A stretch of DNA of 64,000 nt, taken from assembly GCF_003383615.1 (NCBI RefSeq), contig NZ_QNUL01000001.1, positions 62,001 to 126,000 on the forward strand, written 5' to 3'. The translations under genes and the position numbers were made by a program. Numbering within the stretch: the stretch's first letter is position 1; each line of letters begins with the position of its first letter. Below, piece after piece: positions 1 through 64,000 of the stretch. This stretch comes from Dyadobacter luteus. Its GTDB lineage: Bacteria; Bacteroidota; Bacteroidia; Cytophagales; Spirosomataceae. Under the pieces are notes generated by a model, which saw nothing but the letters and a program-made list of their open reading frames with translations, ran no database searches and was not told where the DNA came from.

Positions 1-2507
1 ATGGTTTAAAACCTGTACACCGCCGCGTTTTATATGGTATGTCCGATTTGGGTGTTAATTACAACAGAGCCCATAAAAAATCTGCGCGTATCGTTGGTGA
101 AGTATTAGGAAAGTATCACCCACATGGTGACTCATCGGTGTACAACACCATGGTACGTATGGCTCAACCGTGGTCATTGCGTTACCCACTTGTTGACGGA
201 CAGGGGAACTTCGGATCAGTGGATGGTGACAACCCCGCTGCAATGCGTTACACAGAAGCACGCCTGAAAAGGCTGGCTGATGAATTATTAAACGATTTGG
301 GTAAAGACACTGTTGACTTTCAACCCAACTTTGATGATTCACTTTCTGAGCCGTCTGTCCTTCCTGCCAAATTCCCCAACCTCCTGGTAAACGGTTCTTC
401 CGGTATTGCTGTCGGTATGGCTACCAACATGGCTCCGCACAATCTTTCCGAAGTCATTGACGGAGTTTTGGCTTATATCGACAATTCCGAAATTACTATT
501 CCTGAATTGATGGAGCATGTAAAAGCTCCTGACTTTCCAACGGGTGGAACAATATACGGTTATCAGGGAGTAAGATCTGCTTTCGAAACGGGGCGTGGAA
601 GTATCATTATTCGTTCAAAAGCGAATTTTGAGGTTTCCAAAACTGGTAAGGAACAGATTATCATTACCGAAATTCCATACATGACCAATAAGGCCGCAAT
701 GATTGAAAGAATTGCAGGACTTATTAATGATAAAAAATTAGATGGAATCTCTGACATCCGTGATGAGTCGGACAGAGAAGGGATGCGTATCGTTTTCGAT
801 TTGAAAAAAGATGCGATTCCTAATATTGTATTGAACCACCTTTACAAATACACTCCGCTTCAATCTTCATTCGGCGTAAACAATGTCGCCCTTGTAAAAG
901 GTCGTCCTGTTCTGCTGAACCTGAAAGATCTGATTAAACATTATGTAGAACACCGTGTCGTTGTAATCACCCGTCGTACTGAGTACGAACTTCGTGAAGC
1001 AGAAAAACGTGCACACATTTTGCAAGGATTGCTGATCGCCCTGGACAACCTGGATGCGGTAATCAATCTGATCAGAAACGCGCGTGATCCGGAAACTGCG
1101 AAGAATGGCTTGATAGAGCAATTCGGGTTAAGTGAAATTCAGGCAAAAGCAATCCTTGAACTTCGTTTACAACGTCTTACAGGTCTTGAAAGAGAGAAAA
1201 TTGTAAAAGAGTACGAAGAGATCATGGCTTTGATCACTGACTTGCGCGATATTCTTGCTAATGAATGGCGTAAGTTTGAAATCATCAAAACCGAGCTTGC
1301 CGAAATTAAAGATCGTTATGGTGATGCCCGTCGTACGGCTATCGAATTTGCTGCAGAAGAATTCAGCGATGAAGACATGATTCCGGATGATGAAATGTTG
1401 ATCACTATTTCTCATGAGGGATATATTAAACGTACTCCGCTTGCAGAATACCGTACTCAAACAAGAGGTGGGGTTGGATCACGTGGTGTGAAAACAAAGG
1501 ATTCTGATTTTACAGAACATTTGTTCTCAGCAACTATGCTCAACTACCTGTTGATATTTACAGAGTATGGAAAATTATTCTGGATGAAGGTTTACGAAGT
1601 TCCGGAAGGAAGTAAAACTTCAAAAGGCCGCCCGATTCAGAATCTTATCAGCCTGGAGAACGGTGATTCGATACGTTCAGTAATTAATGTGAAGACGCTG
1701 ACTAATGAGGATTATATCAAAAATAACTACCTCATTATGTGTACAGAACAGGGAACTATCAAGAAGACTTTGCTCGAAGCATATTCCCGTCCACGTACCA
1801 ATGGTATCATCGCAATCTCAATCAATGAGGGTGACAGACTGCTGAATGTTGCACTAACCAACGGTGACAATGATATCGTTATCGCCTCAAGTGCGGGTCG
1901 CGCAGTACGTTTCAACGAAACAGGAGTGAGACCGATGGGAAGAACTGCAGCAGGTGTGCGTGGTATCAACCTTACTGACTCAGGTAACAAAGTGATCGGT
2001 ATGGTATGTATTAGCCGTGAAGATGCTCAATTACTGGTTGTTTCAGAAAATGGCTTTGGAAAGCGCTCAAATATAGATACTTACAGAGTTACTAAACGTG
2101 GCGGAAAAGGAGTTTCGACCATGAATGCAACTGATAAAGTAGGTAAACTTGTAGCTATTCGTGAAGTTACGGAGCAAGACGATTTAATGATTATCACCAG
2201 AAATGGTATAGCGATCAGAATGAGTGTCCTTGACATTCGCCTGGCCGGAAGAAACACACAAGGTGTGAAACTGATCAGATTGAATAACAGTGACGAGATC
2301 ACGTCTGTTACAAGAATCCTGAAAGACCCTGACGAAAAACAAGCAGAAGAATTTGATGAAGATGGTAATCCAATCGTGGTAACATCGCCTGACATCATTG
2401 CTGTTGACGATCAGGAATTAACCGAAGGAGAATCAGAGGAAACTTTTGAGGATGATGAAGAGGCTGAAGATCAGTCAGAGGAGGAAGACGCCGATGATGA
2501 GGTATGA
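1..2507 (+). CDS. gyrA: DNA gyrase subunit A (5' end cut by window)
   Basis: Catalytic A subunit of DNA gyrase, which with GyrB introduces negative supercoils. The frame is open from base 3, and the codons before the first ATG at 39 read [12 protein letters not shown], conserved GyrA sequence, so that ATG is internal and the true start lies outside the window. The active-site tyrosine of the AMRYTE motif is at 249-251. The quinolone-determining region reads [11 protein letters not shown]: serine is kept at the E. coli 83 position, and asparagine stands at the 87 position where E. coli has aspartate. The GyrA box in the C-terminal pinwheel is degenerate (QTRGGVG). The protein ends in a very acidic tail ([16 protein letters not shown]). 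The product is certain; only the N-terminus is missing. Confidence 0.98.
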
Positions 2508-2509
2508 TT

Positions 2510-2542
2510 TTTGTAGAAATTGCAATTATTGACTTATATTTA
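2510..2542 (+). promoter_or_regulatory. Candidate promoter for the TPR gene at 2584
   Basis: TTTG at 2510-2513 is followed after 21 bases by TATATTTA at 2535-2542, seven of eight positions of the Bacteroidota -7 consensus TAnnTTTG. It lies just after the gyrA stop, 41 bases before the ATG of the next gene. This is inferred from consensus match and position only. Confidence 0.45.
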
Positions 2543-2583
2543 GCTTTTCGAATTATCAATCACAATAAAAAGTAAGGATATCT

Positions 2584-4038
2584 ATGAAAAAAGTGTTTTT
2601 TGTTTCAGCACTGACTCTTGCAAGCTTTACTGCATTTTCGCAGGATGCTTTGAACAAGGCGATGGTGGATCAATTTCGTAAGGATAAAGAGAAAAGTGAT
2701 AAGGATGTATCGGATCCGAAAAATAGTGCAAAAGCTACCTTCTGGATGGAAAGAGCTAAGTTGTATGAAAATATAGCAATGTCCGGATCAGAGGTAGATT
2801 CAAGTGCTGCCAAAACTGCGCTTGAAGCATATAAAAAAGTGGTTGAACTGGATCTGACTAAAAAGGGTGAGGCTGGTAAATCATCGAAGGAAGCAACCAA
2901 AGCTTTGAATGGGGAAGAGGGTACTTCACTTTTTAATGCTTTTGTAAAGCAAGGTGCAGAAAAGTATCAGAATAAAAATTTGAATGGTGCTTTGGAAATG
3001 TTCCAATTGGCCCAGGAAGTTAATAAGAAAGATACAACTGCTGCACTTTACGGAGGTATTGCTGCTCAGCAACTTGAAAAGAAAGACGACGCAAAAACTC
3101 AATTTGCCACTTACATTAATAATGGTGGTAAAGATCCAAGCGTATTTTATGGCTTAGCACAACTTTATCGTGGAGATAACGATTTCGATAAGGCGATCGA
3201 AACTCTGAATAAAGGGTTAGAAAAATCTCCGGGAAATAAAGATCTTAAATCTGAGATTGTTAACATTTTACTGGCATCTGGTAAAGAAGACCAGGCTATT
3301 GCAGAATTAACTGCTTTAACAACTTCTGATCCTAAAAATGTTCAAAATCTGGTTAACCTTGCTATTCTGTATGATAACACCAATACAAGAGCAACTCAGA
3401 AAATTAAAGAGCTGAACAATAAGCTTGGATCAGGATCCAACAAAGCGGCCAATGCTGCCAAAAATCTGGAATCTGAAAAAGGAAAGATCGAAGTATTTGA
3501 CGGGGAGATCAAACGTATTTCAGCGCTTATCAAAAAGCAACCAAAAAATGCCGATTTGAAACGCCAGCTAGCTGATGTGACCGGAAAGAAAAAAGAAGCA
3601 ATTGCTGCGGTAGCAACTTTGGAAAGTGAAGCAAAAGCTGCAGCTGAATCTTCAGCAAGCACTGATAAAACTGGTCTGGAAAAAGAACTAGCTGATCTGA
3701 AAGCAAAACAAGCAAATGCTTCTTCTAAAGCAATCGAAAGCTACAAGAAAGTTCTTGAACTTGAAGCTACCAACTACGATGCGCTTTACAACCTTGGTGT
3801 TTTCTATTTCAACGAAGCTGTTCAATTGAAAGGCGAAGTTGATAACATGAACATGACTGAATATCAGCAAAAAGGTAAAGAAGTTGAAGGTCGCGTTTGT
3901 GGTAAATTCCAAAAAGCAAAACCATTCTTCGAGAAGGCAGTAGCAGCTAAGGATGAATCAGAAGCAAAAGAAAACCTTGCAACTGTAAACAGCGTACTTG
4001 AACAATTTGCAGGAAAAGGAATTACTTGCGTTGAGTAA
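2584..4038 (+). CDS. Secreted tetratricopeptide-repeat protein
   Basis: A 484-residue periplasmic or surface protein of unknown specific role. The N-terminus is a clear signal peptide (MKKVFFVSALTLASFTAFSQ) cut after about residue 20. Several TPR-like helical pairs follow: about residues 130-260 (for example AALYGGIAAQQLEKKDDA and VFYGLAQLYRGDNDFDKA) and again near 395-420 (NYDALYNLGVFYFNEA). Between them, about residues 270-390, lies a lysine- and alanine-rich stretch likely to form coiled coil. The gene follows gyrA after a 76-base gap with its own candidate promoter and ends at a strong terminator. TPR proteins act as protein-binding scaffolds; nothing here names the partner. The start is the only ATG that gives a signal peptide. 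Confidence 0.85.
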   Translation: MKKVFFVSALTLASFTAFSQDALNKAMVDQFRKDKEKSDKDVSDPKNSAKATFWMERAKLYENIAMSGSEVDSSAAKTALEAYKKVVELDLTKKGEAGKSSKEATKALNGEEGTSLFNAFVKQGAEKYQNKNLNGALEMFQLAQEVNKKDTTAALYGGIAAQQLEKKDDAKTQFATYINNGGKDPSVFYGLAQLYRGDNDFDKAIETLNKGLEKSPGNKDLKSEIVNILLASGKEDQAIAELTALTTSDPKNVQNLVNLAILYDNTNTRATQKIKELNNKLGSGSNKAANAAKNLESEKGKIEVFDGEIKRISALIKKQPKNADLKRQLADVTGKKKEAIAAVATLESEAKAAAESSASTDKTGLEKELADLKAKQANASSKAIESYKKVLELEATNYDALYNLGVFYFNEAVQLKGEVDNMNMTEYQQKGKEVEGRVCGKFQKAKPFFEKAVAAKDESEAKENLATVNSVLEQFAGKGITCVE

Positions 4039-4055
4039 CGATTTCTAAGGCAATT

Positions 4056-4087
4056 AAAAGGGGAATATCGAAAGGTATTCCCCTTTT
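4056..4087 (+). terminator. Intrinsic terminator after the TPR gene
   Basis: Perfect 12-bp arms AAAAGGGGAATA (4056-4067) and TATTCCCCTTTT (4076-4087) with an 8-base loop. The arm itself ends in T4, so the structure works as a rho-independent terminator for the plus-strand gene. Confidence 0.88.
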
Positions 4088-4099
4088 ATGTAACCCTGT

Positions 4100-4120
4100 A
4101 TTCTATTTAACATAATATAA
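4100..4120. repeat. 21-bp direct repeat, left copy
   Basis: A 21-base AT-rich word beginning ATTCTATTTAAC and ending ATAATATAA, repeated exactly at 4601-4621. Exact 21-base identity within one spacer is well above chance even in AT-rich DNA, so the copies probably arose by duplication or mark the ends of a decayed insertion. Confidence 0.75.
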
Positions 4121-4600
4121 ATTATATAACAAATATATTACCAAGATGGCTTAAACGTTGTTCTCTGTAAGGAATCAATCGCATCCACATACGCCGAAAT
4201 ACCCGAATGTCATGAAGTTGCTAATGATTTTCGAAATGAATAGTTTCATTGATCTTTGAATTAAGACATTTTGGCAAACTCAACCGGCTTGATATAGGCT
4301 GTACAAAAATAACAAATTCAAAATATGAAAGTTTACTTTCTAACCCAAGCTCAATCACGCAAATGTCTGACACTAAAGCATGGAGCTGATTCAAGAGATA
4401 CTTGATTAATCCAAAACGCAATAGATCATTCCGACTGAGCAGCATATGCATTCGTTTAACAGTAATTAAAAATACATGGCCAGATTACTGACTTTTATAA
4501 GATCTATAATCTGACCATTTTTCAGAAAGTCCGACACCTCTTGTGTTTGGGTAGCAAATTCAATATTCTGGCGAGATACAGCTCTCCTGTAATTCCAAGC
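4121..4600. other. Non-coding spacer between direct repeats, possible gene remnant
   Basis: No convincing gene. On the minus strand there is a 76-codon open frame at 4221-4451 and, just upstream in another frame, about 45 codons (around 4469-4604) that read as ordinary protein (for example SRQNIEFATQTQEVSDFL) before a stop. Neither matches a family I recognise. Together they could be a decayed coding region, but chance open frames in AT-rich DNA explain them as well. Confidence 0.35.
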
Positions 4601-4621
4601 ATTCTATTTAACATAATATAA
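4601..4621. repeat. 21-bp direct repeat, right copy
   Basis: Exact second copy of the 21-base word at 4100-4120, in the same orientation, 480 bases away. A short CCTGTA also precedes each copy, immediately in the left one and about 15 bases upstream in the right one, hinting that the duplicated unit was once longer. Confidence 0.75.
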
Positions 4622-4767
4622 GCATAGTCAGCTCTCAGATTTCAATAGACTGCACCAATGCCGTCAACATTTATTTCATTTAAACGTCAGAGTGTTAAAT
4701 TCTTACTGTTGCACGCCTACAGTACTGAATAATAATAAGTTACAATATAAAAAGTGTATAAAAAAAA

Positions 4768-4805
4768 TTACCCCTGAAATCCATTTTACAGAATTTCAGG
4801 GGTAA
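4768..4805 (-). terminator. Intrinsic terminator after the tandem isomerase genes
   Basis: Perfect 13-bp arms TTACCCCTGAAAT (4768-4780) and ATTTCAGGGGTAA (4793-4805) with a 12-base loop. A run of A on the plus strand just left of the stem gives the minus-strand transcript a U tail. It closes the unit ending at 4826. Confidence 0.9.
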
Positions 4806-4825
4806 AAATCCTACATTTAAGCCTA

Positions 4826-5716
4826 TCAGGCTACATCGCAGATCTCAACTCCTTGCTTTAAAGATGCCAATTGATCTGCTCTTTTTGGTATAAACTCCTG
4901 AGCCACAAAGCCTTTATACCCAGTTTCAACTATTGCTTTCATAATTGCGGGATAATAAAGCTCCTGCGTTTCATCAATTTCATTTCTTCCAGGAACACCA
5001 CCAGTATGGTAATGGCCAATGTACTTATGATATTTTTTGATCGTCGCAATCACATCGCCTTCCATAATCTGCATGTGATAAATATCGTACAGTAGTTTGA
5101 ATTTTTCAGAACCAATCATTTCACAAAGACCAGCGCCCCATTCAGTTCTGTCACACATGTAGTCAAGGTGATTTACTTTACTGTTAAGTAATTCCATGAT
5201 CATGGTAATATTATACTTTTCAGCAGCAGGCATCAGTCGCCTTAAACCAATCGCACAATTTCTCATTCCATCTACATCCGACATTCCACGTCTGTTGCCA
5301 GAAAAACAAATCACCGTTGTGTAGCCAGCAGCCTGCAACTTTGGAAAAAGTTCTTCATAACTTTTTACCAGCTCGTCGTGGTTTGCCAGATCATTAAAGC
5401 CTTTCTCAATTCCCATTCCAGCGCCGTTTGGCAAAGCACATGTCAATCCATATTTTTTCAGAATCGGCCATTCATCAGGTCCCAATAATTCGATAGACTT
5501 GATTCCCATTTTCTTACACTCTTGTGCAAAAGTTTCCAAAGGAATTTTGCCATAGCACCATTTGCAAACTGAGTGATTTATTTTCCCTTTCAGCTCAGGC
5601 CCAAGAATAGTTTCAGCTTTTGTAATTGCAGCCGTTAAAGACTGAGGTACAACCACAGCGCCCGAAACTGCTGCAATTCCTTTGATCAATTGTCTTCTGG
5701 AAACGTTAGATTTCAT
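4826..5716 (-). CDS. Hydroxypyruvate-isomerase-like TIM barrel, exported (second of tandem pair)
   Basis: A 296-residue member of the xylose isomerase-like/AP endonuclease 2 TIM-barrel superfamily, closest in motifs to hydroxypyruvate isomerases, which interconvert hydroxypyruvate and tartronate semialdehyde. Likely metal ligands are seen in MELLNSK (Glu), LLYDIYHMQ (Asp), GHYHTGG (His) and AQEFIPK (Glu). The N-terminus carries a twin-arginine-type signal (VSRRQLIKG followed by a hydrophobic stretch), so export is expected. The longest frame opens at a GTG at 5743, but the ATG at 5716 places the Tat motif at residues 5-12 and starts 13 bases after the stop of the upstream paralogue. The substrate is not known; exported members may act on other sugars or sugar acids. 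Confidence 0.82.
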   Translation of the reverse strand: MKSNVSRRQLIKGIAAVSGAVVVPQSLTAAITKAETILGPELKGKINHSVCKWCYGKIPLETFAQECKKMGIKSIELLGPDEWPILKKYGLTCALPNGAGMGIEKGFNDLANHDELVKSYEELFPKLQAAGYTTVICFSGNRRGMSDVDGMRNCAIGLRRLMPAAEKYNITMIMELLNSKVNHLDYMCDRTEWGAGLCEMIGSEKFKLLYDIYHMQIMEGDVIATIKKYHKYIGHYHTGGVPGRNEIDETQELYYPAIMKAIVETGYKGFVAQEFIPKRADQLASLKQGVEICDVA

Positions 5717-5729
5717 ATTCGTTATCAAT

Positions 5730-6623
5730 TTAAGCAATGTCACAAATCTTAACTGCCTGAGTCAGTGATGCAATGTCGTTCCCACGACTCGGAACAAACT
5801 CCTGCCCTACGTATCCTGTGTAGCCTGTCTCTGCAATTGCCTTCATCACAGCAGGATAATATATTTCCTGAGTTTCATCAATTTCTTTTCTTCCAGGCAC
5901 ACCACCCGTATGATAATGAGCGATATACTTGTGGTACTTTTTGATTGTCGCAATCACGTCACCTTCCATAATTTGCATATGGTAAATGTCATAAAGTAAT
6001 TTAAATTTTTCAGAACCTACCATTTCACAAAGTGCTGCTCCCCAGGAAGTGTGATCGCACATATAATCTTTATGATCAACCTTACTGTTTAGCAACTCCA
6101 TCACAAGAGTAACATTGTACTTTTCCGCTATAGGAATTAATTTCCTAAGCCCGGTTGCACAATTGCGAAGCCCGTCCAAATCACTCATTCCCCTCCTATT
6201 TCCTGAAAAACAGATAATCTTGTCATATCCGGCTGCCTGGACTTTGGGAATTACATCTTCGAAACCTTTGATCAATGCTTCATGATTTGCTGTATCACAA
6301 AATCCTTTATCCAGGCTTCGTGTTGCACCTTCACCCCAGGGCAAAGCGCATGTCAATCCATTTTTCTTAAGAGTTGCCCATTCATCAGGACCACACAATT
6401 CTATGGATTTAATTCCCATTTTCTTCGCTTCCTGTGCCAGCGTGTCCAACGGTATTTTACTGTAACACCACCTGCAAACAGAATGATTTATTTTACCATT
6501 TAAGGTTGTTCCAAGCGCCTCCTTGTTTTTGGAGAAAACCGAGGTGAGTGATAGTGGAGTCATTACCAGGGAGCTGGCTGCAATTTTTTTGATGGCTTCC
6601 CTCCTTTTTGAATTCAATGTCAT
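5730..6623 (-). CDS. Hydroxypyruvate-isomerase-like TIM barrel, exported (first of tandem pair)
   Basis: A 297-residue paralogue of the next gene downstream, sharing long identical blocks (for example around GNRRGMSD, LLYDIYHMQIMEGDV and YHTGGVPGR). Predicted metal ligands are Glu176, Asp212, His238 and Glu275. The N-terminus SKRREAIKKIAASSLVM resembles a Tat signal, but the twin-arginine motif is weaker than in its partner. The two genes are head to tail with 13 bases between stop and start, clearly co-transcribed, and follow the cytochrome-fused propeller gene at 6817 after a terminator. This suggests a tandem duplication and a role in catabolism of a product of that locus. The precise reaction cannot be read from sequence. 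Confidence 0.82.
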   Translation of the reverse strand: MTLNSKRREAIKKIAASSLVMTPLSLTSVFSKNKEALGTTLNGKINHSVCRWCYSKIPLDTLAQEAKKMGIKSIELCGPDEWATLKKNGLTCALPWGEGATRSLDKGFCDTANHEALIKGFEDVIPKVQAAGYDKIICFSGNRRGMSDLDGLRNCATGLRKLIPIAEKYNVTLVMELLNSKVDHKDYMCDHTSWGAALCEMVGSEKFKLLYDIYHMQIMEGDVIATIKKYHKYIAHYHTGGVPGRKEIDETQEIYYPAVMKAIAETGYTGYVGQEFVPSRGNDIASLTQAVKICDIA

Positions 6624-6733
6624 TGTTTGATAATCTTATTCTGATGTGCTTATAATTTCTGTGATTATTTCGGAGCGCTAAAATAGCTCTAACTATCTCC
6701 TTTTCCCAAATAGATAAAGAAAAGGAAAATAAA

Positions 6734-6778
6734 AAGTGGTGCCGAATTGGAATGCGTATCCAATAACCAGCACCACTT
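6734..6778 (-). terminator. Two-stem terminator after the cytochrome-fused propeller gene
   Basis: Outer arms AAGTGGTGC (6734-6742) and GCACCACTT (6770-6778) enclose a second perfect hairpin ATTGGA/TCCAAT (6746-6751 and 6759-6764). The plus strand to the left is A-rich, giving a U-rich tail on the minus-strand transcript. It separates the gene at 6817 from the isomerase pair. Confidence 0.8.
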
Positions 6779-6816
6779 AATAAGTCAAATTATCTGTTTT
6801 CTACTCTACTCCTTTT

Positions 6817-9519
6817 TCATTTCCCAGTCTTTTTCTGGGACGCTGATGCTTCAGTATAAATAGGATTATTTTTATTTCCACCAGACATCAGATACGCTAC
6901 CAAATCTCTGAGTTCGTTTGGATTCAAACCGTTGATAAGCCCAGGGAGCATCACCGAGACAGTTGAAATTTTAGAAGATACTACATCTTTCTTATTCAAT
7001 TTCCGGATTGTTTTTGAATCAAACGGATTCTGAGCAATATAATAGAAATTGGCATCCTCATTAATCTGACGTCCCACTATCGATTCATTGTCTTTCATCG
7101 TGTATGCGATAGAAGCGTACTGATCTGAGATAGCATTGTTAGGCTCAATAATAGCTTCAAGCATATCCTTCGCAGAAAATCTCGTCCCCAACTGTGTCAG
7201 GTCTGGTCCTACATCCGCACCGGATCCCTGAATCGTATGGCAGCGATCACATAAAACTGCGGAAAATATCATTTTTCCCCTCTCAAAATCCCGGTTACTC
7301 AAACTATCCTGTACAAGTGCAACAGCATCAGGGAGTTTCCAGCCACGACCCGGGCCTTTGGGGGTGTAAAGTTTAACGAGATCATTTCCATTTCCGGTCA
7401 GTAACTCTGCTCCTGAAATTTTATTATAATGTGCATATCTTTCTTTCGGAACATTTTTCAATGCCAACTGACGAGCCTTATCAATAAAGCCGATGTAACT
7501 TCTACCACCCTGATAACTAAATGCTTTGTGAAACCAGGCAAAGTATTTATCTCTCAGTTGCGGAGTCCATCCGGTTTTCTGACTGCTTAGCACGATAGCA
7601 TAAAATGTCTGCTGTGCCGGAGGCATTTTTTCGAGAAGTCCTGCCAGATCTAAACCATACTGCGGGTTTCTCAAAATGAGATCTGCCGAAGCCGTCACCA
7701 TTTCATTGTCCTTATCGTCAAACTGCTCATTCTTTTCAAGTAATGCCAAAGTTTTTTCAATCACCTTCGGAGCTTCCAGATTAACCAGAATTTTACTAAA
7801 AAATCTGTTTAGTATCGGCGATTCAGATGGGTACTTGGGATTCAGATATGCAATCAGTTTTGCTTTGGTGGCAGCATCAGGTTTACCAGTTCTATACAAA
7901 ATAACTTCAATTGTTCTTAACAAATCCTGTTTCTGAATCTGGTTCAAACCATTGTAATTGATTGTCGTAAGGTTACTGAGTAGCGGACCGCCTACTTTCG
8001 ATGAATCTCCCTGACGCCCTAAAGCCAAAGATCCATAAATAAGTGTTTGGGGATCTTTCTCTGCAAAAACTTTATCACTCCACTCACTAACAGGCTGATG
8101 TTCAACAGCAATGCGTGCTGCGTATCTCAGGAAACGATCACCACTTTTCAGCAGTGGCCACGCAGCCGCTATTGCAGCAGGATCCTTTTTAGCATGAAAC
8201 TTTTCAATGTCAGTTCTTTGCTTATGCTCTTTTGTTATAACAACTTCTGCTTTGTTGGAACCAGCCGGGATGTTTTTATAATCTTCATAATACACACGAT
8301 ATAAATCCGATTCCAGTCTCCGTCCACCCGTTAAAAAGTAGAGAGCACCATCCGGTCCGATTACACCATCGGTTAGTGGCAATGGCGCACCAGATAAAAA
8401 TTCTTCGTGATCTGCGGAATATGTCGATCCATTTGGCTTCAGGTGTAAACCGTGAACAATACCAAAACTCCAGTCAAATGCAAGCAGCGTATTTTTATAC
8501 TTTGCAGGAAATCTCGCATCCTGAAGATAAAGTAAGTTCGTAGGTGAACCCTGACCTATGTTCATAATCGGTGAAAGATTATCCGCAAAAGTAGGTGACC
8601 AGTTTGCAGAACCCGTTCTCCATCCGTATTCCGCTCCGCTGGTTGCATGGCATACACGCGTCGGCCGATACCAGGGAGTTCCGAAATCCCATTCCATGTC
8701 CGAATCATAAATGAACAAATCACCAGCTTCGTTGAAAGCGATATCGTAAGAATTGCGATAACCTGCACTTACCAATTCCCAATTTTTCCCTTCCGGATCT
8801 GTGTGTGCAATCCATCCTCCCGGAGCATTCCGATCCGTTGCATGACCTCTCGGATCTTTGATCCATGGAAACAAATTGTCATTTTTCCAGTTGTCCATTA
8901 ACAGATACGTATCCATCTTAGGCAGATCCGTAAAATTCCCTGCTACGACATACAAAGATTTTTTATCCGGAGAAAGAACAATACTATGCGGACCGTGCTC
9001 TCCTTCACCTTTTAACGCTTTGATCAATGTAATTTTGTCGTACTGATCATTATTGTCAGTATCCTGCAACCGGTACAAGCCACTGCCCTTTGGGAATCTT
9101 GGATTTTCCCGGTTATTGATCATGACATACAAACTGTTGAATGCATACAAAAGTCCATGTGCATAACCCATTGCTATTTTTGCTGTATCACCTTCAATCT
9201 TAAGTTCTTCAATAACCGGTTCCGCAGTCTGACCGATTTCCGGCAATTTCATTCTGAACAAACTTCCATATTGATCCGAAGTGATCAAACGACCTTTGTC
9301 ATCAAATGCCATTGAAACCCAGGACCCGTTTTTGGATTCAGACGGGCTGTACAAATGTTCTGCTTTAAATCCGGTTGGTAATTTAATTTTATCAACCTTT
9401 GAGCCCGGTGGCCTGTGTTTGGCTGGTCGGTTGCTAATCAAAATTCCGCTTAACACACCCACCGCTATCACCAATGCGAGTGTTATTGGAAGTCTGTACC
9501 ATTTTTTTTGATTGTACAT
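6817..9519 (-). CDS. Membrane-anchored beta-propeller dehydrogenase-like protein with HEAT region and cytochrome c domain
   Basis: A 900-residue periplasmic protein. Residues about 10-30 form a single membrane anchor or uncleaved signal. Residues about 45-410 resemble the soluble glucose/sorbosone dehydrogenase and PVC-type 'membrane-bound dehydrogenase' propellers (DGKGRLITSDQYGSLFR, EHGPHSIVLSPDKKSLYVVAGN, GAEYGWRTG, GVIGPDGALYFLTGG). Residues about 430-740 are helical and HEAT-like. A cytochrome c domain follows with the haem motif CDRCH at 757-761 (codon checked at 7249-7251) and a likely axial methionine near 857 (VMLPG). Such architectures are known in Planctomycetes and Cytophagales; substrate and cofactor are undetermined. 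A 16-bp motif at 9652 is shared with the susC upstream region. It probably oxidises a sugar-like substrate and passes electrons through its haem. Confidence 0.82.
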   Translation of the reverse strand: MYNQKKWYRLPITLALVIAVGVLSGILISNRPAKHRPPGSKVDKIKLPTGFKAEHLYSPSESKNGSWVSMAFDDKGRLITSDQYGSLFRMKLPEIGQTAEPVIEELKIEGDTAKIAMGYAHGLLYAFNSLYVMINNRENPRFPKGSGLYRLQDTDNNDQYDKITLIKALKGEGEHGPHSIVLSPDKKSLYVVAGNFTDLPKMDTYLLMDNWKNDNLFPWIKDPRGHATDRNAPGGWIAHTDPEGKNWELVSAGYRNSYDIAFNEAGDLFIYDSDMEWDFGTPWYRPTRVCHATSGAEYGWRTGSANWSPTFADNLSPIMNIGQGSPTNLLYLQDARFPAKYKNTLLAFDWSFGIVHGLHLKPNGSTYSADHEEFLSGAPLPLTDGVIGPDGALYFLTGGRRLESDLYRVYYEDYKNIPAGSNKAEVVITKEHKQRTDIEKFHAKKDPAAIAAAWPLLKSGDRFLRYAARIAVEHQPVSEWSDKVFAEKDPQTLIYGSLALGRQGDSSKVGGPLLSNLTTINYNGLNQIQKQDLLRTIEVILYRTGKPDAATKAKLIAYLNPKYPSESPILNRFFSKILVNLEAPKVIEKTLALLEKNEQFDDKDNEMVTASADLILRNPQYGLDLAGLLEKMPPAQQTFYAIVLSSQKTGWTPQLRDKYFAWFHKAFSYQGGRSYIGFIDKARQLALKNVPKERYAHYNKISGAELLTGNGNDLVKLYTPKGPGRGWKLPDAVALVQDSLSNRDFERGKMIFSAVLCDRCHTIQGSGADVGPDLTQLGTRFSAKDMLEAIIEPNNAISDQYASIAYTMKDNESIVGRQINEDANFYYIAQNPFDSKTIRKLNKKDVVSSKISTVSVMLPGLINGLNPNELRDLVAYLMSGGNKNNPIYTEASASQKKTGK

Positions 9520-9779
9520 TTTACAGTTCAGAGTTTAAGTATATAAAATTTTTAAAAATCAGCTTCATGGCACTCTCTTTTATTATTAAATAAAACAAAA
9601 TAAAACTTAGAATAGTCTGATTTTACAATTATAGGAGTTATCGCTCAGCATACTATCCTGCTGTGTCGGGTTCAGGGAATATTTAAGTAGATTCTAATAG
9701 ACATACAGTTCAGGTACACATTTGAAAAAATTACGAAATAAAAAAATAATAAACGAAAACAATATTACTAAAAAATAGT
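9520..9779. other. Intergenic region upstream of the propeller-cytochrome gene
   Basis: An AT-rich spacer with no open frame of interest. It contains the 16-bp motif at 9652-9667, 132 bp before the ATG at 9519. The interval between motif and ATG would be a long 5' leader if the motif is a promoter element. No other structure was seen. Confidence 0.5.
9652..9667 (-). promoter_or_regulatory. 16-bp motif shared with the susC upstream region
   Basis: The minus strand reads GACACAGCAGGATAGT. The same 16 bases occur at 14878-14893 upstream of susC, and flanking positions raise the match to 20 of 21. Both copies face the gene they precede. A common promoter or activator site for the two transcription units is inferred. 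Confidence 0.6.
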
Positions 9780-9815
9780 AAAACCGGCAGATCACACTTA
9801 CGAACTGCCGGTTTT
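9780..9815 (-). terminator. Intrinsic terminator after susD
   Basis: Perfect 11-bp arms AAAACCGGCAG (9780-9790) and CTGCCGGTTTT (9805-9815) with a 14-base loop, A-rich on the left so that the minus-strand RNA ends in U. It closes the susC-susD unit. Confidence 0.88.
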
Positions 9816-9840
9816 CAAATAAAAGCCTCTACAGCCCGGT

Positions 9841-11349
9841 TTAGAAATGTGGTGTCAGGGCAGCTTCAACCGCTGGTAAACCGTAATAGTCGTCCAGGAC
9901 AGTAAAAGCATTGTTTGGCGGCACAGCTCCCGGAGGAAAATAGTACGCTGCCGGATTGGCTTTTACCTTTGCTCCGTATGCTCCAATAATTTCCTTCACT
10001 CGTCCTGTCCTGGTAAGGTCGAACCAGCGTTTGTTTTCAAAAGCAAGCTCTACACGTCTTTCCTTGAAAATAGCCTCACGCATCGCAGTCTGACTGGTTG
10101 CTGTGGTAGCAGACAAACCTGCCCGGGTTCTCACCTGATTAATATAGGTTGCCGCTTCAGCAGGCTTACCTTGCTCGTTAAGCGCTTCTGCCAAAAACAA
10201 TAATACTTCCGAATAACGATAAACAGGCCAGTTCTGACCAGTATTATTATGCAATGCATGTGTCCTTGCATACTTCTTGATATAAGGATATCGCTTGTTA
10301 GTAACCAGACTTCCGCTCAAAGTCACATAGCCAATTGAAATATCCTTACGTTTATCTCCTTCTTCGTAAGCTGCGATCAGGTCCGGCGTCGGGATGTTGT
10401 TACTTTCCTGAGAAAGTCCCTGAGGATTGGCAGTGCCTACAATCGGACTTAACTCTTCCGATTTAATAGGAGCAGGAAGAAAGCGATAAATTTGATTTCC
10501 GTTAAATCCGGCAGCTCCTTCCATATACTGTATTTCAAAAACAGACTCCTGATTGTTCTTATTTGAGCTGGTAAAAGAGAATGCGTTGTTGTAATCCGGC
10601 ATCAGCGTATAGCCATCGTTCGTGATCACCTCTCTGGTAAGTCTCTCTACATCAGTCCACTTTTTCTGTGTCAGATATAGATTGGCTAATAAAGTTTTCG
10701 CTGCTCCGGAGGTTGCTCTGCCTGCTTGCTGCTTCGCTTTATTGAGCAACAGAGTACTTGCCAACTCTGCATCTGTTTTAATCTGAGCGTAGATATCTTC
10801 AGTTGACGCCAACGGTTTGGCTGCATCCTCACGACCGGTTACCGGCGTCAGATGCAAAGGGACTTTCCCGAATAACCGCACCAGATCGAAATAAGCAAAT
10901 GCACGCAGAAACAGTGCTTCTCCTTTAAGATTGCTTTTTATAGCCGAATCAAAGTCAGCCTGATCAATCGTAGCAAGCACCTGATTCGCCCTGGCAATAA
11001 TCAGATAATTGAGACGATATTGAACAAGAACGTTGTCGTTTGGAGTCGTTCCATTTGCGGTCGGTACTGCAAAATCAGCTACGTTCTCAGTCGCATCAAC
11101 CGCTCCAAAAAGCGTGTTTCTAGCGTAATAGGTATTATCTGAATGCATTTCCTCTAATACCCATGCACGTTCATTAAACATCTGACGCAATGGAGCATAA
11201 ATAGCGTTAACTCCCTGCTGAAAGTCCGCCTGCGTTCGGAAAAATGTTTCTGTAGTCAGTTCTGTTTCAGGAAGAACGCTAAGGAAACCCTCGTTACAAC
11301 CTGCCAAAGTCAATGCTAACATGCAGGCTCCTATATATTTTATTTTCAT
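9841..11349 (-). CDS. RagB/SusD family nutrient uptake outer-membrane lipoprotein
   Basis: A 502-residue surface lipoprotein that forms the lid over a SusC-type TonB-dependent channel and binds the imported ligand. The N-terminus is a lipoprotein signal with lipobox LAGC (Cys18), followed by the typical SusD start NEGFLSVLPETELTTETFF. TPR-like helices of the SusD fold run through the middle (ARANQVLATIDQ, LKGEALFLRAFAYFDLVRLFG). The C-terminal part carries the family signature KERRVELAFENKRWFDLTRTG. It starts 37 bases after the susC stop, so the pair is one operon. The ligand is unknown. No glycoside hydrolase lies next to it, so a small molecule or a simple glycan derivative is possible. Confidence 0.93.
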   Translation of the reverse strand: MKIKYIGACMLALTLAGCNEGFLSVLPETELTTETFFRTQADFQQGVNAIYAPLRQMFNERAWVLEEMHSDNTYYARNTLFGAVDATENVADFAVPTANGTTPNDNVLVQYRLNYLIIARANQVLATIDQADFDSAIKSNLKGEALFLRAFAYFDLVRLFGKVPLHLTPVTGREDAAKPLASTEDIYAQIKTDAELASTLLLNKAKQQAGRATSGAAKTLLANLYLTQKKWTDVERLTREVITNDGYTLMPDYNNAFSFTSSNKNNQESVFEIQYMEGAAGFNGNQIYRFLPAPIKSEELSPIVGTANPQGLSQESNNIPTPDLIAAYEEGDKRKDISIGYVTLSGSLVTNKRYPYIKKYARTHALHNNTGQNWPVYRYSEVLLFLAEALNEQGKPAEAATYINQVRTRAGLSATTATSQTAMREAIFKERRVELAFENKRWFDLTRTGRVKEIIGAYGAKVKANPAAYYFPPGAVPPNNAFTVLDDYYGLPAVEAALTPHF

Positions 11350-11386
11350 ATCTGATCTGATTTTATAAATGATAAACAGCCTGGTT

Positions 11387-14300
11387 TTAGAAGTTGAGAT
11401 TTACACCCAATGTCCAGGTACGTGGAACCGGATAGTTTGAGAAATCAACACCCTGACTCAGGTTACCACCATCACCATTTCCATCCGCCTGTGCACTTGT
11501 TTCAGGGTTAGGTCCACCGGTATAATTTGTGAAAACCCATGCTTGCTGAACGGAGCCATAAACCCTTGCTGACTTAAACACTTTATTAACTTTCCCGATA
11601 TTGTAACCCAATGTGATATTCTTAATCGTGAAGTAAGAAGCTTTGGCTACAAAATGAGAACTGTTCCAGTCGCGCTCAATACCGGTATAATTTCCGCCAT
11701 TGTTAGTAGCACCGAACTGTCCGCTACCTGGTGTGATGATCGTTGTTGCCACTCCTGTACCGTTGGCATCAGCTACATTTTTAACTCTGAAACGATCTTT
11801 TACTCCGGCAACCATATTGAATACTCCATCAAGATTGGCAGTACTATATAAATGCCTTACCCACAGATCGTTACCATGAGAACCAGAACCTACAATCGAA
11901 AGATCCCATTTGCCATAGCTCAGGTTATTCACAATTCCATATGTGAATTTCGGGAATGGATTACCGATGATAGTCCGGTCATCATTGTCACCACCGTTCG
12001 TAATCCTTCCGTCACCGTTCACATCCTTGAACTTCACAGTACCGATCGCTGAACGACCCGGAATAACAGGCGAACTGGCTAGCTCTTCCTTACTCATATA
12101 AAAACCTTCTTTTTGCAAACCATAGAACATACCGAATGGCTGACCAACCTGCGTGATATGGAATGTACCATATACTCTGTCGATGCCCGGGGCCAGGGCC
12201 AACACCTTGTTTCTGTTAAAAGCAATGTTGGCATTCGTTGTCCATTTCAGCTTTCCTTCCAGATTTCTGGTGGTCAATGCGATCTCATGTCCCCACAGTT
12301 TAATCTCTCCGATGTTGTCAAAGTAATTGGCAAAACCCGACTCCTGAGGGACCTGAACAGCATACAGAAGGTTGGTAGTTCTTTTGGAATAAAAGTCATA
12401 CACCAATTGGATACGATCATTGAACAAACCCAGATCCAAACCCAAATCCATTTGTCTTGTAGTTTCCCAGCTCAGGTTCTTGTTGGCCAATGAAATTACG
12501 CCTGCACCGGTTGAAACAGTTTCTCCGAATACAGCATTAAGCGTATTACTAACGCGCGCATATTGGGTATAGTTACCGATATTGTTGTTCCCGATTACGC
12601 CAATACTTCCACGAATCTTTGCAAAAGAAATGTGGCGGGATGTATTCAGGAAATTCTCATCCGACATTACCCAACCCGCTGATGCAGAAGGAAAAGTACC
12701 CCATAACTTTTCATTTCCAAATCTGGATGAACCATCAGTTCTCAAAGCTGCCGTGAACAGGTACTTTCCTTTGAAATTATAAGAAAGACGTGACAGGTAA
12801 GAAGTAAGCTTCCATTCACTCACACCATTGAAAGATCCAGGACGGTTCACATTTACCGCACCCTGAATTGTTGGTAGGCGATCATCCGCGTAAGTGTCTG
12901 TTTGTATACGCTCAAATTCCTGACGATATCCCTGTTGCGTAAAACCAGCCAGTAATTCGAAATTGTGCTCACCCAAACTTTTGTGATAAGTAGCCGTATT
13001 CTCGTTCAGCCAGCCTGTATTTGTCAGAGCCTGACGGATGGATACAGCTGTTGTAGGTATTGGGACGTTAATCGCACTGGTCGCAGTAGAGGGATTGAAG
13101 AAGAAAAATCTGTTGTTTTCGAATTCAATGTTCAACGTTGATCTGATATTAAGACCTGGCAACGGGTTAACCTGTAAATAGGTGTTTCCCAGAATCTTAA
13201 CATTCTTATTTTCGTTTGTCAGTTCATCTGCAGCTCTCACCCAGTTTGGATAAGCATAAATATTCCCCGTGCTTTCCGGGAAACGGTTGAATTTGGTCAG
13301 TTCGCCGTTTGCATCTCTGATCGGCATCACCGGCCATGTGTGCAGCGCATTGAACAGGATACCAGTACCACGGTCACCATCGGTTCTCGGTGTGTTATCA
13401 TAAACATACTGTGGCGCAATGTTGAATCCTACCTTTACTTTACTTGAAAGATCGTAGTCCGTATTCATCCTCAGCGAGTAACGCTTGTAGGTATTGTTTC
13501 GCACAACCCCTTCCTGGTTGAAAATCCCACCAACCAATGAAGTCCGCATGTTTTCCTTACTGGATGTCACCGAAATATTATAGCTCTGTATGGGAGCCCT
13601 GCGCAGTACCGCATCATACCAGTCGTTATTTTTTCCTTCATAAATGGAAGGATCTCTAAACTCCTCAGGAACAGTCTTATTCTCGTCTTCGTAATATTCT
13701 TTCTTAAACTGAGCAAACTCAACAGCGTTAAGCATTTTCACCCGACCTTTCTGAGGCACGTTTTGTGTACCGTAAAATGCGTTCAAGCTCACATTCGTCT
13801 GACCAGCTTTGGGCTTTTTAGTGGTAATAAGCACTACCCCATTCGCCGCTCTTGATCCATAAAGAGAAGTCGAAGCCGCATCCTTAAGAATAGAAATATC
13901 CTCAATTTCATCGGGGTTCATAGCTCCGATATTACCCGTAATCGGGAAACCATCAATTACATAGAGTGGATCACTACCTGCTGAAACCGATACCTGGCCA
14001 CGAATACGTACTGACATCCCCTGCCCCGGTTTACCTGTCGTCTGGTTGATCTGTACACCAGCAAGTCGTCCCTGCAATTTCTGTGTTACCTGCGAAACGG
14101 GAATATCTTTCAATTCCTCACTTTTCACAGTTTGAACCGAACCAGTAATTTCCTTCTTAAGCTGACTACCATAACCAACCACAACCACTTCTGTAAGTGC
14201 TTTGGAATCAGCATCCAGTTGAATATTTATGGTGGAATTGCTACCAATCGAAACTTCTTTTGTCAGATAACCAACAGAAGAAATTACCAGCGTTCCGCCT

Positions 14301-14653
14301 GCATCAGGTACGCTCAGAGAGAAATTCCCTTCCGCGTCCGACACAGTACCAGTGTTTGTACCCTTCACAAGTACGCTTGCACCCGGCAAACCTTCACCAT
14401 TTTCATCGGTAACCTTACCGTTGATGGTTTTATTAACTACAGAAATCTCACGGGAGTATCTTGCTTTTGTTAATAACGGTTTACTTTCGGCATAAGAACA
14501 TAGGGCAAGCGTGGCCATGCATGTAAGCCAAAGCATTCTCCCCCTGTCCCTCATTCCTGCACTCTCATTGAATAGTCCAGATTGAATCATAAAATTGATA
14601 GGTTTAGAAAATAAAAGTTTGTTTAAGTCGCCCGGAGGACGTTTAATTTTCAT
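11387..14653 (-). CDS. SusC/RagA family TonB-linked outer-membrane protein
   Basis: A 1088-residue TonB-dependent channel of the SusC type. The N-terminus includes a hydrophobic segment at about 39-53, then a carboxypeptidase-regulatory-like beta domain at about 77-150 (ING-KVTDENGEGLPGASV, VISSVGY), a TonB box EVVVVGYG at 155-162, the plug at about 166-278 (RIRGQVSVSAGSDPLYVIDG, ILKDAASTSLYGSRAANGV) and a 22-strand barrel ending in aromatic LNF. It pairs with the SusD gene downstream. The frame starts at ATG 14653; an ATG at 14590 would shorten the pre-sequence and cannot be excluded. The 5' region carries the shared 16-bp motif and an AT-rich palindrome at 14822-14849. Confidence 0.95.
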   Translation of the reverse strand: MKIKRPPGDLNKLLFSKPINFMIQSGLFNESAGMRDRGRMLWLTCMATLALCSYAESKPLLTKARYSREISVVNKTINGKVTDENGEGLPGASVLVKGTNTGTVSDAEGNFSLSVPDAGGTLVISSVGYLTKEVSIGSNSTINIQLDADSKALTEVVVVGYGSQLKKEITGSVQTVKSEELKDIPVSQVTQKLQGRLAGVQINQTTGKPGQGMSVRIRGQVSVSAGSDPLYVIDGFPITGNIGAMNPDEIEDISILKDAASTSLYGSRAANGVVLITTKKPKAGQTNVSLNAFYGTQNVPQKGRVKMLNAVEFAQFKKEYYEDENKTVPEEFRDPSIYEGKNNDWYDAVLRRAPIQSYNISVTSSKENMRTSLVGGIFNQEGVVRNNTYKRYSLRMNTDYDLSSKVKVGFNIAPQYVYDNTPRTDGDRGTGILFNALHTWPVMPIRDANGELTKFNRFPESTGNIYAYPNWVRAADELTNENKNVKILGNTYLQVNPLPGLNIRSTLNIEFENNRFFFFNPSTATSAINVPIPTTAVSIRQALTNTGWLNENTATYHKSLGEHNFELLAGFTQQGYRQEFERIQTDTYADDRLPTIQGAVNVNRPGSFNGVSEWKLTSYLSRLSYNFKGKYLFTAALRTDGSSRFGNEKLWGTFPSASAGWVMSDENFLNTSRHISFAKIRGSIGVIGNNNIGNYTQYARVSNTLNAVFGETVSTGAGVISLANKNLSWETTRQMDLGLDLGLFNDRIQLVYDFYSKRTTNLLYAVQVPQESGFANYFDNIGEIKLWGHEIALTTRNLEGKLKWTTNANIAFNRNKVLALAPGIDRVYGTFHITQVGQPFGMFYGLQKEGFYMSKEELASSPVIPGRSAIGTVKFKDVNGDGRITNGGDNDDRTIIGNPFPKFTYGIVNNLSYGKWDLSIVGSGSHGNDLWVRHLYSTANLDGVFNMVAGVKDRFRVKNVADANGTGVATTIITPGSGQFGATNNGGNYTGIERDWNSSHFVAKASYFTIKNITLGYNIGKVNKVFKSARVYGSVQQAWVFTNYTGGPNPETSAQADGNGDGGNLSQGVDFSNYPVPRTWTLGVNLNF

Positions 14654-14821
14654 GGTGAATATTACATAGGCTCAGATTTTGGTGGATTTGATATATAGTT
14701 TACTGGAGATTATTCTGGTATAGTGAAAGCACAGACCTGAGGTCCGTTTCAGGATCTGATTGATGGGAGGAAATGTCGTTTAGTATAAACATTGGACTGA
14801 TAATTCGATACATATTTGTAT

Positions 14822-14849
14822 AATAATACCTATTTAAAATAGTATTATT
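14822..14849. repeat. AT-rich imperfect palindrome in the susC leader
   Basis: Arms AATAATAC and GTATTATT, with TATTT/AAATA inside, lie between the 16-bp motif and the susC ATG. It could be an operator or a leader hairpin. The sequence is low complexity and the call is weak. Confidence 0.35.
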
Positions 14850-14877
14850 CGCAATAGTAGTTCTATTCTGAAACGAG

Positions 14878-14893
14878 ACTATCCTGCTGTGTC
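14878..14893 (-). promoter_or_regulatory. 16-bp motif shared with the propeller-cytochrome gene
   Basis: The minus strand reads GACACAGCAGGATAGT, identical to 9652-9667. It sits 224 bp upstream of the susC ATG and points toward it. Within the 394-base spacer 14654-15047 nothing else but a palindrome and the neighbouring gene's terminator was recognised. Confidence 0.6.
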
Positions 14894-14994
14894 CGGTTTT
14901 TACAAATATTTTTAAAATAAGTTTTTATTGAACTATATCATGTAGTGAATCAAAATGGAGTGAGGTTTTGCAAGAATTTGAATTATTCAAGCAT

Positions 14995-15021
14995 AAAAAA
15001 ACCGATTGCGCAGGCAACCGG
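14995..15021 (-). terminator. Intrinsic terminator after the DUF1501 gene
   Basis: The minus strand reads CCGGTTGC, a 4-base loop CTGC, GCAATCGG and then a run of T (14995-15001). All eight pairs form, one being G-U. It ends the PSCyt-DUF1501 unit before the susC promoter region. Confidence 0.87.
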
Positions 15022-15047
15022 CTGATTAATTTTAGATATCTGCAGAT

Positions 15048-16469
15048 TCATGCAAGTAAATCAAGCACAGCTTTGCCTTTCCCGTCCGGAGTTGTGTAAA
15101 ATGGTCGTTTCTCCACCTCGTATTGCGTGTCCTCAGCTATACCCAACGCGTGGTAAATTGTCTGATGCACCTGATCAATTTTAATAGGATTTTCAATTGT
15201 CTTACACGGCCTCTCATCTGCCGTTTTGCCATATACAAAACCTTTCTTCACCCCTCCTCCAAACATCAACATCGAGCATCCGTCTGTAAAATGCCGGTGC
15301 ATTCCATAGAATTTCATGTCGGTGAGGATATCCGGTTGGGCTACCTGCTCCTGTACTTTTTGATCTGGCCGGCCTTCAACCATCATATCCCTGCTGAACT
15401 CGCTTGCAAGGACAATCATCGTTCTGTCCAGAAGACCTTGTTTATCCAAATCCTTTACCAACTGAGCAATTGGCCCATCGATCTGACGCTTCATTTCAAC
15501 AAGCCGCGTGTTGCCATTTTCATGAGTATCCCAACCTTTAAATGGTTCGTATTCGGTAGTTACACTTATAAAACGAGCCCCTTGTTCAGTTAACCTGCGG
15601 GCCAGCAGGCAACCTAAACCAAATTTTCCGGTATTATAGATGTTATAACTTTCTTTCGGCTCGGTACTCAGATCGAAAGCTTTTGATTCTGGCGAATTCA
15701 ATAATGCGTAGGCTTGCTCCATTGATCGCTTCAAGGACTCTCTCTGATAATCGCTGCCAAACTCTCCCACCGGACTATTATTGATCAACTCATTATATAA
15801 CTGATTCCGTCTCTCAAAACGTTTGACATCCATACCAACGGGTGGTCTTACGCTGTCGAGTCCCTGCGTAGGATCAGGAATAAAGAATGGTCCGAACTCA
15901 TTGCCCAGAAAGCCGGCTGTATGAAATGCTTTCAACTCCTCGGCCTCACCAACAGTAAATCTCTGACCAATATCGATGAACGCAGGAATCACCGGATTCT
16001 TCGGTCCAAGCTCCTTTGCGATCCACGAACCTATATGGGGCGCCGCCACTGTTTGAGGCGGCTCATAGCAGGTATGCCAGTGATACTGGTGTCTAGAATG
16101 AAGAATGTGCCCCATGTCTGCAGCAACATAGGAACGTATCAAAGTTCCTTTGTCCATCACATTTCCGATAGATTGCAGTCCCTCTGAAAAGTGTATTCCG
16201 TCAAGAATTGTAGGGACAGATCGAAACGTACTCAGCACGCGGTTCCCTTCAATACCAGTCTCATAAGGAGTAAATTTTTTGGGGTCGAATGTTTCAGTAT
16301 GAGCCATCCCTCCTGCCATCCAGAGCAAAATAACCGTGTCGGCTTTCGAATTGGATCCTGGTTTACAAGCTGATAAAAGATTACTTACCGGTGATCCTGC
16401 CGCCAATGCAGCCATAGTTGCGGCACTTGCCCGTTGCAGAAACTCTCTTCTATTCCAGTTCTTGTTCAT
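15048..16469 (-). CDS. DUF1501 domain protein, Tat-exported
   Basis: A 473-residue protein of the DUF1501 family, distant relatives of sulfatases and alkaline phosphatases and abundant in Planctomycetes. The N-terminus is a clear Tat signal (WNRREFLQRASAATMAALAAG). Family sequence includes VILLWMAGGMAHTETFDPK near the start, a central RFISVTTEYEPFKGWDTHENG and a late GRPDQK... MHRHFTDGCSMLMFGGGVKKG block. DUF1501 genes are usually encoded beside PSCyt/DUF1549/DUF1553 genes, exactly as here, where the di-haem partner at 16666 lies immediately upstream. The biochemical activity of the family has not been settled; the Asp/His-rich blocks suggest a metal-dependent hydrolase fold. Confidence 0.9.
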   Translation of the reverse strand: MNKNWNRREFLQRASAATMAALAAGSPVSNLLSACKPGSNSKADTVILLWMAGGMAHTETFDPKKFTPYETGIEGNRVLSTFRSVPTILDGIHFSEGLQSIGNVMDKGTLIRSYVAADMGHILHSRHQYHWHTCYEPPQTVAAPHIGSWIAKELGPKNPVIPAFIDIGQRFTVGEAEELKAFHTAGFLGNEFGPFFIPDPTQGLDSVRPPVGMDVKRFERRNQLYNELINNSPVGEFGSDYQRESLKRSMEQAYALLNSPESKAFDLSTEPKESYNIYNTGKFGLGCLLARRLTEQGARFISVTTEYEPFKGWDTHENGNTRLVEMKRQIDGPIAQLVKDLDKQGLLDRTMIVLASEFSRDMMVEGRPDQKVQEQVAQPDILTDMKFYGMHRHFTDGCSMLMFGGGVKKGFVYGKTADERPCKTIENPIKIDQVHQTIYHALGIAEDTQYEVEKRPFYTTPDGKGKAVLDLLA

Positions 16470-16665
16470 ATCAAAATCTTAACATATTGATTATCAATCA
16501 CAACATATAAAATGTAATATATTTTTAAAAAGTATTATATGTACTTATCTTTTTATACAAATAATTGTTTTATTAAAGTATTAAAAATATTTACAGTAAA
16601 TTATTATTAGACTTTTAAAACATATAAAATGAATTATACATTATAAATGCTTTATACATTTTATA
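16470..16665. other. Very AT-rich spacer with recurring TATAC/GTATT words
   Basis: About 195 bases of almost pure A and T between the PSCyt and DUF1501 genes, with repeated short words such as TTTATAC, AAAGTATTA and CATTTTATAC. No gene or terminator stem was seen. The composition matches two other spacers near 58.3 and 60.0 kb. Confidence 0.5.
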
Positions 16666-19026
16666 CTAATATATGAGTTGAAATTCAGGGGTTAAAGCAA
16701 TAGCCCAAACCAAATCCTGAATCCCTTCCTCTGTAGGTAATTTCCCTACTATTTTTTTAGCTGCTGTCAGTTCCTTCGGCACAGGTTTTCTGCCTAGCGT
16801 ATTTTCATACAGTGCATCAATGAGTGCATCCGAAGTTGGATATTTGCTCCGCCAATGGGTTGAACCCTTTTTTAAGGTTTCTGTAAATTTCGATCCATTG
16901 GTTAGCTCCAGTGCCTGTAACAAGTTAGCCTGAGACATCCGGCTTGTACTTACCGTCTCTCTGTTGGGTCGTCCCAAAGCGGTTAAAAAAGGATCATTCT
17001 TAACCAAAGCTGCGCGGGGAAGAATTTTATTCTTTTTCAAATCTTCTGGCAGTAATTTGTAAACGATCGCAGTATCGGCATACATGGGTTCAAATGAAGC
17101 ACTGATCGCATCACTGAATTGTTCCGCCGTCATCCGCTTTCTTGCCATACCGGTAAACCTGTAGGATTCCGACATCATCTCATCTGCTTCTTTTACGGAA
17201 GAGGAAGGTAGCTGATAGGTTCTGGATGTTACAATCGTATAGATAAGTTTCTTCATGTCATAACCGTTCGCTGCGAAATCGGACGCCAACCAGTCCAGTA
17301 AATCCTCGCTCCAGGGAAGGTTATCCATCATATCTACCGGCTCCACTATTCCTCTGCCGAGCAGCTGCGCCCAAATCCGGTTTACCACTGTTCTGTAAAG
17401 TCTCCCGTTTTTAGGCTGCACCAGCATATCGGCAAGTTGTCGTAACCTCAACTCTGTATCTTTCGTAACACTTATCTCCCCTAATTCAGGAAATAGCATC
17501 CTCGTACCAGCGATTTTTCCTGTCGGTTTATCGCACCTGTTGATTTCAAGAAGAGTATCGGCAAAAATATTCGCGAACGCATAGGCGTCATCCAGTTTCC
17601 AGTCACTGATAAAACTATCATGGCATGACGCACATTTAAGGTTGAGCCCTAGCAAGACTTGAGATACATTCTGTGCTGCCTGCATTTCTGTACGCTGACT
17701 GCTATTGATGGTACCGCGCCACTTAATACCTTTTATAAAACCCTCAGATCCTTTCACAGGACTCACCAGCTCTTTCACAAGCTGATTGTATGGTTTATTA
17801 CTTTCGAGAGACATGTACAACCATTTTGTAATATCAAATCTACCACCAGTAATATACCCCGTACCCGAGTAATCGTTTCTCAACGCATCATTCCAGAAAG
17901 AAAGCCAATGCTGAGTATACTGATCATTCCTTAACAGCAACTCACTGGCCAATCTCTCTCTTTTATCCGAACGCTTATCTGCCAGAAATGTATTTACCTG
18001 CAAAGGCGTAGGAAGCAAACCTACAATATCCAGATATACCCGACGGATGTAAACCTTGTCGTTCACCAATGGTTGCCATTCTATTTTATTCTTTCTGAAA
18101 TATGCATTTACAAAACGATCAACGGGCTGTACAATATCTCCACTCGCCGGAGGTATTTCAGGATTTCGAGGTTCCAGTCGTGCTACACGGTAAATACTTT
18201 TCTCCTTACCATCAGGCCATTTGGCACCTTTTTCAATCCAAAATTTCAGTATTTCGACTTCTTTGTCCGTCAATCTCTTACCCTTCGTTGGCATAGCTTC
18301 TTTATGACCTTTGGGCAATGTAATCCTTCGGATCAGTTCACTTTTGTCGGGTTGACCCGGCACGACGACAGCACCGCCTTTTCCGCCCTTCATCATTAAT
18401 TCCTTTCCGTCCAGACGTAAGTCTCCTTTCGACTTGGCTTCTCCATGGCAACTGTAACAGTTATGAGCCAGGATGGTTCTTACCTGTAAATTGAGATCCA
18501 GAAGCTGCTGCTCGCTTAACGCTCCATGATTAGTAAGTACAAAGTCTGTACCGCCAGCGCTATCCTCAGCACTTTGTTGGTTGGGTAATACGCTTGTCAG
18601 GTAGTCATCCCCATGTGTGAGCATTGCACCATAGTGTCCGGCAATAGTTACTCCCAATACCGTCAGCACCAAGGCACCTCTATACGCTTTGATGTTATTT
18701 CTCTGTAGGAAGAAAGCTGTTACTCCTGATAGGATTGCTGTTGCTATCCCCGCCCATTGATGAATATCCAATAACGGGGCACCATAATCTCCATTATCTG
18801 CCAGCAGCAATCCCAAAATCGCTGCGATTATGGCTGTAGTTGTTCCAATAAATATCAGAATCCGACTGGCACCGCGTAATGCATTATTTCCTTTACGCCA
18901 GTCTATGACTTCGAGCACCAGTGCGACACAAAGCAGGCTTATCGGAAAATGAACAAGGAGCGGATGTAGCCTTCCTAGAAATTGCCAGAGCCAGAAGGTT
19001 CCGGTCGATTGTAAGAGCATGCACAT
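16666..19026 (-). CDS. PSCyt1/DUF1549/DUF1553 di-haem protein with N-terminal membrane domain
   Basis: A 786-residue protein of the type known from Planctomycetes and some Bacteroidota. The N-terminus resembles DUF2231 with about four membrane helices (LHPLLVHFPISLLCVAL, ILIFIGTTTAIIAAILGLL). A PSCyt1 cytochrome domain follows with haem motif CYSCH (18445-18459), then DUF1549/PSCyt2 with a second motif CASCH (17620-17634), then DUF1553/PSD1 near the C-terminus (RLYRTVVNRIWAQLLGRGIV, ETVSTSRMSQANLLQALELTNG). The longest frame opens at a TTG at 19131; ATGs at 19026 and 19020 come just before the first membrane segment and are preferred. It likely sits in the inner membrane facing the periplasm and carries electrons, working with the DUF1501 protein. 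Confidence 0.87.
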   Translation of the reverse strand: MCMLLQSTGTFWLWQFLGRLHPLLVHFPISLLCVALVLEVIDWRKGNNALRGASRILIFIGTTTAIIAAILGLLLADNGDYGAPLLDIHQWAGIATAILSGVTAFFLQRNNIKAYRGALVLTVLGVTIAGHYGAMLTHGDDYLTSVLPNQQSAEDSAGGTDFVLTNHGALSEQQLLDLNLQVRTILAHNCYSCHGEAKSKGDLRLDGKELMMKGGKGGAVVVPGQPDKSELIRRITLPKGHKEAMPTKGKRLTDKEVEILKFWIEKGAKWPDGKEKSIYRVARLEPRNPEIPPASGDIVQPVDRFVNAYFRKNKIEWQPLVNDKVYIRRVYLDIVGLLPTPLQVNTFLADKRSDKRERLASELLLRNDQYTQHWLSFWNDALRNDYSGTGYITGGRFDITKWLYMSLESNKPYNQLVKELVSPVKGSEGFIKGIKWRGTINSSQRTEMQAAQNVSQVLLGLNLKCASCHDSFISDWKLDDAYAFANIFADTLLEINRCDKPTGKIAGTRMLFPELGEISVTKDTELRLRQLADMLVQPKNGRLYRTVVNRIWAQLLGRGIVEPVDMMDNLPWSEDLLDWLASDFAANGYDMKKLIYTIVTSRTYQLPSSSVKEADEMMSESYRFTGMARKRMTAEQFSDAISASFEPMYADTAIVYKLLPEDLKKNKILPRAALVKNDPFLTALGRPNRETVSTSRMSQANLLQALELTNGSKFTETLKKGSTHWRSKYPTSDALIDALYENTLGRKPVPKELTAAKKIVGKLPTEEGIQDLVWAIALTPEFQLIY

Positions 19027-19295
19027 AAAAGAAAACTTGAATAGGTTCAGGACATGGTTGATATACAGAGTTACCTGTAAACAATGGTATAAGTGAAACA
19101 CCCCTAATTCTTTACTTAACCCCAACACCAAAAAGTACGTGGAACAGGACTTCTGGCTGGCTAACTTTTACATCTTCCAAACCCCGATGTGGCAAGTCCC
19201 AAGTAAACAACTACTTAGAAAACAAATTATTGATATAATATAATTAATAATTGTAATTTTATAATAATATTCCTTCTCCTCTATGCAATCAACGT

Positions 19296-21179
19296 ATGAA
19301 AAAGCTATTAATCATCTTCATGCTGCTTGCAGCATTCCCATTACTCGCAGACCACATCGTGGGAGGCGAGTTACGATTGAGCCACACTGGTAATAATCGT
19401 TACAACATTTCTCTTATTCAATTTTGGGACGGAAATAACCTCATCATTCCCACCAATACAACCGGCGGAAACCGCGATAATAGTGCAGTTATTTTTATAT
19501 ATAATAAAAGGACGCGGGCTTATATGGATCAGGTAATAGCACAATACATTTCTACGGATGATATCCCCTATCAGAACAAGGCCTGTGCAATTTTTAAATC
19601 TCTTCATACTTCTGTGGGAGTCTACGAGGGAAGCATTTCGCTTAGCCCACAGCGGTATAATGATCCTGACGGATATTATATGGTATGGGAACGATGTTGC
19701 AGGAATTCAGATATTACTAATATTAAAGAGCCACAAACCAACGGAATCACAGTATATCTCGAATTTCCGCCGGTGAGTATCAGCAATTCTTCTCCACAGT
19801 TTCAAATACCAAATGGACAATACATCTGCACGAACAGAGATTTTACCATGAATATGTCTGCTATTGATAGTGACGGAGACGAGCTCAGGTATGCTCTTGT
19901 CAATCCACTGCGAGGGCACACCAGCACACGGCAGTCCAATGGTGATAACACAGTGAAAAGTAGCTACCCCGAAGTGGAATGGTCCAATGGTTTTTCACTG
20001 CAGAATGTAATTTCGGGAAGCAAGCCTCTCCGGATCGATCAGAATGGTATCTTATATGTCAATTCCAATGCAACCGGACTTTTTGTATTTGCAATACAGT
20101 GTGAGGAATACAGAAACGGTAAAAAAATCGGGGTTGTCAGAAGAGAATTTCAACTGATGGTAATCGACTGTGACGACGAGGCGCCAGATGTACCCGTGGT
20201 GACAGTCAGCGATTTGCCTGTCACAAACATAACTATGTGTTCAGTTCATGCGGTCACACTGGCGATAAAACAGGAATCCGACTGGACCTACCAATGGCAA
20301 AAAAACGGATTTAATATTCCCGGTGCCACTGCTCCCAATGTGACAGTGAGCGATACCGGAAGCTACTCGGTGATAAAGAGTTACACAAAGAAATGTACGC
20401 GCGACACTACGTCGGCACCCGTTCGAGTGCGACTGCAACCACCTCCGCCAATTGAAATCACATCGCAAGAAAGTAGTATTTGCCCAAATGAAAGGATGCT
20501 CCTCACGGGCTCCATTAATGATCCTGAGCGATTCATTTACCAATGGTCCCACAACAACGCAGTGGTAGCCAGCTCGATCAACGAACTTGTTATAAACCAG
20601 CCGGGTAATTACAAGCTGATAGCTCAGGATATAGAGTCTGGCTGTAAATCTGAAAATTCAATTTATATCTCACCCGGCGAGTTGTTAGTAACACTACCGG
20701 ATACCATTACCGGAAATGAAGGCGCTGACATTTCGATACAGCCGGATGTTTTCCCTGATCATGGAGGCAATCAATTCTCATGGACAACAATTGCAGATCC
20801 GGGTTTTTCTTTGTCAACAAAAAATATATCGGTGAGTTTGGCTGAAGATACAGAATTTACGCTTGATGTATCCTCTTCATCAGGTTGCCTCGCCTCTTCA
20901 TCTGTTTTTGTTAAAATCCTCAGTCCTATATACATTCCCACCGCGTTCACACCTGATCATGACGGAATAAACGATACATTTCAGATCTTCAATGCCAAAG
21001 ATCGTGTACAGGCAGTTACCATTTACAATCGATGGGGACAGGTCATCTTTCGGTCAGAAGGATATAAGGTTCCCTGGGATGGTACTTTTCAAAATGCCAA
21101 AGTAAGTGCCGGAAGTTACCCTTACATTATCCAAACCAACGAGACAATTTACAAAGGTGAACTCCTGATTATCCGCTAA
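19296..21179 (+). CDS. Surface protein with T9SS type B sorting domain
   Basis: A 627-residue exported protein. A signal peptide (MKKLLIIFMLLAAFPLLA) is followed by an N-terminal domain beginning HIVGGEL and containing the paired-cysteine motif VWERCCRN, then two Ig- or PKD-like beta domains (about residues 300-460) with cysteine pairs, and a C-terminal gliding-motility-type sorting domain (IPTAFTPDHDGINDTF, VTIYNRWGQVIF, GSYPYIIQT). The last element directs secretion by the type IX system and attachment to the cell surface. The N-terminal domain is closely related to that of the protein at 55517. Its function may be adhesion or gliding. Its stop is one base from the stop of the convergent XRE gene. 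Confidence 0.88.
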   Translation: MKKLLIIFMLLAAFPLLADHIVGGELRLSHTGNNRYNISLIQFWDGNNLIIPTNTTGGNRDNSAVIFIYNKRTRAYMDQVIAQYISTDDIPYQNKACAIFKSLHTSVGVYEGSISLSPQRYNDPDGYYMVWERCCRNSDITNIKEPQTNGITVYLEFPPVSISNSSPQFQIPNGQYICTNRDFTMNMSAIDSDGDELRYALVNPLRGHTSTRQSNGDNTVKSSYPEVEWSNGFSLQNVISGSKPLRIDQNGILYVNSNATGLFVFAIQCEEYRNGKKIGVVRREFQLMVIDCDDEAPDVPVVTVSDLPVTNITMCSVHAVTLAIKQESDWTYQWQKNGFNIPGATAPNVTVSDTGSYSVIKSYTKKCTRDTTSAPVRVRLQPPPPIEITSQESSICPNERMLLTGSINDPERFIYQWSHNNAVVASSINELVINQPGNYKLIAQDIESGCKSENSIYISPGELLVTLPDTITGNEGADISIQPDVFPDHGGNQFSWTTIADPGFSLSTKNISVSLAEDTEFTLDVSSSSGCLASSSVFVKILSPIYIPTAFTPDHDGINDTFQIFNAKDRVQAVTIYNRWGQVIFRSEGYKVPWDGTFQNAKVSAGSYPYIIQTNETIYKGELLIIR

Positions 21180-21180
21180 C

Positions 21181-21621
21181 TCAACCATTAGGATTCAACT
21201 CCTGAAAAGTACCGTCGGAATAGAAAACCATAATTTTTGTAACTGTCTTTCCAAGCACCTGTGTTGTTACGGGAGGCACAGGTTCCGGTGAAGGTGTTTG
21301 TACCGCCTTTACCTCTTTCTCCGCAATAATAGGCTCCGCTTTTTGCTGAGGCTCTGTTTTCGTTTGAATGAACTCATTTGCTACTACTGGTTGCGGAACT
21401 TCAGAACTAAATTGAGGCAAATCCTGATCGTCCATAATCCAGTTCATTCCTAAATCCGGAAACCTTTTTATTATTTTCTGCACGATGTCCAGGCTAGGCT
21501 TATTTCTCCCAGCCAGAATATGAGACATGCTTGAACGCTGTATTCCAATTTCATCGGCAAAAATAGACGGCGATATATTCTTACCTGATAGTATCAGTTT
21601 AATTTTCTTACTTAAATCCAT
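21181..21621 (-). CDS. XRE-family helix-turn-helix regulator
   Basis: A 146-residue protein. Residues about 5-60 are a Cro/C1-type helix-turn-helix (KIKLILSGKNISPSIFADEI, then GIQRSSMSHILAGRNKPSLD), and WIMDDQDLP follows, as in several Bacteroidota regulators of this type. The remainder is a proline- and glutamate-rich linker of low complexity and a short C-terminal beta segment (TKIMVFYSDGTFQELNP). It is convergent with the surface-protein gene at 19296. Two copies of an 11-base word upstream are a candidate autoregulatory site. Targets are unknown. Confidence 0.85.
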   Translation of the reverse strand: MDLSKKIKLILSGKNISPSIFADEIGIQRSSMSHILAGRNKPSLDIVQKIIKRFPDLGMNWIMDDQDLPQFSSEVPQPVVANEFIQTKTEPQQKAEPIIAEKEVKAVQTPSPEPVPPVTTQVLGKTVTKIMVFYSDGTFQELNPNG

Positions 21622-21640
21622 GTCTCAAATATTGAACTAT

Positions 21641-21716
21641 GTAAATTGTAACACAAAACTAGTATTTAGTTTCATAAATGACAAAGCGTGCAGCGATTTA
21701 TATAAGTAAATTGTAA
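21641..21716. promoter_or_regulatory. Paired 11-bp direct repeats upstream of the XRE gene
   Basis: GTAAATTGTAA occurs at 21641-21651 and 21706-21716, 65 bases apart (about six helical turns), in the 182-base region between the XRE and dapD genes. Position and spacing fit operator half-sites on one DNA face. The AT-rich sequence makes chance possible. Confidence 0.4.
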
Positions 21717-21754
21717 TAATTTATATTATTAAACTATATTGAATTACAAAAATA

Positions 21755-21778
21755 AAGCAGCACTGTAAAGTGCTGCTT
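21755..21778 (-). terminator. Intrinsic terminator after dapD
   Basis: Arms AAGCAGCAC (21755-21763) and GTGCTGCTT (21770-21778) with a 6-base loop. The minus-strand RNA continues into a U-rich run. It lies 26 bases beyond the dapD stop. Confidence 0.88.
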
Positions 21779-21803
21779 GTAAATGAGAGCTTAATTTAGA
21801 ATT

Positions 21804-22619
21804 TTACACCGCTACGCCATTGTCGCGCAATGCATCATTCAGAGAAGTTTTCAGATCAGTGCTTGCCTTACGCTTACCAATGATCAATGCACATGGGACC
21901 TGATAAGTACCCGATGCGAATTCTTTTGGGATAGAACCAGGAATTACTACAGAATCCTCCGGAACAAATCCTTTATACTCTACAGGCTTCTCACCCGTAA
22001 CATCAATAATTTTGGAACTGCCGGTAATCGTTACACCTGCTCCAAGAACCGCTCTTTTCCCAACACGTGCACCTTCAACGACGATACATCTGGACCCTAT
22101 GAAAGCTCCGTCTTCAATGATTACAGGAGATGCCTGCACTGGCTCTAATACACCTCCAATACCCACTCCACCGCTCAAATGAACATTTTTGCCTATCTGA
22201 GCACAGCTTCCTACAGTTGCCCATGTATCAACCATTGTACCTTCGTCCACATATGCACCGATGTTTACATACGAAGGCATCAGGATAACTCCTTTTGAAA
22301 TATAAGCACCATAACGGGCTACCGCAGGAGGTACAACCCTCACCCCTAATTGCTCATAACCTGTTTTTAACTTCATTTTATCATGGTATTCGAAAATACC
22401 AACCTCACTCACCTGCATTTGCTGTATAGGGAAGTAAAGAATTATTGCTTTTTTAAGTGCTTCGTTCACTACCCAGCTTCCATCTTCCTGAGGTTCGGCA
22501 ACTCTTAAGCGTCCTTTATCCACTTCTTCAATAATTTCGGATATAAGTGATACTACCGAAGGATCCCTCAAAAGCTCACGATTTGACCATACTTCTTCGA
22601 TCTTACTTGCGAAGTTCAT
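21804..22619 (-). CDS. dapD: 2,3,4,5-tetrahydropyridine-2,6-dicarboxylate N-succinyltransferase
   Basis: Enzyme of the succinylase branch of lysine/diaminopimelate synthesis, transferring succinyl from succinyl-CoA to tetrahydrodipicolinate. At 271 residues it has the usual length. The N-terminal helical domain (about 1-95) is followed by a left-handed beta-helix of hexapeptide repeats (about 100-225), with PSYVNIGAYVDEGTMVDTWA, IGKNVHLSGGVGIGGVLEP and IIEDGAFIGSRCIVVEGARV. It is single-gene in organisation, with its own terminator and a candidate promoter at 22639-22667. The start ATG gives the conserved family N-terminus. Confidence 0.96.
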   Translation of the reverse strand: MNFASKIEEVWSNRELLRDPSVVSLISEIIEEVDKGRLRVAEPQEDGSWVVNEALKKAIILYFPIQQMQVSEVGIFEYHDKMKLKTGYEQLGVRVVPPAVARYGAYISKGVILMPSYVNIGAYVDEGTMVDTWATVGSCAQIGKNVHLSGGVGIGGVLEPVQASPVIIEDGAFIGSRCIVVEGARVGKRAVLGAGVTITGSSKIIDVTGEKPVEYKGFVPEDSVVIPGSIPKEFASGTYQVPCALIIGKRKASTDLKTSLNDALRDNGVAV

Positions 22620-22638
22620 ATTAATTAAACTGTTTAAT

Positions 22639-22667
22639 GAAATATATTTAAGTTATTGATTTACAAA
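22639..22667 (-). promoter_or_regulatory. Candidate dapD promoter
   Basis: On the minus strand TTTG (22667-22664) is followed after 17 bases by TATATTTC (22646-22639), one mismatch from TAnnTTTG. It ends 19 bases from the dapD ATG. The rest of the 388-base dapD-gap spacer holds no recognised gene or RNA. Confidence 0.5.
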
Positions 22668-22946
22668 GCAATTAAATTACAAGACAGAATAAATATAAAC
22701 CCATATTATTCCTTACAAGAGCACCTCTAAACAGACGTAAAATTCATCATTTAAAGATGCCGGCACGGGCGGATTATGAATTCCGGTAGCTCCCATATTG
22801 CTCACTGCAAATATTGCACCAATTCTTAAGAAAAAGCCGTTTTTAACTTAATTTCATTAAATATGCTTTCGTTTGATTTTTAACCACATGTCCCACGTCC
22901 ATTGGTTTCCTCAGGCAATATTGGTACACAGACCTTCCCCGGAACT

Positions 22947-22976
22947 TTTGACATACCATTCTTTTTCTTAAATTTG
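22947..22976 (+). promoter_or_regulatory. gap promoter (TTTG / TAAATTTG)
   Basis: TTTG at 22947-22950 and TAAATTTG at 22969-22976, separated by 18 bases, match the Bacteroidota primary-sigma consensus exactly in the fixed positions. Transcription would begin about 25 bases before the ATG at 23008. This is the clearest promoter in the window. Confidence 0.75.
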
Positions 22977-22983
22977 CTCGTAA

Positions 22984-24018
<1,035 letters not shown>

Positions 24019-24035
24019 TCAATCTGGTTTCTTAT

Positions 24036-24078
24036 AAAAACAGGGCTTCGGATGTATTTTCCGAAGCCCTGTTTTTTT
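24036..24078. terminator. Bidirectional terminator between gap and trmB
   Basis: Perfect 11-bp arms CAGGGCTTCGG (24041-24051) and CCGAAGCCCTG (24061-24071), with A5 on the left and T7 on the right, serving the convergent gap and trmB transcripts. Confidence 0.93.
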
Positions 24079-24109
24079 GTCGGTATATATTAAAATCCGG
24101 ATCCTGGTA

Positions 24110-24769
24110 TTATCTCAGCCTGGCCTTAATGTATTTAATCGAATAACCCTTCCCTACGAAAATCTGCTCATAGTGCGTTTTAACACCGTAATGTTCAGTA
24201 AGTAATTCAGATTCGTACAGGTTATCCGTATATTCAAGTATCTCAAAATGCGCTGACTCTGAAATGGTTTCCAAACTGTATTCATACAAAAACGAGCTGT
24301 CTGTTTTTAAATAAAACATTCCGTTGTCTTTAAGGAACCGGGAATACATATCCAGAAAACGGTTATTGGTAAGCCGCTTGTTCTCATCCCTGTCGCGTAC
24401 CTGAGGATCCGGATGAACCAGCCATATTTCGTCCACTTCCTTTTCTGAAAAGAACTCATCAGAATACTGTATCCCTGTTCTCAAAAAAGCTACGTTTGTT
24501 AAATTAGCTTCGCTGGCAGCCAGGCTCCCTCTTGCAATTCTGTCGCCTTTGATATCGACACCGATAAAATTCTTATCCGGAAACTGCTTACCTAACCCGA
24601 TGGTATATTCCCCTTTGCCGCAAGCCAGTTCAAGTACGATAGGATTCGCATTTTTGAAATATAATTCATTCCATTTACCCTTTACTGTAGTATAAAGCGG
24701 CTTCTCTGCCTGGATCACATTATCGGCCTGAGCACTGAACTCATAATGTGCCAACTTTCTTCTTGACAT
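24110..24769 (-). CDS. trmB: tRNA (guanine(46)-N7)-methyltransferase
   Basis: Methylates G46 in the variable loop of tRNAs using S-adenosylmethionine. At 219 residues it is typical. The SAM-binding region is IVLELACGKGEYTIGL at about 44-59, followed by FIGVDIKGDR. The family block DEIWLVHPDPQVRDRDENKRLTN, containing the substrate-contacting aspartate, lies near the middle, and FLKDNGMFYLKTDS is close behind. It starts 25 bases after the folC stop on the same strand, so the two are probably co-transcribed. Confidence 0.95.
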   Translation of the reverse strand: MSRRKLAHYEFSAQADNVIQAEKPLYTTVKGKWNELYFKNANPIVLELACGKGEYTIGLGKQFPDKNFIGVDIKGDRIARGSLAASEANLTNVAFLRTGIQYSDEFFSEKEVDEIWLVHPDPQVRDRDENKRLTNNRFLDMYSRFLKDNGMFYLKTDSSFLYEYSLETISESAHFEILEYTDNLYESELLTEHYGVKTHYEQIFVGKGYSIKYIKARLR

Positions 24770-24794
24770 TTCTTAACTCTGTATTAATTGTTAA

Positions 24795-26093
24795 CTATAA
24801 ATTATCGAGGTCGGCCACTACGAACGTACTGCCTCCTACGTAAATGCAATCTTCAGGATCTGAATCGGCGATGGCAGCATTAAGGGCATCATTTACGTTA
24901 AAGTAATAATTTCCCGTCAGTCCAAACCCGCTTGCGAGTTCCTGTAATTTCTCAGCCTTTAGTGCTCTTGAATTAGTTGGCTCCGTAAAATAAAAAATCG
25001 CCTCAGAGTGCATCATCGCCAGCATAGCAGAGATATCCTTGTCTCCAACAAAACCAATCACGTAGCGGTGTTTTTTTGCAGTTAAACCAGCGAATTGCTT
25101 AAGTGTTTGCGTTAGTCCCGCTACGTTATGAGCAGTATCGCAGTAAATGGCAGGTGAATCACCGAGTTTTTGCCATCTGCCTTTCAACCCTGTAAGAGTA
25201 GTCACTCTCCTTAATGCACTGTATACCGCAGAAGATTCAATCTGAAGACCACTTACTTTCAACAGTTCGACTGCCTGGAGTACTCCGGCAACGTTTTTGA
25301 TCTGATAAGATCCCACCAGATCAATTTCCAGATTCGGGTAGGATACTTCGGAATGGTCCGCCGGCCCGGCGTTGACAACCGAAAGGCCATTTTGCATACC
25401 GACATTTTCAACCCTGATTCTTTCAGAAGCAAAAAAGACAGGTGCCTGCTTTCCTTCAGCAACAGCCTTAAAAACTTCGGCTGTTTCCTCCTGGTACTCG
25501 CTCACCACTACCGGCGTATTCTGTTTAATAATTCCTGCTTTTTCTACGGCGATTTTCTCCAGTGTATCACCAAGAAACTGTGTATGATCGAAACTGACAT
25601 TCGTGATCACTGAAAGTTCGGGCAGGATTACGTTTGTAGAATCCAGCCTTCCGCCCATGCCTACCTCTATAACCGCCACATCCACCTGCTCGTGCGCAAA
25701 GTATGCGAAAGCCATGGCTACTGTAACTTCGAAGAACGAAGGGCTTAATCTATCAATGTTAGATAAATTACCAGCAATAAAATCAACTATGTAATCCTGA
25801 TTGATTTCCTTACCGTTTATCCGGATTCTCTCCGTAAACGATTTAAGATGAGGGGATGTATACAGCCCAACCTTGTATCCCGCTTCCTGTAAAATGGCAG
25901 CGAGCATATGTGAAGTACTTCCCTTACCGTTGGTTCCACCAACGTGTATTGTCTTGTACTTATCCTGAGGGTTATCAAGTATTTTACAAAGTTCAAGCGT
26001 AGTAGTAAGGCCCGGCTTATAAGCACGGGCCCCTATATTTTGAAAAACCGGAAGTCTGCTGTACAGGTATTCAATCGTTTCCTGATAATTCAT
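24795..26093 (-). CDS. folC: Bifunctional folylpolyglutamate synthase/dihydrofolate synthase
   Basis: Adds glutamate to dihydropteroate and to folates, in the cytoplasm. At 432 residues it has family length. The ATP loop GGTNGKGSTS is at about 52-61, followed by GLYTSPHLKSFTERIRING. VIEVGMGGRLDSTNV and SVITNVSFDHTQFLGDTLE are the ligase-family Mur-like blocks. The C-terminal domain begins near CDTAHNVAGL. It starts six bases after the stop of the TonB-like gene upstream, so translation may be coupled. Confidence 0.95.
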   Translation of the reverse strand: MNYQETIEYLYSRLPVFQNIGARAYKPGLTTTLELCKILDNPQDKYKTIHVGGTNGKGSTSHMLAAILQEAGYKVGLYTSPHLKSFTERIRINGKEINQDYIVDFIAGNLSNIDRLSPSFFEVTVAMAFAYFAHEQVDVAVIEVGMGGRLDSTNVILPELSVITNVSFDHTQFLGDTLEKIAVEKAGIIKQNTPVVVSEYQEETAEVFKAVAEGKQAPVFFASERIRVENVGMQNGLSVVNAGPADHSEVSYPNLEIDLVGSYQIKNVAGVLQAVELLKVSGLQIESSAVYSALRRVTTLTGLKGRWQKLGDSPAIYCDTAHNVAGLTQTLKQFAGLTAKKHRYVIGFVGDKDISAMLAMMHSEAIFYFTEPTNSRALKAEKLQELASGFGLTGNYYFNVNDALNAAIADSDPEDCIYVGGSTFVVADLDNL

Positions 26094-26099
26094 TCTTTT

Positions 26100-27029
26100 T
26101 TAACGAGAGCGTATTTTAAAGGTGATAGTACCTGTAGATTCATCAGGTACGTTTGCTGATTTAGGAACAAAGACAATCGCTCTTACTGCGTTCTTATATT
26201 TATTAATAACAGCATAGTCAGTAACTGTCGAGTTCTGTTGGATGATACTTTTTACTCGTCCGTTACGATCAACTGTGATCTTGAATGTAATATCTCCGGT
26301 AACATCAGAATTATCGTCAACCACGGGTCTGCCGCTCATTCCGAATCCTGACAGGTTCAGGCTTGTCCCGGCACCATTACCACCACTTCCCTCACCCTTG
26401 TAGGTCTTAGAAAACAGGCTTCCTGTTTTGGATCCCTTGTCACCTACACCATCGGCATCATCTCCATTGTTATTTCCTCCAATTCCGGACTTAGTTCCGT
26501 TGGTACCATTGCTACCTGACTTACTGCCCGAAGACTTCGTAAACAAAGCGTCTTTGTTCACAGCTTTTTCCGGAGCAGGTTTAACAGCCGGAGCTGAAGA
26601 GGTTGCACTACCCGTAGATTTCTTCGTCTCAGTTTTCTCAGGTGCTTCAACAGGACTTTCGGTTTTTGAGGTGATAACAGGTTTCTCCGCAACCGTCTTG
26701 GTCGGCTTGGTTGACTCTACTTTAGGTGGTGTAGGAGGAGTTGGTTTAGGAGTAGCAACAGACTTCACCTTCTTCACCTCGTCAGCATCCGCCTTCATAT
26801 TCTCAGCAACCTTGGAATCATTAGGTTTATTAAAGGTCTGAATATCCCCTTTCCCCACTTTACTGGTACCGTAATTGACCTCCACAAAAAGTTCTAGTGG
26901 CTCAACCTTTGGAATAGAGCTACTCAGTCGTATAAAAAAGAATAAGCCAAGAATAGCCAGGGTAATCCCTACGGATAAAGCCCACGACACTGCAATTCTC
27001 TGACGATCTTCTGCCTGTAATACAATCAT
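26100..27029 (-). CDS. TonB-like energy transducer
   Basis: A 309-residue protein with one N-terminal membrane helix (about 13-33, SWALSVGITLAILGLFFFI), a long proline-, lysine- and threonine-rich periplasmic linker (about 60-150), a glycine/asparagine-rich segment (GSKSGSNGTNG..., about 165-215), and a C-terminal TonB-like domain (GDITFKITVDRNGRVKSI, TGTITFKI). TonB proteins span the periplasm and power outer-membrane receptors such as SusC. No exbB or exbD is adjacent. The C-terminal fold is only weakly TonB-like, so a related cell-envelope role is possible. Confidence 0.75.
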   Translation of the reverse strand: MIVLQAEDRQRIAVSWALSVGITLAILGLFFFIRLSSSIPKVEPLELFVEVNYGTSKVGKGDIQTFNKPNDSKVAENMKADADEVKKVKSVATPKPTPPTPPKVESTKPTKTVAEKPVITSKTESPVEAPEKTETKKSTGSATSSAPAVKPAPEKAVNKDALFTKSSGSKSGSNGTNGTKSGIGGNNNGDDADGVGDKGSKTGSLFSKTYKGEGSGGNGAGTSLNLSGFGMSGRPVVDDNSDVTGDITFKITVDRNGRVKSIIQQNSTVTDYAVINKYKNAVRAIVFVPKSANVPDESTGTITFKIRSR

Positions 27030-27091
27030 TGTATTTTGATGTTTGTTATTTGGCTCAACAACGTAAAATTAAAAACTTTCGTATAAACCGC

Positions 27092-27118
27092 AAAGAGGAA
27101 GCCTAAGGCTCCCTCTTT
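27092..27118 (-). terminator. Intrinsic terminator after the HU/SPOR gene
   Basis: Arms AAAGAGG (27092-27098) and CCTCTTT (27112-27118) plus inner AGCC/GGCT, one mismatch, three-base loop. The minus-strand RNA runs into a U-rich region. It separates the envelope operon from the TonB-like gene. Confidence 0.75.
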
Positions 27119-27144
27119 ACCAATTATATAGCTTTAACGCTAAA

Positions 27145-28218
27145 TTACTTCATTTTTAAAACCCACCCAGGCTCACCGATCACTGATTTGAGTTTGCCTG
27201 ATGCAGCATAAGCCTCATTTTCAGCATCGAAGCCCTGGACAGCTACTGTAAACTTTTTACTGTGTTTTCCTGCTGGAAGAACTATCGCATCTTTGAAACC
27301 TTTCCCCTGCAAATCTTCCTTTAAAACAGTAGCACGCTTCATTCCATTAAATGCTCCTGCGATCAGGTAAAATTTCTTTTGCTCCGTAACAGGCTCAGGT
27401 GCTGGTGTTGTTACTGCCGGAGCAGCTGCTGGTACAGGTGTTACAACTACAGGCTCAGCTACTACAGAAATAGAGTCAGCTTTCTTCTCTTCTGTTACTG
27501 TTTCACCAACAATTGGTGCAACTTCCACTATTTCTTCTTCTTTCTGAACAGGATCTACCAAAATCGTTTCTTCCTTCTCAGCTGAAAAATCAAATGGATT
27601 TAAAGTGCTCTTATTGTTACCGGAATTTGAGGTTACCAGAAAGAAACTTACATAAACCATCAATCCTGCAAGCATAGCGGCCGATGCCCATCTTACCCAG
27701 TTCACGCTGCGAACTTTTCTTGAATCCAGTTCAAGTACTTCAACATGATGCTCTTCCTCTGCAACCTGAACAGTTTCTACTTTAACAGGCTCAGGTCTCT
27801 CTATCATTTTTACCGCAACCTTCGAAAAGCCATACCACTCGTCCTTAAAGCAGTTGATTACATTGGGTTCGAAAACCAGCTTGCCTTCAACATTCTTGTT
27901 AAAGTGACCTATCCCTTCAATAACTGTTTGCCCTTTGGTAACAAGAGTAGATTTCAGGTTCTCAGTATATTCCTTTATCCGTGCTATAGCTTCCGAATGA
28001 GAAATATTCTCTTCCCTTGAAATGTAGTTAGCCAGGAAGCCATCGTCCAGTTTCAGAAACTCGTTAAATGCAAGTTTTTTAACAGGTGGCGCAAATATCC
28101 CTGAATTTTGATCATACACAGCCGGAACCTGCCTTGACAGCAAAGCACCGAATCCGGGAATAATCACGAATTCATAATCACTAACTAATTTCTTTATTAC
28201 CGTTTCGACAGCAGTCAT
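27145..28218 (-). CDS. HU/CCDC81-like domain protein with membrane helix and SPOR domain
   Basis: A 357-residue protein with three parts. Residues about 1-125 resemble the bacterial HU-CCDC81 pair, a fold related to the DNA-binding protein HU (VIKKLVSDYEFVIIPGFGALL, RIKEYTENLKSTLVTKGQT, IEGIGHF). Residues about 175-196 are a single membrane helix (WASAAMLAGLMVYVSFFLV). A long acidic/proline linker leads to a SPOR domain at about 281-357 (KKFYLIAGAFNGMKRATVLKE), which in known proteins binds denuded peptidoglycan at division sites. The topology implies the HU-like part in the cytoplasm and SPOR in the periplasm. It is the third gene of an envelope operon with the barrel gene and the large TPR gene. 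Confidence 0.85.
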   Translation of the reverse strand: MTAVETVIKKLVSDYEFVIIPGFGALLSRQVPAVYDQNSGIFAPPVKKLAFNEFLKLDDGFLANYISREENISHSEAIARIKEYTENLKSTLVTKGQTVIEGIGHFNKNVEGKLVFEPNVINCFKDEWYGFSKVAVKMIERPEPVKVETVQVAEEEHHVEVLELDSRKVRSVNWVRWASAAMLAGLMVYVSFFLVTSNSGNNKSTLNPFDFSAEKEETILVDPVQKEEEIVEVAPIVGETVTEEKKADSISVVAEPVVVTPVPAAAPAVTTPAPEPVTEQKKFYLIAGAFNGMKRATVLKEDLQGKGFKDAIVLPAGKHSKKFTVAVQGFDAENEAYAASGKLKSVIGEPGWVLKMK

Positions 28219-28248
28219 GCAGTACTTGTTCAGATGTATTTGGCGAAA

Positions 28249-29916
28249 TTAAAAAGAAAATGATAATCCTCCAATAAAATTTAGACCCTGCTGAGGATAG
28301 TACTGATATCTCTGATACTGCTTCCCAAGCACGTTATTGATGGCCACAAAGGCAGAGAAGTTCTTGGTTAACAGATAATCTATCTTAAGATTCAGATCGG
28401 CGATAACGGGTAGTTTTGTAACTACGCCAGACTGAAAATTTTTCGCTTTTATACCTCTTTGTGTATAAAGATCTGCTGTTACAAACAGTTTTTTACTTAC
28501 CGTTACGGCATTGAACCAGTTCAAAGTAAGGTCCGGACGATGCCATACTTCTTCCACAACACCTACAGAATAATTAAAGAAATTGACTTTTAATGATGTC
28601 TTGAAAATTTCGTTGAAGTTATAGCCTGCCTGGCCGGAAATCGTCAGTACATTCGTTTTACCCGGATCATAGATGATGGAAAACTTTGACGTATCTGCAA
28701 GTGAGTTGTTGAAATTATAGAAGTTGCGATACCTGGCATACGACACTTTTCCTTCGTAATTAAAGCCATCCGCTTCTCCTTTCACACCAGCATACATATC
28801 TCCTGTCTTTTCGGTATTGGCAATCAAAACGTTAGCCCCCAACCATTGATTCTCGCTCAACATACTCTTTAACGTATTTCTTACGATATCTCCGTTATAA
28901 CCAGCGAAAATGTGCAGACCAGAAAACGGTGTAACATCAAAATTGATTAACGGAAATGCCTTTGTTCTGTTAATTCCGAGTTGGTTGTCCGTTTCGTTTA
29001 CAGCATTCAAACCGGCAGTTACCGTGAAAACGTCAGATGCGTACTTGAATGTTGGTTTTACTCTGAACAGGTTTCGGTTGTAAGTAAGCCTGTCAACGCG
29101 CTGTGAAAGGAACGCATCCGCTTCAAGCAAGGCATAAAACGACTCAGAAATCGGTACAGCAGCGGTCAGCTTTGTCCCCCAATCCAGCTCAGACGCGTTG
29201 TAACGGTCTGTCAAAGTATTAAGACTTGTCTTTACAGAGTAATCAACGGCCACGGAAGCATCTGTATTCTCAAATCCCAGGTTGATGCCAAACTGATTGA
29301 TTGTCTGGCGGAGACTGTCTCTGTTTACAACCACTCCTTCCGGCTGTGGCTTGTATCCATAGAAGTAATAATTTTTCCTGTCGTAACCCAGGGACGCTTC
29401 AACTTTGTAGGTTTCACGAATGTATTTTCCACCCACTTTCAGATTTGTTGCTGCATTTGCCGAGTTTTTGCCATCCACCGGACCATTTGCTGCCGAAAGA
29501 TGTTTGAGCTGCGCAGTGAAGAGCAAATCATCAGATGGTCTTGCTCCTACGAAACCTTCACCAAGAAACCGGCCATAATTACCCGCTCCTAGTTTAATGT
29601 AATTGTTTAACACGCCCGGCATTTCAGATCTTTCCTTTTCATCTGAAGATACGCCTACTGCCGGGGTAAGCTTGGGCGCGGAGATATTAATGTTCGGATC
29701 TAAAATCTCATAGTTCACCTTCTTCTGGCCGGCCTGGCCCTGAACAGGTTGAACCTTATCATATATACGCGCCGCAGGGGCAAACTCAATACTTTTCTCT
29801 TTTACAATTTCGTATGTCTGGCTTTCGATTTCCCCTCTCTGTGCGATGGCAAAGTTGGAAGAAAATCCCAGAGTTAAAATGAATAAGGAACCTCGCAATA
29901 TGCTTGAATTCATCAT
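28249..29916 (-). CDS. Outer-membrane beta-barrel protein, TonB-receptor-like without plug
   Basis: A 555-residue outer-membrane protein. A signal peptide (about 1-25, ending FAIAQ) is followed by a short periplasmic stretch and then alternating hydrophobic/hydrophilic strands to the end, with a terminal aromatic (GLSFSF). The last third resembles TonB-dependent receptor barrels (NFSAFVAINNVLGKQYQRY), but no plug domain or TonB box is seen. It lies 32 bases downstream of the large TPR gene and 30 bases upstream of the HU/SPOR gene, so all three are likely one operon. The family is common in Bacteroidota and its role is not defined. Confidence 0.8.
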   Translation of the reverse strand: MMNSSILRGSLFILTLGFSSNFAIAQRGEIESQTYEIVKEKSIEFAPAARIYDKVQPVQGQAGQKKVNYEILDPNINISAPKLTPAVGVSSDEKERSEMPGVLNNYIKLGAGNYGRFLGEGFVGARPSDDLLFTAQLKHLSAANGPVDGKNSANAATNLKVGGKYIRETYKVEASLGYDRKNYYFYGYKPQPEGVVVNRDSLRQTINQFGINLGFENTDASVAVDYSVKTSLNTLTDRYNASELDWGTKLTAAVPISESFYALLEADAFLSQRVDRLTYNRNLFRVKPTFKYASDVFTVTAGLNAVNETDNQLGINRTKAFPLINFDVTPFSGLHIFAGYNGDIVRNTLKSMLSENQWLGANVLIANTEKTGDMYAGVKGEADGFNYEGKVSYARYRNFYNFNNSLADTSKFSIIYDPGKTNVLTISGQAGYNFNEIFKTSLKVNFFNYSVGVVEEVWHRPDLTLNWFNAVTVSKKLFVTADLYTQRGIKAKNFQSGVVTKLPVIADLNLKIDYLLTKNFSAFVAINNVLGKQYQRYQYYPQQGLNFIGGLSFSF

Positions 29917-29948
29917 AATAGTATTTTTACTTTAACGGAGTTAATGGT

Positions 29949-32900
29949 CTATTTCGAAATCTGAGCCAACTTTTCTTTGGCTAGTTTAACGGCGTCTTCA
30001 TCATCAGAGTTATCGATGATAGAGTTCAGGGTTGCTTTTGCCTGCCCCATTTCATTTAAGCCAACATATACCTCAGCCAATAAAATAAAAGAGCGTACGC
30101 GCCAGTAATCATAGCCCTCGAAATTTTTCGCCATTTCAATTATTGCAGCCTCCGCTTCCTTGTATTTTTTCGTTTTATGAAGGATTACCGCATTCCAGTA
30201 GCTGGCTTCCGCCCCATATTCATCTTTTGAATTAGCTGCTACTTTTTTAAACTCCTCCACCGCTTTGGTCATATCACCTTTATCATAAGGCACTTTACCT
30301 AAATACAACTGCGCTTTGCCTAATCCGCCCGGAATAATATTTCCTGCTGTAATCACTTCTCTTGCATAATACAGAGTTGAATCATAGCTCTTCAGCGTAT
30401 AATAATTGTCCATCAACCCAATCCACGCCTGAGCCTGTTCTTTTTTACTCTCTGCATTTCTGAGCAGAATACGGAAATTGGTAATTGCATTGTTATGATT
30501 ACCTCTTGCTATCTCCAGTTCAGCCGAGCGCTGTGCAGCAGCTGCAACGAAGGTAGATCTGTTCTCCTGCACAACTTTACTGAAATACTTTAATGCCTCA
30601 GCCACATCACCGGTTTTATCATAAGATGAACCAATAAAGTAACGGGCATCATATTGGTGCTTACTTGCCGGATATGAATTCAGGAATTCAAGCAGTGATT
30701 TTTTAGCATTATCGTATTTTTCAGCATAATAAAGGTTTCGCACGTTGTCGAACTCCACTTCTTCCAGCTTTTCGTTTCCGGGATTGTTCTTACGTACTAC
30801 ACCCAGAACCTGCGTAAACTCCTCCGGGCGCCCAACTGCTGAATAAGCCTCCTGAATACCTTCCAAGGCACTGCTTGCCGACTGTGAGTCAGAAAATTCA
30901 GTCAATATCTTTTTAAAATCGACAATTGCCTGCTCATAAACCTGCAGGTTATAGTAAGACTGGGCTCTTCTCAGCAAAGCTGCAGGAATGAGCAAGCTTT
31001 TAGGCTTTTCATTAATCATTCTCGTGAAGCCCTTCACAGCAGCTGAATAACTTTGATTCTGGAAATCAATATCGGCAATCTGGAAATAAGCATCGTCCAG
31101 GTAACGCGACTGAGGGTATGAGCTGATTAACAATTCAAACTGACGGCGTGCTTCAGCCTCGCGATTCATGTACACATAAGCTCTCGCTTTCTGGTATGTA
31201 GCATAATCTTTATCCGATTTTCCGTTGATAGCCACCTTCTCATAAGTGCGGATAGCTTCATCATAATTTTTAGCAGCCAGGTAACAGTCTGCCAGACGTG
31301 CATGCGCATCTTCTATGATCTGCGTATCGATACCATTCAGGTTAGTTACGAAATCTTTAAAATACCCCAGTGCCTGACTATATTTTTTCTGATTGTAATA
31401 AACGTACCCAAGTGCATACAGACTCTTGCGTGCATAAATACCAGCCTTAGGATTTTTAGCAATCTGGTTATAAAGTGCTACTGCCTCGTCGGTTTTCTTC
31501 AAACCATAAACTGACTCAGCCTTATAAAAGCTAGCCGAATTATAAATTTCCTCATCAATAGGAAATTTCAGCGACTTGTCGAATAGCGCCACAGCTGCAT
31601 CAAATCGTTGCTGGTTAAATTCCAGCACGCCTTGATTGTAAGTAAGTCGCTGGTAAGTACCATTTATTTTAGTATTTCGTTTAGTAAGACTTTCAATATA
31701 TCTGATAGCAGCGACATTATTATTAGCACCGGAATATCCTTCTGCTACTAACTCCGTTGCCTCTTCAATATGTTTGCTTTGCGGAAATTGGGTCATGAAA
31801 GCATTGAATTCCTTAATGGCTTCATTATTGTTTCCGGTCTCCAACTGAATCTTAGCGTGATTATAAGAAGCCTCTTCTTTAACAACCTGATTGAAATCCA
31901 GCTTTGCAGCATCACCTAATGATGTTAAAGCAAAGGTTGAATTATTAGTCTTTAAGTAACTGACTCCTAGTAAGTAAGAAGCATACTGCGATACAGAATC
32001 CTTGCCCGCTCCTGTATTCTTTAACACTTGGATTGTTCCATCGTAATTATTACTGCGAAAGAGTGAATGACCATAGTGCAGAGCAATCGCGGGAGGGATT
32101 GTCCCAGATTTCATTTTGTTATAACGCTCGTAAGCTTTTACGGCTGCAGCGTAATCTCCTTTCTCATAATAGACCTCTGCGACATAAAGTGCAACGTCAT
32201 CCAGTTTAGTATTTCCTCTTTGCTGGGTCAACGTCTTTTCTCCGTATTGCAGCAACTGGTCATATTTCTTTTGTTGGTATAAAGAAGAGATAATCCAGTT
32301 GGGAACTTCATTTTTATAATAAGGATGGTTCTCAACCCGTGCAAAATCCTGATAGGCTTCGTCGAAATTGTTTTTCTGGTAGTTGATTACCCCGGCATAA
32401 AACGATGCGTCTCCTGCATTGGCAAAGGAGGCATCTGTCTTTACCTGATTGAACAGGGGAAGAGCTGCATCAGGCTGCTTCGTATTGTAGTACGACATGG
32501 CGAGCTGATACGTGTTCTCTGTCTTTTTAGCATTGTTTCCCGGCAAATTCACAGCCTTGCCCAGGTAGGTTATCGCTTTTTCGTATTCTCCTCCCTCATA
32601 ATAGTATTTACCAAGGTCTCCGTAAATCTGCTGAGCCTTAGGATGCTCCCGGTGATTTTTCACGAACCTGTCAACCTGTACTTCCGCTTCCGGATAATTC
32701 AGATAAAGACCCGTAACTGCTATGTAATACTCTGCAGTTACCTTGTTATAATCACCTGTACTCAAAAGTTTATCCTCTGAACTAAGATACTCTCCAAATT
32801 CCTGCCTGGCGGCCACAAAGTTGGATTTTTCATAATATTCAAGGCCATTGCGAAAGTGTGCATCAGGCTCGGTAATTCCAAGCGTACTCTGAGCAACGGC

Positions 32901-33008
32901 AGCGGACGCACCAAAAGCTAAGTATAACCCAAAGGAATAAGTGCTATGTTTCAGAAGCATAGGGGTTGGTTTGATGAATTGTTGTATTTTAATCTTATTT
33001 TTCGACAT
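29949..33008 (-). CDS. Large periplasmic TPR protein
   Basis: A 1019-residue protein made almost wholly of tetratricopeptide repeats, twenty or more (for example HFRNGLEYYEKSNFVAARQEF, KYYYEGGEYEKAITYLGKA, AYFQIADIDFQNQSYSAAVKG). Several repeats resemble those of the outer-membrane-lipoprotein assembly and YbgF/CpoB type. The longest frame opens with GTG at 33038; the ATG at 33008 (MSKNKIKIQQFIK...) is preferred, with a hydrophobic segment ending AAVAQ at about residues 27-40 acting as signal. As first gene of the operon with the barrel and HU/SPOR proteins, it probably scaffolds a trans-envelope assembly. Partner and function are unproven. Confidence 0.85.
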   Translation of the reverse strand: MSKNKIKIQQFIKPTPMLLKHSTYSFGLYLAFGASAAVAQSTLGITEPDAHFRNGLEYYEKSNFVAARQEFGEYLSSEDKLLSTGDYNKVTAEYYIAVTGLYLNYPEAEVQVDRFVKNHREHPKAQQIYGDLGKYYYEGGEYEKAITYLGKAVNLPGNNAKKTENTYQLAMSYYNTKQPDAALPLFNQVKTDASFANAGDASFYAGVINYQKNNFDEAYQDFARVENHPYYKNEVPNWIISSLYQQKKYDQLLQYGEKTLTQQRGNTKLDDVALYVAEVYYEKGDYAAAVKAYERYNKMKSGTIPPAIALHYGHSLFRSNNYDGTIQVLKNTGAGKDSVSQYASYLLGVSYLKTNNSTFALTSLGDAAKLDFNQVVKEEASYNHAKIQLETGNNNEAIKEFNAFMTQFPQSKHIEEATELVAEGYSGANNNVAAIRYIESLTKRNTKINGTYQRLTYNQGVLEFNQQRFDAAVALFDKSLKFPIDEEIYNSASFYKAESVYGLKKTDEAVALYNQIAKNPKAGIYARKSLYALGYVYYNQKKYSQALGYFKDFVTNLNGIDTQIIEDAHARLADCYLAAKNYDEAIRTYEKVAINGKSDKDYATYQKARAYVYMNREAEARRQFELLISSYPQSRYLDDAYFQIADIDFQNQSYSAAVKGFTRMINEKPKSLLIPAALLRRAQSYYNLQVYEQAIVDFKKILTEFSDSQSASSALEGIQEAYSAVGRPEEFTQVLGVVRKNNPGNEKLEEVEFDNVRNLYYAEKYDNAKKSLLEFLNSYPASKHQYDARYFIGSSYDKTGDVAEALKYFSKVVQENRSTFVAAAAQRSAELEIARGNHNNAITNFRILLRNAESKKEQAQAWIGLMDNYYTLKSYDSTLYYAREVITAGNIIPGGLGKAQLYLGKVPYDKGDMTKAVEEFKKVAANSKDEYGAEASYWNAVILHKTKKYKEAEAAIIEMAKNFEGYDYWRVRSFILLAEVYVGLNEMGQAKATLNSIIDNSDDEDAVKLAKEKLAQISK

Positions 33009-33128
33009 ATAAGGACCAATGTACTGTTGGGAAAACACCCTGGTATCAGAACTAAACAGGTATCTAACGAAAACCTCCTCAAAACCGTATACGTAGTATG
33101 CGAAGGTAGTTTTTTATAATAATGTGTG

Positions 33129-33380
33129 TTAAAAAATCACTTCATTTCTTAGTAGTGTAGCCTGAAACTGCCCTCCCATGCTGTCAAATGTTTGTGCCAC
33201 TGCTCTGAGAAACGGTTCATCAATACATTTCTCGATTTCTTCAACGGTTTCGACCTCATATTGATCGATTTTGTAAGTTTGTTCAAACATTCCGGTTTCA
33301 ACTTTGATAATATACTTGTTATTCCATTGGTATATACCAATCTTAAAGTCTTTGCTGGGTACGTCTTTAATATATCTCAT
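33129..33380 (-). CDS. Small conserved-type hypothetical protein
   Basis: An 83-residue protein of unknown function (MRYIKDVPSKDFKIGIYQWN...). The frame fills the gap between the TPR operon and the divergent lipoprotein gene, has an ATG, and shows ordinary amino-acid composition with alternating beta-strand pattern (KIGIYQWNNKYIIKVE). No membrane segment or known motif is seen. Small proteins of this kind occur widely in Cytophagales, but I cannot name a family. Coding status rests on composition and position. Confidence 0.65.
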   Translation of the reverse strand: MRYIKDVPSKDFKIGIYQWNNKYIIKVETGMFEQTYKIDQYEVETVEEIEKCIDEPFLRAVAQTFDSMGGQFQATLLRNEVIF

Positions 33381-33421
33381 TACAAATAATTTTTCTCAAA
33401 AGTAATCATTTAAGCACTCTA

Positions 33422-34456
33422 ATGAATTTCCAATTTTTAAACAGATATTTGCTAATTATTTTAGTAATAACTTCGATAGGTTGCGGTAATCAAAGAAAAA
33501 AAGATGCAGCTGATTTTTTTCTAAAAGCCAATCATGCATTTCAACAAAAGAATTATACCGAAGCTCTGAGGCTGTATGATGAAGCAATCAACAAGAATCC
33601 GGATTTCGCAGACGCTTATATGAATAAAGGTATCTGTTTGATGAAAATGAGTCAGCCTGCAGATGCCTATGAGATTTTGACAGAAGCAATCCGGATTGAT
33701 CCTACCCTTACACAGGCAAATCTCGTACGGGCAGAAGTGGCGCTCAATTTGGGCAGAACCGCAGAAGCTGATGCTGATTTAAAGCTAATCGAAAAAGACT
33801 ATAAGGACTCTTCACGGTATTTTCTGATCCGGGGAGATTTGTTTCAGGCAAGAAACGAATCGGCCTTATCTGTTTCAGACTATGACCGCGCAATTACTCT
33901 GGACTCAACTAATACAGAAGCTTTGGTCAACAGAGGAGCACTGTACTACAATCAGGCAAATTATGCACTGGCACAGCACGACTTTCGCAGAGCACTTACT
34001 ATTCGTCCCTCGCAAATAGAGGCATTGAATAACCTTGGACTCATCGCGATCCATCAGCATAAACACGATGAAGCGCTAAGATTGTTTGATCAGATATTAT
34101 ACCTGAACCCTGCCAACGCATTGGCTTTGAATAATAAAGGCTATACCCTTCTTCAGTTGGGACGCCTGGATGAAGCTGTTAAACTGATCGACAGATCGCT
34201 GGATATCATGCCGGAAAATGGATATGCGCTACGCAACATGGGCATCTATCATATGAAGTCGGGCGACGTTGAGAAGGCTTTAGCAGAATACAATAAGGCC
34301 ATAGAAATAGCTGAACCTGTTGAAGAACTGTACGGACTTACAGGGCAGGCTTATTTCAAAAAAGGAGACTCTTCCAATGCATGCAAAATCTGGAAGCAAG
34401 GTTCAGTCCTGAAAGATGCGCTGGCTATTTCAGAACTGAAACTACATTGTAAATAG
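33422..34456 (+). CDS. TPR lipoprotein
   Basis: A 344-residue protein with a lipoprotein signal (LLIILVITSIGC, Cys about 21) followed by eight or so tetratricopeptide repeats covering nearly the whole mature chain (ANHAFQQKNYTEALRLYDEA, AYMNKGICLMKMSQPADA, ALNNKGYTLLQLGRLDEAV, ALRNMGIYHMKSGDVEKAL). It is predicted to sit in the outer or inner membrane facing the periplasm as a protein-binding scaffold. It is divergent from the small gene at 33380 (41-base gap) and convergent with menD, the stops lying seven bases apart. Confidence 0.85.
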   Translation: MNFQFLNRYLLIILVITSIGCGNQRKKDAADFFLKANHAFQQKNYTEALRLYDEAINKNPDFADAYMNKGICLMKMSQPADAYEILTEAIRIDPTLTQANLVRAEVALNLGRTAEADADLKLIEKDYKDSSRYFLIRGDLFQARNESALSVSDYDRAITLDSTNTEALVNRGALYYNQANYALAQHDFRRALTIRPSQIEALNNLGLIAIHQHKHDEALRLFDQILYLNPANALALNNKGYTLLQLGRLDEAVKLIDRSLDIMPENGYALRNMGIYHMKSGDVEKALAEYNKAIEIAEPVEELYGLTGQAYFKKGDSSNACKIWKQGSVLKDALAISELKLHCK

Positions 34457-34463
34457 CAATTTT

Positions 34464-36173
34464 TCAGGCTAAAAGCTGCTTAAATTGTTTCCAGATGACC
34501 CGGTTTTCCTCAGGATCTGTGAAGATCTCAAGTAAGCAAGTGTTGTCGCAACTTCGGAAGGCTGCCAGCTGAGTAGCCAGATCCTCCATTTGATGGACAG
34601 AAAAATAAATCAAACCCGCATCTTCAGCAGTTCTTCGGGCTGTATGCAGGTGTCGGGTTTCAAAATATTCTTCCAGTTCAGGCTGCCTGGCAGGGCCATC
34701 TATCATCCGGAATATATTCCCCCCTCCATTATTGACAACTACAATTTTCAGATTTTCGGGTAGAGACTTGATCAGCAAGCCATTTCGATCATATAGAAAT
34801 GAAACATCGCCGATAATCAACGTAGTCGGGCAGGAATTGGTCAATGCTGCACCTATTGCAGTACTGAGCGAGCCATCTATTCCACTTGTTCCCCTATTGC
34901 AGAATACGCTTACAAGATCCGGTTTGCCTAGTGCATTTACATAACGGATAGGCATACTGTTACCCACATGAAGCTGCTCTCCGTCAGCTAATTGCGATAA
35001 TACAGCATCTATCGCCGTTAGGTCAGTTAACAGAGTTTGATTTAGAAGAAAATCTTGAATTTTTCTTCGCACCAATCTTTCTTTTACCAACCACTTCTCC
35101 AGATAACCGGCATCATTGTCCGGCTCCGAATTCTCAGTAAACAGCTGATAATCAATTTTTTCAAATAATTGAGAAAAGAAATAATCCGGATCGACAGCTA
35201 TTTGTCTTGTTACTGATTGTAACGGATCTGCCCATACTCCATCGTTACCAATATGCCAGTGATTTTTAGCTGGGTTCCTTCGTAGGAAAGTCTTAAGCTC
35301 TTTGGAAACAAACGATAATCCGTAGGTAATCAGCAAATCAGGCATCAGATCGGCATCATCGTTACCGGAGAGTATCAGGTCATGATGTGAAATGAATGAT
35401 TCGTTGCCAGCCAAATTCGCTATACTATCTGCCAGAACAGGCACTTGTAATTCATCTGTTATCTTTGACAATGTCTCGTTTAGCAAAGCAGAATGAGCGC
35501 ATTGCCCCCCGGCTATTAGTATCTTCTTTGAGTCATCCCATTCATCAAGTAGCTCGTTCCATTGACTCACAGAAATCAGGCGATCAACAGGAGTCTGGTG
35601 AATCAAACGTATTGATAGAGAAGGTGCTAACACCTCCCCTTCCGACGGGTAAAAGGGCTCTCTTATCGGAACATTTACATGTACAGGTCCCAATGGAACC
35701 TGAGCGGCCAGATTAACGGCTTCGTTGGCAGATCTGTTAATTGCCCAGATAGAATCTGGATGACTATAATCTGAGGGCAATTCAAAGAATTTCTTTACAT
35801 GCTTACCATAAAGTTCTGACTGATAAATTGTCTGTCCATCAAATTGATGCGTCCATTCCCTGGGCCTATCGGCGGTGAGAATGAGAAGAGGTATTTGCTG
35901 AAAAAAAGCCTCTGAAACGGCAGGTGCAAAGTTATATCCTGCACTTCCTGATGTACATATCAAAACAACCGGTTTGCAAAGCTGTTGCGCCATTCCCTGT
36001 GCTATAAAACCTGCCGAACGCTCATCTATTACCGGATGTATCTGAAAGCCTCCATGGCGTGAAAAAGCGAGTGTAAGTGCTGCACTGCGCGAGCCTGGTG
36101 AAAGCACTACGTGCCGTACGCCATGCAAGTAAGTCAAAGCAGCGAGATCTATTAATGGTTGAAGTATTGCCAT
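34464..36173 (-). CDS. menD: 2-succinyl-5-enolpyruvyl-6-hydroxy-3-cyclohexene-1-carboxylate synthase
   Basis: Thiamine-diphosphate enzyme of menaquinone synthesis, condensing isochorismate with 2-oxoglutarate. It has 569 residues with the ThDP-enzyme layout: VVLSPGSRSAALTLAF near the N-terminus, the glutamate of the VIDERSAGFIAQG block, and the cofactor motif GDVSFLYDRNGL followed by VNNGGGNIF. The longest frame opens at TTG 36221, but its first 16 codons contain the rpoD terminator, so the ATG at 36173 (MAILQPLIDLAALTYLHG) is taken as the start. Menaquinone is the usual respiratory quinone of this phylum. No other men genes lie next to it. Confidence 0.95.
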   Translation of the reverse strand: MAILQPLIDLAALTYLHGVRHVVLSPGSRSAALTLAFSRHGGFQIHPVIDERSAGFIAQGMAQQLCKPVVLICTSGSAGYNFAPAVSEAFFQQIPLLILTADRPREWTHQFDGQTIYQSELYGKHVKKFFELPSDYSHPDSIWAINRSANEAVNLAAQVPLGPVHVNVPIREPFYPSEGEVLAPSLSIRLIHQTPVDRLISVSQWNELLDEWDDSKKILIAGGQCAHSALLNETLSKITDELQVPVLADSIANLAGNESFISHHDLILSGNDDADLMPDLLITYGLSFVSKELKTFLRRNPAKNHWHIGNDGVWADPLQSVTRQIAVDPDYFFSQLFEKIDYQLFTENSEPDNDAGYLEKWLVKERLVRRKIQDFLLNQTLLTDLTAIDAVLSQLADGEQLHVGNSMPIRYVNALGKPDLVSVFCNRGTSGIDGSLSTAIGAALTNSCPTTLIIGDVSFLYDRNGLLIKSLPENLKIVVVNNGGGNIFRMIDGPARQPELEEYFETRHLHTARRTAEDAGLIYFSVHQMEDLATQLAAFRSCDNTCLLEIFTDPEENRVIWKQFKQLLA

Positions 36174-36185
36174 TCTGATTGATAC

Positions 36186-36211
36186 AAAAATAGCCTCTTC
36201 CGAGGCTATTT
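36186..36211 (-). terminator. Intrinsic terminator after rpoD
   Basis: Perfect 10-bp arms AAATAGCCTC (36188-36197) and GAGGCTATTT (36202-36211), loop TTCC, and A5 on the plus strand at 36186-36190 giving a U5 tail on the minus-strand RNA. It lies between the rpoD stop (36236) and the menD ATG (36173) and rules out the longer menD frame. Confidence 0.9.
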
Positions 36212-36235
36212 CATTATTCAAAATTACGGTGGGTT

Positions 36236-37099
36236 TTATCCCAAATAAGTTTTCAAAGCCTTGCTTCTGGAAACGTGACGCAATCTTCTGATTGCCTTTT
36301 CCTTGATCTGACGAACACGCTCGCGGGTAAGATTGAATTTTTCACCAATCTCTTCCAGTGTCATAGCATGCTCTCCGTTCAAACCAAAGTAAAGTGCAAT
36401 TACGTCAGCCTCTCTCTGCGTAAGTGTACAAAGTGCTCTCTGTACCTCTTTTCTCAACGATTCATTTACAAGACCGCTGTCAGGCTTGTCTTCAAGATCG
36501 TTTTCAAGAACATCCAAAAGGCTGTTTTCTTCACCCTGAACAAAAGGGGCATCCATTGATACGTGACGACCTGAGATTTTCATAGTATCAACAACCTCAG
36601 AGGATGATATTTCAAGTACCTCTGCCAATTCCTCAGGAGAAGGTTCACGTTCAAATTTCTGTTCAAGCTCGGAGAAAGTCTTCGAGATTTTATTCAAAGA
36701 TCCAACACGGTTCAGTGGAAGACGTACGATACGCGACTGTTCAGCCAATGCCTGAAGAATGGACTGACGAATCCACCATACAGCATAGGAAATAAACTTA
36801 AACCCTCTGGTTTCATCGAATCGTTGCGCTGCCTTGATCAGACCGAGGTTTCCTTCATTTATAAGGTCACCCAGTGAAAGACCCTGGTTTTGATATTGTT
36901 TCGCAACAGAAACAACGAAACGAAGGTTCGCCTTTGTCAGTCTTTCCAGTGCGAACTGATCACCATCTCGTATTTTTTGAGCTAACGTCACTTCCTCATC
37001 CGGCGTTAACAAATCAACCTTACCGATTTCCTGCAAATATTTATCTAATGACTGACTTTCTCGGTTGGTAATTTGCTTACTGATCTTTAGCTGTCTCAT
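36236..37099 (-). CDS. rpoD: Primary sigma factor of RNA polymerase (short RpoD type)
   Basis: A 287-residue sigma-70 group 1 factor that lacks region 1.1, the form used as housekeeping sigma in Bacteroidota. Region 1.2 is [23 protein letters not shown]. Region 2 contains [23 protein letters not shown] and [20 protein letters not shown]. Region 3 includes [17 protein letters not shown]. The region 4 helix-turn-helix is [20 protein letters not shown]. It lies 67 bases downstream of pnp on the same strand, and a small GGCAT/ATGCC hairpin at about 37131-37146 lies between. It is the likely reader of the TTTG/TAnnTTTG promoters noted in this window. Confidence 0.95.
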
Positions 37100-37166
37100 C
37101 TACATTCTTATATTAATATGTATAAATAACGGCATGATGTAATGCCCTCGTTTAAAAAACACCGTT

Positions 37167-39299
37167 TTATGCGTTTTTGTTCTCTGGCTTAGGAAGTAAA
37201 ACCTTTCTTGACAGACGATATTTCCCTGTTTTCTTGTCTACTTCAACCAGTTTAACCTGAACCTCTTCGCCAACTTCAAGTACGCCATCCATAGTTTCAA
37301 GTCTTTCCCACTTAATTTCAGAAATGTGAAGAAGACCGTCTTTACCCGGAAGGAACTCAACGAACGCTCCGAATGGCATAATAGATTTTACTTTTCCGCT
37401 GTAAACTTCGCCAATTTCAGGTACAAGAATGATTCCCTTGATACGAGAAACTGCTTTATCCATTGAAGTCTTATCAGCAGAGAATATACTCACGAAACCA
37501 GCACCATCCTTTTCTTCGATGGAAACAGTAGCACCGGATTCTTTCTGAATATCCTGAACAACTTTACCACCAGGTCCGATTACTGCACCAATCATTTCGC
37601 GGTCAATCTTAATTACGACGGCGCGAGGCGTGTGAGGTTTCAGATCTGCACGACTTTCTGTGATAGTTTTATTCATTTCACCCAAAATATGCAGTCTGCC
37701 GGCTTTTGCCTGAAGTAATGCTTCAGTCAAAACTTCAAAAGAAAGACCGTTTACTTTCATATCCATCTGGCAGGCAGTAATACCTTTTTCAGTTCCGGTT
37801 ACTTTGAAGTCCATATCTCCAAGGTGATCTTCGTCTCCAAGAATATCAGACAAAACAGCATATTGACCTGTCTTTTCATCAGAGATCAATCCCATTGCAA
37901 TACCAGATACAGGCGCTTTAATTTTCAAACCTGAATCCATCAATGCAAGTGAACCTGCACATACAGTCGCCATCGATGATGAACCGTTTGATTCAAGAAT
38001 ATCAGAAACGATACGAATTGTATATGGATTATCTTCAGCAGCAGGAAGTACTTTTTTCAAAGCACGCAATGCCAGGTTTCCATGTCCCACTTCTCTGCGA
38101 CCAGGTCCGCGGTTAGGCTTCACTTCTCCAGTTGAAAATCCAGGGAAATTGTAGTGTAGCAAAAATTTGCTGTATCCGTATTTAAGCGGAGTGTCAATGA
38201 TCTGCTCGTCATTTTTAGTTCCCAACGTCACGGTTGTAAGTGACTGCGTTTCACCTCTTGTGAAAAGGGCGGATCCGTGAGCGTTTGGCAAAAAATCGAC
38301 TTCAGATGCTATAGGGCGAACTTCATCCAACTTACGACCATCCAGACGTTTTCTTTCGTCAAGAACCAGACGGCGGGATGCTTCCCAAACGATATCATTA
38401 AAATAACGTTTTGCCAAAGCGCCGTTTACTTCTTCCTCTCCTATGCTTTCAACGAATTCTGTCCATACAGCTTTAAAACCATCTTTACGGACGTTTTTAT
38501 TTTGTGAACCCAATTGAGTCACTGCATAAACTTTATCATAACAGAAAGCTCTTACTCTTGCTTCCAGTTCTTCATCCTGCTCGTCACCTATGTATTCTCT
38601 CTTTTCAGTTTTACCTACAGCGGCTTCAAATTCTTTGAGAGCAAGGCACTGTTGCTTAATCACTTCATGAGCAAGTCTTAGTGCTTCGATTACCTCTTCT
38701 TCGGTTGCCTCTTCCATCTCCCCCTCAACCATCGCAATATCATTGTATGTAGCGCCCACCATCAATTCAAGTGTGGCTCTTTCAAGCGCTGCGGAACCTG
38801 GATTGATAACAAACTCTCCATCAATTTTTGCAACACGTACTTCCGAAACAGGTCCTCCGAAAGGAATATCAGAAGCAGCAAGTGCAGCGGAAGCAGCAAG
38901 TGCAGCAAGTGCGTCTGGCAATGCCTCTGAATCTGCTGAGATAAGAACTATGTTTACCTGTGTTTCTGCATGGTAATCATCAGGAAACAAAGGACGTAAC
39001 ACGCGGTCAACCAAACGGCTTACCAGTACCTCGTGGTCAGATAGTTTCCCTTCACGACGCATAAAACTTCCCGGAATTCTTCCGGCAGAAGCGAATTTCT
39101 CCTGATAATCAACAGATAGTGGTAAGAAATCCAGTCCTTCCTTTATATCTTTATTAGCAACAACCGTAGCAAGCAGCATCGTATTTCCCATACGAACTAC
39201 TACAGAACCATCCGCTTGTTTAGCTAATTTCCCTGTTTCAATTGTGATTTCTCTCCCGTCCGGCAGAGTTATAGTTTTGTTAACTATATTAAATAGCAT
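37167..39299 (-). CDS. pnp: Polyribonucleotide nucleotidyltransferase
   Basis: Phosphorolytic 3'-5' exoribonuclease. It has 710 residues in the full family layout: first RNase PH domain (about 5-140, [23 protein letters not shown]), helical domain, second RNase PH domain (about 325-550, with [19 protein letters not shown] and the catalytic [14 protein letters not shown] block), KH domain ([20 protein letters not shown], about 570-630) and S1 domain ([21 protein letters not shown], about 635-700). It follows rpsO as in many bacteria, with a hairpin between the two genes. Confidence 0.97.
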
Positions 39300-39370
39300 A
39301 AAATATGTGTTGTTTGAAAACCGCTGAACGCCGTCCAGAAAGTTACTTTTGATGAAATTCCTGCAAAGAA

Positions 39371-39403
39371 ATCAGGGAACTGTCTTAGTAGAAGTTCCCT
39401 GAT
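39371..39403 (-). terminator. Intercistronic hairpin between rpsO and pnp
   Basis: Perfect 10-bp arms ATCAGGGAAC (39371-39380) and GTTCCCTGAT (39394-39403) with a 13-base loop. The following minus-strand sequence is only moderately U-rich, so it may be a partial terminator or an RNA-processing site, as in the E. coli rpsO-pnp interval. Confidence 0.7.
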
Positions 39404-39409
39404 CGATAA

Positions 39410-39685
39410 TTACTTACGTATGTTCAATTCGGCAATAATCGCACGGTAGCGGTTAATGTCGTTTTTGAAAAGATAGTCTAACAATCTTCTACGCTTTCCT
39501 ACCATCTTAAGCAAGCCTAGTCTGGTATCGTTGTCTTTTTTGTGCGTTTTCAAGTGCTCGTTCAAATAATTGATACGGTACGTGAAAAGGGCGATTTGTG
39601 ATTCAGCAGAACCGGTGTCAGCACCTTCTTTTTTGAATCCCTTAGATTCGAAGATCTCTCTCTTCTTTTCCGCGGTTAAATACAT
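39410..39685 (-). CDS. rpsO: 30S ribosomal protein S15
   Basis: A 91-residue protein that binds 16S rRNA early in small-subunit assembly. The family core is intact: [34 protein letters not shown] split by the conserved HLK, then [15 protein letters not shown] and a basic C-terminus. A candidate consensus promoter lies about 65 bases upstream. The leader holds a short CAGCA-AGG-TGCTG stem at 39725-39737, a possible site for autoregulation, which S15 shows in several bacteria. Confidence 0.97.
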
Positions 39686-39749
39686 GATTGTAACGACAGA
39701 TTAAATTTTTTAATATATAACTTACAGCACCTTGCTGCAAATAAGGTTG

Positions 39750-39780
39750 CAAAATTATGAATTTTTTCTTTGAAATGAAA
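39750..39780 (-). promoter_or_regulatory. Candidate rpsO promoter
   Basis: On the minus strand TTTC (39780-39777), a 19-base spacer, then TAATTTTG (39757-39750), a perfect TAnnTTTG -7 element. Transcription would start near 39744 and yield a leader of about 60 bases. Confidence 0.62.
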
Positions 39781-39791
39781 ATATATTTCAG

Positions 39792-41282
39792 TTATGATGG
39801 TATAAGATTTCTTTTACGAAATCTACTTGTCCATTTATCCTTAATTCTTTTGAAATACATAACATACACGTCTTTCTCAAAAAGCCTCGAATCACTTCTG
39901 GCTCTGTCAATAAAATAGAGCCCTGTGAATAACAGGATTGTGTTCGCCAGCCAGGCACCGATAGGAACCGCAAGTATCCCCTCTTTCACCCATTTGTCTC
40001 CCTGATTGGTGAGTACATACAAAAGGATAAAAAACACAATTGAAATCAATACCGGAACGCCGAATCCACCCTTTTTAATGATGGCACCAAGTGGCGCACC
40101 AATCAGGAACATGATCAGACAAGATAACGCCTGGGTATATTTGTGATGCTTTTCCAGTTCATATTTGTTGGCATCTTTCAGTCGCGTCTGCAAATAATCC
40201 GCCTGGGAGTTGGCATAGCTCAACATACCTCCGGAAGCATTTTTAGCTGTTGTTAAAATATCCTTTTTCAAACTATCGCTTACCTGAACAGTCAACAAAG
40301 AGTCTATCCATTTCCCGGGTTTGAGTGTTTTGTCTGTATTAGTCCTGTAGTTATAAGTGTAGTATTGCTGACTATTAGGAATAAGTTCTTTCTTTGTCTG
40401 GTCATAAGCTCTTCTGAGCGAATCGGCAGTTTTTGTCAAATCACCGATATTCTTCATAAACTCATGGTATTTGAACTGTCCTTCATCCGTCCTCTTCATT
40501 CCGAAGGAAGATAAACTCTCCGTCAGCTTATAATGTTTGAAAGCATCGCGCTGAAAATTGTGTACCACAGCAGTGGAAGCCGAAGGAGAAGAAATATATG
40601 ATCCTGACGCCCCCGAGTTTACCACCTCCGTGTAATGTGTACCATTGTAAAGCTCAATAACCAGATACCGGTTTTCATTAATGGAATACATACGACCCGA
40701 GTCCGCCAGAATAATTTCCGTATTACCCAGCTCGTAGGACCTGTTGGAATGTTTGTAGATCACCATCCCGACCAGCTTACCATTGTCCTCCTTCTTGTCT
40801 ACCTTGATACTATACCCAGGCAAATCATTATAGAAAATTCCATCCTTGATCTTCAGCGTCGCCTTTGCGGTTTTGATATCATATAACAGACTGTACCCTT
40901 TCAGATTCGCCCAGGGGGAAACCCTGTCGTTGAAGAAAAAGGAAAATATACTGATTCCGACAGCGATGATAAACAGCGGAGCCATAGCCCTCACTATAGA
41001 TATACCCGCACTCTTAATGGCAGTAAGCTCAAAAAACTCTCCCAGATTACCGAATGCCATCAGGGAAGACAGCAGCATAGCCAAAGGCAAGGCAGTCGGG
41101 ACAGTTATCAGACTGAAATAGAAAAACAAACGTGCGTAATCTATCAGTCCAAGATCCTTTGAAACAAAATCATCAATATAAAAAATCATGATCCTCATTA
41201 GAAAAACGAAGACCACAACCGACATTGTAATTATAAAAGGTCCCCAAAAGGACATAAAAATAAGCTTATCAAGCTTTTTCAT
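39792..41282 (-). CDS. LptF/LptG family permease
   Basis: A 496-residue inner-membrane protein of the YjgP/YjgQ family, which with LptB drives lipopolysaccharide from the inner membrane to the periplasmic bridge. About three membrane helices at the N-terminus (LIFMSFWGPFIITMSVVVFVFLMRI, YARLFFYFSLITVPTALPLAMLLSS, ISIFSFFFNDRVSPWANLKGY) and three at the C-terminus (LSCLIMFLIGAPLGAIIKKGG onward) flank a large periplasmic beta-jellyroll region. The first codon of the longest frame is TTG; the following ATG at 41282 overlaps the stop of the preceding gene by one base (TGATG), pointing to translational coupling. Whether it is LptF or LptG cannot be decided. Confidence 0.9.
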   Translation of the reverse strand: MKKLDKLIFMSFWGPFIITMSVVVFVFLMRIMIFYIDDFVSKDLGLIDYARLFFYFSLITVPTALPLAMLLSSLMAFGNLGEFFELTAIKSAGISIVRAMAPLFIIAVGISIFSFFFNDRVSPWANLKGYSLLYDIKTAKATLKIKDGIFYNDLPGYSIKVDKKEDNGKLVGMVIYKHSNRSYELGNTEIILADSGRMYSINENRYLVIELYNGTHYTEVVNSGASGSYISSPSASTAVVHNFQRDAFKHYKLTESLSSFGMKRTDEGQFKYHEFMKNIGDLTKTADSLRRAYDQTKKELIPNSQQYYTYNYRTNTDKTLKPGKWIDSLLTVQVSDSLKKDILTTAKNASGGMLSYANSQADYLQTRLKDANKYELEKHHKYTQALSCLIMFLIGAPLGAIIKKGGFGVPVLISIVFFILLYVLTNQGDKWVKEGILAVPIGAWLANTILLFTGLYFIDRARSDSRLFEKDVYVMYFKRIKDKWTSRFRKRNLIPS

Positions 41283-41674
41283 CAACTCCCTACTATTTCT
41301 CTAAGATTGTCTAAAAATCCGTCCCAAAGTGAAGCAAGCTCCGCTTCATCCTTATTCTTCGAATAATCAACGATTCGAAGAAACGTTGTCTGGGTTAACT
41401 CACTAACTTCAAGTTTTAGTTCCACATGATCATTATCCAGATCATCGTCACTGGTGTGCTCAAATTCAAATTTTACCGCCTTATTAATACGGAGACTTGT
41501 CTGTCTGACGATATGACTTTCGCCATCCCATTGGAAGTCAAACCGATGATCAGGTAAAACAGTCACCTTCTCAGCATACCATTGTTCTAAACCCGACGGT
41601 GTGGATATATAAGGAAACAATACTTTAGGAGATGATCTCAATTCATACTCAGTTACAAATTTATACTTTTCCAT
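41282..41674 (-). CDS. START-like/SRPBCC domain protein
   Basis: A 130-residue protein with the helix-grip fold of START/AHSA1-like proteins (KFVTEYELRSSPKVLFPYISTPSGLEQWYA, then a beta-sheet and the long C-terminal helix LASLWDGFLDNLREIVG). Such proteins have a hydrophobic cavity for small ligands; the ligand is unknown. The longest frame starts at a TTG at 41701; the ATG at 41674 (MEKYKFVTEYEL) fits the domain edge. Its TGA overlaps the ATG of the LptF/G permease gene, a pairing that suggests a link to the envelope. Confidence 0.82.
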   Translation of the reverse strand: MEKYKFVTEYELRSSPKVLFPYISTPSGLEQWYAEKVTVLPDHRFDFQWDGESHIVRQTSLRINKAVKFEFEHTSDDDLDNDHVELKLEVSELTQTTFLRIVDYSKNKDEAELASLWDGFLDNLREIVGS

Positions 41675-41828
41675 ACTGTCAAAAAGAAATAGGGTTAGCA
41701 AGAACCAGCATACGCCTTATACACGGATTTAAAAGTTGTAATATAGCATAATTCAATTAGATAAAGCAGCATAGTTCACTTCGCTTTTTCTTCAAATATT
41801 TTTTTTAACGAATATTTTACCAAAACGA

Positions 41829-41859
41829 TTGCATGTTAATATTATTTAACATACTTTTG
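41829..41859 (+). promoter_or_regulatory. Candidate tRNA-Met promoter
   Basis: TACTTTTG at 41852-41859 is a perfect TAnnTTTG element, with a partial -33 (TTG at 41829-41831, 20-base spacer). It ends 12 bases before the tRNA. Confidence 0.6.
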
Positions 41860-41871
41860 CACCACGATTAC

Positions 41872-41945
41872 GGCGGGGTAGCTCAGATGGTTAGAGCGTA
41901 GGATTCATAACCCTAAGGTCGGCAGTTCGATTCTGCTCCCCGCTA
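41872..41945 (+). tRNA. tRNA-Met (anticodon CAT)
   Basis: A 74-base cloverleaf: acceptor GGCGGGG pairs with CCCCGCT (first pair G-U), D arm GCTC..GAGC, anticodon loop TTCATAA with CAT at 41906-41908, T arm GGCAG-TTCGATT-CTGCT, discriminator A. CCA is not encoded. The anticodon stem TAGGA/CCCTA has an A-C mismatch at the loop-closing pair. The anticodon could also belong to a lysidine-modified tRNA-Ile2, but the acceptor stem is of the elongator Met kind. It is followed at once by a terminator. Confidence 0.93.
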
Positions 41946-41946
41946 C

Positions 41947-41974
41947 AAAGGCACCTCAAAGGGTGCCTTTTTTC
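41947..41974 (+). terminator. Intrinsic terminator after tRNA-Met
   Basis: Arms AAAGGCACC (41947-41955) and GGTGCCTTT (41962-41970), loop of six, then continuing T run to 41973. It starts one base after the mature tRNA 3' end. Confidence 0.93.
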
Positions 41975-42053
41975 TTTTACAGAGAATTTTATTCCTCTTC
42001 TTTTAGTTTATCCTCTGGACGAGTCTCCACCAGCTCGCACAAATCACCACATC

Positions 42054-43829
42054 ATGAAACTATTATTACGCTACCTAAGCAATTATAAATTGCTTATTCT
42101 GCTGGCACTTTTGCTGGCAGCTGTTAACCAGATATTCTCATTATTAAGCCCTTACATTCTTGGTAATTATCTGATTGACCCATTCGCAAATAAGGCTAAA
42201 GAATTCAGAGACAGCGGGCTGAATAATGAATATTTCAAAGGAGTAGTAATCGGTTTGCTGCTGCTGATCGGTACTGCCATGGTTTCACGTATCGCCAAGG
42301 CTTTTCAGGATTATGTAGTGAATGTTGTCATTCAGAAATTCGGTGCGAGCCTTTATACCGATGGCCTGAAACACGCCCTACGCCTGCCCTTCCAGGATTT
42401 TGAAGATCAGAGAAGCGGGGAAACTTTATCCGTTTTACAAAAAGTGAGAGCCGATTGCGAAAAATTCATTACCAATTTCGTGAACGTCCTTTTCGCAACC
42501 TTAGTCGGAATCGTGTTTGTAGTCATCGTCGCATTCAAACTCAGCCCAATGTTGCCACTGATTTATCTGATTGGATCTGTAGTACTGGCAGTACTTACAA
42601 GCATTCTGAGCAGGAAAATCAAAGGAATACAGAAAAACATCGTGAAGCAAACCACCGCTCTGGCCGGATCTACGACCGAATCGCTACGTAATATCGAACT
42701 TATCAAAAGTCTGGGCTTAACCTCTCAGGAAATTTCGAGACTAAATACCACTACGTTTAAGATACTGAAACTGGAACTCAATAAGGTTAAAAGTATCAGG
42801 TCTATCAGCTTCATACAGGGAACATTCGTTAACTTCCTTCAACAGTGCATTATGTTCGCCTTGCTGTTTTATGTTTTTCATGAACAGATTACAGTGGGAC
42901 AAATGATGATGATGCAGTTTTATTCTTTCTTTATTTTTGGTCCGTTGCAGGAACTTGGTAACGTAATCCTTTCCTATAGGGAGGCTGAAGCTTCTTTGGG
43001 AAATCTGCAAACACTGCTCGCAAGACCTGTAGAAAGAAAGCCGGTCAATCCTCATATTATTCATGAAATCAATGCATTACGATTTGATCATGTGCATTTT
43101 CAACATCAGTCGGCCACCCGGCCCGCACTGGAAGATATTTCCTTTGAAGTTAAAAAAGGAGAAACTATTGCGTTTGTAGGTCCTTCAGGATCGGGCAAAA
43201 CTACCCTGGTAAAATTGCTTGTCGGTTTGTATCACCCTATCAACGGGACGTTGTTTTACAACGGCTTAGATGGCAATCTGATTGATTTCGATGAAATGCG
43301 TCACAAAATAGGTTTCGTAACACAGGATACGCAGTTGTTTTCGGGAACAATTAAAGAGAATCTTTTATTTGTCAATCCCGAAGCATCTGATGAACTGATC
43401 AACGACGTGCTTCACAAAGCAGCTTGCTACAATCTGCTGGCAAGAGCAGAAAATGGCATCGAGACAGTAATCGGTGAGGGAGGATTGAAACTTTCTGGCG
43501 GTGAAAGACAACGTTTGTCTATTGCACGTGCGTTGCTAAGAAATCCGAACCTGATGATCTTTGACGAAGCAACTTCTGCTTTGGATTCACTTACAGAGGA
43601 AGAAATCTCTAATACGATAAGAAATATTACCGACCAGCGTCAGCATATCACGGTGATGATTGCACACAGGCTTTCAACCATTATGCATGCTGATCGTATT
43701 TATGTACTCGAAAAAGGCAAAATTGTTGAAACGGGTAGCCACACTACCCTGCTGGCTGAAAAAGGCCTCTACTATGCAATGTGGCGCCAACAGATCGGAG
43801 AACGCAAGGTGGAGGTAGTTGCCGTATAA
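42054..43829 (+). CDS. ABC transporter, fused permease and ATPase
   Basis: A 591-residue half-transporter of the exporter type (MsbA/multidrug/lipid family). Six membrane helices lie in residues about 10-310 (LLILLALLLAAVNQIFSLLS, GVVIGLLLLIGTAMVS, FATLVGIVFVVIVAFKL). The nucleotide-binding domain covers about 335-575 with Walker A GPSGSGKTT, Q-loop FVTQDTQLFSG, signature LSGGERQRLSIARAL and Walker B LMIFDEATSALDS. It should act as a homodimer in the inner membrane; the substrate is not evident. It lies downstream of the tRNA and shares a bidirectional terminator with holA. Confidence 0.93.
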   Translation: MKLLLRYLSNYKLLILLALLLAAVNQIFSLLSPYILGNYLIDPFANKAKEFRDSGLNNEYFKGVVIGLLLLIGTAMVSRIAKAFQDYVVNVVIQKFGASLYTDGLKHALRLPFQDFEDQRSGETLSVLQKVRADCEKFITNFVNVLFATLVGIVFVVIVAFKLSPMLPLIYLIGSVVLAVLTSILSRKIKGIQKNIVKQTTALAGSTTESLRNIELIKSLGLTSQEISRLNTTTFKILKLELNKVKSIRSISFIQGTFVNFLQQCIMFALLFYVFHEQITVGQMMMMQFYSFFIFGPLQELGNVILSYREAEASLGNLQTLLARPVERKPVNPHIIHEINALRFDHVHFQHQSATRPALEDISFEVKKGETIAFVGPSGSGKTTLVKLLVGLYHPINGTLFYNGLDGNLIDFDEMRHKIGFVTQDTQLFSGTIKENLLFVNPEASDELINDVLHKAACYNLLARAENGIETVIGEGGLKLSGGERQRLSIARALLRNPNLMIFDEATSALDSLTEEEISNTIRNITDQRQHITVMIAHRLSTIMHADRIYVLEKGKIVETGSHTTLLAEKGLYYAMWRQQIGERKVEVVAV

Positions 43830-43836
43830 TCGTGTT

Positions 43837-43871
43837 ATCTATCCCCGGAAACTGCTTTTTCGGGGATAGAT
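43837..43871. terminator. Bidirectional terminator between the ABC gene and holA
   Basis: Perfect 11-bp arms ATCTATCCCCG (43837-43847) and CGGGGATAGAT (43861-43871) with a 13-base loop containing T5, between convergent genes. Confidence 0.85.
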
Positions 43872-43880
43872 GTCTTGCTT

Positions 43881-44900
43881 CTAATGAATAATCTTGAATA
43901 CAAGCTCCTTCAGTAATTCTGATTCCGGAATCGACACTCCGTCCAAACCTTTCATGCGCGCATCCGCTTCACGAAGATACTGAATCACATTGGCCGCTTT
44001 CGCCATAGGGTAGTTGCGGGCAGCATGGTTATAATCTTTGACAAAAAAAGGATTCACTCCCAGCTCTGCGGCAAGTCCCTTTTCCGATTTATCCTTACTT
44101 GCGTGCGTTAAAAGTACTTTTGCGTAAAAATTATACAGGATAATCAAAATCGGAGCCAACGGATTATCCTTCGAATTGGCTGAAAAATACGCGGCAATAC
44201 GATTTGCTTTCAATGCATCACGGTTTGCCAATGCTTTCTGAAATTCAAAAACATTGTATTCTTTGCTGATTCCGATAAACCGCTCCACCGCCTCTGCATC
44301 AATACCCTGATCGGGATTAAGATTAACCATGATTTTCCTGATCTCATTGGTCAATCTTTTCAGGTCGTTGCCAATATTATCGACGATCATCTGGATTGCC
44401 TTCGGGCTTATTTTCACGCCTTCAGACTGACAGAACGAAGCCACCCATTCAGGTAACTTATTATCATACATCTTTTTAGACTGAACCACCAGCCCATGCG
44501 TATTGAAAGCTTTGATATATGATTTGCGTTCATCGGCATTACTTTGAAAGCAGAACACCAATACTGTGCTGCTCAGTGGATTAGAAGCATATTCCTCCAG
44601 GCGCGTTTGCTGTTCCTTCTGTTCTATACCGCCCAGCTTGTTAGCATCCTTTACCAATACAAGCTGTCGTTCAGCCATAAAGGGGAATCTTCTGGCGTAA
44701 CTCAGTACGCCAGCCACATCCGTATCTTTCCCGTATAATATAAACTGATTAAAACCTTTCTCCGACTCCGGAACAACACGTTTTTCGAGTTCTTCAGCAA
44801 TACTATCAATATAAAAAGGCTCATCTCCATGCAGGAAATAGAGCGGTTTATACTTTTTACTTTTAATTTCTTTTAAAGCAACATCAGGCGATTGAGCCAT
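43881..44900 (-). CDS. holA: DNA polymerase III subunit delta
   Basis: The clamp-loader delta subunit, which opens the beta clamp. It has 339 residues. The N-terminal clamp-binding region reads KKYKPLYFLHGDEPFYIDSIAEELE, followed by the AAA+-like fold without a P-loop (RQLVLVKDANKL, STVLVFCFQSN), and the C-terminal collar domain contains FEFQKALANRDALKANRI. It is five bases upstream-overlapping in organisation with acpH: the acpH stop at 44906 is five bases before the holA ATG, so both are one operon. Confidence 0.9.
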   Translation of the reverse strand: MAQSPDVALKEIKSKKYKPLYFLHGDEPFYIDSIAEELEKRVVPESEKGFNQFILYGKDTDVAGVLSYARRFPFMAERQLVLVKDANKLGGIEQKEQQTRLEEYASNPLSSTVLVFCFQSNADERKSYIKAFNTHGLVVQSKKMYDNKLPEWVASFCQSEGVKISPKAIQMIVDNIGNDLKRLTNEIRKIMVNLNPDQGIDAEAVERFIGISKEYNVFEFQKALANRDALKANRIAAYFSANSKDNPLAPILIILYNFYAKVLLTHASKDKSEKGLAAELGVNPFFVKDYNHAARNYPMAKAANVIQYLREADARMKGLDGVSIPESELLKELVFKIIH

Positions 44901-44905
44901 AGGTA

Positions 44906-45526
44906 CTAATGATTCTTATTGTTAAACTGATTATGTTCTGCTATGAAGCGCTCAGATTCCACTTTAAGTTCAGGGAAAAAGGTCATAAACTTTTCCTCGT
45001 AAAATAACTCATTGAACCTGAGCTCGTTCACCGCGTCTCGGATAGGAGCCATAAAACCTGCTCTGCGCGACATACGGCTAAAGGTCAGATCAATACCTTC
45101 AAATGAATTGTAACTATTGAGCCAGTCCTGCCGTATCATTCCCCTTGCCATCGGTATCATTTCCTCGGGAATCAGATATTCATTCTTTTCGATCAGGCTA
45201 TACATCCGGTGCGAATACTTCCAGAGCGTTTCATTGCAAAAGTCCATAAAAAACTTCGCTAAAAAGTAATCGAAGTAAATATCAACGATAATTCCTGACA
45301 GTCGACCATGCTTTTCAGCAATCTTTTTCCTGGCCTCGCGTACGATCGGATGTGTATCCGTGAAGGAATCTATAAACCGATGTAATCTCAGTCCCGCTAC
45401 ATACTCCGGATTCCAGTCAGATGTTTTTTCCTCCGTGAGAAGTCCTTTTACAAAATCCCCGACAAAATTACCCATTATAATTCCTTCCCTGTTTCCTGAC
45501 AGTAATAAGTGTGCTAAAAAGTTCAT
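44906..45526 (-). CDS. Acyl carrier protein phosphodiesterase family protein
   Basis: A 206-residue member of the DUF479/AcpH family, HD-domain-like enzymes that remove the 4'-phosphopantetheine group from acyl carrier protein. The N-terminal signature NFLAHLLLSGNREGIIMGNFVGDFVKG is clear, with the family histidines in LRLHRFIDSFTDTHPIVREARK and an aspartate in IIVDIYFDYFLAKFF. It is the first gene of a unit with holA. In vivo function of AcpH proteins outside E. coli is poorly known, so the substrate is inferred. Confidence 0.88.
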   Translation of the reverse strand: MNFLAHLLLSGNREGIIMGNFVGDFVKGLLTEEKTSDWNPEYVAGLRLHRFIDSFTDTHPIVREARKKIAEKHGRLSGIIVDIYFDYFLAKFFMDFCNETLWKYSHRMYSLIEKNEYLIPEEMIPMARGMIRQDWLNSYNSFEGIDLTFSRMSRRAGFMAPIRDAVNELRFNELFYEEKFMTFFPELKVESERFIAEHNQFNNKNH

Positions 45527-45634
45527 TTCCCTGATATTTTAATAAAATAGCTGTACGTTTGCTGCCACAATGGCTACTGCCAACCACCGGGAACAATTAT
45601 TTTACAACAATCAATATTTTAATCAGACAAGCAA

Positions 45635-46147
45635 ATGAAAGTTGAAAAAAATAACGTGATTGCGTTAACATATAGCCTGCGCATTCCCGACACAGATGGC
45701 GAAATGGATGTGGTAGAAGTAGTAACGGAAGAGGATCCGATGTATTTCATACAAGGTATCAGCGGTCTTCCGGAAGGCTTCGAAAACCAGATAGAAGGAC
45801 TTGTAGTGGGTGATACATTCGATTTCACTGTAGAACCCGAAGAAGGTTATGGTGAATACGACGAAGAAGCTGTTGTTGAATTGCCAAAACAGGTATTTCA
45901 AATGGAAGACGTGAACCAGGATGAGCTTCTTCAGGTCGGCAATCTTATTCCGATGACCAACGAAGACGGAGAACGTATGCACGGTCAGGTTTTAGAGGTA
46001 AAAGAGGAAGTTGTAGTAATGAACTTCAACCACCCGCTCGCAGGAAAAGAAATGCACTTCGAAGGACAGATATTATCTATTCGTCCTGCAACTGCAGAAG
46101 AAATCAGCCACGGTCACGTACATGGCGAAGGCGGAGTGCATCACTGA
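45635..46147 (+). CDS. SlyD-like FKBP-type peptidyl-prolyl isomerase
   Basis: A 170-residue cytoplasmic prolyl isomerase and chaperone. The FKBP core is split by an inserted flap domain as in SlyD: NVIALTYSLRIPDTDGEMDV, then YFIQGISGLPEGFENQIEGL, the flap (about 75-125) and back to VVMNFNHPLAGKEMHFEGQ, a diagnostic SlyD block. The C-terminus is short and histidine-rich (HGHVHGEGGVHH), a possible nickel-binding tail much shorter than in E. coli. It is divergent from acpH and ends at a very strong hairpin. Confidence 0.92.
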   Translation: MKVEKNNVIALTYSLRIPDTDGEMDVVEVVTEEDPMYFIQGISGLPEGFENQIEGLVVGDTFDFTVEPEEGYGEYDEEAVVELPKQVFQMEDVNQDELLQVGNLIPMTNEDGERMHGQVLEVKEEVVVMNFNHPLAGKEMHFEGQILSIRPATAEEISHGHVHGEGGVHH

Positions 46148-46164
46148 GGAAATTAGGAGTTATA

Positions 46165-46210
46165 AATTAGGAATGAAGAATTAGCTGTGGTTGATTCTTC
46201 ATTCCTAATT
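46165..46210. terminator. Bidirectional terminator with perfect 17-bp arms
   Basis: Arms beginning AATTAGGAATGA (46165-46181) and ending CCTAATT (46194-46210), 17 pairs without mismatch, loop of 12, then CTTAACTTTT. It lies between convergent slyD-like and dCMP deaminase genes. AATTAGGA also occurs as a short direct repeat at 46151. Confidence 0.85.
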
Positions 46211-46237
46211 CTTAACTTTTCATTTATAATTATAAGC

Positions 46238-46711
46238 CTACGGCTTATAATGCTCCACTTCCACTCCGAATCTCTTCAGGAACTCCACTCCTTCTTCTAC
46301 GGCAATACCTTTGTATGCGGCGTAAGAATGTAAAAAAATCACCTTTTTGATCTTCATTGTATAAATTACTCTTGCACACGCAATGCACGGGGCTAATGTG
46401 ACAAAAAGAGTGGAACCTTCAATATTTGAACCATTTTTTACTGCAAACAAAATTGCATTCTGCTCGGCGTGCAAAGCAAGCGAGCAACTGCCTTTTGCAT
46501 CACGCGGACAACCCGTTTCCGGAAACTCTTCATCGCAGTTGTGTGTACCGGCAGGTGGCCCGTTGTAACCTATTGATATAATTCTCGTATCTTTTGTAAG
46601 TACCGCACCGACCTGAGCTTTGATACAATGTGAACGTTGCGCAAGATTTTTTGCCAACTCCATAAAAATATCATCAAATTCCGGCTTAAAATTCGTTGTA
46701 GGTAATGTCAT
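46238..46711 (-). CDS. Deoxycytidylate (dCMP) deaminase
   Basis: Converts dCMP to dUMP for thymidylate synthesis. The 157-residue protein has the zinc cytidine-deaminase motif: His81 and Glu83 in LALHAEQNAI, and Cys109/Cys112 in APCIACARVI. An extra N-terminal cysteine/histidine cluster (GYNGPPAGTHNCDEEF) is typical of dCMP deaminases. The longest frame begins with TTG at 46768 and would overlap the neighbour; the ATG at 46711 (MTLPTTNFKPEFDDIFM) is chosen. Confidence 0.93.
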   Translation of the reverse strand: MTLPTTNFKPEFDDIFMELAKNLAQRSHCIKAQVGAVLTKDTRIISIGYNGPPAGTHNCDEEFPETGCPRDAKGSCSLALHAEQNAILFAVKNGSNIEGSTLFVTLAPCIACARVIYTMKIKKVIFLHSYAAYKGIAVEEGVEFLKRFGVEVEHYKP

Positions 46712-46750
46712 TGCGGTTATAAACTTGAATTGAGCTGCAAACTTAGAAAA

Positions 46751-47872
46751 ATGATGATTTGGATTCAATATACATTACTGTCTCACATTAAAATGCTGCT
46801 GATCCCGGTACTTATGCTACTATGCGCAAGACCGGTATTTGCACAGACAAATAAGGTAACACTCAAACTGCAGAAACAATCTCCTGCCCTGCTTAAATCC
46901 TATAAATTTTTTGTTCAGGAAGTCGAAGACAAAAGAAAATCGCCAGGTGCCGGGATTGGTCGTGTGATCAGCGGTGGGCAGGAAGCGTCATTATCTTTCG
47001 CCTCTTCAATCGAAAAGGAAATGCTGACACATTGGTCGTTCACGGCTCCCAAAAATAATCAGACTTATCTTCCTCTTTACATCACAGTTAAAGATTTCAG
47101 GATCAATGAAAAAAAGGCTGGGCCCAACAAGGTTACAGGTGAAATCACCTTAGATGTATCCTTCCGCTGGTATAGGAATATGCAGCCAGTTGAGCTCACC
47201 AGCTACCAGACTTCCGCCAATTACACCCGGCCGGAGAACGATCCATATTATGAAAAAATAGCGGAACAGATTCTCAATCAGACACTTGTTCATTTCACCA
47301 ACTGGATGAACACGAATGCAGGTAAAACGCCTTCACTGGCCCGAAATCTGGTATTGGTCTTTAAGGAAATCAGAAACAGGAATGACAGGGATACTGTCTT
47401 TTACGACTCTGCAAGACCGCTCATCTGGGCTGATTTCCGCGGACAGAGCAGCAAGCCCGGAAGCCGTTATGCTGCCGCGGTTTTTACCAGCTTTGCTTAT
47501 GAAGGAAAATCCTATCCCAAAGGCGACGACCTCGTTGTAGAAATAGGACTTAAAATCTTTATGGTAAAAAGTATGTCCTGGGGCCGGCCTGAGTCACGGA
47601 ATGCAGGCACACTCCGGCACGAGCAGCTTCATTTCGATGTAACCCGTATTGTTGTAGAACGGTTCAAGAAAAATCTGATCAAAGCAGAGCTCACAATAGA
47701 CGATTTCGACAGTGAAATACAATATCAATTTCTTGAAACCTACCGGGAAATGAATCGGGAACAGGAGGCTTACGACGGAGAAACTGGTCATGGTTTAAAT
47801 GCTTCGGCTCAGGCAGCGTGGGACAGAAAGATTACGAGTGAAATTTCGGGTATTTATTCCGGAACCCAGTAG
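46751..47872 (+). CDS. Exported DUF922-like protein, putative zinc protease
   Basis: A 373-residue exported protein with a signal segment (IKMLLIPVLMLLCARPVFAQ). The N-terminal half is beta-rich and unknown. The C-terminal half resembles DUF922: RPLIWADFRG opens it, and the motif HEQLHFD (47618-47638) gives an HExxH zinc-binding pair with a following aspartate. Family members are predicted metalloproteases of unproven substrate. The longest frame starts at a TTG at 46730; the first ATG is 46751, 39 bases from the divergent dCMP deaminase start. The 3' end overlaps the convergent comEC gene by 19 bases. Confidence 0.75.
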   Translation: MMIWIQYTLLSHIKMLLIPVLMLLCARPVFAQTNKVTLKLQKQSPALLKSYKFFVQEVEDKRKSPGAGIGRVISGGQEASLSFASSIEKEMLTHWSFTAPKNNQTYLPLYITVKDFRINEKKAGPNKVTGEITLDVSFRWYRNMQPVELTSYQTSANYTRPENDPYYEKIAEQILNQTLVHFTNWMNTNAGKTPSLARNLVLVFKEIRNRNDRDTVFYDSARPLIWADFRGQSSKPGSRYAAAVFTSFAYEGKSYPKGDDLVVEIGLKIFMVKSMSWGRPESRNAGTLRHEQLHFDVTRIVVERFKKNLIKAELTIDDFDSEIQYQFLETYREMNREQEAYDGETGHGLNASAQAAWDRKITSEISGIYSGTQ

Positions 47873-49917
47873 GCTTTTTCTGACAGATCATAGAAAGGAA
47901 TCTGATTAGCAAGCAGATATTCCTTCCATTGATCTGCTCGTTTGTATCTGATCTCCCCTCCCAGCATCACCAGCGACTGTGATGAAATATCGTTAGGTGG
48001 CATACCGTTCGTCACGACCTGATAATCAATGTTGCTGTCCCGAATAAATTTCCCTCTCGTGAAAAGTCTGCCATTCCACAGGGCAAGTTCCCCATATGGG
48101 CACTTTAGAAATGCCGGGGCAGCATCGTTCAATTTATCTGACTGGTACAGATATACGGTATTCAGCACACCATGATTGATTGCATAATTTGCAATGCGGA
48201 AATTATAAGCATCCTTATCATTCACAAAAGCACTGTCGCTCATAACATAAAGCTGATCACCATTTTTGAAACTTACAACGGAATGTCTGGGAATTGAATG
48301 AATAATTGCAGCCGGTGAATAGAAAAGCTGTACGCTTTGCGAAACAGAATACATTACAAAAATGACTGTGAGAAACAGGCTGTATTGAAGTATTTTTAGT
48401 TGCCTGCTTTCCAATGAGTACCATACAATGAGCATAAGCAGGTATAACATAACAACTTCAAGATGATCCAGATGCAAATTTGTGAGGACGTATCCCGGCA
48501 AATACTTAGGAATGGCCACTGAGATGTTTGTCAGGTAAGCAGAGAAGTATACGGCCTGTTCTGGTAGAAACTGTAACCATTCGATCGGAATAATACTAAC
48601 GAGTAATAACACCATCGAAGCAGGCAGCAGAATATTTGTAAAAAAGATGACAAATGGATTGACAAGCCAGAAATAAGTCGGGAACTGGTGAAAATAGTAT
48701 AAGCTCAAAGGAAAGGTTGCCAACTGAGCTGCAAAGGACAACACCGTAATTTCCCACAAAAATGCACTGATACGACCAGTCGGTTGCCATATATCCGCAA
48801 TCGGCTTATAGAAGAGAAAAATGCCGGCCATAGCCAGAAAGGACAGCTGAAAACCAATGTCGAATAAGGCATGCGGATCAAAAACAAGAATCAAAAGAGC
48901 CGAAATGGCCAAGGTATTGACAGACTGCTGCTTCCGGCTGAATGTTTCAGCAATTACGAAAATGACACACATCAGTGTGGCGCGCTGAACAGATGGAGGT
49001 AAACCAGTAACCAAAGCATAAAATCCGAGACTTGCCACGATTAATAACAGATAAATCAATCTTCCTCCAGGCAACTTTTTTACCCACCCCAGTAACTTAC
49101 TCAGCACCAGGAAAATAATAGCCACGTGCATCCCGGACACAGATAGAATGTGTACTGTACCTGAAATTGTGTAATTATCAACCTGTTCTGATCTCAGATC
49201 GTCTCTGCGCCCCAGCAACATGGCTTTTACCAAACCATAAGACTCGTCATCCTTAATCTGTTTTCTGAAAACCTGATCGGCCCAGCCGGACATAGAAAAA
49301 CTCCAGCTACGAAGTTGAGAAAGACTGTTATCGGAGTCAATGATTTGATAGGTTCCATTCTGCAGATAATCCACCCATACTATTCCTTTGTTTCTCAGAT
49401 ACAGAGGGTAGTTAAATTCATCCGGGTTGAGTGGCTGAGATGGACGATCCAGAGAGCCGATCACCAAAACACGATTGCCCGGCTGTGGTACAAGAACCGC
49501 ATCAAGAGGAATAGTCATCAGCGCCTTTATGTCGCAGTGATTCCAGTTAGTGCCGGACTTGTACTGATCAATCCGAATTTCGTATCGAAAGTTCTTTGTA
49601 CGCTTTTCCGGTAGAGAGCTAATTATGGCTGTATATACCTCGCAATCTTGTTTTTCAAAAAGCGCCTGATCCTGATCTAACCAATCGTTTTGAAAGGACA
49701 CTGCCAGTGCACCTGACAGCAGGAAAAAAAGCAGGATGAGACTCCCCTTGGCCTGTCTCCTCAGAAGCACAATTGTAACCAGAGCAAATAGAAGAGCACA
49801 TGTGGCTACTTCCAAAATCAGTAGCGTAAGATGTGAATCCCGAAAAAAGTATTCTCCAAGAAGGACTCCTGTCATGAAACTCAGGACAGGACTTACAAAC
49901 GGCGTACGTGAAAGCAT
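47854..49917 (-). CDS. comEC: ComEC/Rec2 family competence protein
   Basis: A 687-residue inner-membrane protein that in naturally competent bacteria forms the channel for incoming single-stranded DNA. An N-terminal membrane/DUF4131 part (about 1-200) precedes the Competence domain (about 220-500), whose signature HILSVSGMHVAIIFLVLSKLLGW is present, with about eight helices after it. The C-terminal part (about 530-687) has no clear metallo-beta-lactamase histidines, so this is the short form. It begins four bases after the stop of the M43 protease gene, in the order phoH, M43, comEC. Competence in this strain is not shown by sequence. Confidence 0.9.
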   Translation of the reverse strand: MLSRTPFVSPVLSFMTGVLLGEYFFRDSHLTLLILEVATCALLFALVTIVLLRRQAKGSLILLFFLLSGALAVSFQNDWLDQDQALFEKQDCEVYTAIISSLPEKRTKNFRYEIRIDQYKSGTNWNHCDIKALMTIPLDAVLVPQPGNRVLVIGSLDRPSQPLNPDEFNYPLYLRNKGIVWVDYLQNGTYQIIDSDNSLSQLRSWSFSMSGWADQVFRKQIKDDESYGLVKAMLLGRRDDLRSEQVDNYTISGTVHILSVSGMHVAIIFLVLSKLLGWVKKLPGGRLIYLLLIVASLGFYALVTGLPPSVQRATLMCVIFVIAETFSRKQQSVNTLAISALLILVFDPHALFDIGFQLSFLAMAGIFLFYKPIADIWQPTGRISAFLWEITVLSFAAQLATFPLSLYYFHQFPTYFWLVNPFVIFFTNILLPASMVLLLVSIIPIEWLQFLPEQAVYFSAYLTNISVAIPKYLPGYVLTNLHLDHLEVVMLYLLMLIVWYSLESRQLKILQYSLFLTVIFVMYSVSQSVQLFYSPAAIIHSIPRHSVVSFKNGDQLYVMSDSAFVNDKDAYNFRIANYAINHGVLNTVYLYQSDKLNDAAPAFLKCPYGELALWNGRLFTRGKFIRDSNIDYQVVTNGMPPNDISSQSLVMLGGEIRYKRADQWKEYLLANQIPFYDLSEKAYWVPE

Positions 49918-49921
49918 GTTA

Positions 49922-51211
49922 TCATCTGACTAATAAACGTTTACTTACAGTTTCTGAACCGCTGGTTACACGAAGAATGTAAACACCGGATGGTAAGTTT
50001 TTCACGTTGATATAAGTCTGATTGTATGTTTCGCCGATCATTTGGACACCCTTGTCATTGAATACACTGAGGCGAAAATCAGCATAATTGGGAGTATAGA
50101 CATTGGCCTGAAGATAATCTCCCACGGGATTGGGATACACTTCAACAGAAAGCCTGTTTTCTGTACTTGTAGCATACGCAACTAACTGAGCACGACGCGG
50201 ACTCACAGCCAGGACGGCATGCATTCTTTTCTTCTGATCATTTGTAAACACGCTCATGCAGCGATCAGGAGAATAATCCATGTAATTCTCAATCATGTTG
50301 CGCGATGGCCTGCCCTCGCAGTTGGAATACACCTCACCGCACACAGGTGTATCGGGTAGGTAAGACGTTTCCGCCCTTGGTGTATCGTCGCAATAATCAG
50401 TTCCGCAAATTGTACGTCCCCAGATATGCAGCAAACCCAACCAATGACCTATTTCGTGTGTGGTGGTTCGTCCAAGGTTATAAAAACTACTTGTATTTGC
50501 AGGCTGATTCCGGCCAAAATACCGCCAGCCAATAATTACACCATCAGTTAAAGGATCAATCGCCTCATCTTCACTGGTTACAAGCCCGTTGGTTTGAGGA
50601 TTGATTTCTGTTACCGTCGGACTTTGCGCGATCCCCAGATATTCAGCTGAAAGCTCGCAAACCCATATATTCAAATACTTATTGGTAGCCCACGGAGGTG
50701 AAGCTTTGGCAAGTTCTTTATCTGAAGTTTGTACGCTGAAAGACTGCCGGGAATCGTAGGTTCTTACGACGCCTGCCAATTTGAAACGGATACCAGTATC
50801 TACAGCATGCGTCCCTGTATAAAAACCCTGATAACCTGATGTATTGCTGTAATCTTCATTCAGCGTTTCGATCTGACTGGCGATTTGCTCGTCGGAAATA
50901 TTGCTGTTATTGGCACCACCAATTTGTCCGTCACGACGATTATGCACCACATGCACTACCACAGGTATCGTGACAACAACATCAGAAGCAATGCGAAAGT
51001 TATTTGATTTTTGATATAGATGATCCTGAATCGCCTCCTCCGTTTTCTCTCTGATATGAAGCAGTGACGGATTATTACGGATCCGTATAGAATCAAGATA
51101 ATCAGTAGCGCAGCGTTTCAGGGGAACTTCTGATTGCTGCGCTACCAGAGAAGTAGCACAAAGTGCTGACAATAAAACTGTCAGAAATCTACTACTGCTC
51201 CGATTTTTCAT
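49922..51211 (-). CDS. Secreted M43-family zinc metalloprotease with T9SS type A sorting domain
   Basis: A 429-residue secreted protease of the pappalysin/cytophagalysin family. Signal peptide at about 1-25 (SSSRFLTVLLSALCATSLVAQ). The catalytic motif HEIGHWLGLLH gives zinc ligands and the general-base glutamate, followed by the Met-turn region (RNMIENYMDYSPDRCMS). The C-terminus (VEVYPNPVGDYLQANVY to GVYILRVTSGSETVSKRLLV) is a type A sorting domain for secretion by T9SS. A longer ATG frame starts at 51262, but the ATG at 51211 gives a normal signal peptide and overlaps phoH by 20 bases. Confidence 0.9.
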   Translation of the reverse strand: MKNRSSSRFLTVLLSALCATSLVAQQSEVPLKRCATDYLDSIRIRNNPSLLHIREKTEEAIQDHLYQKSNNFRIASDVVVTIPVVVHVVHNRRDGQIGGANNSNISDEQIASQIETLNEDYSNTSGYQGFYTGTHAVDTGIRFKLAGVVRTYDSRQSFSVQTSDKELAKASPPWATNKYLNIWVCELSAEYLGIAQSPTVTEINPQTNGLVTSEDEAIDPLTDGVIIGWRYFGRNQPANTSSFYNLGRTTTHEIGHWLGLLHIWGRTICGTDYCDDTPRAETSYLPDTPVCGEVYSNCEGRPSRNMIENYMDYSPDRCMSVFTNDQKKRMHAVLAVSPRRAQLVAYATSTENRLSVEVYPNPVGDYLQANVYTPNYADFRLSVFNDKGVQMIGETYNQTYINVKNLPSGVYILRVTSGSETVSKRLLVR

Positions 51212-52142
51212 AAGCTGCCAATATATCACGAACAAGACGATGACGAACCACATCGGATCCATCCAGCTCTACAAAACTGATTCCCTTAATCCCCTTCAAA
51301 ACCTGAATAGAATCCGTTAATCCCGATTTCAGATTCTTGGGTAAATCAATCTGAGATTTATCGCCGGTAATAATTGCCTTTGAACTTGGCCCCATTCTGG
51401 TCAGGAACATCTTCATCTGCATAGGCGTTGTATTTTGCGCCTCATCCAGCAGAATAAATGCATTGTTCAATGTTCGTCCACGCATGTAAGCAAGGGGAGC
51501 AATTTCGATTACGCGTGACTCCAGATACAGCTTCAGCTTTTCCGGGGCGATCATATCATCAAGCGCGTCATAAATCGGTCGTAAATACGGATCTATTTTT
51601 TCTTTCAAATCGCCCGGTAAAAAACCCAGGTTCTCCCCTGCTTCAACGGCAGGTCTGGTGATGATGATTTTCCTGACCTCCTTGTTTTTCAATGCCTTAA
51701 CTGCAATAGCTACAGCCGTATAAGTTTTTCCTGTTCCCGCCGGTCCAACTGCAAACACCAGATCAAACTTCGAAGCCCTGTCAACCAGCAACTTCTGATT
51801 AGCCGTTTTTGCTTTGATAACCAGCCCCTTGTTACCATATATAATTACGTCATCATCGTCCTCAGCAGTTTTGGAACTGGCCGGTAGTGTGACTCCGTTA
51901 AGATAAATCCTAACATTCTCCGGAGTTATTTTTCCATACTTCTGGTAATGAGCGATCAGTGAATCCATGACATCAGTAATTCGCATGATCTCCGGCGCGG
52001 TGCCCTGGATCCTGATTTCGTTACCTCTTGAAATTATTTTACTCCCGGGAAAAGCGGTTGCAACTTCCTTGATATTGGAATTGTGTATTCCAAGAAAATC
52101 GACCATTGAAATGTCTTCGAGAGTGATGATTTTTTCCAGCAA
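51192..52142 (-). CDS. PhoH-family ATPase
   Basis: A 316-residue cytoplasmic P-loop ATPase of the PhoH/YbeZ type, linked to RNA metabolism. Walker A is GPAGTGKT at about 132-139 and Walker B is AFILLDEAQNTT; an N-terminal KH-like region (about 15-80, GSKIISRGNEIRIQGTAPEIM) precedes them. The frame begins with TTG; the next ATG at 52106 would remove conserved-looking sequence (LEKIITLEDISMVDFLG), so the TTG start is kept with reservation. The 3' end overlaps the M43 protease start. Confidence 0.9.
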   Translation of the reverse strand: MLEKIITLEDISMVDFLGIHNSNIKEVATAFPGSKIISRGNEIRIQGTAPEIMRITDVMDSLIAHYQKYGKITPENVRIYLNGVTLPASSKTAEDDDDVIIYGNKGLVIKAKTANQKLLVDRASKFDLVFAVGPAGTGKTYTAVAIAVKALKNKEVRKIIITRPAVEAGENLGFLPGDLKEKIDPYLRPIYDALDDMIAPEKLKLYLESRVIEIAPLAYMRGRTLNNAFILLDEAQNTTPMQMKMFLTRMGPSSKAIITGDKSQIDLPKNLKSGLTDSIQVLKGIKGISFVELDGSDVVRHRLVRDILAAYEKSEQ

Positions 52143-52339
52143 ATGAATAATTGGTTTAGTGTTTTATAAATATTGTAAAATTTAGTAATAATAACCAAGA
52201 TTTGCCACAAATGGGTTCTTTCTATAGCTTCACCTGTTGCAAGAAAAAACTATAATCTGAATCAAAAACTGACAAGTGATTCATAATCAGCCCTTCCATT
52301 TTTTATATCCGGCTCAAAAAAATACTTGTCGCCTTCTCC

Positions 52340-52370
52340 TTTTCTCACTGCCCTGTTATGCTTAATTTTG
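52340..52370 (+). promoter_or_regulatory. Candidate dnaB promoter close to the ATG
   Basis: TAATTTTG at 52363-52370 matches TAnnTTTG, with a degenerate TTTT 19 bases upstream. Transcription would start within a few bases of the dnaB ATG at 52378, so the mRNA would have almost no leader. Confidence 0.45.
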
Positions 52371-52377
52371 TGGTAAT

Positions 52378-53973
52378 ATGGAAAATAATAATTCAGCAAA
52401 AAACGCTCCCCGGCAAGCTGCTTCATCGCGCAGGCCTGGCCCTGCCAGACTTACTGGCAATGACCAGAACTTCGGTAAACTACCTCCACAGGCTGTTGAT
52501 GTGGAAGAAGCTATTCTGGGAGCATTAATGATAGAAAAAGACGCACTGACTGACGTTGCCGACATTCTGAAACCAGATAGTTTCTATAAAGAATCGCACC
52601 AGCGAATTTACAGTGCCATAATTACGCTTTTTGCTGATTCCGAGCCTATAGATATGCTTACGGTAACCAGTAAGTTACGGAGCACCGGTGAACTGGAAAT
52701 GATAGGTGGCGCAGCTTATATTATGGAGCTGACGTCGAGAGTCAACTCGGCTGCCAACATCGAATTTCACGCTCGTATCATTTCTCAGGCAGCCATCAAG
52801 AGAGAACTTATCAAAATATCTTCAGAGATAATACGAGATGCTTTTGAAGATACTACTGACGTTTTTCGGCTTCTTGATAAAACTGAACAAGCTCTGTTCC
52901 AGATATCTGAATCCAATATCAAGAAGAATTATTCGGATATGGGTGCTCTCATGCGTCAGGCTCTGGAAGAATTGGATCAGAAGAAAAACAATACAGACGG
53001 ACTTACAGGTGTTCCCTCAGGTTTCAGCGCTCTGGATCGTTTAACATCCGGATGGCAAAAAACTGAATTGATGATTCTGGCAGCACGTCCAGGTATGGGG
53101 AAAACGGCTTTCGTAGTATCGTCCCTACGCAACGCAGCGGTGGATTTCAATATTCCTGTTGCCATATTCTCTCTCGAAATGTCCTCGGTACAGCTGGTGA
53201 ACAGGCTTATCTCTGCTGAGGCTGAAATTGACAGTGAAAAAATCAGAAAAGGAAGTCTTGCACCACATGAATGGGAGCAATTGCACCATCGTATTCACAA
53301 GCTGACCAACGCGCCGATTTATATTGATGATACACCAGCTCTTAGTATTTTGGAACTGCGTGCCAAATGCAGAAGGTTAAAAGCTCAGCACGATATACAA
53401 ATGATCGTGATTGACTACCTCCAGCTGATGACCGGGGATACAGGGGGTAAAGGTGCAGGTAACCGTGAACAGGAAATTGCGATGATCTCACGCTCTCTGA
53501 AAAACCTTGCCAAAGAACTTGACGTGCCGGTAATTGCCCTGTCTCAGTTGAGTCGTGCAGTGGAAACGCGCGGTGGAGAAAAAAGACCTCAGCTATCAGA
53601 TTTGAGGGAATCAGGTTCTATTGAGCAGGATGCCGATATGGTAATATTCCTGTACAGGCCTGAATATTATGGCATTACGGAAGATGAAGCAGGAAATTCG
53701 GTAGCTGGTGTTGGTGAGGTAATTCTTGCTAAAAACCGGGCTGGTTCTCTGGATACAATTCAGTTGAGATTTATTGGTAAGTATACCAAATTCGCAGATC
53801 TCGATGCGCAGTTTGCGCCCGCACCTTATGCAGTTGACAGGCCCATCGTGACAAACAATCCGATTGCATCCTTTGAAAGCGCATCGCCCGCGGCAAGTGG
53901 AACGCTGAGAAGCCGTGCGAACGACCTCAGTAACTTCGATTATAAAGGCCCTAACGACGAGCCTCCGTTTTGA
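52378..53973 (+). CDS. dnaB: Replicative DNA helicase
   Basis: The hexameric helicase of the replication fork. 531 residues, somewhat longer than E. coli because of extensions at both ends. The N-terminal helical domain begins PPQAVDVEEAILGALMIEKDAL (about 36-135). The RecA-like motor has Walker A ARPGMGKTAFV at about 236-244, the H2 region IFSLEMSSVQL, Walker B VIDYLQLMTG and the C-terminal ALSQLSRAVETRG and SDLRESGSIEQDADMV. The last 50 residues are low-complexity. No intein or DciA-type loader was seen nearby. Confidence 0.97.
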   Translation: MENNNSAKNAPRQAASSRRPGPARLTGNDQNFGKLPPQAVDVEEAILGALMIEKDALTDVADILKPDSFYKESHQRIYSAIITLFADSEPIDMLTVTSKLRSTGELEMIGGAAYIMELTSRVNSAANIEFHARIISQAAIKRELIKISSEIIRDAFEDTTDVFRLLDKTEQALFQISESNIKKNYSDMGALMRQALEELDQKKNNTDGLTGVPSGFSALDRLTSGWQKTELMILAARPGMGKTAFVVSSLRNAAVDFNIPVAIFSLEMSSVQLVNRLISAEAEIDSEKIRKGSLAPHEWEQLHHRIHKLTNAPIYIDDTPALSILELRAKCRRLKAQHDIQMIVIDYLQLMTGDTGGKGAGNREQEIAMISRSLKNLAKELDVPVIALSQLSRAVETRGGEKRPQLSDLRESGSIEQDADMVIFLYRPEYYGITEDEAGNSVAGVGEVILAKNRAGSLDTIQLRFIGKYTKFADLDAQFAPAPYAVDRPIVTNNPIASFESASPAASGTLRSRANDLSNFDYKGPNDEPPF

Positions 53974-53986
53974 TGGGCTTTGGGTA

Positions 53987-54034
53987 AAGGGCAGAGAGAG
54001 AGAGGCATGGGGTTTAAGCAATGCCCCTGCCCTT
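53987..54034. terminator. GC-rich two-stem structure between dnaB and rlmD
   Basis: Outer arms AAGGGCAG (53987-53994) and CTGCCCTT (54027-54034) enclose GGCAT/ATGCC. It lies between convergent stops but lacks a clear T run, so terminator function is only likely. Confidence 0.5.
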
Positions 54035-54050
54035 CTCCCCATGCTGGTAA

Positions 54051-55451
54051 TCAGTTCCTTTTCTCCAGCAGTGCAATGTTCTCTACGTGGTGCGTATTCG
54101 GGAACATGTCTACAGGTTGCACTTTTACAACTGCATAATCGTTCGCCATTAAAGCTAAATCCCGCGCTTGCGTTGCGGTATTACAGCTCACATATACGAT
54201 ACGGTCAGGAGCTGCTTTCAATATTGTTTCTACAACCGGCTGATCCATCCCTGCACGCGGAGGGTCAGTGATAATCACATCAGGTCTGCCATGCTTTTTC
54301 AAAAAGCTTTCATTCATAATATGACGCATATCACCGGCATAAAATGAAGTATTGGTAATACCATTGATCTGCGAGTTAATACGCGCATCTGCAACAGCAG
54401 CTTCCACATATTCCACACCTACTACCTTCTTAGCTCTTCTTGCCACGAAGTTAGCGATGGTTCCTGTTCCAGTATATAAATCATACACCGACTCGTTGCC
54501 AGTCAGTCCCGCATACTCGCGGGTAATATCAAACAAAGTGTAAGCTTGTGCCGAGTTTGTCTGATAAAAAGATTTAGGGCCAACCAAAAACGTCAGATCC
54601 TCCATTGTTTCACGGATCGCCTTTTCTCCCGCGTAATGAATCACTTCCTGATCCTGGTAGGAATCATTTCCTTTCAGATTTACGATATAGTTGAGGGAAG
54701 TGATTTCAGGATGGGTTTTAAGCATATATTCCATCACTTTTTCAATCGCTTCGTCGTCCTGTGCTCCGAACTGGACAATCACCATGATGTCGCCAGAATT
54801 GGCTGTACGGATAATCACGTTACGGAGTGTACCTACATTAAAACGTACGTCGTAGTAAGGAATGCCATGAAGCTCTCCAAAATGGTGCAACGAGTTCCTG
54901 ATTGTGTTGGAAGGATCAGGCTGAAGATGGCAATGATTAACTGTAAAAATCTTGTCGAATCTTTTAGGAACGTGAAAGCCCAGCGCATTTTTTGTAAACT
55001 GCTCACCAGAATTCATTTCGTCCTTCGTCAGCCAGCGCCAGTTCGAAAACGTAAATTCCAACTTGTTACGATAATACTCTGTGGATGGAGCAGCCTTGAT
55101 CTCATTAATCGTCACATTTTTGATATGACCTATCCTTTCAAAATGGTCAACCACCTGCTGCCGCTTGAAACGCAGCTGGTGTTCATAGCCAATATGCTGC
55201 CACTTACAACCACCACACACAAGATGATGCAGGCAATACGGATCTGTACGTAGTGATGATTTGGAATGGACTTTGGTTACAATCGCCTCTTTCAGTTTCT
55301 TTTTTGTTCTGACGACTTCCAGATCTACAATGTCACCGGGAGCAACATTGCCTTCTACAAAAATAACACCGTCCTCAGATTTGAATATACATTTGCCTTC
55401 TGCCGCGAAATCAGTAATTTCAACGTGCTCATACTTATTATTCTTAGACAT
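54051..55451 (-). CDS. rlmD: 23S rRNA (uracil(1939)-C5)-methyltransferase type protein
   Basis: SAM-dependent RNA m5U methyltransferase of the RumA/TrmA family. 466 residues. An N-terminal TRAM domain (about 7-62) is followed by the cysteines of an iron-sulfur cluster (Cys73, Cys79, Cys82 in CLHHLVCGGC and one in NHCHL near 173). The SAM fold has SVYDLYTGTGTIANFVA and VVGVEYVEAAVADAR. The catalytic loop is DPPRAGMDQPV and the nucleophile is in IVYVSCNTATQARDL. The exact target uridine (1939 or 747) cannot be told from sequence alone; the four-cysteine cluster fits RlmD. Confidence 0.9.
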   Translation of the reverse strand: MSKNNKYEHVEITDFAAEGKCIFKSEDGVIFVEGNVAPGDIVDLEVVRTKKKLKEAIVTKVHSKSSLRTDPYCLHHLVCGGCKWQHIGYEHQLRFKRQQVVDHFERIGHIKNVTINEIKAAPSTEYYRNKLEFTFSNWRWLTKDEMNSGEQFTKNALGFHVPKRFDKIFTVNHCHLQPDPSNTIRNSLHHFGELHGIPYYDVRFNVGTLRNVIIRTANSGDIMVIVQFGAQDDEAIEKVMEYMLKTHPEITSLNYIVNLKGNDSYQDQEVIHYAGEKAIRETMEDLTFLVGPKSFYQTNSAQAYTLFDITREYAGLTGNESVYDLYTGTGTIANFVARRAKKVVGVEYVEAAVADARINSQINGITNTSFYAGDMRHIMNESFLKKHGRPDVIITDPPRAGMDQPVVETILKAAPDRIVYVSCNTATQARDLALMANDYAVVKVQPVDMFPNTHHVENIALLEKRN

Positions 55452-55516
55452 CCTTTTTATTAATATAACCTAAACCGAATAGTTATCCGGAAAACCTTTA
55501 CTCCTTCTTAGCGGCC

Positions 55517-57724
55517 ATGAAAAATCAGTTTACTCTCCTTTTTCTGATTCTCCTTTCCTCATTATATGCACAGGCAACCCATATTGTTGGCGGTCAATTG
55601 TTTATTACCGAAAACAGGAATTCCATGTATAATTACCGCATGGGGCTAACGATGTACTTCGACTCCAGGAATGGGAATCCCGCAGCCGAAGATTCGGTAG
55701 TTGTCATTTACATATTCCGAAAACGTGACAACGTGCCTGTTGCTTATTTTCAGGCTCCAAAAATAGAACGAAAATTGGTCAGTTACACCAATCCATCCTG
55801 TGTAATATCAGATTTGCAGACATATAGTATCACATATGCACTGGATGCAATTGTAAATACCGAAAGTTTTTCCGATCCCCAGGGTTACTACATGACCTGG
55901 GACAGATGTTGCAGAAATGGCACAATTACAAATATCAAAGATCCGGGAGACGCAGGAAGCCTGTTTTATCTTGAATTTCCAGCGCTGTCAAGAAACAATG
56001 TAAAATTCAATAATTCATCGCCGGTATTTCCTTTGATTGAGGGTGATTATGCCTGTATCAACACGCCGTTCAATTTCAATTTCGGCGGCACAGATGCTGA
56101 CGGCGACAGTCTGGTGTATACTCTCATCACGCCCATGCAGGGATTTTCAACGAAAGAGCAACCAAGTGCTCCGGGACGTGGATCCTCCAATTTCCCCAGA
56201 TTAACTTTCGTAGATGGGATTTCCATATCCAACGTAATCCCCGGTCCAAAGCCCCTTACCGTAAATAGCAGAACAGGAATGCTTTCGGTCACGCCCGGCG
56301 CAACAGGACTATATGTATTTGCAGTTCAGGTAGATGAATACAGAAATAAAGTGAGAATCGGTTCGCTTACCAGAGATTTCCAGCTTAAGGTCGTGGACTG
56401 CCCCAAAATGGAGGCTCCCACAGTACTATACAGACCAGCCGGTAAAAACATCTTGTATAAAGAAAATGAGATCATTACTTTGACAAAAAATGACCCGAAT
56501 TGCTTCGAAGTCATGGTTGTAGATCCTTCACTCAACGACAAAATCAGGGTCTATGGAAGTGCGGTAAATAATACCAGAGACTATTTCAGCCTGCTTCCTG
56601 CCGAATTTGCCACCACTACTTCAAAAGATACTATGCGCTTTGAAGTATGTCTGGACGACTGTTTCGTAACCTATGGCAATCGGCCGATCCGTCTCGAACT
56701 TGTAGCGGAGGATGCCAGTTGCCCTACCCCGCTTACAGATACGCTTACAATTTACATTCGCCGGGAAAACAGCAACAATAATCCGCCGGCCATTACTACT
56801 TCTTTACCCTCAGACTATGTGAATGTCACCGCGGGCGAGCCGGTCAATTTCACGGTATACGGGAAAGACATTGACAAAGATGAGCTGGAGCTCTACGCAC
56901 GTGGTGCGGGTTTTGCGCTTACCAGCCAGGGTATGCGCTTTCAAAAAGCGTCCGGAAAGGAAACTGTACAGCAAAATTTTTCGTGGACGCCCCCCTGCCA
57001 CGCACGTAAAGGAGACACACTCGCTGTCGATTTTATACTTGAAGACATGCGATGCGAGGGCAATCCACTCCCTGTGTCAAGACCTGTTTATTTTATCGTT
57101 CAGGAATCGCCAAATACCCCTCCGTCCATTTCCACAGATCTTTCGTCGCAAAACATTTCATACCATATTGGTAAATCGGGCACAATTCAATTCAATGTAA
57201 CGGCTATGGACGTTGATACCAACGCGATCAGTTTAACGGCGACAGGCCGGGGATTTGACCTGCATGATGCAGGAATGGCTTTCGACAACATCTCAGGTAC
57301 AAGATCACTTACGAGCCCATACAGCTGGTCGCCCGAATGCCGGGTGATGCAGGGAGAAAACAGCCGGGTATTCTTGATAGATTTTATCGCACAGGATAAG
57401 AACTGTGCATCAGCAACAGATACCACCACGGTAGAGCTTACCGTTATCACAGACGATACTTTTGAAATGCCGGAAATACCGAACGTGATTACGCCCAATA
57501 ACGATGGCAAAAATGATTGTCTTGTCCTCAGAAACCTGCCGGTTGGCAACTGTGATAATCAATTCAAACAGATTGTTGTCTATAACCGTTGGGGAAAGCA
57601 GGTTTATTTTACCGATCAACCGGGTCAGAACTGGTGTCCTACCGACTTAAATGCAGGGCAGTATTATTATCTTATCGAGTATACCGCCAAAACCTTTAAA
57701 GGCGGACTTACGATCATCAAATAA
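55517..57724 (+). CDS. Surface protein with T9SS type B sorting domain (paralogue of 19296)
   Basis: A 735-residue exported protein: signal peptide (about 1-20), then the same N-terminal domain as the protein at 19296 (HIVGGQL, YYMTWDRCCRNGTITNIKD), two to three repeated beta domains (about 410-640, with the repeated words PPAITTSLPSDYVNV/PPSISTDLSSQNISY), and a C-terminal type B sorting domain (IPNVITPNNDGKNDCL, IVVYNRWGKQVYF, AGQYYYLIEYTAKTFKGGL). Secretion through T9SS and surface attachment are expected. It is followed 23 bases on by the DoxX gene. Confidence 0.88.
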   Translation: MKNQFTLLFLILLSSLYAQATHIVGGQLFITENRNSMYNYRMGLTMYFDSRNGNPAAEDSVVVIYIFRKRDNVPVAYFQAPKIERKLVSYTNPSCVISDLQTYSITYALDAIVNTESFSDPQGYYMTWDRCCRNGTITNIKDPGDAGSLFYLEFPALSRNNVKFNNSSPVFPLIEGDYACINTPFNFNFGGTDADGDSLVYTLITPMQGFSTKEQPSAPGRGSSNFPRLTFVDGISISNVIPGPKPLTVNSRTGMLSVTPGATGLYVFAVQVDEYRNKVRIGSLTRDFQLKVVDCPKMEAPTVLYRPAGKNILYKENEIITLTKNDPNCFEVMVVDPSLNDKIRVYGSAVNNTRDYFSLLPAEFATTTSKDTMRFEVCLDDCFVTYGNRPIRLELVAEDASCPTPLTDTLTIYIRRENSNNNPPAITTSLPSDYVNVTAGEPVNFTVYGKDIDKDELELYARGAGFALTSQGMRFQKASGKETVQQNFSWTPPCHARKGDTLAVDFILEDMRCEGNPLPVSRPVYFIVQESPNTPPSISTDLSSQNISYHIGKSGTIQFNVTAMDVDTNAISLTATGRGFDLHDAGMAFDNISGTRSLTSPYSWSPECRVMQGENSRVFLIDFIAQDKNCASATDTTTVELTVITDDTFEMPEIPNVITPNNDGKNDCLVLRNLPVGNCDNQFKQIVVYNRWGKQVYFTDQPGQNWCPTDLNAGQYYYLIEYTAKTFKGGLTIIK

Positions 57725-57747
57725 CATTTTACTCAAACATCTCTATT

Positions 57748-58155
57748 ATGTCTTTTTCTTCGGCCCATTGGGCGTTTTTTCTCGCCCGTACAGCTGTAGC
57801 CATGAGCATGTTCGGACATGGACTTGTCAGGTTACCCAAACTGGCAGGATTCAGCAACTGGATGCTTTCCAAATTTGAGAATACAATGCTTCCCGCCTCA
57901 TTGGTTATTCCTTTCAGTTATGCACTGCCCATTGCAGAATTTTTAACAGGCATTTTGCTCCTGGTCGGACTACTCACAAGGCAAGCCCTTATAGCCGGCG
58001 CTTTTATAATGATACTGCTGATCTTTGGTTCGTCCATGCAGGAAGACTGGGGCGCCATACCCTCTCAAATGTTACACACAGCCTTCTTCTGTACGCTACT
58101 TTGCTTTACCGATTCTCACAATCTAATATCTCTGGACAGCAAGAAAAAAGTATAA
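57748..58155 (+). CDS. DoxX family membrane protein
   Basis: A 135-residue integral membrane protein with four predicted helices (AFFLARTAVAMSMFGHGLVRL, YALPIAEFLTGILLLVGLL, ALIAGAFIMILLIFGSS, MLHTAFFCTLLCFTD) and the family-type NLISLDSKKK C-terminus. DoxX proteins are linked to redox or sulfur chemistry in other organisms; no function can be assigned here. It closely follows the surface-protein gene and ends at the hairpin at 58182. Confidence 0.88.
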   Translation: MSFSSAHWAFFLARTAVAMSMFGHGLVRLPKLAGFSNWMLSKFENTMLPASLVIPFSYALPIAEFLTGILLLVGLLTRQALIAGAFIMILLIFGSSMQEDWGAIPSQMLHTAFFCTLLCFTDSHNLISLDSKKKV

Positions 58156-58181
58156 TAAGATACGTACTTAAAATACATATG

Positions 58182-58225
58182 AACCTGTTAAATAGTATTA
58201 AAATTACAGTACTATATAACAGGTT
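58182..58225 (+). terminator. Terminator after the DoxX gene
   Basis: Outer arms AACCTGTTA (58182-58190) and TAACAGGTT (58217-58225) enclose ATAGTA/TACTAT. It is followed by TT and lies 26 bases after the stop. Confidence 0.75.
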
Positions 58226-58420
58226 TTAAAGTATACACCTTTAAATACTTTTTATACATATTAATTGTATTAGCTTATTAAAAGTATAATATCCCATATA
58301 AATGCATACAATTATTATGTTTTATACAAAGAATAATAATTAAAAGTATAAAATGTATTAATAGTATTATATTATTTAAGTTATAACTTTCTGTTTTACA
58401 GACATATAAAAAACATATCC
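58226..58420. other. Very AT-rich spacer with TTTATAC/GTATAAA words
   Basis: Nearly pure AT with recurring words: AATACTTTTTATAC at 58244-58257 is repeated exactly at 59926-59939, and TTTATAC, AAAAGTATAA and AGTATTA recur. No gene was found. The composition differs from ordinary spacers here. Confidence 0.5.
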
Positions 58421-58750
58421 TACTGTTAAAGTTCGTCGACAACCCACTCACTCAATAATTTACGAGCAAAAAATGAATTCAATATCAACTACCGGTATTG
58501 AATATTATCCCATGTTTGCCAAATTTCAACCTTCTCTCAGCATCCAAAACAATAGCCGTTCGCGGCGTTTCTGCAATCTAAAATCAATTTACTGACTGGC
58601 AGCCTAAGCAACATTTCCTTAACGGAGCTGCCTTTTAGTTCCCTTGCCCCCTAAACATTGGCTTCTGTTTCTAATGCGCAGAGAGCAGCAATAAGTAGCC
58701 TTCGCAAAAAAATCCTGTTAAGCAGAACTTAATTTTTATTCAGAATGTAT
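58421..58750. other. Intergenic region upstream of the Rrf2 gene
   Basis: No supported gene. ATTCAATA (58477-58484) and TATTGAAT (58496-58503) form an 8-bp inverted repeat with an 11-base spacer. Short minus-strand open stretches show no recognisable protein. Confidence 0.4.
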
Positions 58751-58781
58751 TCATACTGTAACAAAAATAATTACAGTATGA
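58751..58781. promoter_or_regulatory. 11-bp inverted repeat over the Rrf2 start codon, candidate operator
   Basis: TCATACTGTAA (58751-58761) and TTACAGTATGA (58771-58781) are perfect inverted copies separated by nine bases (CAAAAATAA). The right arm covers the ATG at 58778. Size and placement fit an autoregulatory site for the dimeric Rrf2 protein. Confidence 0.75.
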
Positions 58782-59188
58782 GTAATGGAAGGTTTGCCAT
58801 TTCAGTACATATCCTGACACTTCTTGCAAAGTTTCCCGAGGAGTGGCTTTCATCAGAATTTCTGTCTGGCAGTATCAATATCAACCCGGTGCTGGTGCGA
58901 AAAGAACTGAGTAACCTTCGCGAAAAAGGCTTTGTTCTTAGCAAGGAGGGAAAAGCTGGTGGATCACGTCTGGCTCTGAATGCGACGGCAATCCGGATGG
59001 CAGATGTATATGCTTCCGTACGGCAAACTGACTTACTTGGCAAGGCTGTCAACCAACCCAATCCTGATTGCCCCGTTGGCAGGCAGATCAATCAGCACCT
59101 GAATGCACTTTATGAAAGTGCTGAGAAAGCGCTGACCGAAAGTCTGGCACAAATGACACTTGCTGAATTCTCTGAAAAATTTAATTAA
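58778..59188 (+). CDS. Rrf2-family transcriptional regulator
   Basis: A 136-residue winged-helix regulator. The N-terminus MSNGRFAISVHILTLLAKFP is the standard Rrf2 opening, followed by the recognition helix region (SGSININPVLVRKELSNLREKGFV) and the wing (GKAGGSRLALNAT). Only one cysteine is present (NPDCPVG), so the three-cysteine Fe-S site of IscR/NsrR types is absent; a single-cysteine redox or YwnA-type sensor is more likely. The ATG at 58745 would extend the protein by 11 residues across the inverted repeat; the ATG at 58778 is chosen. The NAD(P)-binding protein gene follows after 28 bases, probably its target. Confidence 0.9.
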   Translation: MSNGRFAISVHILTLLAKFPEEWLSSEFLSGSININPVLVRKELSNLREKGFVLSKEGKAGGSRLALNATAIRMADVYASVRQTDLLGKAVNQPNPDCPVGRQINQHLNALYESAEKALTESLAQMTLAEFSEKFN

Positions 59189-59216
59189 TCATTCAAATCA
59201 CATAAATAATCGTAAA

Positions 59217-59870
59217 ATGAAAATTGCAATTATCGGAGCCACCGGTTTCGTTGGGGCCCACGTATTAACTGAATTAACCAGCCGCGGACACATTGTAACG
59301 GCTATTGCCCGCAATGTATCCAAAATCGATGCCGGCAGCGACCTTATCAACGCTGTGGAGGCGGATATCGCAGACGAAAATGCTTTAGCTGAACTGCTGA
59401 AAGGGCACGATGCTGTGGTAAGCACCTACAATGCCGGATGGACAAATCCCGACCTCTACAACGCATTTCTGAAAGGATCTAAAACGATTCAGGCTGCAGT
59501 AAAATCATCCGGTGTAAAACGTCTTTTGGTAGTGGGTGGAGCAGGAAGCCTGGAAGTAGCTCCGGGGGTTCAGCTTGTAGATACGCCTCATTTTCCCGAA
59601 GCCTACAAAGCAGGCGCTTCTTCAGCGAGAGACTACCTCAATATACTTAAAGAAGAAAAGGATCTCGATTGGACTTTTTTAAGTCCGGCTATTGAAATGC
59701 ACCCGGGAACATCAGGCGTCCGAAAAGGTGTTTACCGTACAGGTCTTGACAACCCTGTGGTAGATGAAAAGGGAAAAAGTGTTATTTCTGTCGAGGATCT
59801 GGCAGTAGCTATTGCTGACGAAATCGAGAAGCCTCAGTTCGTTCAAAAGCGCTTTACTGTATCTTACTAA
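59217..59870 (+). CDS. NAD(P)-binding atypical SDR/epimerase family protein
   Basis: A 217-residue Rossmann-fold protein of the NAD(P)H-binding (YwnB-like) family. The dinucleotide motif GATGFVGAHV is at residues 7-16. A central VVSTYNAGW and VKRLLVVGGAGSLEVAPG follow, and the chain ends in a short C-terminal helix with DEIEKPQFVQKRFTVSY. The longest frame begins at a TTG inside the Rrf2 gene; the ATG at 59217 starts at the first beta strand. Pairing with Rrf2 regulators is common, and a role in electrophile or redox response is an inference. Confidence 0.9.
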   Translation: MKIAIIGATGFVGAHVLTELTSRGHIVTAIARNVSKIDAGSDLINAVEADIADENALAELLKGHDAVVSTYNAGWTNPDLYNAFLKGSKTIQAAVKSSGVKRLLVVGGAGSLEVAPGVQLVDTPHFPEAYKAGASSARDYLNILKEEKDLDWTFLSPAIEMHPGTSGVRKGVYRTGLDNPVVDEKGKSVISVEDLAVAIADEIEKPQFVQKRFTVSY

Positions 59871-59879
59871 TCATATTGT

Positions 59880-59918
59880 ATGAATGCTAAATACATTAAA
59901 AATGTATTTAGCATTCAT
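59880..59918. terminator. Long AT-rich hairpin after the Rrf2 operon
   Basis: Perfect 18-bp arms (59880-59897 and 59901-59918) with a three-base loop AAA; key word TGAATGCTAAATACATT on the left. No long T run follows, but the stem is exceptional and lies 10 bases after the stop. Confidence 0.75.
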
Positions 59919-60572
59919 TAAGTTTAATACTTTTTATACTTTCACAACATACTAGACATAAAATTAATATAATAAGAAAAACATACAAATACATACTTAA
60001 CTTATTATACACTAATTACTTTTAATACTTTTATTTAGTATTTAACATATAAATAGTATATTTTATAAAATATTAATTATCAATAAGTTAAACGCAAAAA
60101 CAACCATCATCTATATTCTTTAAACAGCGTATCTGCTTATTTCTGAGAAACTAAGCTCCATTGATTTACTCTCAGATAAAACCCCTTCTCAGCTAGCCAC
60201 CAAACCTGATCGTCGTGAGCAGCAGAATCTTTTATTCTAATCTAGCTGTCATCGATATTTATTCCGTGTATTAGTCATCTGATAGCGATTCTGCATTTCT
60301 CTGAAAATTCTCCAAAAACTTGTGGTCCGTGAATGTACATGTTTGGGCACGAATCAAAGCCGGTGTATACTTCTAATTTTCCTTGTTTACAGTTATAATC
60401 AATATTGTATTAAACAAATAATAATCAGATTCAGAAAAGTGTCGGTACGAAGCAGTAGATACGAAAGAAGAAGTGTTTCAACATGAAAGAACTGACTTGA
60501 TACGTAATGGTATATGCTATAATATGGCACGATTTTTCTATCTTATAAGGTATAACCATCAACTGAAATACT
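59919..60572. other. Spacer of about 650 bp, AT-rich in its first part, no gene found
   Basis: Bases 59919-60090 are extremely AT-rich with TTTAATACTT and TTTATAC words shared with the spacer near 58250. The rest (60090-60572) has ordinary composition. A 63-codon frame at 60473 runs into the next gene in another frame and is not credible. No RNA gene or promoter consensus was recognised. Confidence 0.45.
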
Positions 60573-61019
60573 ATGAACAGAAAACTCGTTGCCACCACCT
60601 CTACAGCCATTCATGCCAGCCCGGCAGACATATGGCAGGCGCTTGTAGAACCTTCAATGATTAGTCAGTATTTACATGGAACACATGCTGAATCGGAATG
60701 GAAAGTAGGAAGTCCGATTACATTCACCAGCGAATGGCAGGGCAAGTCTTATATTGACAAAGGGACGATTCTTGAAATCAATCCGGAACGGGTATTAAGT
60801 TATAGCTACTGGAGCTCCATGTCCGGTACCGACGACTACGAAGACAATTATGCGCACGTCACGTATCATATTTCGCACTATGACGACGAATCTACGCTAA
60901 CAATCACGCAGGACAATCTGGAAACAGATGAAGATGTGGTAAAGGCTGAAGAAAACTGGATGATTGTAGCGGGAAAAATAAAATCGCTTACAGAGAAATC
61001 GACGCATTCCACTCATTAA
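60573..61019 (+). CDS. AHSA1-like SRPBCC domain protein
   Basis: A 148-residue protein with the Aha1 C-terminal/SRPBCC fold, typical of small ligand-binding or stress-related proteins. Family sequence includes the opening ISTAIHA-type helix (TSTAIHASPADIWQALVEPSMISQYL), VGSPITFTSEWQGK and the late TLTITQDNLETDEDVVKAEENWMIVAGKIKSL. No signal or membrane segment. It is convergent with another SRPBCC gene, with which it shares a terminator but little sequence. Confidence 0.87.
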   Translation: MNRKLVATTSTAIHASPADIWQALVEPSMISQYLHGTHAESEWKVGSPITFTSEWQGKSYIDKGTILEINPERVLSYSYWSSMSGTDDYEDNYAHVTYHISHYDDESTLTITQDNLETDEDVVKAEENWMIVAGKIKSLTEKSTHSTH

Positions 61020-61020
61020 A

Positions 61021-61061
61021 AAACAAAGTCTGACAGCTCAGATAGCTAGCAGACTTTGTTT
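61021..61061. terminator. Bidirectional terminator between the two SRPBCC genes
   Basis: Perfect 12-bp arms AAACAAAGTCTG (61021-61032) and CAGACTTTGTTT (61050-61061) with a 17-base loop. A-rich on the left, T5 on the right. Confidence 0.88.
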
Positions 61062-61072
61062 TTCCTTTTTTG

Positions 61073-61525
61073 TCAACCAAACTTCTCCGAAAGAATTCGC
61101 TTTCGATAGGTAAAAATCTCATTCACTTCTTTTCTCACCATGATGGCATTGGCAATATCGCCTAATATACCGAACGGAACTTTGTAGGTCAGGATATCTT
61201 CCATCAGCACACCGTTCTCAATTTGTTTAAAATGGTGCTGATGATGCCAGAATGCGTAGGGTCCGGATCGTTGCTCATCAATGAAATATTTCAATGGCTC
61301 TACGTGCGTAATTTCAGTACACCACTTCAGAGGTATTCCTAAAATCGGCCGAACTGTGTAACGAATAATTTGTCCGGCATAAATATGATTTCCGTGGTGA
61401 CTGGAGGTTACCTTAAAATCCATGTGGGGTGGCGTTATCTCTTTCAGATTAGACGGATCAGAAAAGAATGCCCAGGCCTCTTCCAATGATACCGATAGCT
61501 CCTGCCTAAAATATAACTCCTCCAC
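61073..61525 (-). CDS. SRPBCC family protein (GTG start)
   Basis: A 150-residue protein with the START/cyclase-like fold seen in ligand-binding proteins beside cell-division or epimerase genes (EELYFRQELSVSLEEAWAFFSDPSNLKEITPPHMDF, RYTVRPILGIPLKWCTEITHV, FWHHQHHFKQIENGVLMEDIL). The start codon is GTG at 61525; the next ATG would remove the first strand and helix. It precedes tex on the opposite end of the unit: tex stops 30 bases upstream, on the same strand. Function unknown. Confidence 0.85.
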   Translation of the reverse strand: MEELYFRQELSVSLEEAWAFFSDPSNLKEITPPHMDFKVTSSHHGNHIYAGQIIRYTVRPILGIPLKWCTEITHVEPLKYFIDEQRSGPYAFWHHQHHFKQIENGVLMEDILTYKVPFGILGDIANAIMVRKEVNEIFTYRKRILSEKFG

Positions 61526-61555
61526 TGTGATATTAATTTATGGTTTCCTGACTGT

Positions 61556-63679
61556 TTACGACAAACCCTTCATGCTTAATCCAATTCTCTTCCTTCCAAG
61601 ATCCACCTCTGTCACTTTCACCTGAACCACTTGCTGCAGCCTGACCACTTCATTCGGATCTTTTATAAACTTATCTGCCAGTTGGGAAAGGTGCACAAGT
61701 CCATCCTGCTTCACCCCAACATCAACAAATGCACCAAAAGCAGTTATGTTCGTGACAATTCCCTGCAAAACCATGCCAACTTTCAAATCTTCAGGTTTAC
61801 GAACCGCACTATCAAACTCAAATTTCTTAAATGTCTCTCTCGGATCTCTGGATGGTTTTTCGAGCTCCTTAAGGATATCCTGCAGCGTAGGAAGTCCAAC
61901 AGAATCTGTGACATATTTAGAAGGCGTCAACTGCTTACGTAACTCGGGCTTTTGAAGCAAATCTTTTACTCCCGCATTCACATCTTTTGCCATTTTCTCT
62001 ACCAAAGCGTAACGTTCGGGGTGAACTGCGCTGTTATCCAACGGATTAGTTCCATTTTCAATACGCAGAAAACCTGCCGCCTGCTCAAAAGCTTTGGCGC
62101 CCAACCGAGGTACTTTTAATAATTGCTGCCTCGATTTAAAATTCCCGTTCTTTGCCCTAAAATCGACGATATTCTGCGCCAAAGCAGGTCCGAGCCCCGA
62201 TACATACCGAAGTAAGTGCTTGCTGGCCGTATTGAGATTTACGCCTACGGAATTCACGCAGCTTTCCACGACTGTATCCAAAGCATTTCGCAATAAACTC
62301 TGGTCTACATCATGCTGGTACTGCCCCACTCCAATTGACTTGGGGTCAATTTTCACCAACTCGGCCAAAGGATCCATCAATCTTCGTCCAATTGAAACCG
62401 AGCCTCTCACTGTTACATCCTTATCAGGAAACTCATCCCGTGCTACTTCCGATGCTGAGTATATGGAAGCTCCCTGTTCACTAACCATAAAAAGTCCGAT
62501 CTGATCAGTTAACTTCAGACTGTTCAAAAGCTTTTTTACAAAATCTTCCGTCTCACGTCCTGCAGTTCCGTTACCGACCGCAATCGCTTCAATCTTGTAC
62601 TTATCAATAAAAGAAGCGATAACACCTGACGCTTCCTGCCCGCGATCAAAAGGAAAAATGACTTTGTCAGCAATTAAATTGCCCTGGTTATCCAGCACAA
62701 CCGCTTTGCACCCCGTACGATACCCTGGATCAATAGCAATTACATTTTTCTGACCTAGCGGCGATGCCAGTAACAATTGTCTTAAATTCTCGCTAAAAAT
62801 CAATATCGCTGCAACATCGGCCTTCTCCTTTGAAAGGTTAGAAAACTCATTTTCTATAGAAGGCTTCAGCAACCTTTTGTAACAATCCTCAACAGCAAGT
62901 ACCAGCTGATCCTTGCAGGCATCACTGCCCCTTACAAACAGTCGGTCCAGGCTCTCCAGAGCGTCGTCTTCATCGGGAGCGATATCGATACTTAAAATTC
63001 CCTCCTCTTCCCCTCGTCTCAAAGCCAGCAGCCGGTGTGAAGGAATCCGGGAAAGTGCTTCAGTGAATTCAAAATAATCACGGTATTTAGCCCCTTCTTC
63101 CTCTTTCTTTTTCTTAACCTTAGAAGTAATTATCGCGTTTCGCTGAAACAGGCCGCGCATGCGTACGCGTGCATCCTGGTTTTCATTAATCCATTCCGCA
63201 ATAATATCTCTGGCCCCTTGCAATGCTTCATCTGATGAAGCCACATCTCCCTTTACAAACGCTTTTGCCCCACGCTCAGGATCGGCTTCCCTACCTGTAA
63301 AGATAACCTGAGCAAGAGGTTCCAATCCCTTTTCGATGGCGATAGATGCACGTGTTTTTCTTTTCTGCTTGTAAGGCAAATAGATGTCTTCCAGCTCTAC
63401 CAGCGAAAACACAGCTTCGATCTTTTTTTGAAGCTCAGGGGTTAATTTACCTTGTTCGGTAATACTCTTTAAAATTGCCTCCCTCCGTTTTTCAACCTCC
63501 TGCTGTCTTTGCCAGGCATCCTTGATTGCACTTATTTGAACCTCATCCAAGCCACCTGTAACTTCCTTCCGATATCTGGCGATGAATGGTAATGTAGCAC
63601 CCTCTTCAAAGAGTTGTATCGTATTTCGAGCCTGTTTTTCAGAAACTGAGGCTTGTTGTGCGATAAGAATGTAATTCAT
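61556..63679 (-). CDS. tex: Tex family RNA-binding transcriptional accessory protein
   Basis: A 707-residue cytoplasmic protein related to Spt6. The N-terminal Tex domain (about 1-190) holds ATLPFIARYRKEVTGGLDE and YLPYKQKRKTRASIAIEKGLEPLA. The YqgF-like nuclease domain (about 325-450) holds VIAIDPGYRTGCKAVVLD. Then come helix-hairpin-helix motifs (LNTASKHLLRYVSGLGPALAQNIV) and a C-terminal S1 domain (GMVLQGIVTNITAFGAFVDVGV, about 630-700). Its promoter region carries a palindrome at 63695-63712. Confidence 0.95.
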   Translation of the reverse strand: MNYILIAQQASVSEKQARNTIQLFEEGATLPFIARYRKEVTGGLDEVQISAIKDAWQRQQEVEKRREAILKSITEQGKLTPELQKKIEAVFSLVELEDIYLPYKQKRKTRASIAIEKGLEPLAQVIFTGREADPERGAKAFVKGDVASSDEALQGARDIIAEWINENQDARVRMRGLFQRNAIITSKVKKKKEEEGAKYRDYFEFTEALSRIPSHRLLALRRGEEEGILSIDIAPDEDDALESLDRLFVRGSDACKDQLVLAVEDCYKRLLKPSIENEFSNLSKEKADVAAILIFSENLRQLLLASPLGQKNVIAIDPGYRTGCKAVVLDNQGNLIADKVIFPFDRGQEASGVIASFIDKYKIEAIAVGNGTAGRETEDFVKKLLNSLKLTDQIGLFMVSEQGASIYSASEVARDEFPDKDVTVRGSVSIGRRLMDPLAELVKIDPKSIGVGQYQHDVDQSLLRNALDTVVESCVNSVGVNLNTASKHLLRYVSGLGPALAQNIVDFRAKNGNFKSRQQLLKVPRLGAKAFEQAAGFLRIENGTNPLDNSAVHPERYALVEKMAKDVNAGVKDLLQKPELRKQLTPSKYVTDSVGLPTLQDILKELEKPSRDPRETFKKFEFDSAVRKPEDLKVGMVLQGIVTNITAFGAFVDVGVKQDGLVHLSQLADKFIKDPNEVVRLQQVVQVKVTEVDLGRKRIGLSMKGLS

Positions 63680-63694
63680 GTTCTAAAGTATATG

Positions 63695-63712
63695 GTCTGA
63701 AATAATTCAGAC
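63695..63712. promoter_or_regulatory. Palindrome in the tex promoter region
   Basis: GTCTGAA (63695-63701), a 4-base spacer and TTCAGAC (63706-63712). On the minus strand it overlaps TTTG (63715-63712) and is followed by a TACTTTAG -7-like element about 21 bases downstream. It would cover the promoter spacer if used. Confidence 0.5.
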
Positions 63713-63816
63713 AAAATGACATATTAAATATTGATAATCAATTATATAACCAGTGAATTCAATCAATATCAATCGATGTAAAATAAGCTAACAATAGTAA
63801 ATTCTGTCATAGGACA

Positions 63817-64000
63817 TTAGTTAACGTTCTTTCTTTGCAAGAGCGCCATGTAAAACCCATCATATCCGTCCCTGGCTACCGAAGTGCGATGATCGGATAT
63901 GAATTTCCATTGAGAACCGAACTTCCTCATAAAGCGCTTCACCTGCTCTTCGGACTCTGATGGCAAGACGCTGCATGTGGCATACACCATCTTTCCTCCC
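63817..64000 (-). CDS. RsmB/NOP2-type rRNA cytosine-C5 methyltransferase, C-terminal end only
   Basis: The last 60 codons of a gene that continues past the window; no start codon lies inside. The translation opens GGKMVYATCSVLPSESEEQV and ends ARDGYDGFYMALLQRKNVN. MVYATCS-x-PxExE is motif VI of RNA m5C methyltransferases, with the TCS cysteine as catalytic nucleophile, and DGFYMALL is the closing strand of the family. RsmB, RsmF and YebU-type members cannot be separated from this fragment. It lies upstream of tex on the same strand with 137 bases between. Confidence 0.85.
   Translation of the reverse strand, partial: GGKMVYATCSVLPSESEEQVKRFMRKFGSQWKFISDHRTSVARDGYDGFYMALLQRKNVN

Follow-up and report, generated by a model that had tools for sequence, protein, structure and literature searches.

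A conserved element at two promoters of one locus

The window, by which we mean the whole 64-kb stretch of DNA analysed here, carries an identical 16-bp sequence upstream of a susC gene and of a propeller/cytochrome gene, and the question is which regulator, if any, reads it and in response to what. The preliminary description placed two copies of GACACAGCAGGATAGT on the minus strand at 9652-9667 and 14878-14893, extended the match to 20 of 21 positions, and reported no other copy in the window. A recheck bore this out, with AACC[C/G]GACACAGCAGGATAGT as the extended form, and even the whole 6.95-Mb genome contains just these two exact copies, one upstream of susC and one upstream of the propeller-cytochrome gene. 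The next best match has two mismatches, and the number of sites with three (around 50) is close to chance level. The distances to the start codons, given as 132 and 224 bp, hold for the first ATG of each open reading frame. The true start of susC is probably the second ATG, at 14590, because SusC orthologs within the genus are typically 1067 amino acids long, and the second distance would then become around 287 bp.

The 16-bp repeat taken alone is weak evidence for anything beyond chance: around 7 different 16-mer repeats occur in the window, where a third-order Markov model leads one to expect around 2.2 repeated 16-mers. With about two such repeats per window expected anyway, a chance repeat without function might be proposed, but 48 genomes keep the site at orthologous promoters with a fixed spacing, which leaves this proposal with a negligible probability. 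With a degenerate pattern of the site, 48 Dyadobacter genomes gave between 2 and 7 matches each (3-5 in most), and with a reversed control pattern 0-2. In each of the 16 genus relatives, a form of the site precedes the cytochrome gene by 117-205 bp. It likewise precedes this gene, with the same spacing, in every one of the 19 named Dyadobacter loci, and those genus susC orthologs for which the upstream stretch was available carried it as well. Strong profile matches (E<1e-5) in Dyadobacter genomes concentrate in the susC/cytochrome locus. A random distribution had been named as a refutation, and the sites are not randomly distributed. Conservation is decisive here over the repeat statistics and argues for a real, conserved regulatory element.

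All genes of the locus lie on the minus strand. The cytochrome gene (6817..9519) encodes a PVC-type protein of 900 amino acids with a propeller and a c-type cytochrome part (NCBIfam TIGR02603, E 1.7e-25); a Piru_Ver_Nterm match in the same protein stays below its cutoff. Two genes for TIM-barrel isomerase-like proteins follow downstream (4826..6623; Pfam AP_endonuc_2) and, judging from gene order alone, probably share its transcription unit. The other unit comprises susC (11387..14653; TIGR04056, E 7.5e-244) and susD (9841..11349; Pfam SusD_RagB). A further unit of the locus, with the DUF1501 and PSCyt/DUF1549/DUF1553 genes (15048..19131), has a site of its own in most relatives; no recognisable site for this unit was found in the window. 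Typical Dyadobacter relatives possess four sites, one per transcription unit: before a second SusCD pair, PSCyt-DUF1501, susCD and the cytochrome gene. The second SusCD pair is absent from the window genome.

Several observations stand apart from this. At other places in Dyadobacter genomes, the same kind of site precedes paralogous operons for PSCyt and DUF1501 proteins (L244, L245, L307-L309 and L339), and a record titled Akkermansia muciniphila MAG (L392) encodes a 41% relative of the cytochrome protein. The window further contains a perfect 16-bp palindrome, ATTGGTATATACCAAT, at 33326-33341 upstream of a TPR gene at 33422, and an AT-rich direct repeat of around 21 bp (4100-4120 and 4601-4621), whose copies lie 501 bp apart with no long open reading frames around them.

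Promoter architecture

The element consists of two head-to-tail half-sites, GGAYAGT-N3-GGAYAGT, with a 10-bp period, of which CCGGACAGTGCAGGACAGT in L124 is an example. The predicted operator of susC, GGACACA-GCA-GGATAGT (14878..14894, minus strand), is the top own-genome match of both profiles described below. That of the cytochrome gene (9652..9668, minus strand) reads CGACACA-GCA-GGATAGT, with GGAYAGT-like half-sites of which the upstream one is degenerate. A -7 box, overlooked in the preliminary description, follows each site after 18 nt: TATAATTG at 9626..9633 for the cytochrome gene and TACTATTG at 14852..14859 for susC, both on the minus strand, with predicted transcription starts around 9621 and 14847, respectively. 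Dyadobacter sites are followed by TAnTATTG, nearly always after 18 nt, and those of other genera by TAnnTTTG after 17-18 nt. The sigma-A -7 box of Bacteroidota (TAnnNTTG-like) spans -12 to -5 (PMC9723704). Given this position and the 18-nt spacing, the site would cover about -47 to -31, so that in this sigma-A promoter it is predicted to lie where the -33 box would otherwise be, the region where RNA polymerase docks. The preceding gene has a terminator-like hairpin, AAAACCGGCAG...CTGCCGGTTTTAC, which lies upstream of the cytochrome site and indicates that this site begins a new transcription unit. An Rfam scan for an RNA element returned tRNA only.

The idea of a shared promoter element or activator-type site serving different transcription units of one locus is supported. 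The additional suggestion of a dedicated sigma factor is not, as the box at the fixed distance of 17-18 nt is an ordinary sigma-A box, TAnnNTTG, and an ECF-type CGT -10 box (PMC9723704) is lacking. What speaks for an ECF sigma factor promoter is that in five relatives the site precedes genes for an ECF sigma factor and a FecR anti-sigma factor, followed by susC (L140, L142, L251 and L252 in Dyadobacter, L143 in another genus), and that further ECF-FecR operons carry the site (L248, L301 and L312). Most Dyadobacter genomes keep the site without ECF/FecR genes in the locus, and together with the sequence of the box this makes such a promoter very improbable. Where the ECF/FecR genes intervene, the N-terminus of SusC is usually longer; most Dyadobacter, including the window genome, are without these genes.

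Further sites and a probable connection to L-rhamnose

Two profiles were used to search for further sites. Profile R1 was made from 45 sites on sequence only: the two window sites, their Dyadobacter orthologs and three sites at susC promoters from two other genera, with no rha site included. On the window genome it recovered the susC and the cytochrome promoter and, as the third-best match (E 0.06, which is weak when taken alone), the promoter of the L-rhamnose operon. This promoter reads GATACCACAGGACGGT-N18-TAATCTTG and is followed by the gene for RhaEW, a bifunctional rhamnulose-1-phosphate aldolase/dehydrogenase of 707 amino acids, and then by that for L-rhamnose isomerase (rhaI). The orthologous rhaEW promoter of ten relatives reads GATACMACAGGACGG[T/A]-N18-TA[A/T]TCTTG. 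The training set of the broader profile R2 consisted in part of rha and susC sites, and its E-values for those sites are therefore not independent; R2 gave 1.7e-7, 8.5e-7 and 8.6e-6 for the three units of the window genome, and 1.8 for the next match. A match at C1:346859 in the window genome (L141) falls within the coding sequence of an ECF gene and has a chance-level score.

In 26 genomes of other genera, R2 recovered sites before rhaEW (four genera), susC, a PSCyt ortholog, a lutA/LUD operon and the genes of a GH88 protein and a GH78 rhamnosidase; the other matches were weaker and chance-like. The same site is thus found before rhaEW/rhaI in the window genome, in ten relatives and in four other genera, and the targets outside Dyadobacter have mostly rhamnose and lactate functions. 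The RhaEW reaction gives lactate (PMC3870299). In some relatives, operons of PSCyt paralogs and of ECF-FecR genes are preceded by sites as well. Outside Dyadobacter, 16 of 41 loci show the strict tandem pattern with the -7 box before susC, against an expected 0.1, and none shows it before the cytochrome gene, which makes susC the old target and the cytochrome site a Dyadobacter addition.

The three own-genome sites (susC, cytochrome gene and rhamnose operon) stand against around 170 SusC-like first-look candidates in the genome. The proposed general enrichment before susC-type genes therefore did not hold, and a genome-wide susC motif was rejected. A Cur/Crp (BT4338) site was rejected as well, since its consensus palindrome TATGTTnTAnAACATA differs (PMC6989115), and so was an HTCS site, the period of which differs. 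The sites of known RhaR regulators of the AraC and LacI type, a 21-bp-period direct repeat or a 20-bp palindrome, do not agree with a 10-bp period and no palindrome. The direct repeats of 10-11 bp used by RhaR of the DeoR type do agree in structure, but the gene at the rha locus is of the GntR and not of the DeoR type.

The candidate regulator and its probable mode of action

The candidate reader of the site combines a GntR-type winged helix (PF00392, E 7e-12) with a LacI-type sugar sensor (PF13377, E 9.6e-9); in the window genome its gene lies on contig C45, at around 318.3-319.3 kb, which corresponds to positions 13344-14363 of L267 on the minus strand. Such a GntR+Peripla_BP_3 gene adjoins rhaEW/rhaI in 14 of 22 genomes and a susC ortholog in two more (G098 and G034), so that a regulator gene beside the rha genes or other targets was found in 16 of the 22. 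In G011 and G017 the order is GntR gene, site, rhaEW; in G089, G008, G015, G018 and G024 the gene is divergent from rhaEW, with a tandem element in the gap. In Dyadobacter it is found beside rhaI, outside the susC/cytochrome locus. GntR regulators mostly bind palindromes and mostly act as repressors. The site studied here is a direct repeat and not a palindrome of the NyGTNxACNy type; exceptions within the family that use direct repeats are known (PMC4494728).

Recognition helix and site appear to change together. The susC site of g5, g9, g3 and g19 reads GG(T)AAGT-N3-GGAAAGT, and the rhaEW site of g5 and g9 likewise ends in GGAAAG; the recognition helix of the GntR protein is KGTVER/KRTVER in g5, g9 and g3, in place of RDTVEK or RVTAEK. 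An exception is g19, with GGAAAGT at susC and GGATACG at rhaEW. This joint variation speaks against the view that the GntR gene is a mere neighbour and that the reader is another direct-repeat regulator, of the DeoR, OmpR or AraC type, encoded elsewhere. DeoR-family rhamnose regulators do use direct repeats of the same period (10-11 bp; PMC3870299). However, the GntR protein is the only regulator recognised in the rha region of the window genome (L267), and in several genera the site lies within the gap between the GntR gene and rhaEW. We consider a reader other than the GntR protein rather unlikely.

We consider it likely that the site is an operator of a GntR-family L-rhamnose regulator that acts as an activator, and that the susC-susD and cytochrome locus is switched on with rhamnose use. 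This reading builds on the site, its conservation, its rigid spacing, the promoter architecture common with the rhamnose operon and the GntR gene neighbourhood; from these we infer the GntR protein as reader, the rhamnose-related ligand and the activator mode. Two GntR subunits, bound head to tail to GGAYAGT-N3-GGAYAGT from the same side of the helix, would span about -47 to -31 and stand in for the -33 box, with the sigma-A -7 box fixed 18 nt downstream. With rhamnose or a breakdown product present, the regulator would activate three units in the window genome: rhaEW-rhaI, susC-susD, and the cytochrome gene with the isomerases. Rhamnose or a derivative is the presumed ligand because the sites accompany rhaEW, rhaI, GH78 and lutA.

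The same operator and regulator could also work by repression, the protein covering the -33 region and blocking RNA polymerase until rhamnose releases it. The habits of GntR regulators favour this: most sugar regulators of the GntR/HutC type repress, and the solved relatives include AraR and YvoA. The site moreover overlaps the promoter and, in G008, lies within around 15 bp of the regulator's own start. Yet the spacing of 17-18 nt to the -7 box, fixed in all units and genera, is not needed by a repressor, and the -33 box appears to be replaced by the site. On account of the fixed distance and the replaced box we favour activation, at somewhat above one half; repression by the same protein is the less likely mode.

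Comparison with known systems and implications

L-rhamnose regulons described earlier are controlled by RhaR proteins of the AraC, DeoR and LacI families (Rodionova et al. 2013; PMC3870299). The regulon proposed here resembles them in being small, centred on rhaEW and rhaI and in places extended to lactate genes, and it shares with DeoR-type RhaR the direct-repeat sites of 10-11 bp period. It differs in its candidate regulator, a GntR type with a LacI-type sensor, a family not on that list, and in the inclusion of a SusCD/PVC-type cytochrome locus. FucR (BT1272) of Bacteroides thetaiotaomicron, another member of the Bacteroidota, also belongs to the GntR family and controls a deoxyhexose pathway, although it concerns fucose and a single target operon (PMC3878776); the likeness considered here is one of family and pathway. 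Direct repeats before susC genes are also known from the HTCS and SusR-like sites of Bacteroides, but with periods of 21 bp (HTCS) or 67/77 bp (SusR) instead of 10 bp, and with large membrane regulators (PMC3878776). NagQ, NanR, FarR and GabR share the GntR-family DNA-binding domain on tandem half-sites and differ in site sequence and sensor domains (PMC4494728). We found no description of a GntR-type rhamnose regulator in Spirosomataceae in the open-access literature.

It is possible, and we propose this tentatively, that rhamnose use in Spirosomataceae is regulated by a hitherto undescribed type of protein, a GntR-LacI hybrid, which would activate from tandem half-sites at -33 and control a SusCD/DUF1501/PSCyt/PVC-type cytochrome locus. 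This would add a candidate family to the AraC, DeoR and LacI regulators of rhamnose use and would provide a case of a tandem operator in place of the -33 box in Bacteroidota. Planctomycetes, Verrucomicrobia and some Bacteroidota carry many DUF1501, PSCyt (DUF1549/DUF1553) and PVC-type cytochrome genes, whose function is unknown (PMC5615132). If the proposal is true, this widespread SusCD/DUF1501/PSCyt/PVC-type cytochrome gene set would gain its first substrate class, rhamnose-containing glycans. Its joint regulation with the catabolism of L-rhamnose would, in a genus that can be cultured, make the substrate of the DUF1501, PSCyt and cytochrome genes testable.

Follow-up and report, generated by a model that had tools for sequence, protein, structure and literature searches.

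A tandem-HU, membrane-spanning SPOR protein in a conserved Tol-like operon: a possible FtsN-like envelope scaffold of Bacteroidota

A gene of Dyadobacter luteus encodes a protein of 357 residues in which two HU-like domains are joined, through a membrane helix and a linker, to a SPOR domain. We rate at about one in two the probability that this protein is an FtsN-like, SPOR-bearing inner-membrane scaffold of a proton-driven, Tol-like trans-envelope machine of Bacteroidota. As judged from the sequences compared, its gene shares an operon with those of a TolA/TonB-like transducer, a TPR protein and a plug-less, TonB-receptor-like barrel, joined in relatives by tolQ and tolR. The protein is more likely to assist a Tol-like motor at the site of division than to tether DNA.

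Results

Domain organization

The gene occupies the minus strand of the window, the 64,000-nucleotide stretch of DNA analysed here, with its start at 28218 (28218..27145). The bounds given in an earlier note on this DNA, 27145–28218, are exact, and a frame or strand artefact is ruled out by the plus strand of this segment, which is full of stops. The order of HU-like part, membrane helix, linker and SPOR domain read in that note is borne out by Pfam, the structural model and hydropathy, and its borders (residues 1–125, 175–196 and 281–357) are correct within a few residues. It overlooked, however, that the HU-like part is made of two tandem domains and that a conserved operon surrounds the gene.

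Domain 1 (residues 1–59; 28042..28218, minus strand) is defined by Pfam, conservation and the model, and matches PF18174 (HU-CCDC81_bac_1) with 64.5 bits against a cut-off of 26. Domain 2 (residues 60–129; 27832..28041, minus strand) matches PF18175 (HU-CCDC81_bac_2) with 62.6 bits against 35, in agreement with PDB profile matches and with fold matches over residues 57–127. The two Pfam domains, and the occurrence of two genes in other lineages, rule out a single HU domain. A motif of the F/Y-G-L/F type follows at residues 128–140 (27799..27837, minus strand; YGFSK in the window). The predicted inner-membrane helix spans residues 174–197 (27628..27699, minus strand) and is succeeded by an acidic, proline-rich periplasmic linker (residues 198–279; 27382..27627, minus strand) with pLDDT values mostly below 60. 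The SPOR domain (residues 280–354; 27157..27381, minus strand) matches PF05036 with 26 bits against a cut-off of 21 and superimposes on the SPOR domains of RlpA, DamX and DedD. The AlphaFold2 model, computed with 33 relatives, is confident for the HU tandem (residues 1–120) and for SPOR from residue 281, with pLDDT values of 88–97 in ten-residue blocks; it places a helix at residues 174–197 and leaves the linker disordered. The hydropathy peak, 1.93, falls in the 19-residue segment starting at residue 178.

Lysine and arginine are commoner before than after the membrane helix in 88 of 104 homologues, and equally common in nine. This bias fits an N-in/C-out topology with HU in the cytoplasm and SPOR outside, as the earlier note had proposed. 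The protein thereby resembles FtsN, DamX and DedD of Escherichia coli, which are likewise N-in, single-pass proteins with a C-terminal SPOR domain, but the HU tandem replaces their short cytoplasmic part, and the score against the FtsN model TIGR02223 is 15.1 bits, versus a cut-off of 107.65.

The closest named relatives are found on Dyadobacter contigs. Proteins combining HU-CCDC81_bac and SPOR, with the same domains over the curated cut-offs, occur in most of the class sampled, usually as one copy. A tandem HU profile matches 201 of 247 genomes and 112 of 136 genera of the class, and 121 of 395 genomes of the phylum. The window's own genome contains a single HU-SPOR copy and two SPOR matches; the second SPOR protein is lipoprotein-like and has 187 residues.

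The HU tandem

The HU module is the best-conserved part of the protein, with a mean column identity of 52% versus 33% for the whole protein, in a set of 33 sequences that includes nine from Dyadobacter. Invariant in this set are V18, P21, G24, P44, P45, F51, N52, D59, G60, L62, G104, F116 and G130, and domain 1 bears a near-invariant PGFG/PPxK/FN/DG signature. In the model, domain 1 comprises one helix, a beta sheet and a short arm, and domain 2 comprises the HU helices α1–α2 and a beta hairpin only. The HU arms considered in the earlier note are thus predicted to persist as one short arm of domain 1, domain 2 being armless.

The charge of the tandem departs from that of the basic HU/IHF proteins. 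In the window it has a net charge of −2 and a pI of 5.7; over the 33 sequences the mean values are −2.6 and 6.0, with a negative charge in 26 and never one above +1, and K47 is the one conserved basic position. The domain 1 arm has a net charge of +2 in the window and +1.2 on average. By comparison, the genome encodes three canonical HUs, with net charges of +3 to +5 and pI values of 9.3–9.6. Against the HU profile PF00216 the window protein scores 15.8 bits, below the cut-off of 22.4.

Fold comparison aligns the tandem with single-chain IHF (2iie; Z 6.4 over 91 residues), a match that suggests that the modelled tandem forms an intramolecular pseudo-dimer. Chains of doublet microtubules also match (8v3l_A, Z 8.2 over 119 residues; 8snb_1K, Z 8.1 over 122), Z values near 8 for this part being middling by the comparison tool's own note; both chains are presumably CCDC81. 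A Mycoplasma chain, 9io5_T, which we guess to be GliD, matches with Z 7.5. When the PDB was searched with a profile of the tandem, only domain 2 aligned to HU (best E 0.002), and there was no CCDC81 chain among the matches listed; the link to CCDC81 therefore depends on similarity of fold and on the naming of the Pfam families.

Outside the class, the HU tandem is encoded by two adjacent genes in 17 of 20 loci, with an HU half of 65–72 residues directly before the gene for the remaining HU, membrane and SPOR parts; the fused form occurs in the other three (L052, L054 and L059). A sequencing frameshift was rejected as the cause of the split, which recurs in these 17 loci from different genomes, each with a frame of 65–72 residues. 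All five HU halves scanned exceed the PF00216 cut-off, as do three of the four membrane partners scanned, L057 being below it. In the split lineages the HU halves have a mean net charge of −2.1; the corresponding value for residues 1–90 of the membrane partner, a stretch that takes in some of the acidic linker, is −8.1. That fusion or fission tied both halves speaks, at the sequence level, for the HU1–HU2 pair as a working unit.

Just after HU2, F/Y-G-L/M is followed by alternating hydrophobic residues, often with proline; G130, noted above as invariant, belongs to this motif. Of the 83 fused loci, 63 carry the strict pattern [FY]G[LMFI]. All eight HU-less proteins of family f2 (f1, f2 and so on being family labels of the genome set) have [FY]G[LMFI] as well, and 16 of the 17 split loci show a looser version. 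The background frequency of the pattern is 565 in 5680 windows of 65 residues, a figure that does not translate into a probability because the loci are related. Since the motif outlives the loss of HU, it is a good candidate for a cytoplasmic docking site.

The SPOR domain

The SPOR domain has a typical fold, closest in our comparison to that of RlpA (6i05; Z 9.3, rmsd 2.8 over 74 residues). Excerpts of a published study name a glycan-contacting glutamine in RlpA (Q270), FtsN (Q251) and DamX (Q351) (PMC6895207). Unlike in FtsN, DamX and DedD, this position is occupied by isoleucine in the window protein (I286) and by I or V in 83 of 93 sequences at that column. F290 is mostly kept (F or Y in 68 of 93), as is W352, paired with DamX W416 according to the residue ranges aligned in the fold comparison (W in 65 and aromatic in 83 of 93). 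The domain probably binds glycan.

Genomic context

The conserved gene order is TPR protein, plug-less barrel, HU-TM-SPOR protein, TolQ, TolR, TolA-like protein and FolC, and in the sequences compared it is retained by distant lineages, both within the class and beyond it. The first gene of the operon in the window encodes a large TPR protein with YbgF/CpoB-like repeats (29949..33038, minus strand). An open reading frame of 83 residues (33129–33380, minus strand) stands before it and was matched in place in seven of eight other Dyadobacter loci. A promoter and terminator scan of 24000–33600 gave 17 and 6 sites versus 20.0 and 7.5 expected by shuffling, and was uninformative.

The second gene (28249..29916, minus strand) encodes an outer-membrane barrel of the TonB-dependent-receptor type. 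Its profile matches TonB-dependent receptors in the PDB (best E 3.6e-9); the modelled structure, 22-stranded from residue 106 onward, superimposes on BtuB with Z 23 and an rmsd of 3.4–3.6 over 415–419 residues. Residues 1–102 are disordered (pLDDT below 50), and no Plug domain was found by Pfam in 49 barrel members, four of which match PF00593. The 22-strand barrel of such receptors is therefore present and their N-terminal plug is missing, and the model describes a receptor barrel without a folded plug. In further genomes the barrel was found in 22 of 24 searched (absent from G495 and G362), with one strong match per genome well above the other receptors. In 17 of 19 loci from these further genomes a TPR gene stands at most two genes upstream of the barrel, and TolQ or TolA comes after it in none of the 19. 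A protein whose start presumably corresponds to DNA gyrase subunit B is encoded near the TPR–barrel pair in two unlinked genomes (L182:8526-10571 and L186:2287-4233).

Downstream of the HU-SPOR gene, a TolA/TonB-like force transducer (26100..27029, minus strand) is predicted with an N-terminal helix, a proline-rich middle and a TonB-like C-terminal domain. The N-terminal helix and TonB-like end are present in 40 of 40 TolA-like proteins; single members match the Pfam and NCBIfam TonB_C models below cut-off. The transducer has weak similarity to models of TonB_C and of the AgmX/PglI C-terminus, the latter of which we take to derive from gliding machinery. The last conserved gene of the neighbourhood (24795..26093, minus strand) is assigned by synteny and Mur ligase domains, from which, together with its context, we take it to be folC. 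Elsewhere in the window, a 627-residue protein (19296-21179, plus strand) ends in what is presumably a type B sorting domain of the type IX secretion system.

TPR, barrel, HU-SPOR, TolA and FolC follow one another, without TolQ–TolR, in the window and in eight other loci of Dyadobacter. In the window's genome an operon-type TolQ (264 bits) adjoins a TolR (137 bits) on contig 35; a TolQ/ExbB-type gene accompanied by two ExbD-like genes lies apart from this pair. The motor genes thus stand in the operons of relatives and elsewhere in this genome. MotA_ExbB and ExbD score over the Pfam cut-offs in the two loci scanned, L043 and L074. NCBIfam tolQ and tolR matches stay below cut-off and the ExbB-like protein of L083 scores as tolQ too, so sequence does not settle between a Ton and a Tol type. 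No Pal or TolB was found by Pfam among the proteins of the window operon.

All loci were searched with profiles derived from the window's neighbouring genes and from L043 and L074. Counts refer to 100 loci with an anchor, chosen for spread over families and genera rather than at random; eight further Dyadobacter loci, L080 (no anchor in its gene set) and L004 (too short) were left out. The barrel lies directly upstream of the HU-SPOR gene in 44 loci and the TPR gene was counted in 33; downstream, TolQ is directly next in 35, TolR was counted in 29, the TolA-like gene in 32 and FolC in 18. Loci with the full seven-gene order include L067, L074, L075, L130, L131, L140 and L141. At least one of barrel, TolQ and TolA is linked in 49 loci and none in 51, among them L058, where the simple gene caller took wrong-strand frames.

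In these 51 unlinked loci a cytidylyltransferase gene, which we take to be kdsB, lies directly upstream of HU-SPOR in 17 (L072, L073, L089, L093-L097, L100, L102-L104, L108, L111, L116, L122 and L124), and a gene for a YbgC-like thioesterase lies downstream in nine. The gene after HU-SPOR in two f11 loci (L079:5187-5714 and L081:7979-8527) encodes a protein with an FHA domain and a start that resembles a zinc ribbon; next to a division-linked gene, it is possibly a phosphopeptide reader.

Independent loss of HU and SPOR

Thirteen genomes of the class were listed without an HU match, and all 13 have the barrel. In family f2, the order TPR, barrel, TM protein and TolQ is found in all eight loci, with TolA in eight, TolR in seven and FolC in seven as called. 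The f2 TM protein has no HU. Of seven scanned by Pfam, one (L152) exceeds the SPOR cut-off, four match more weakly and two are not listed, and the assignment of SPOR to these proteins is partly based on the likeness of their ends. Conversely, two f5 genomes encode a divergent HU tandem with a helix and no SPOR match; the two proteins read (L149:857-1486 and L150:3215-3871) share a juxtamembrane motif like HxxLVGDREV. In one f5 genome the slot holds a protein without a Pfam match, and in two f8 genomes nothing was found on that strand in the HU-SPOR slot. HU proteins of only 191–261 residues occur in nine further loci, and the two scanned have no SPOR match. Several f5 and f6 members are too short for a SPOR domain, which together with the two scanned indicates that SPOR is not needed everywhere, and the loss of HU in f2 indicates that HU is not essential to the machine. 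In these sequences HU and SPOR are lost independently of each other while the operon slot persists.

Discussion

The FtsN-like topology and the place in a tolQRA operon are merged here in one gene, which suggests the same FtsN–Tol link that is described for E. coli. In excerpts of that work, TolQ binds the periplasmic part of FtsN, Tol fusions are absent from constriction sites in FtsN-depleted cells, and Tol localisation is also achieved with an FtsA mutant in place of FtsN, so that the role of FtsN there may be indirect (PMC3831626). By analogy, the SPOR domain would, like that of FtsN, keep the protein at septal peptidoglycan, and the membrane or juxtamembrane part would recruit the TolQ–TolR motor, in parallel with the binding of TolQ to FtsN in E. 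coli. The TolA-like protein might then pull on the barrel/TPR pair and so draw the outer membrane in. The HU tandem, as an intramolecular pseudo-dimer, would bind a protein and not DNA, and together with the adjacent F/Y-G-L motif it could report to a cytoplasmic partner, either a divisome protein or TolQ. The gene order, the predicted folds and the losses come straight from the comparisons, whereas the role in division, the transmission of force and the partner of HU are what we infer; the earlier note's link to the division site is, from the SPOR domain and the Tol-like operon, plausible.

Several other readings were weighed. Burroughs and colleagues are said to have predicted in 2017 a role in chromosome partition for bacterial CCDC81-like HU proteins, so the idea of DNA binding is not new. 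In such a role HU would bind the nucleoid and SPOR would hold the septum, thereby linking chromosome segregation to division; the HU fold seen by Pfam and fold comparison, the topology, the positively charged short arm of domain 1 and the five split HU halves scanned, all of which pass the PF00216 cut-off, agree with it. We nevertheless regard it as quite improbable, the least likely of the readings considered, since the HU module is acidic in the window and in most relatives with K47 as its sole conserved basic position, the split halves and their partners are negative on average, domain 2 is armless, the window protein falls short of PF00216, and a whole family, f2, has lost HU and kept the TM protein in the same operon slot. 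The DNA or nucleoid tether favoured in the earlier note is consequently not supported; the tether of a cytoplasmic protein structure that it offered as an alternative fits better. An FtsN/DamX-like anchor for a cytoskeletal or divisome protein alone, whose link to the Tol-like genes would be historical and not functional, is unlikely. Its near-universal presence in the class, the 51 unlinked loci and the lipoprotein-like appearance of the only other SPOR protein detected in the genome would suit such an anchor, but the linkage survives in the same order in distant lineages and through the loss of HU or SPOR.

The TonB-receptor-like barrel and the weak matches of the transducer to TonB_C and to the AgmX/PglI C-terminal models would also be expected of a Ton-type uptake machine, or of a secretion or gliding machine, in which the plug-less barrel would be driven by the motor to serve transport or surface motility rather than division. 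This is rather improbable: the barrel has no folded plug and hence no known gated transport, SPOR points to the septal wall, and the barrel is near-universal, with one strong match per genome above the other receptors. The FtsN-like scaffold of a Tol-like machine, which we prefer, has points against it as well, namely the missing Pal and TolB in the window operon, the 51 of 100 loci that are unlinked, the I or V in place of the SPOR glutamine, and the dispensability of SPOR or HU in some families.

The operon shares with Tol-Pal the combination of TolQ, TolR, a TolA-like protein and a YbgF-like TPR protein, and the unlinked loci with a YbgC-like thioesterase add a further likeness; it differs in having a plug-less TonB-receptor barrel and an HU-TM-SPOR protein instead of TolB and Pal. 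A 2025 survey reported no identifiable tol-pal loci in Bacteroidota and offered PorE as an outer membrane–peptidoglycan tether (PMC12204202). The operon is, like PorE, a candidate for the gap left by the missing loci, but PorE is a CpoB-TolB-Pal-like lipoprotein (PMC12204202), whereas the operon is another gene set that keeps the motor. A search for tol-pal would probably pass it by, because motor and transducer come without an adjacent Pal or TolB in the window. In excerpts of a 2020 review of Tol-Pal the word 'bacteroid' is absent and Chlorobi are named (PMC7391070). Searches of open-licence PMC papers listed none that deals with an HU-SPOR protein or with an operon of this kind; those consulted mention neither this operon, nor the split into two genes, nor forms that lack HU or SPOR, and the Pfam names give no function.

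The likeness to eukaryotic CCDC81, an axonemal microtubule inner protein, lies in the HU fold, with doublet-microtubule chains matching the tandem over about 120 residues; the relation is by fold and Pfam naming and not by a sequence match found here. To our knowledge, eukaryotic CCDC81 carries no membrane helix or SPOR domain. In excerpts of two studies, homologues of CCDC81 are counted among the inner-junction proteins of microtubules in Tetrahymena (PMC11961760, PMC10105768), and one such homologue stabilises CFAP52 (PMC10105768).

Somewhat short of an even chance, and so only tentatively, we extend the preferred reading to a phylum-wide Tol-like division machine of Bacteroidota, in which TolQ–TolR–TolA would pull on a plug-less barrel paired with a giant TPR protein, a SPOR protein uniting FtsN-like and Tol roles would place it at the septum, and an HU fold, encoded by two genes elsewhere, would bind protein and not DNA. 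The split and fused HU forms are a clean case of a DNA-packaging fold seemingly put to another use. The conserved operon of motor, barrel, TPR protein and SPOR scaffold bears on how the Bacteroidota, dominant in gut and soil, draw in their outer membrane at division without Tol-Pal, and brings that question within reach of gene deletion in common laboratory strains.
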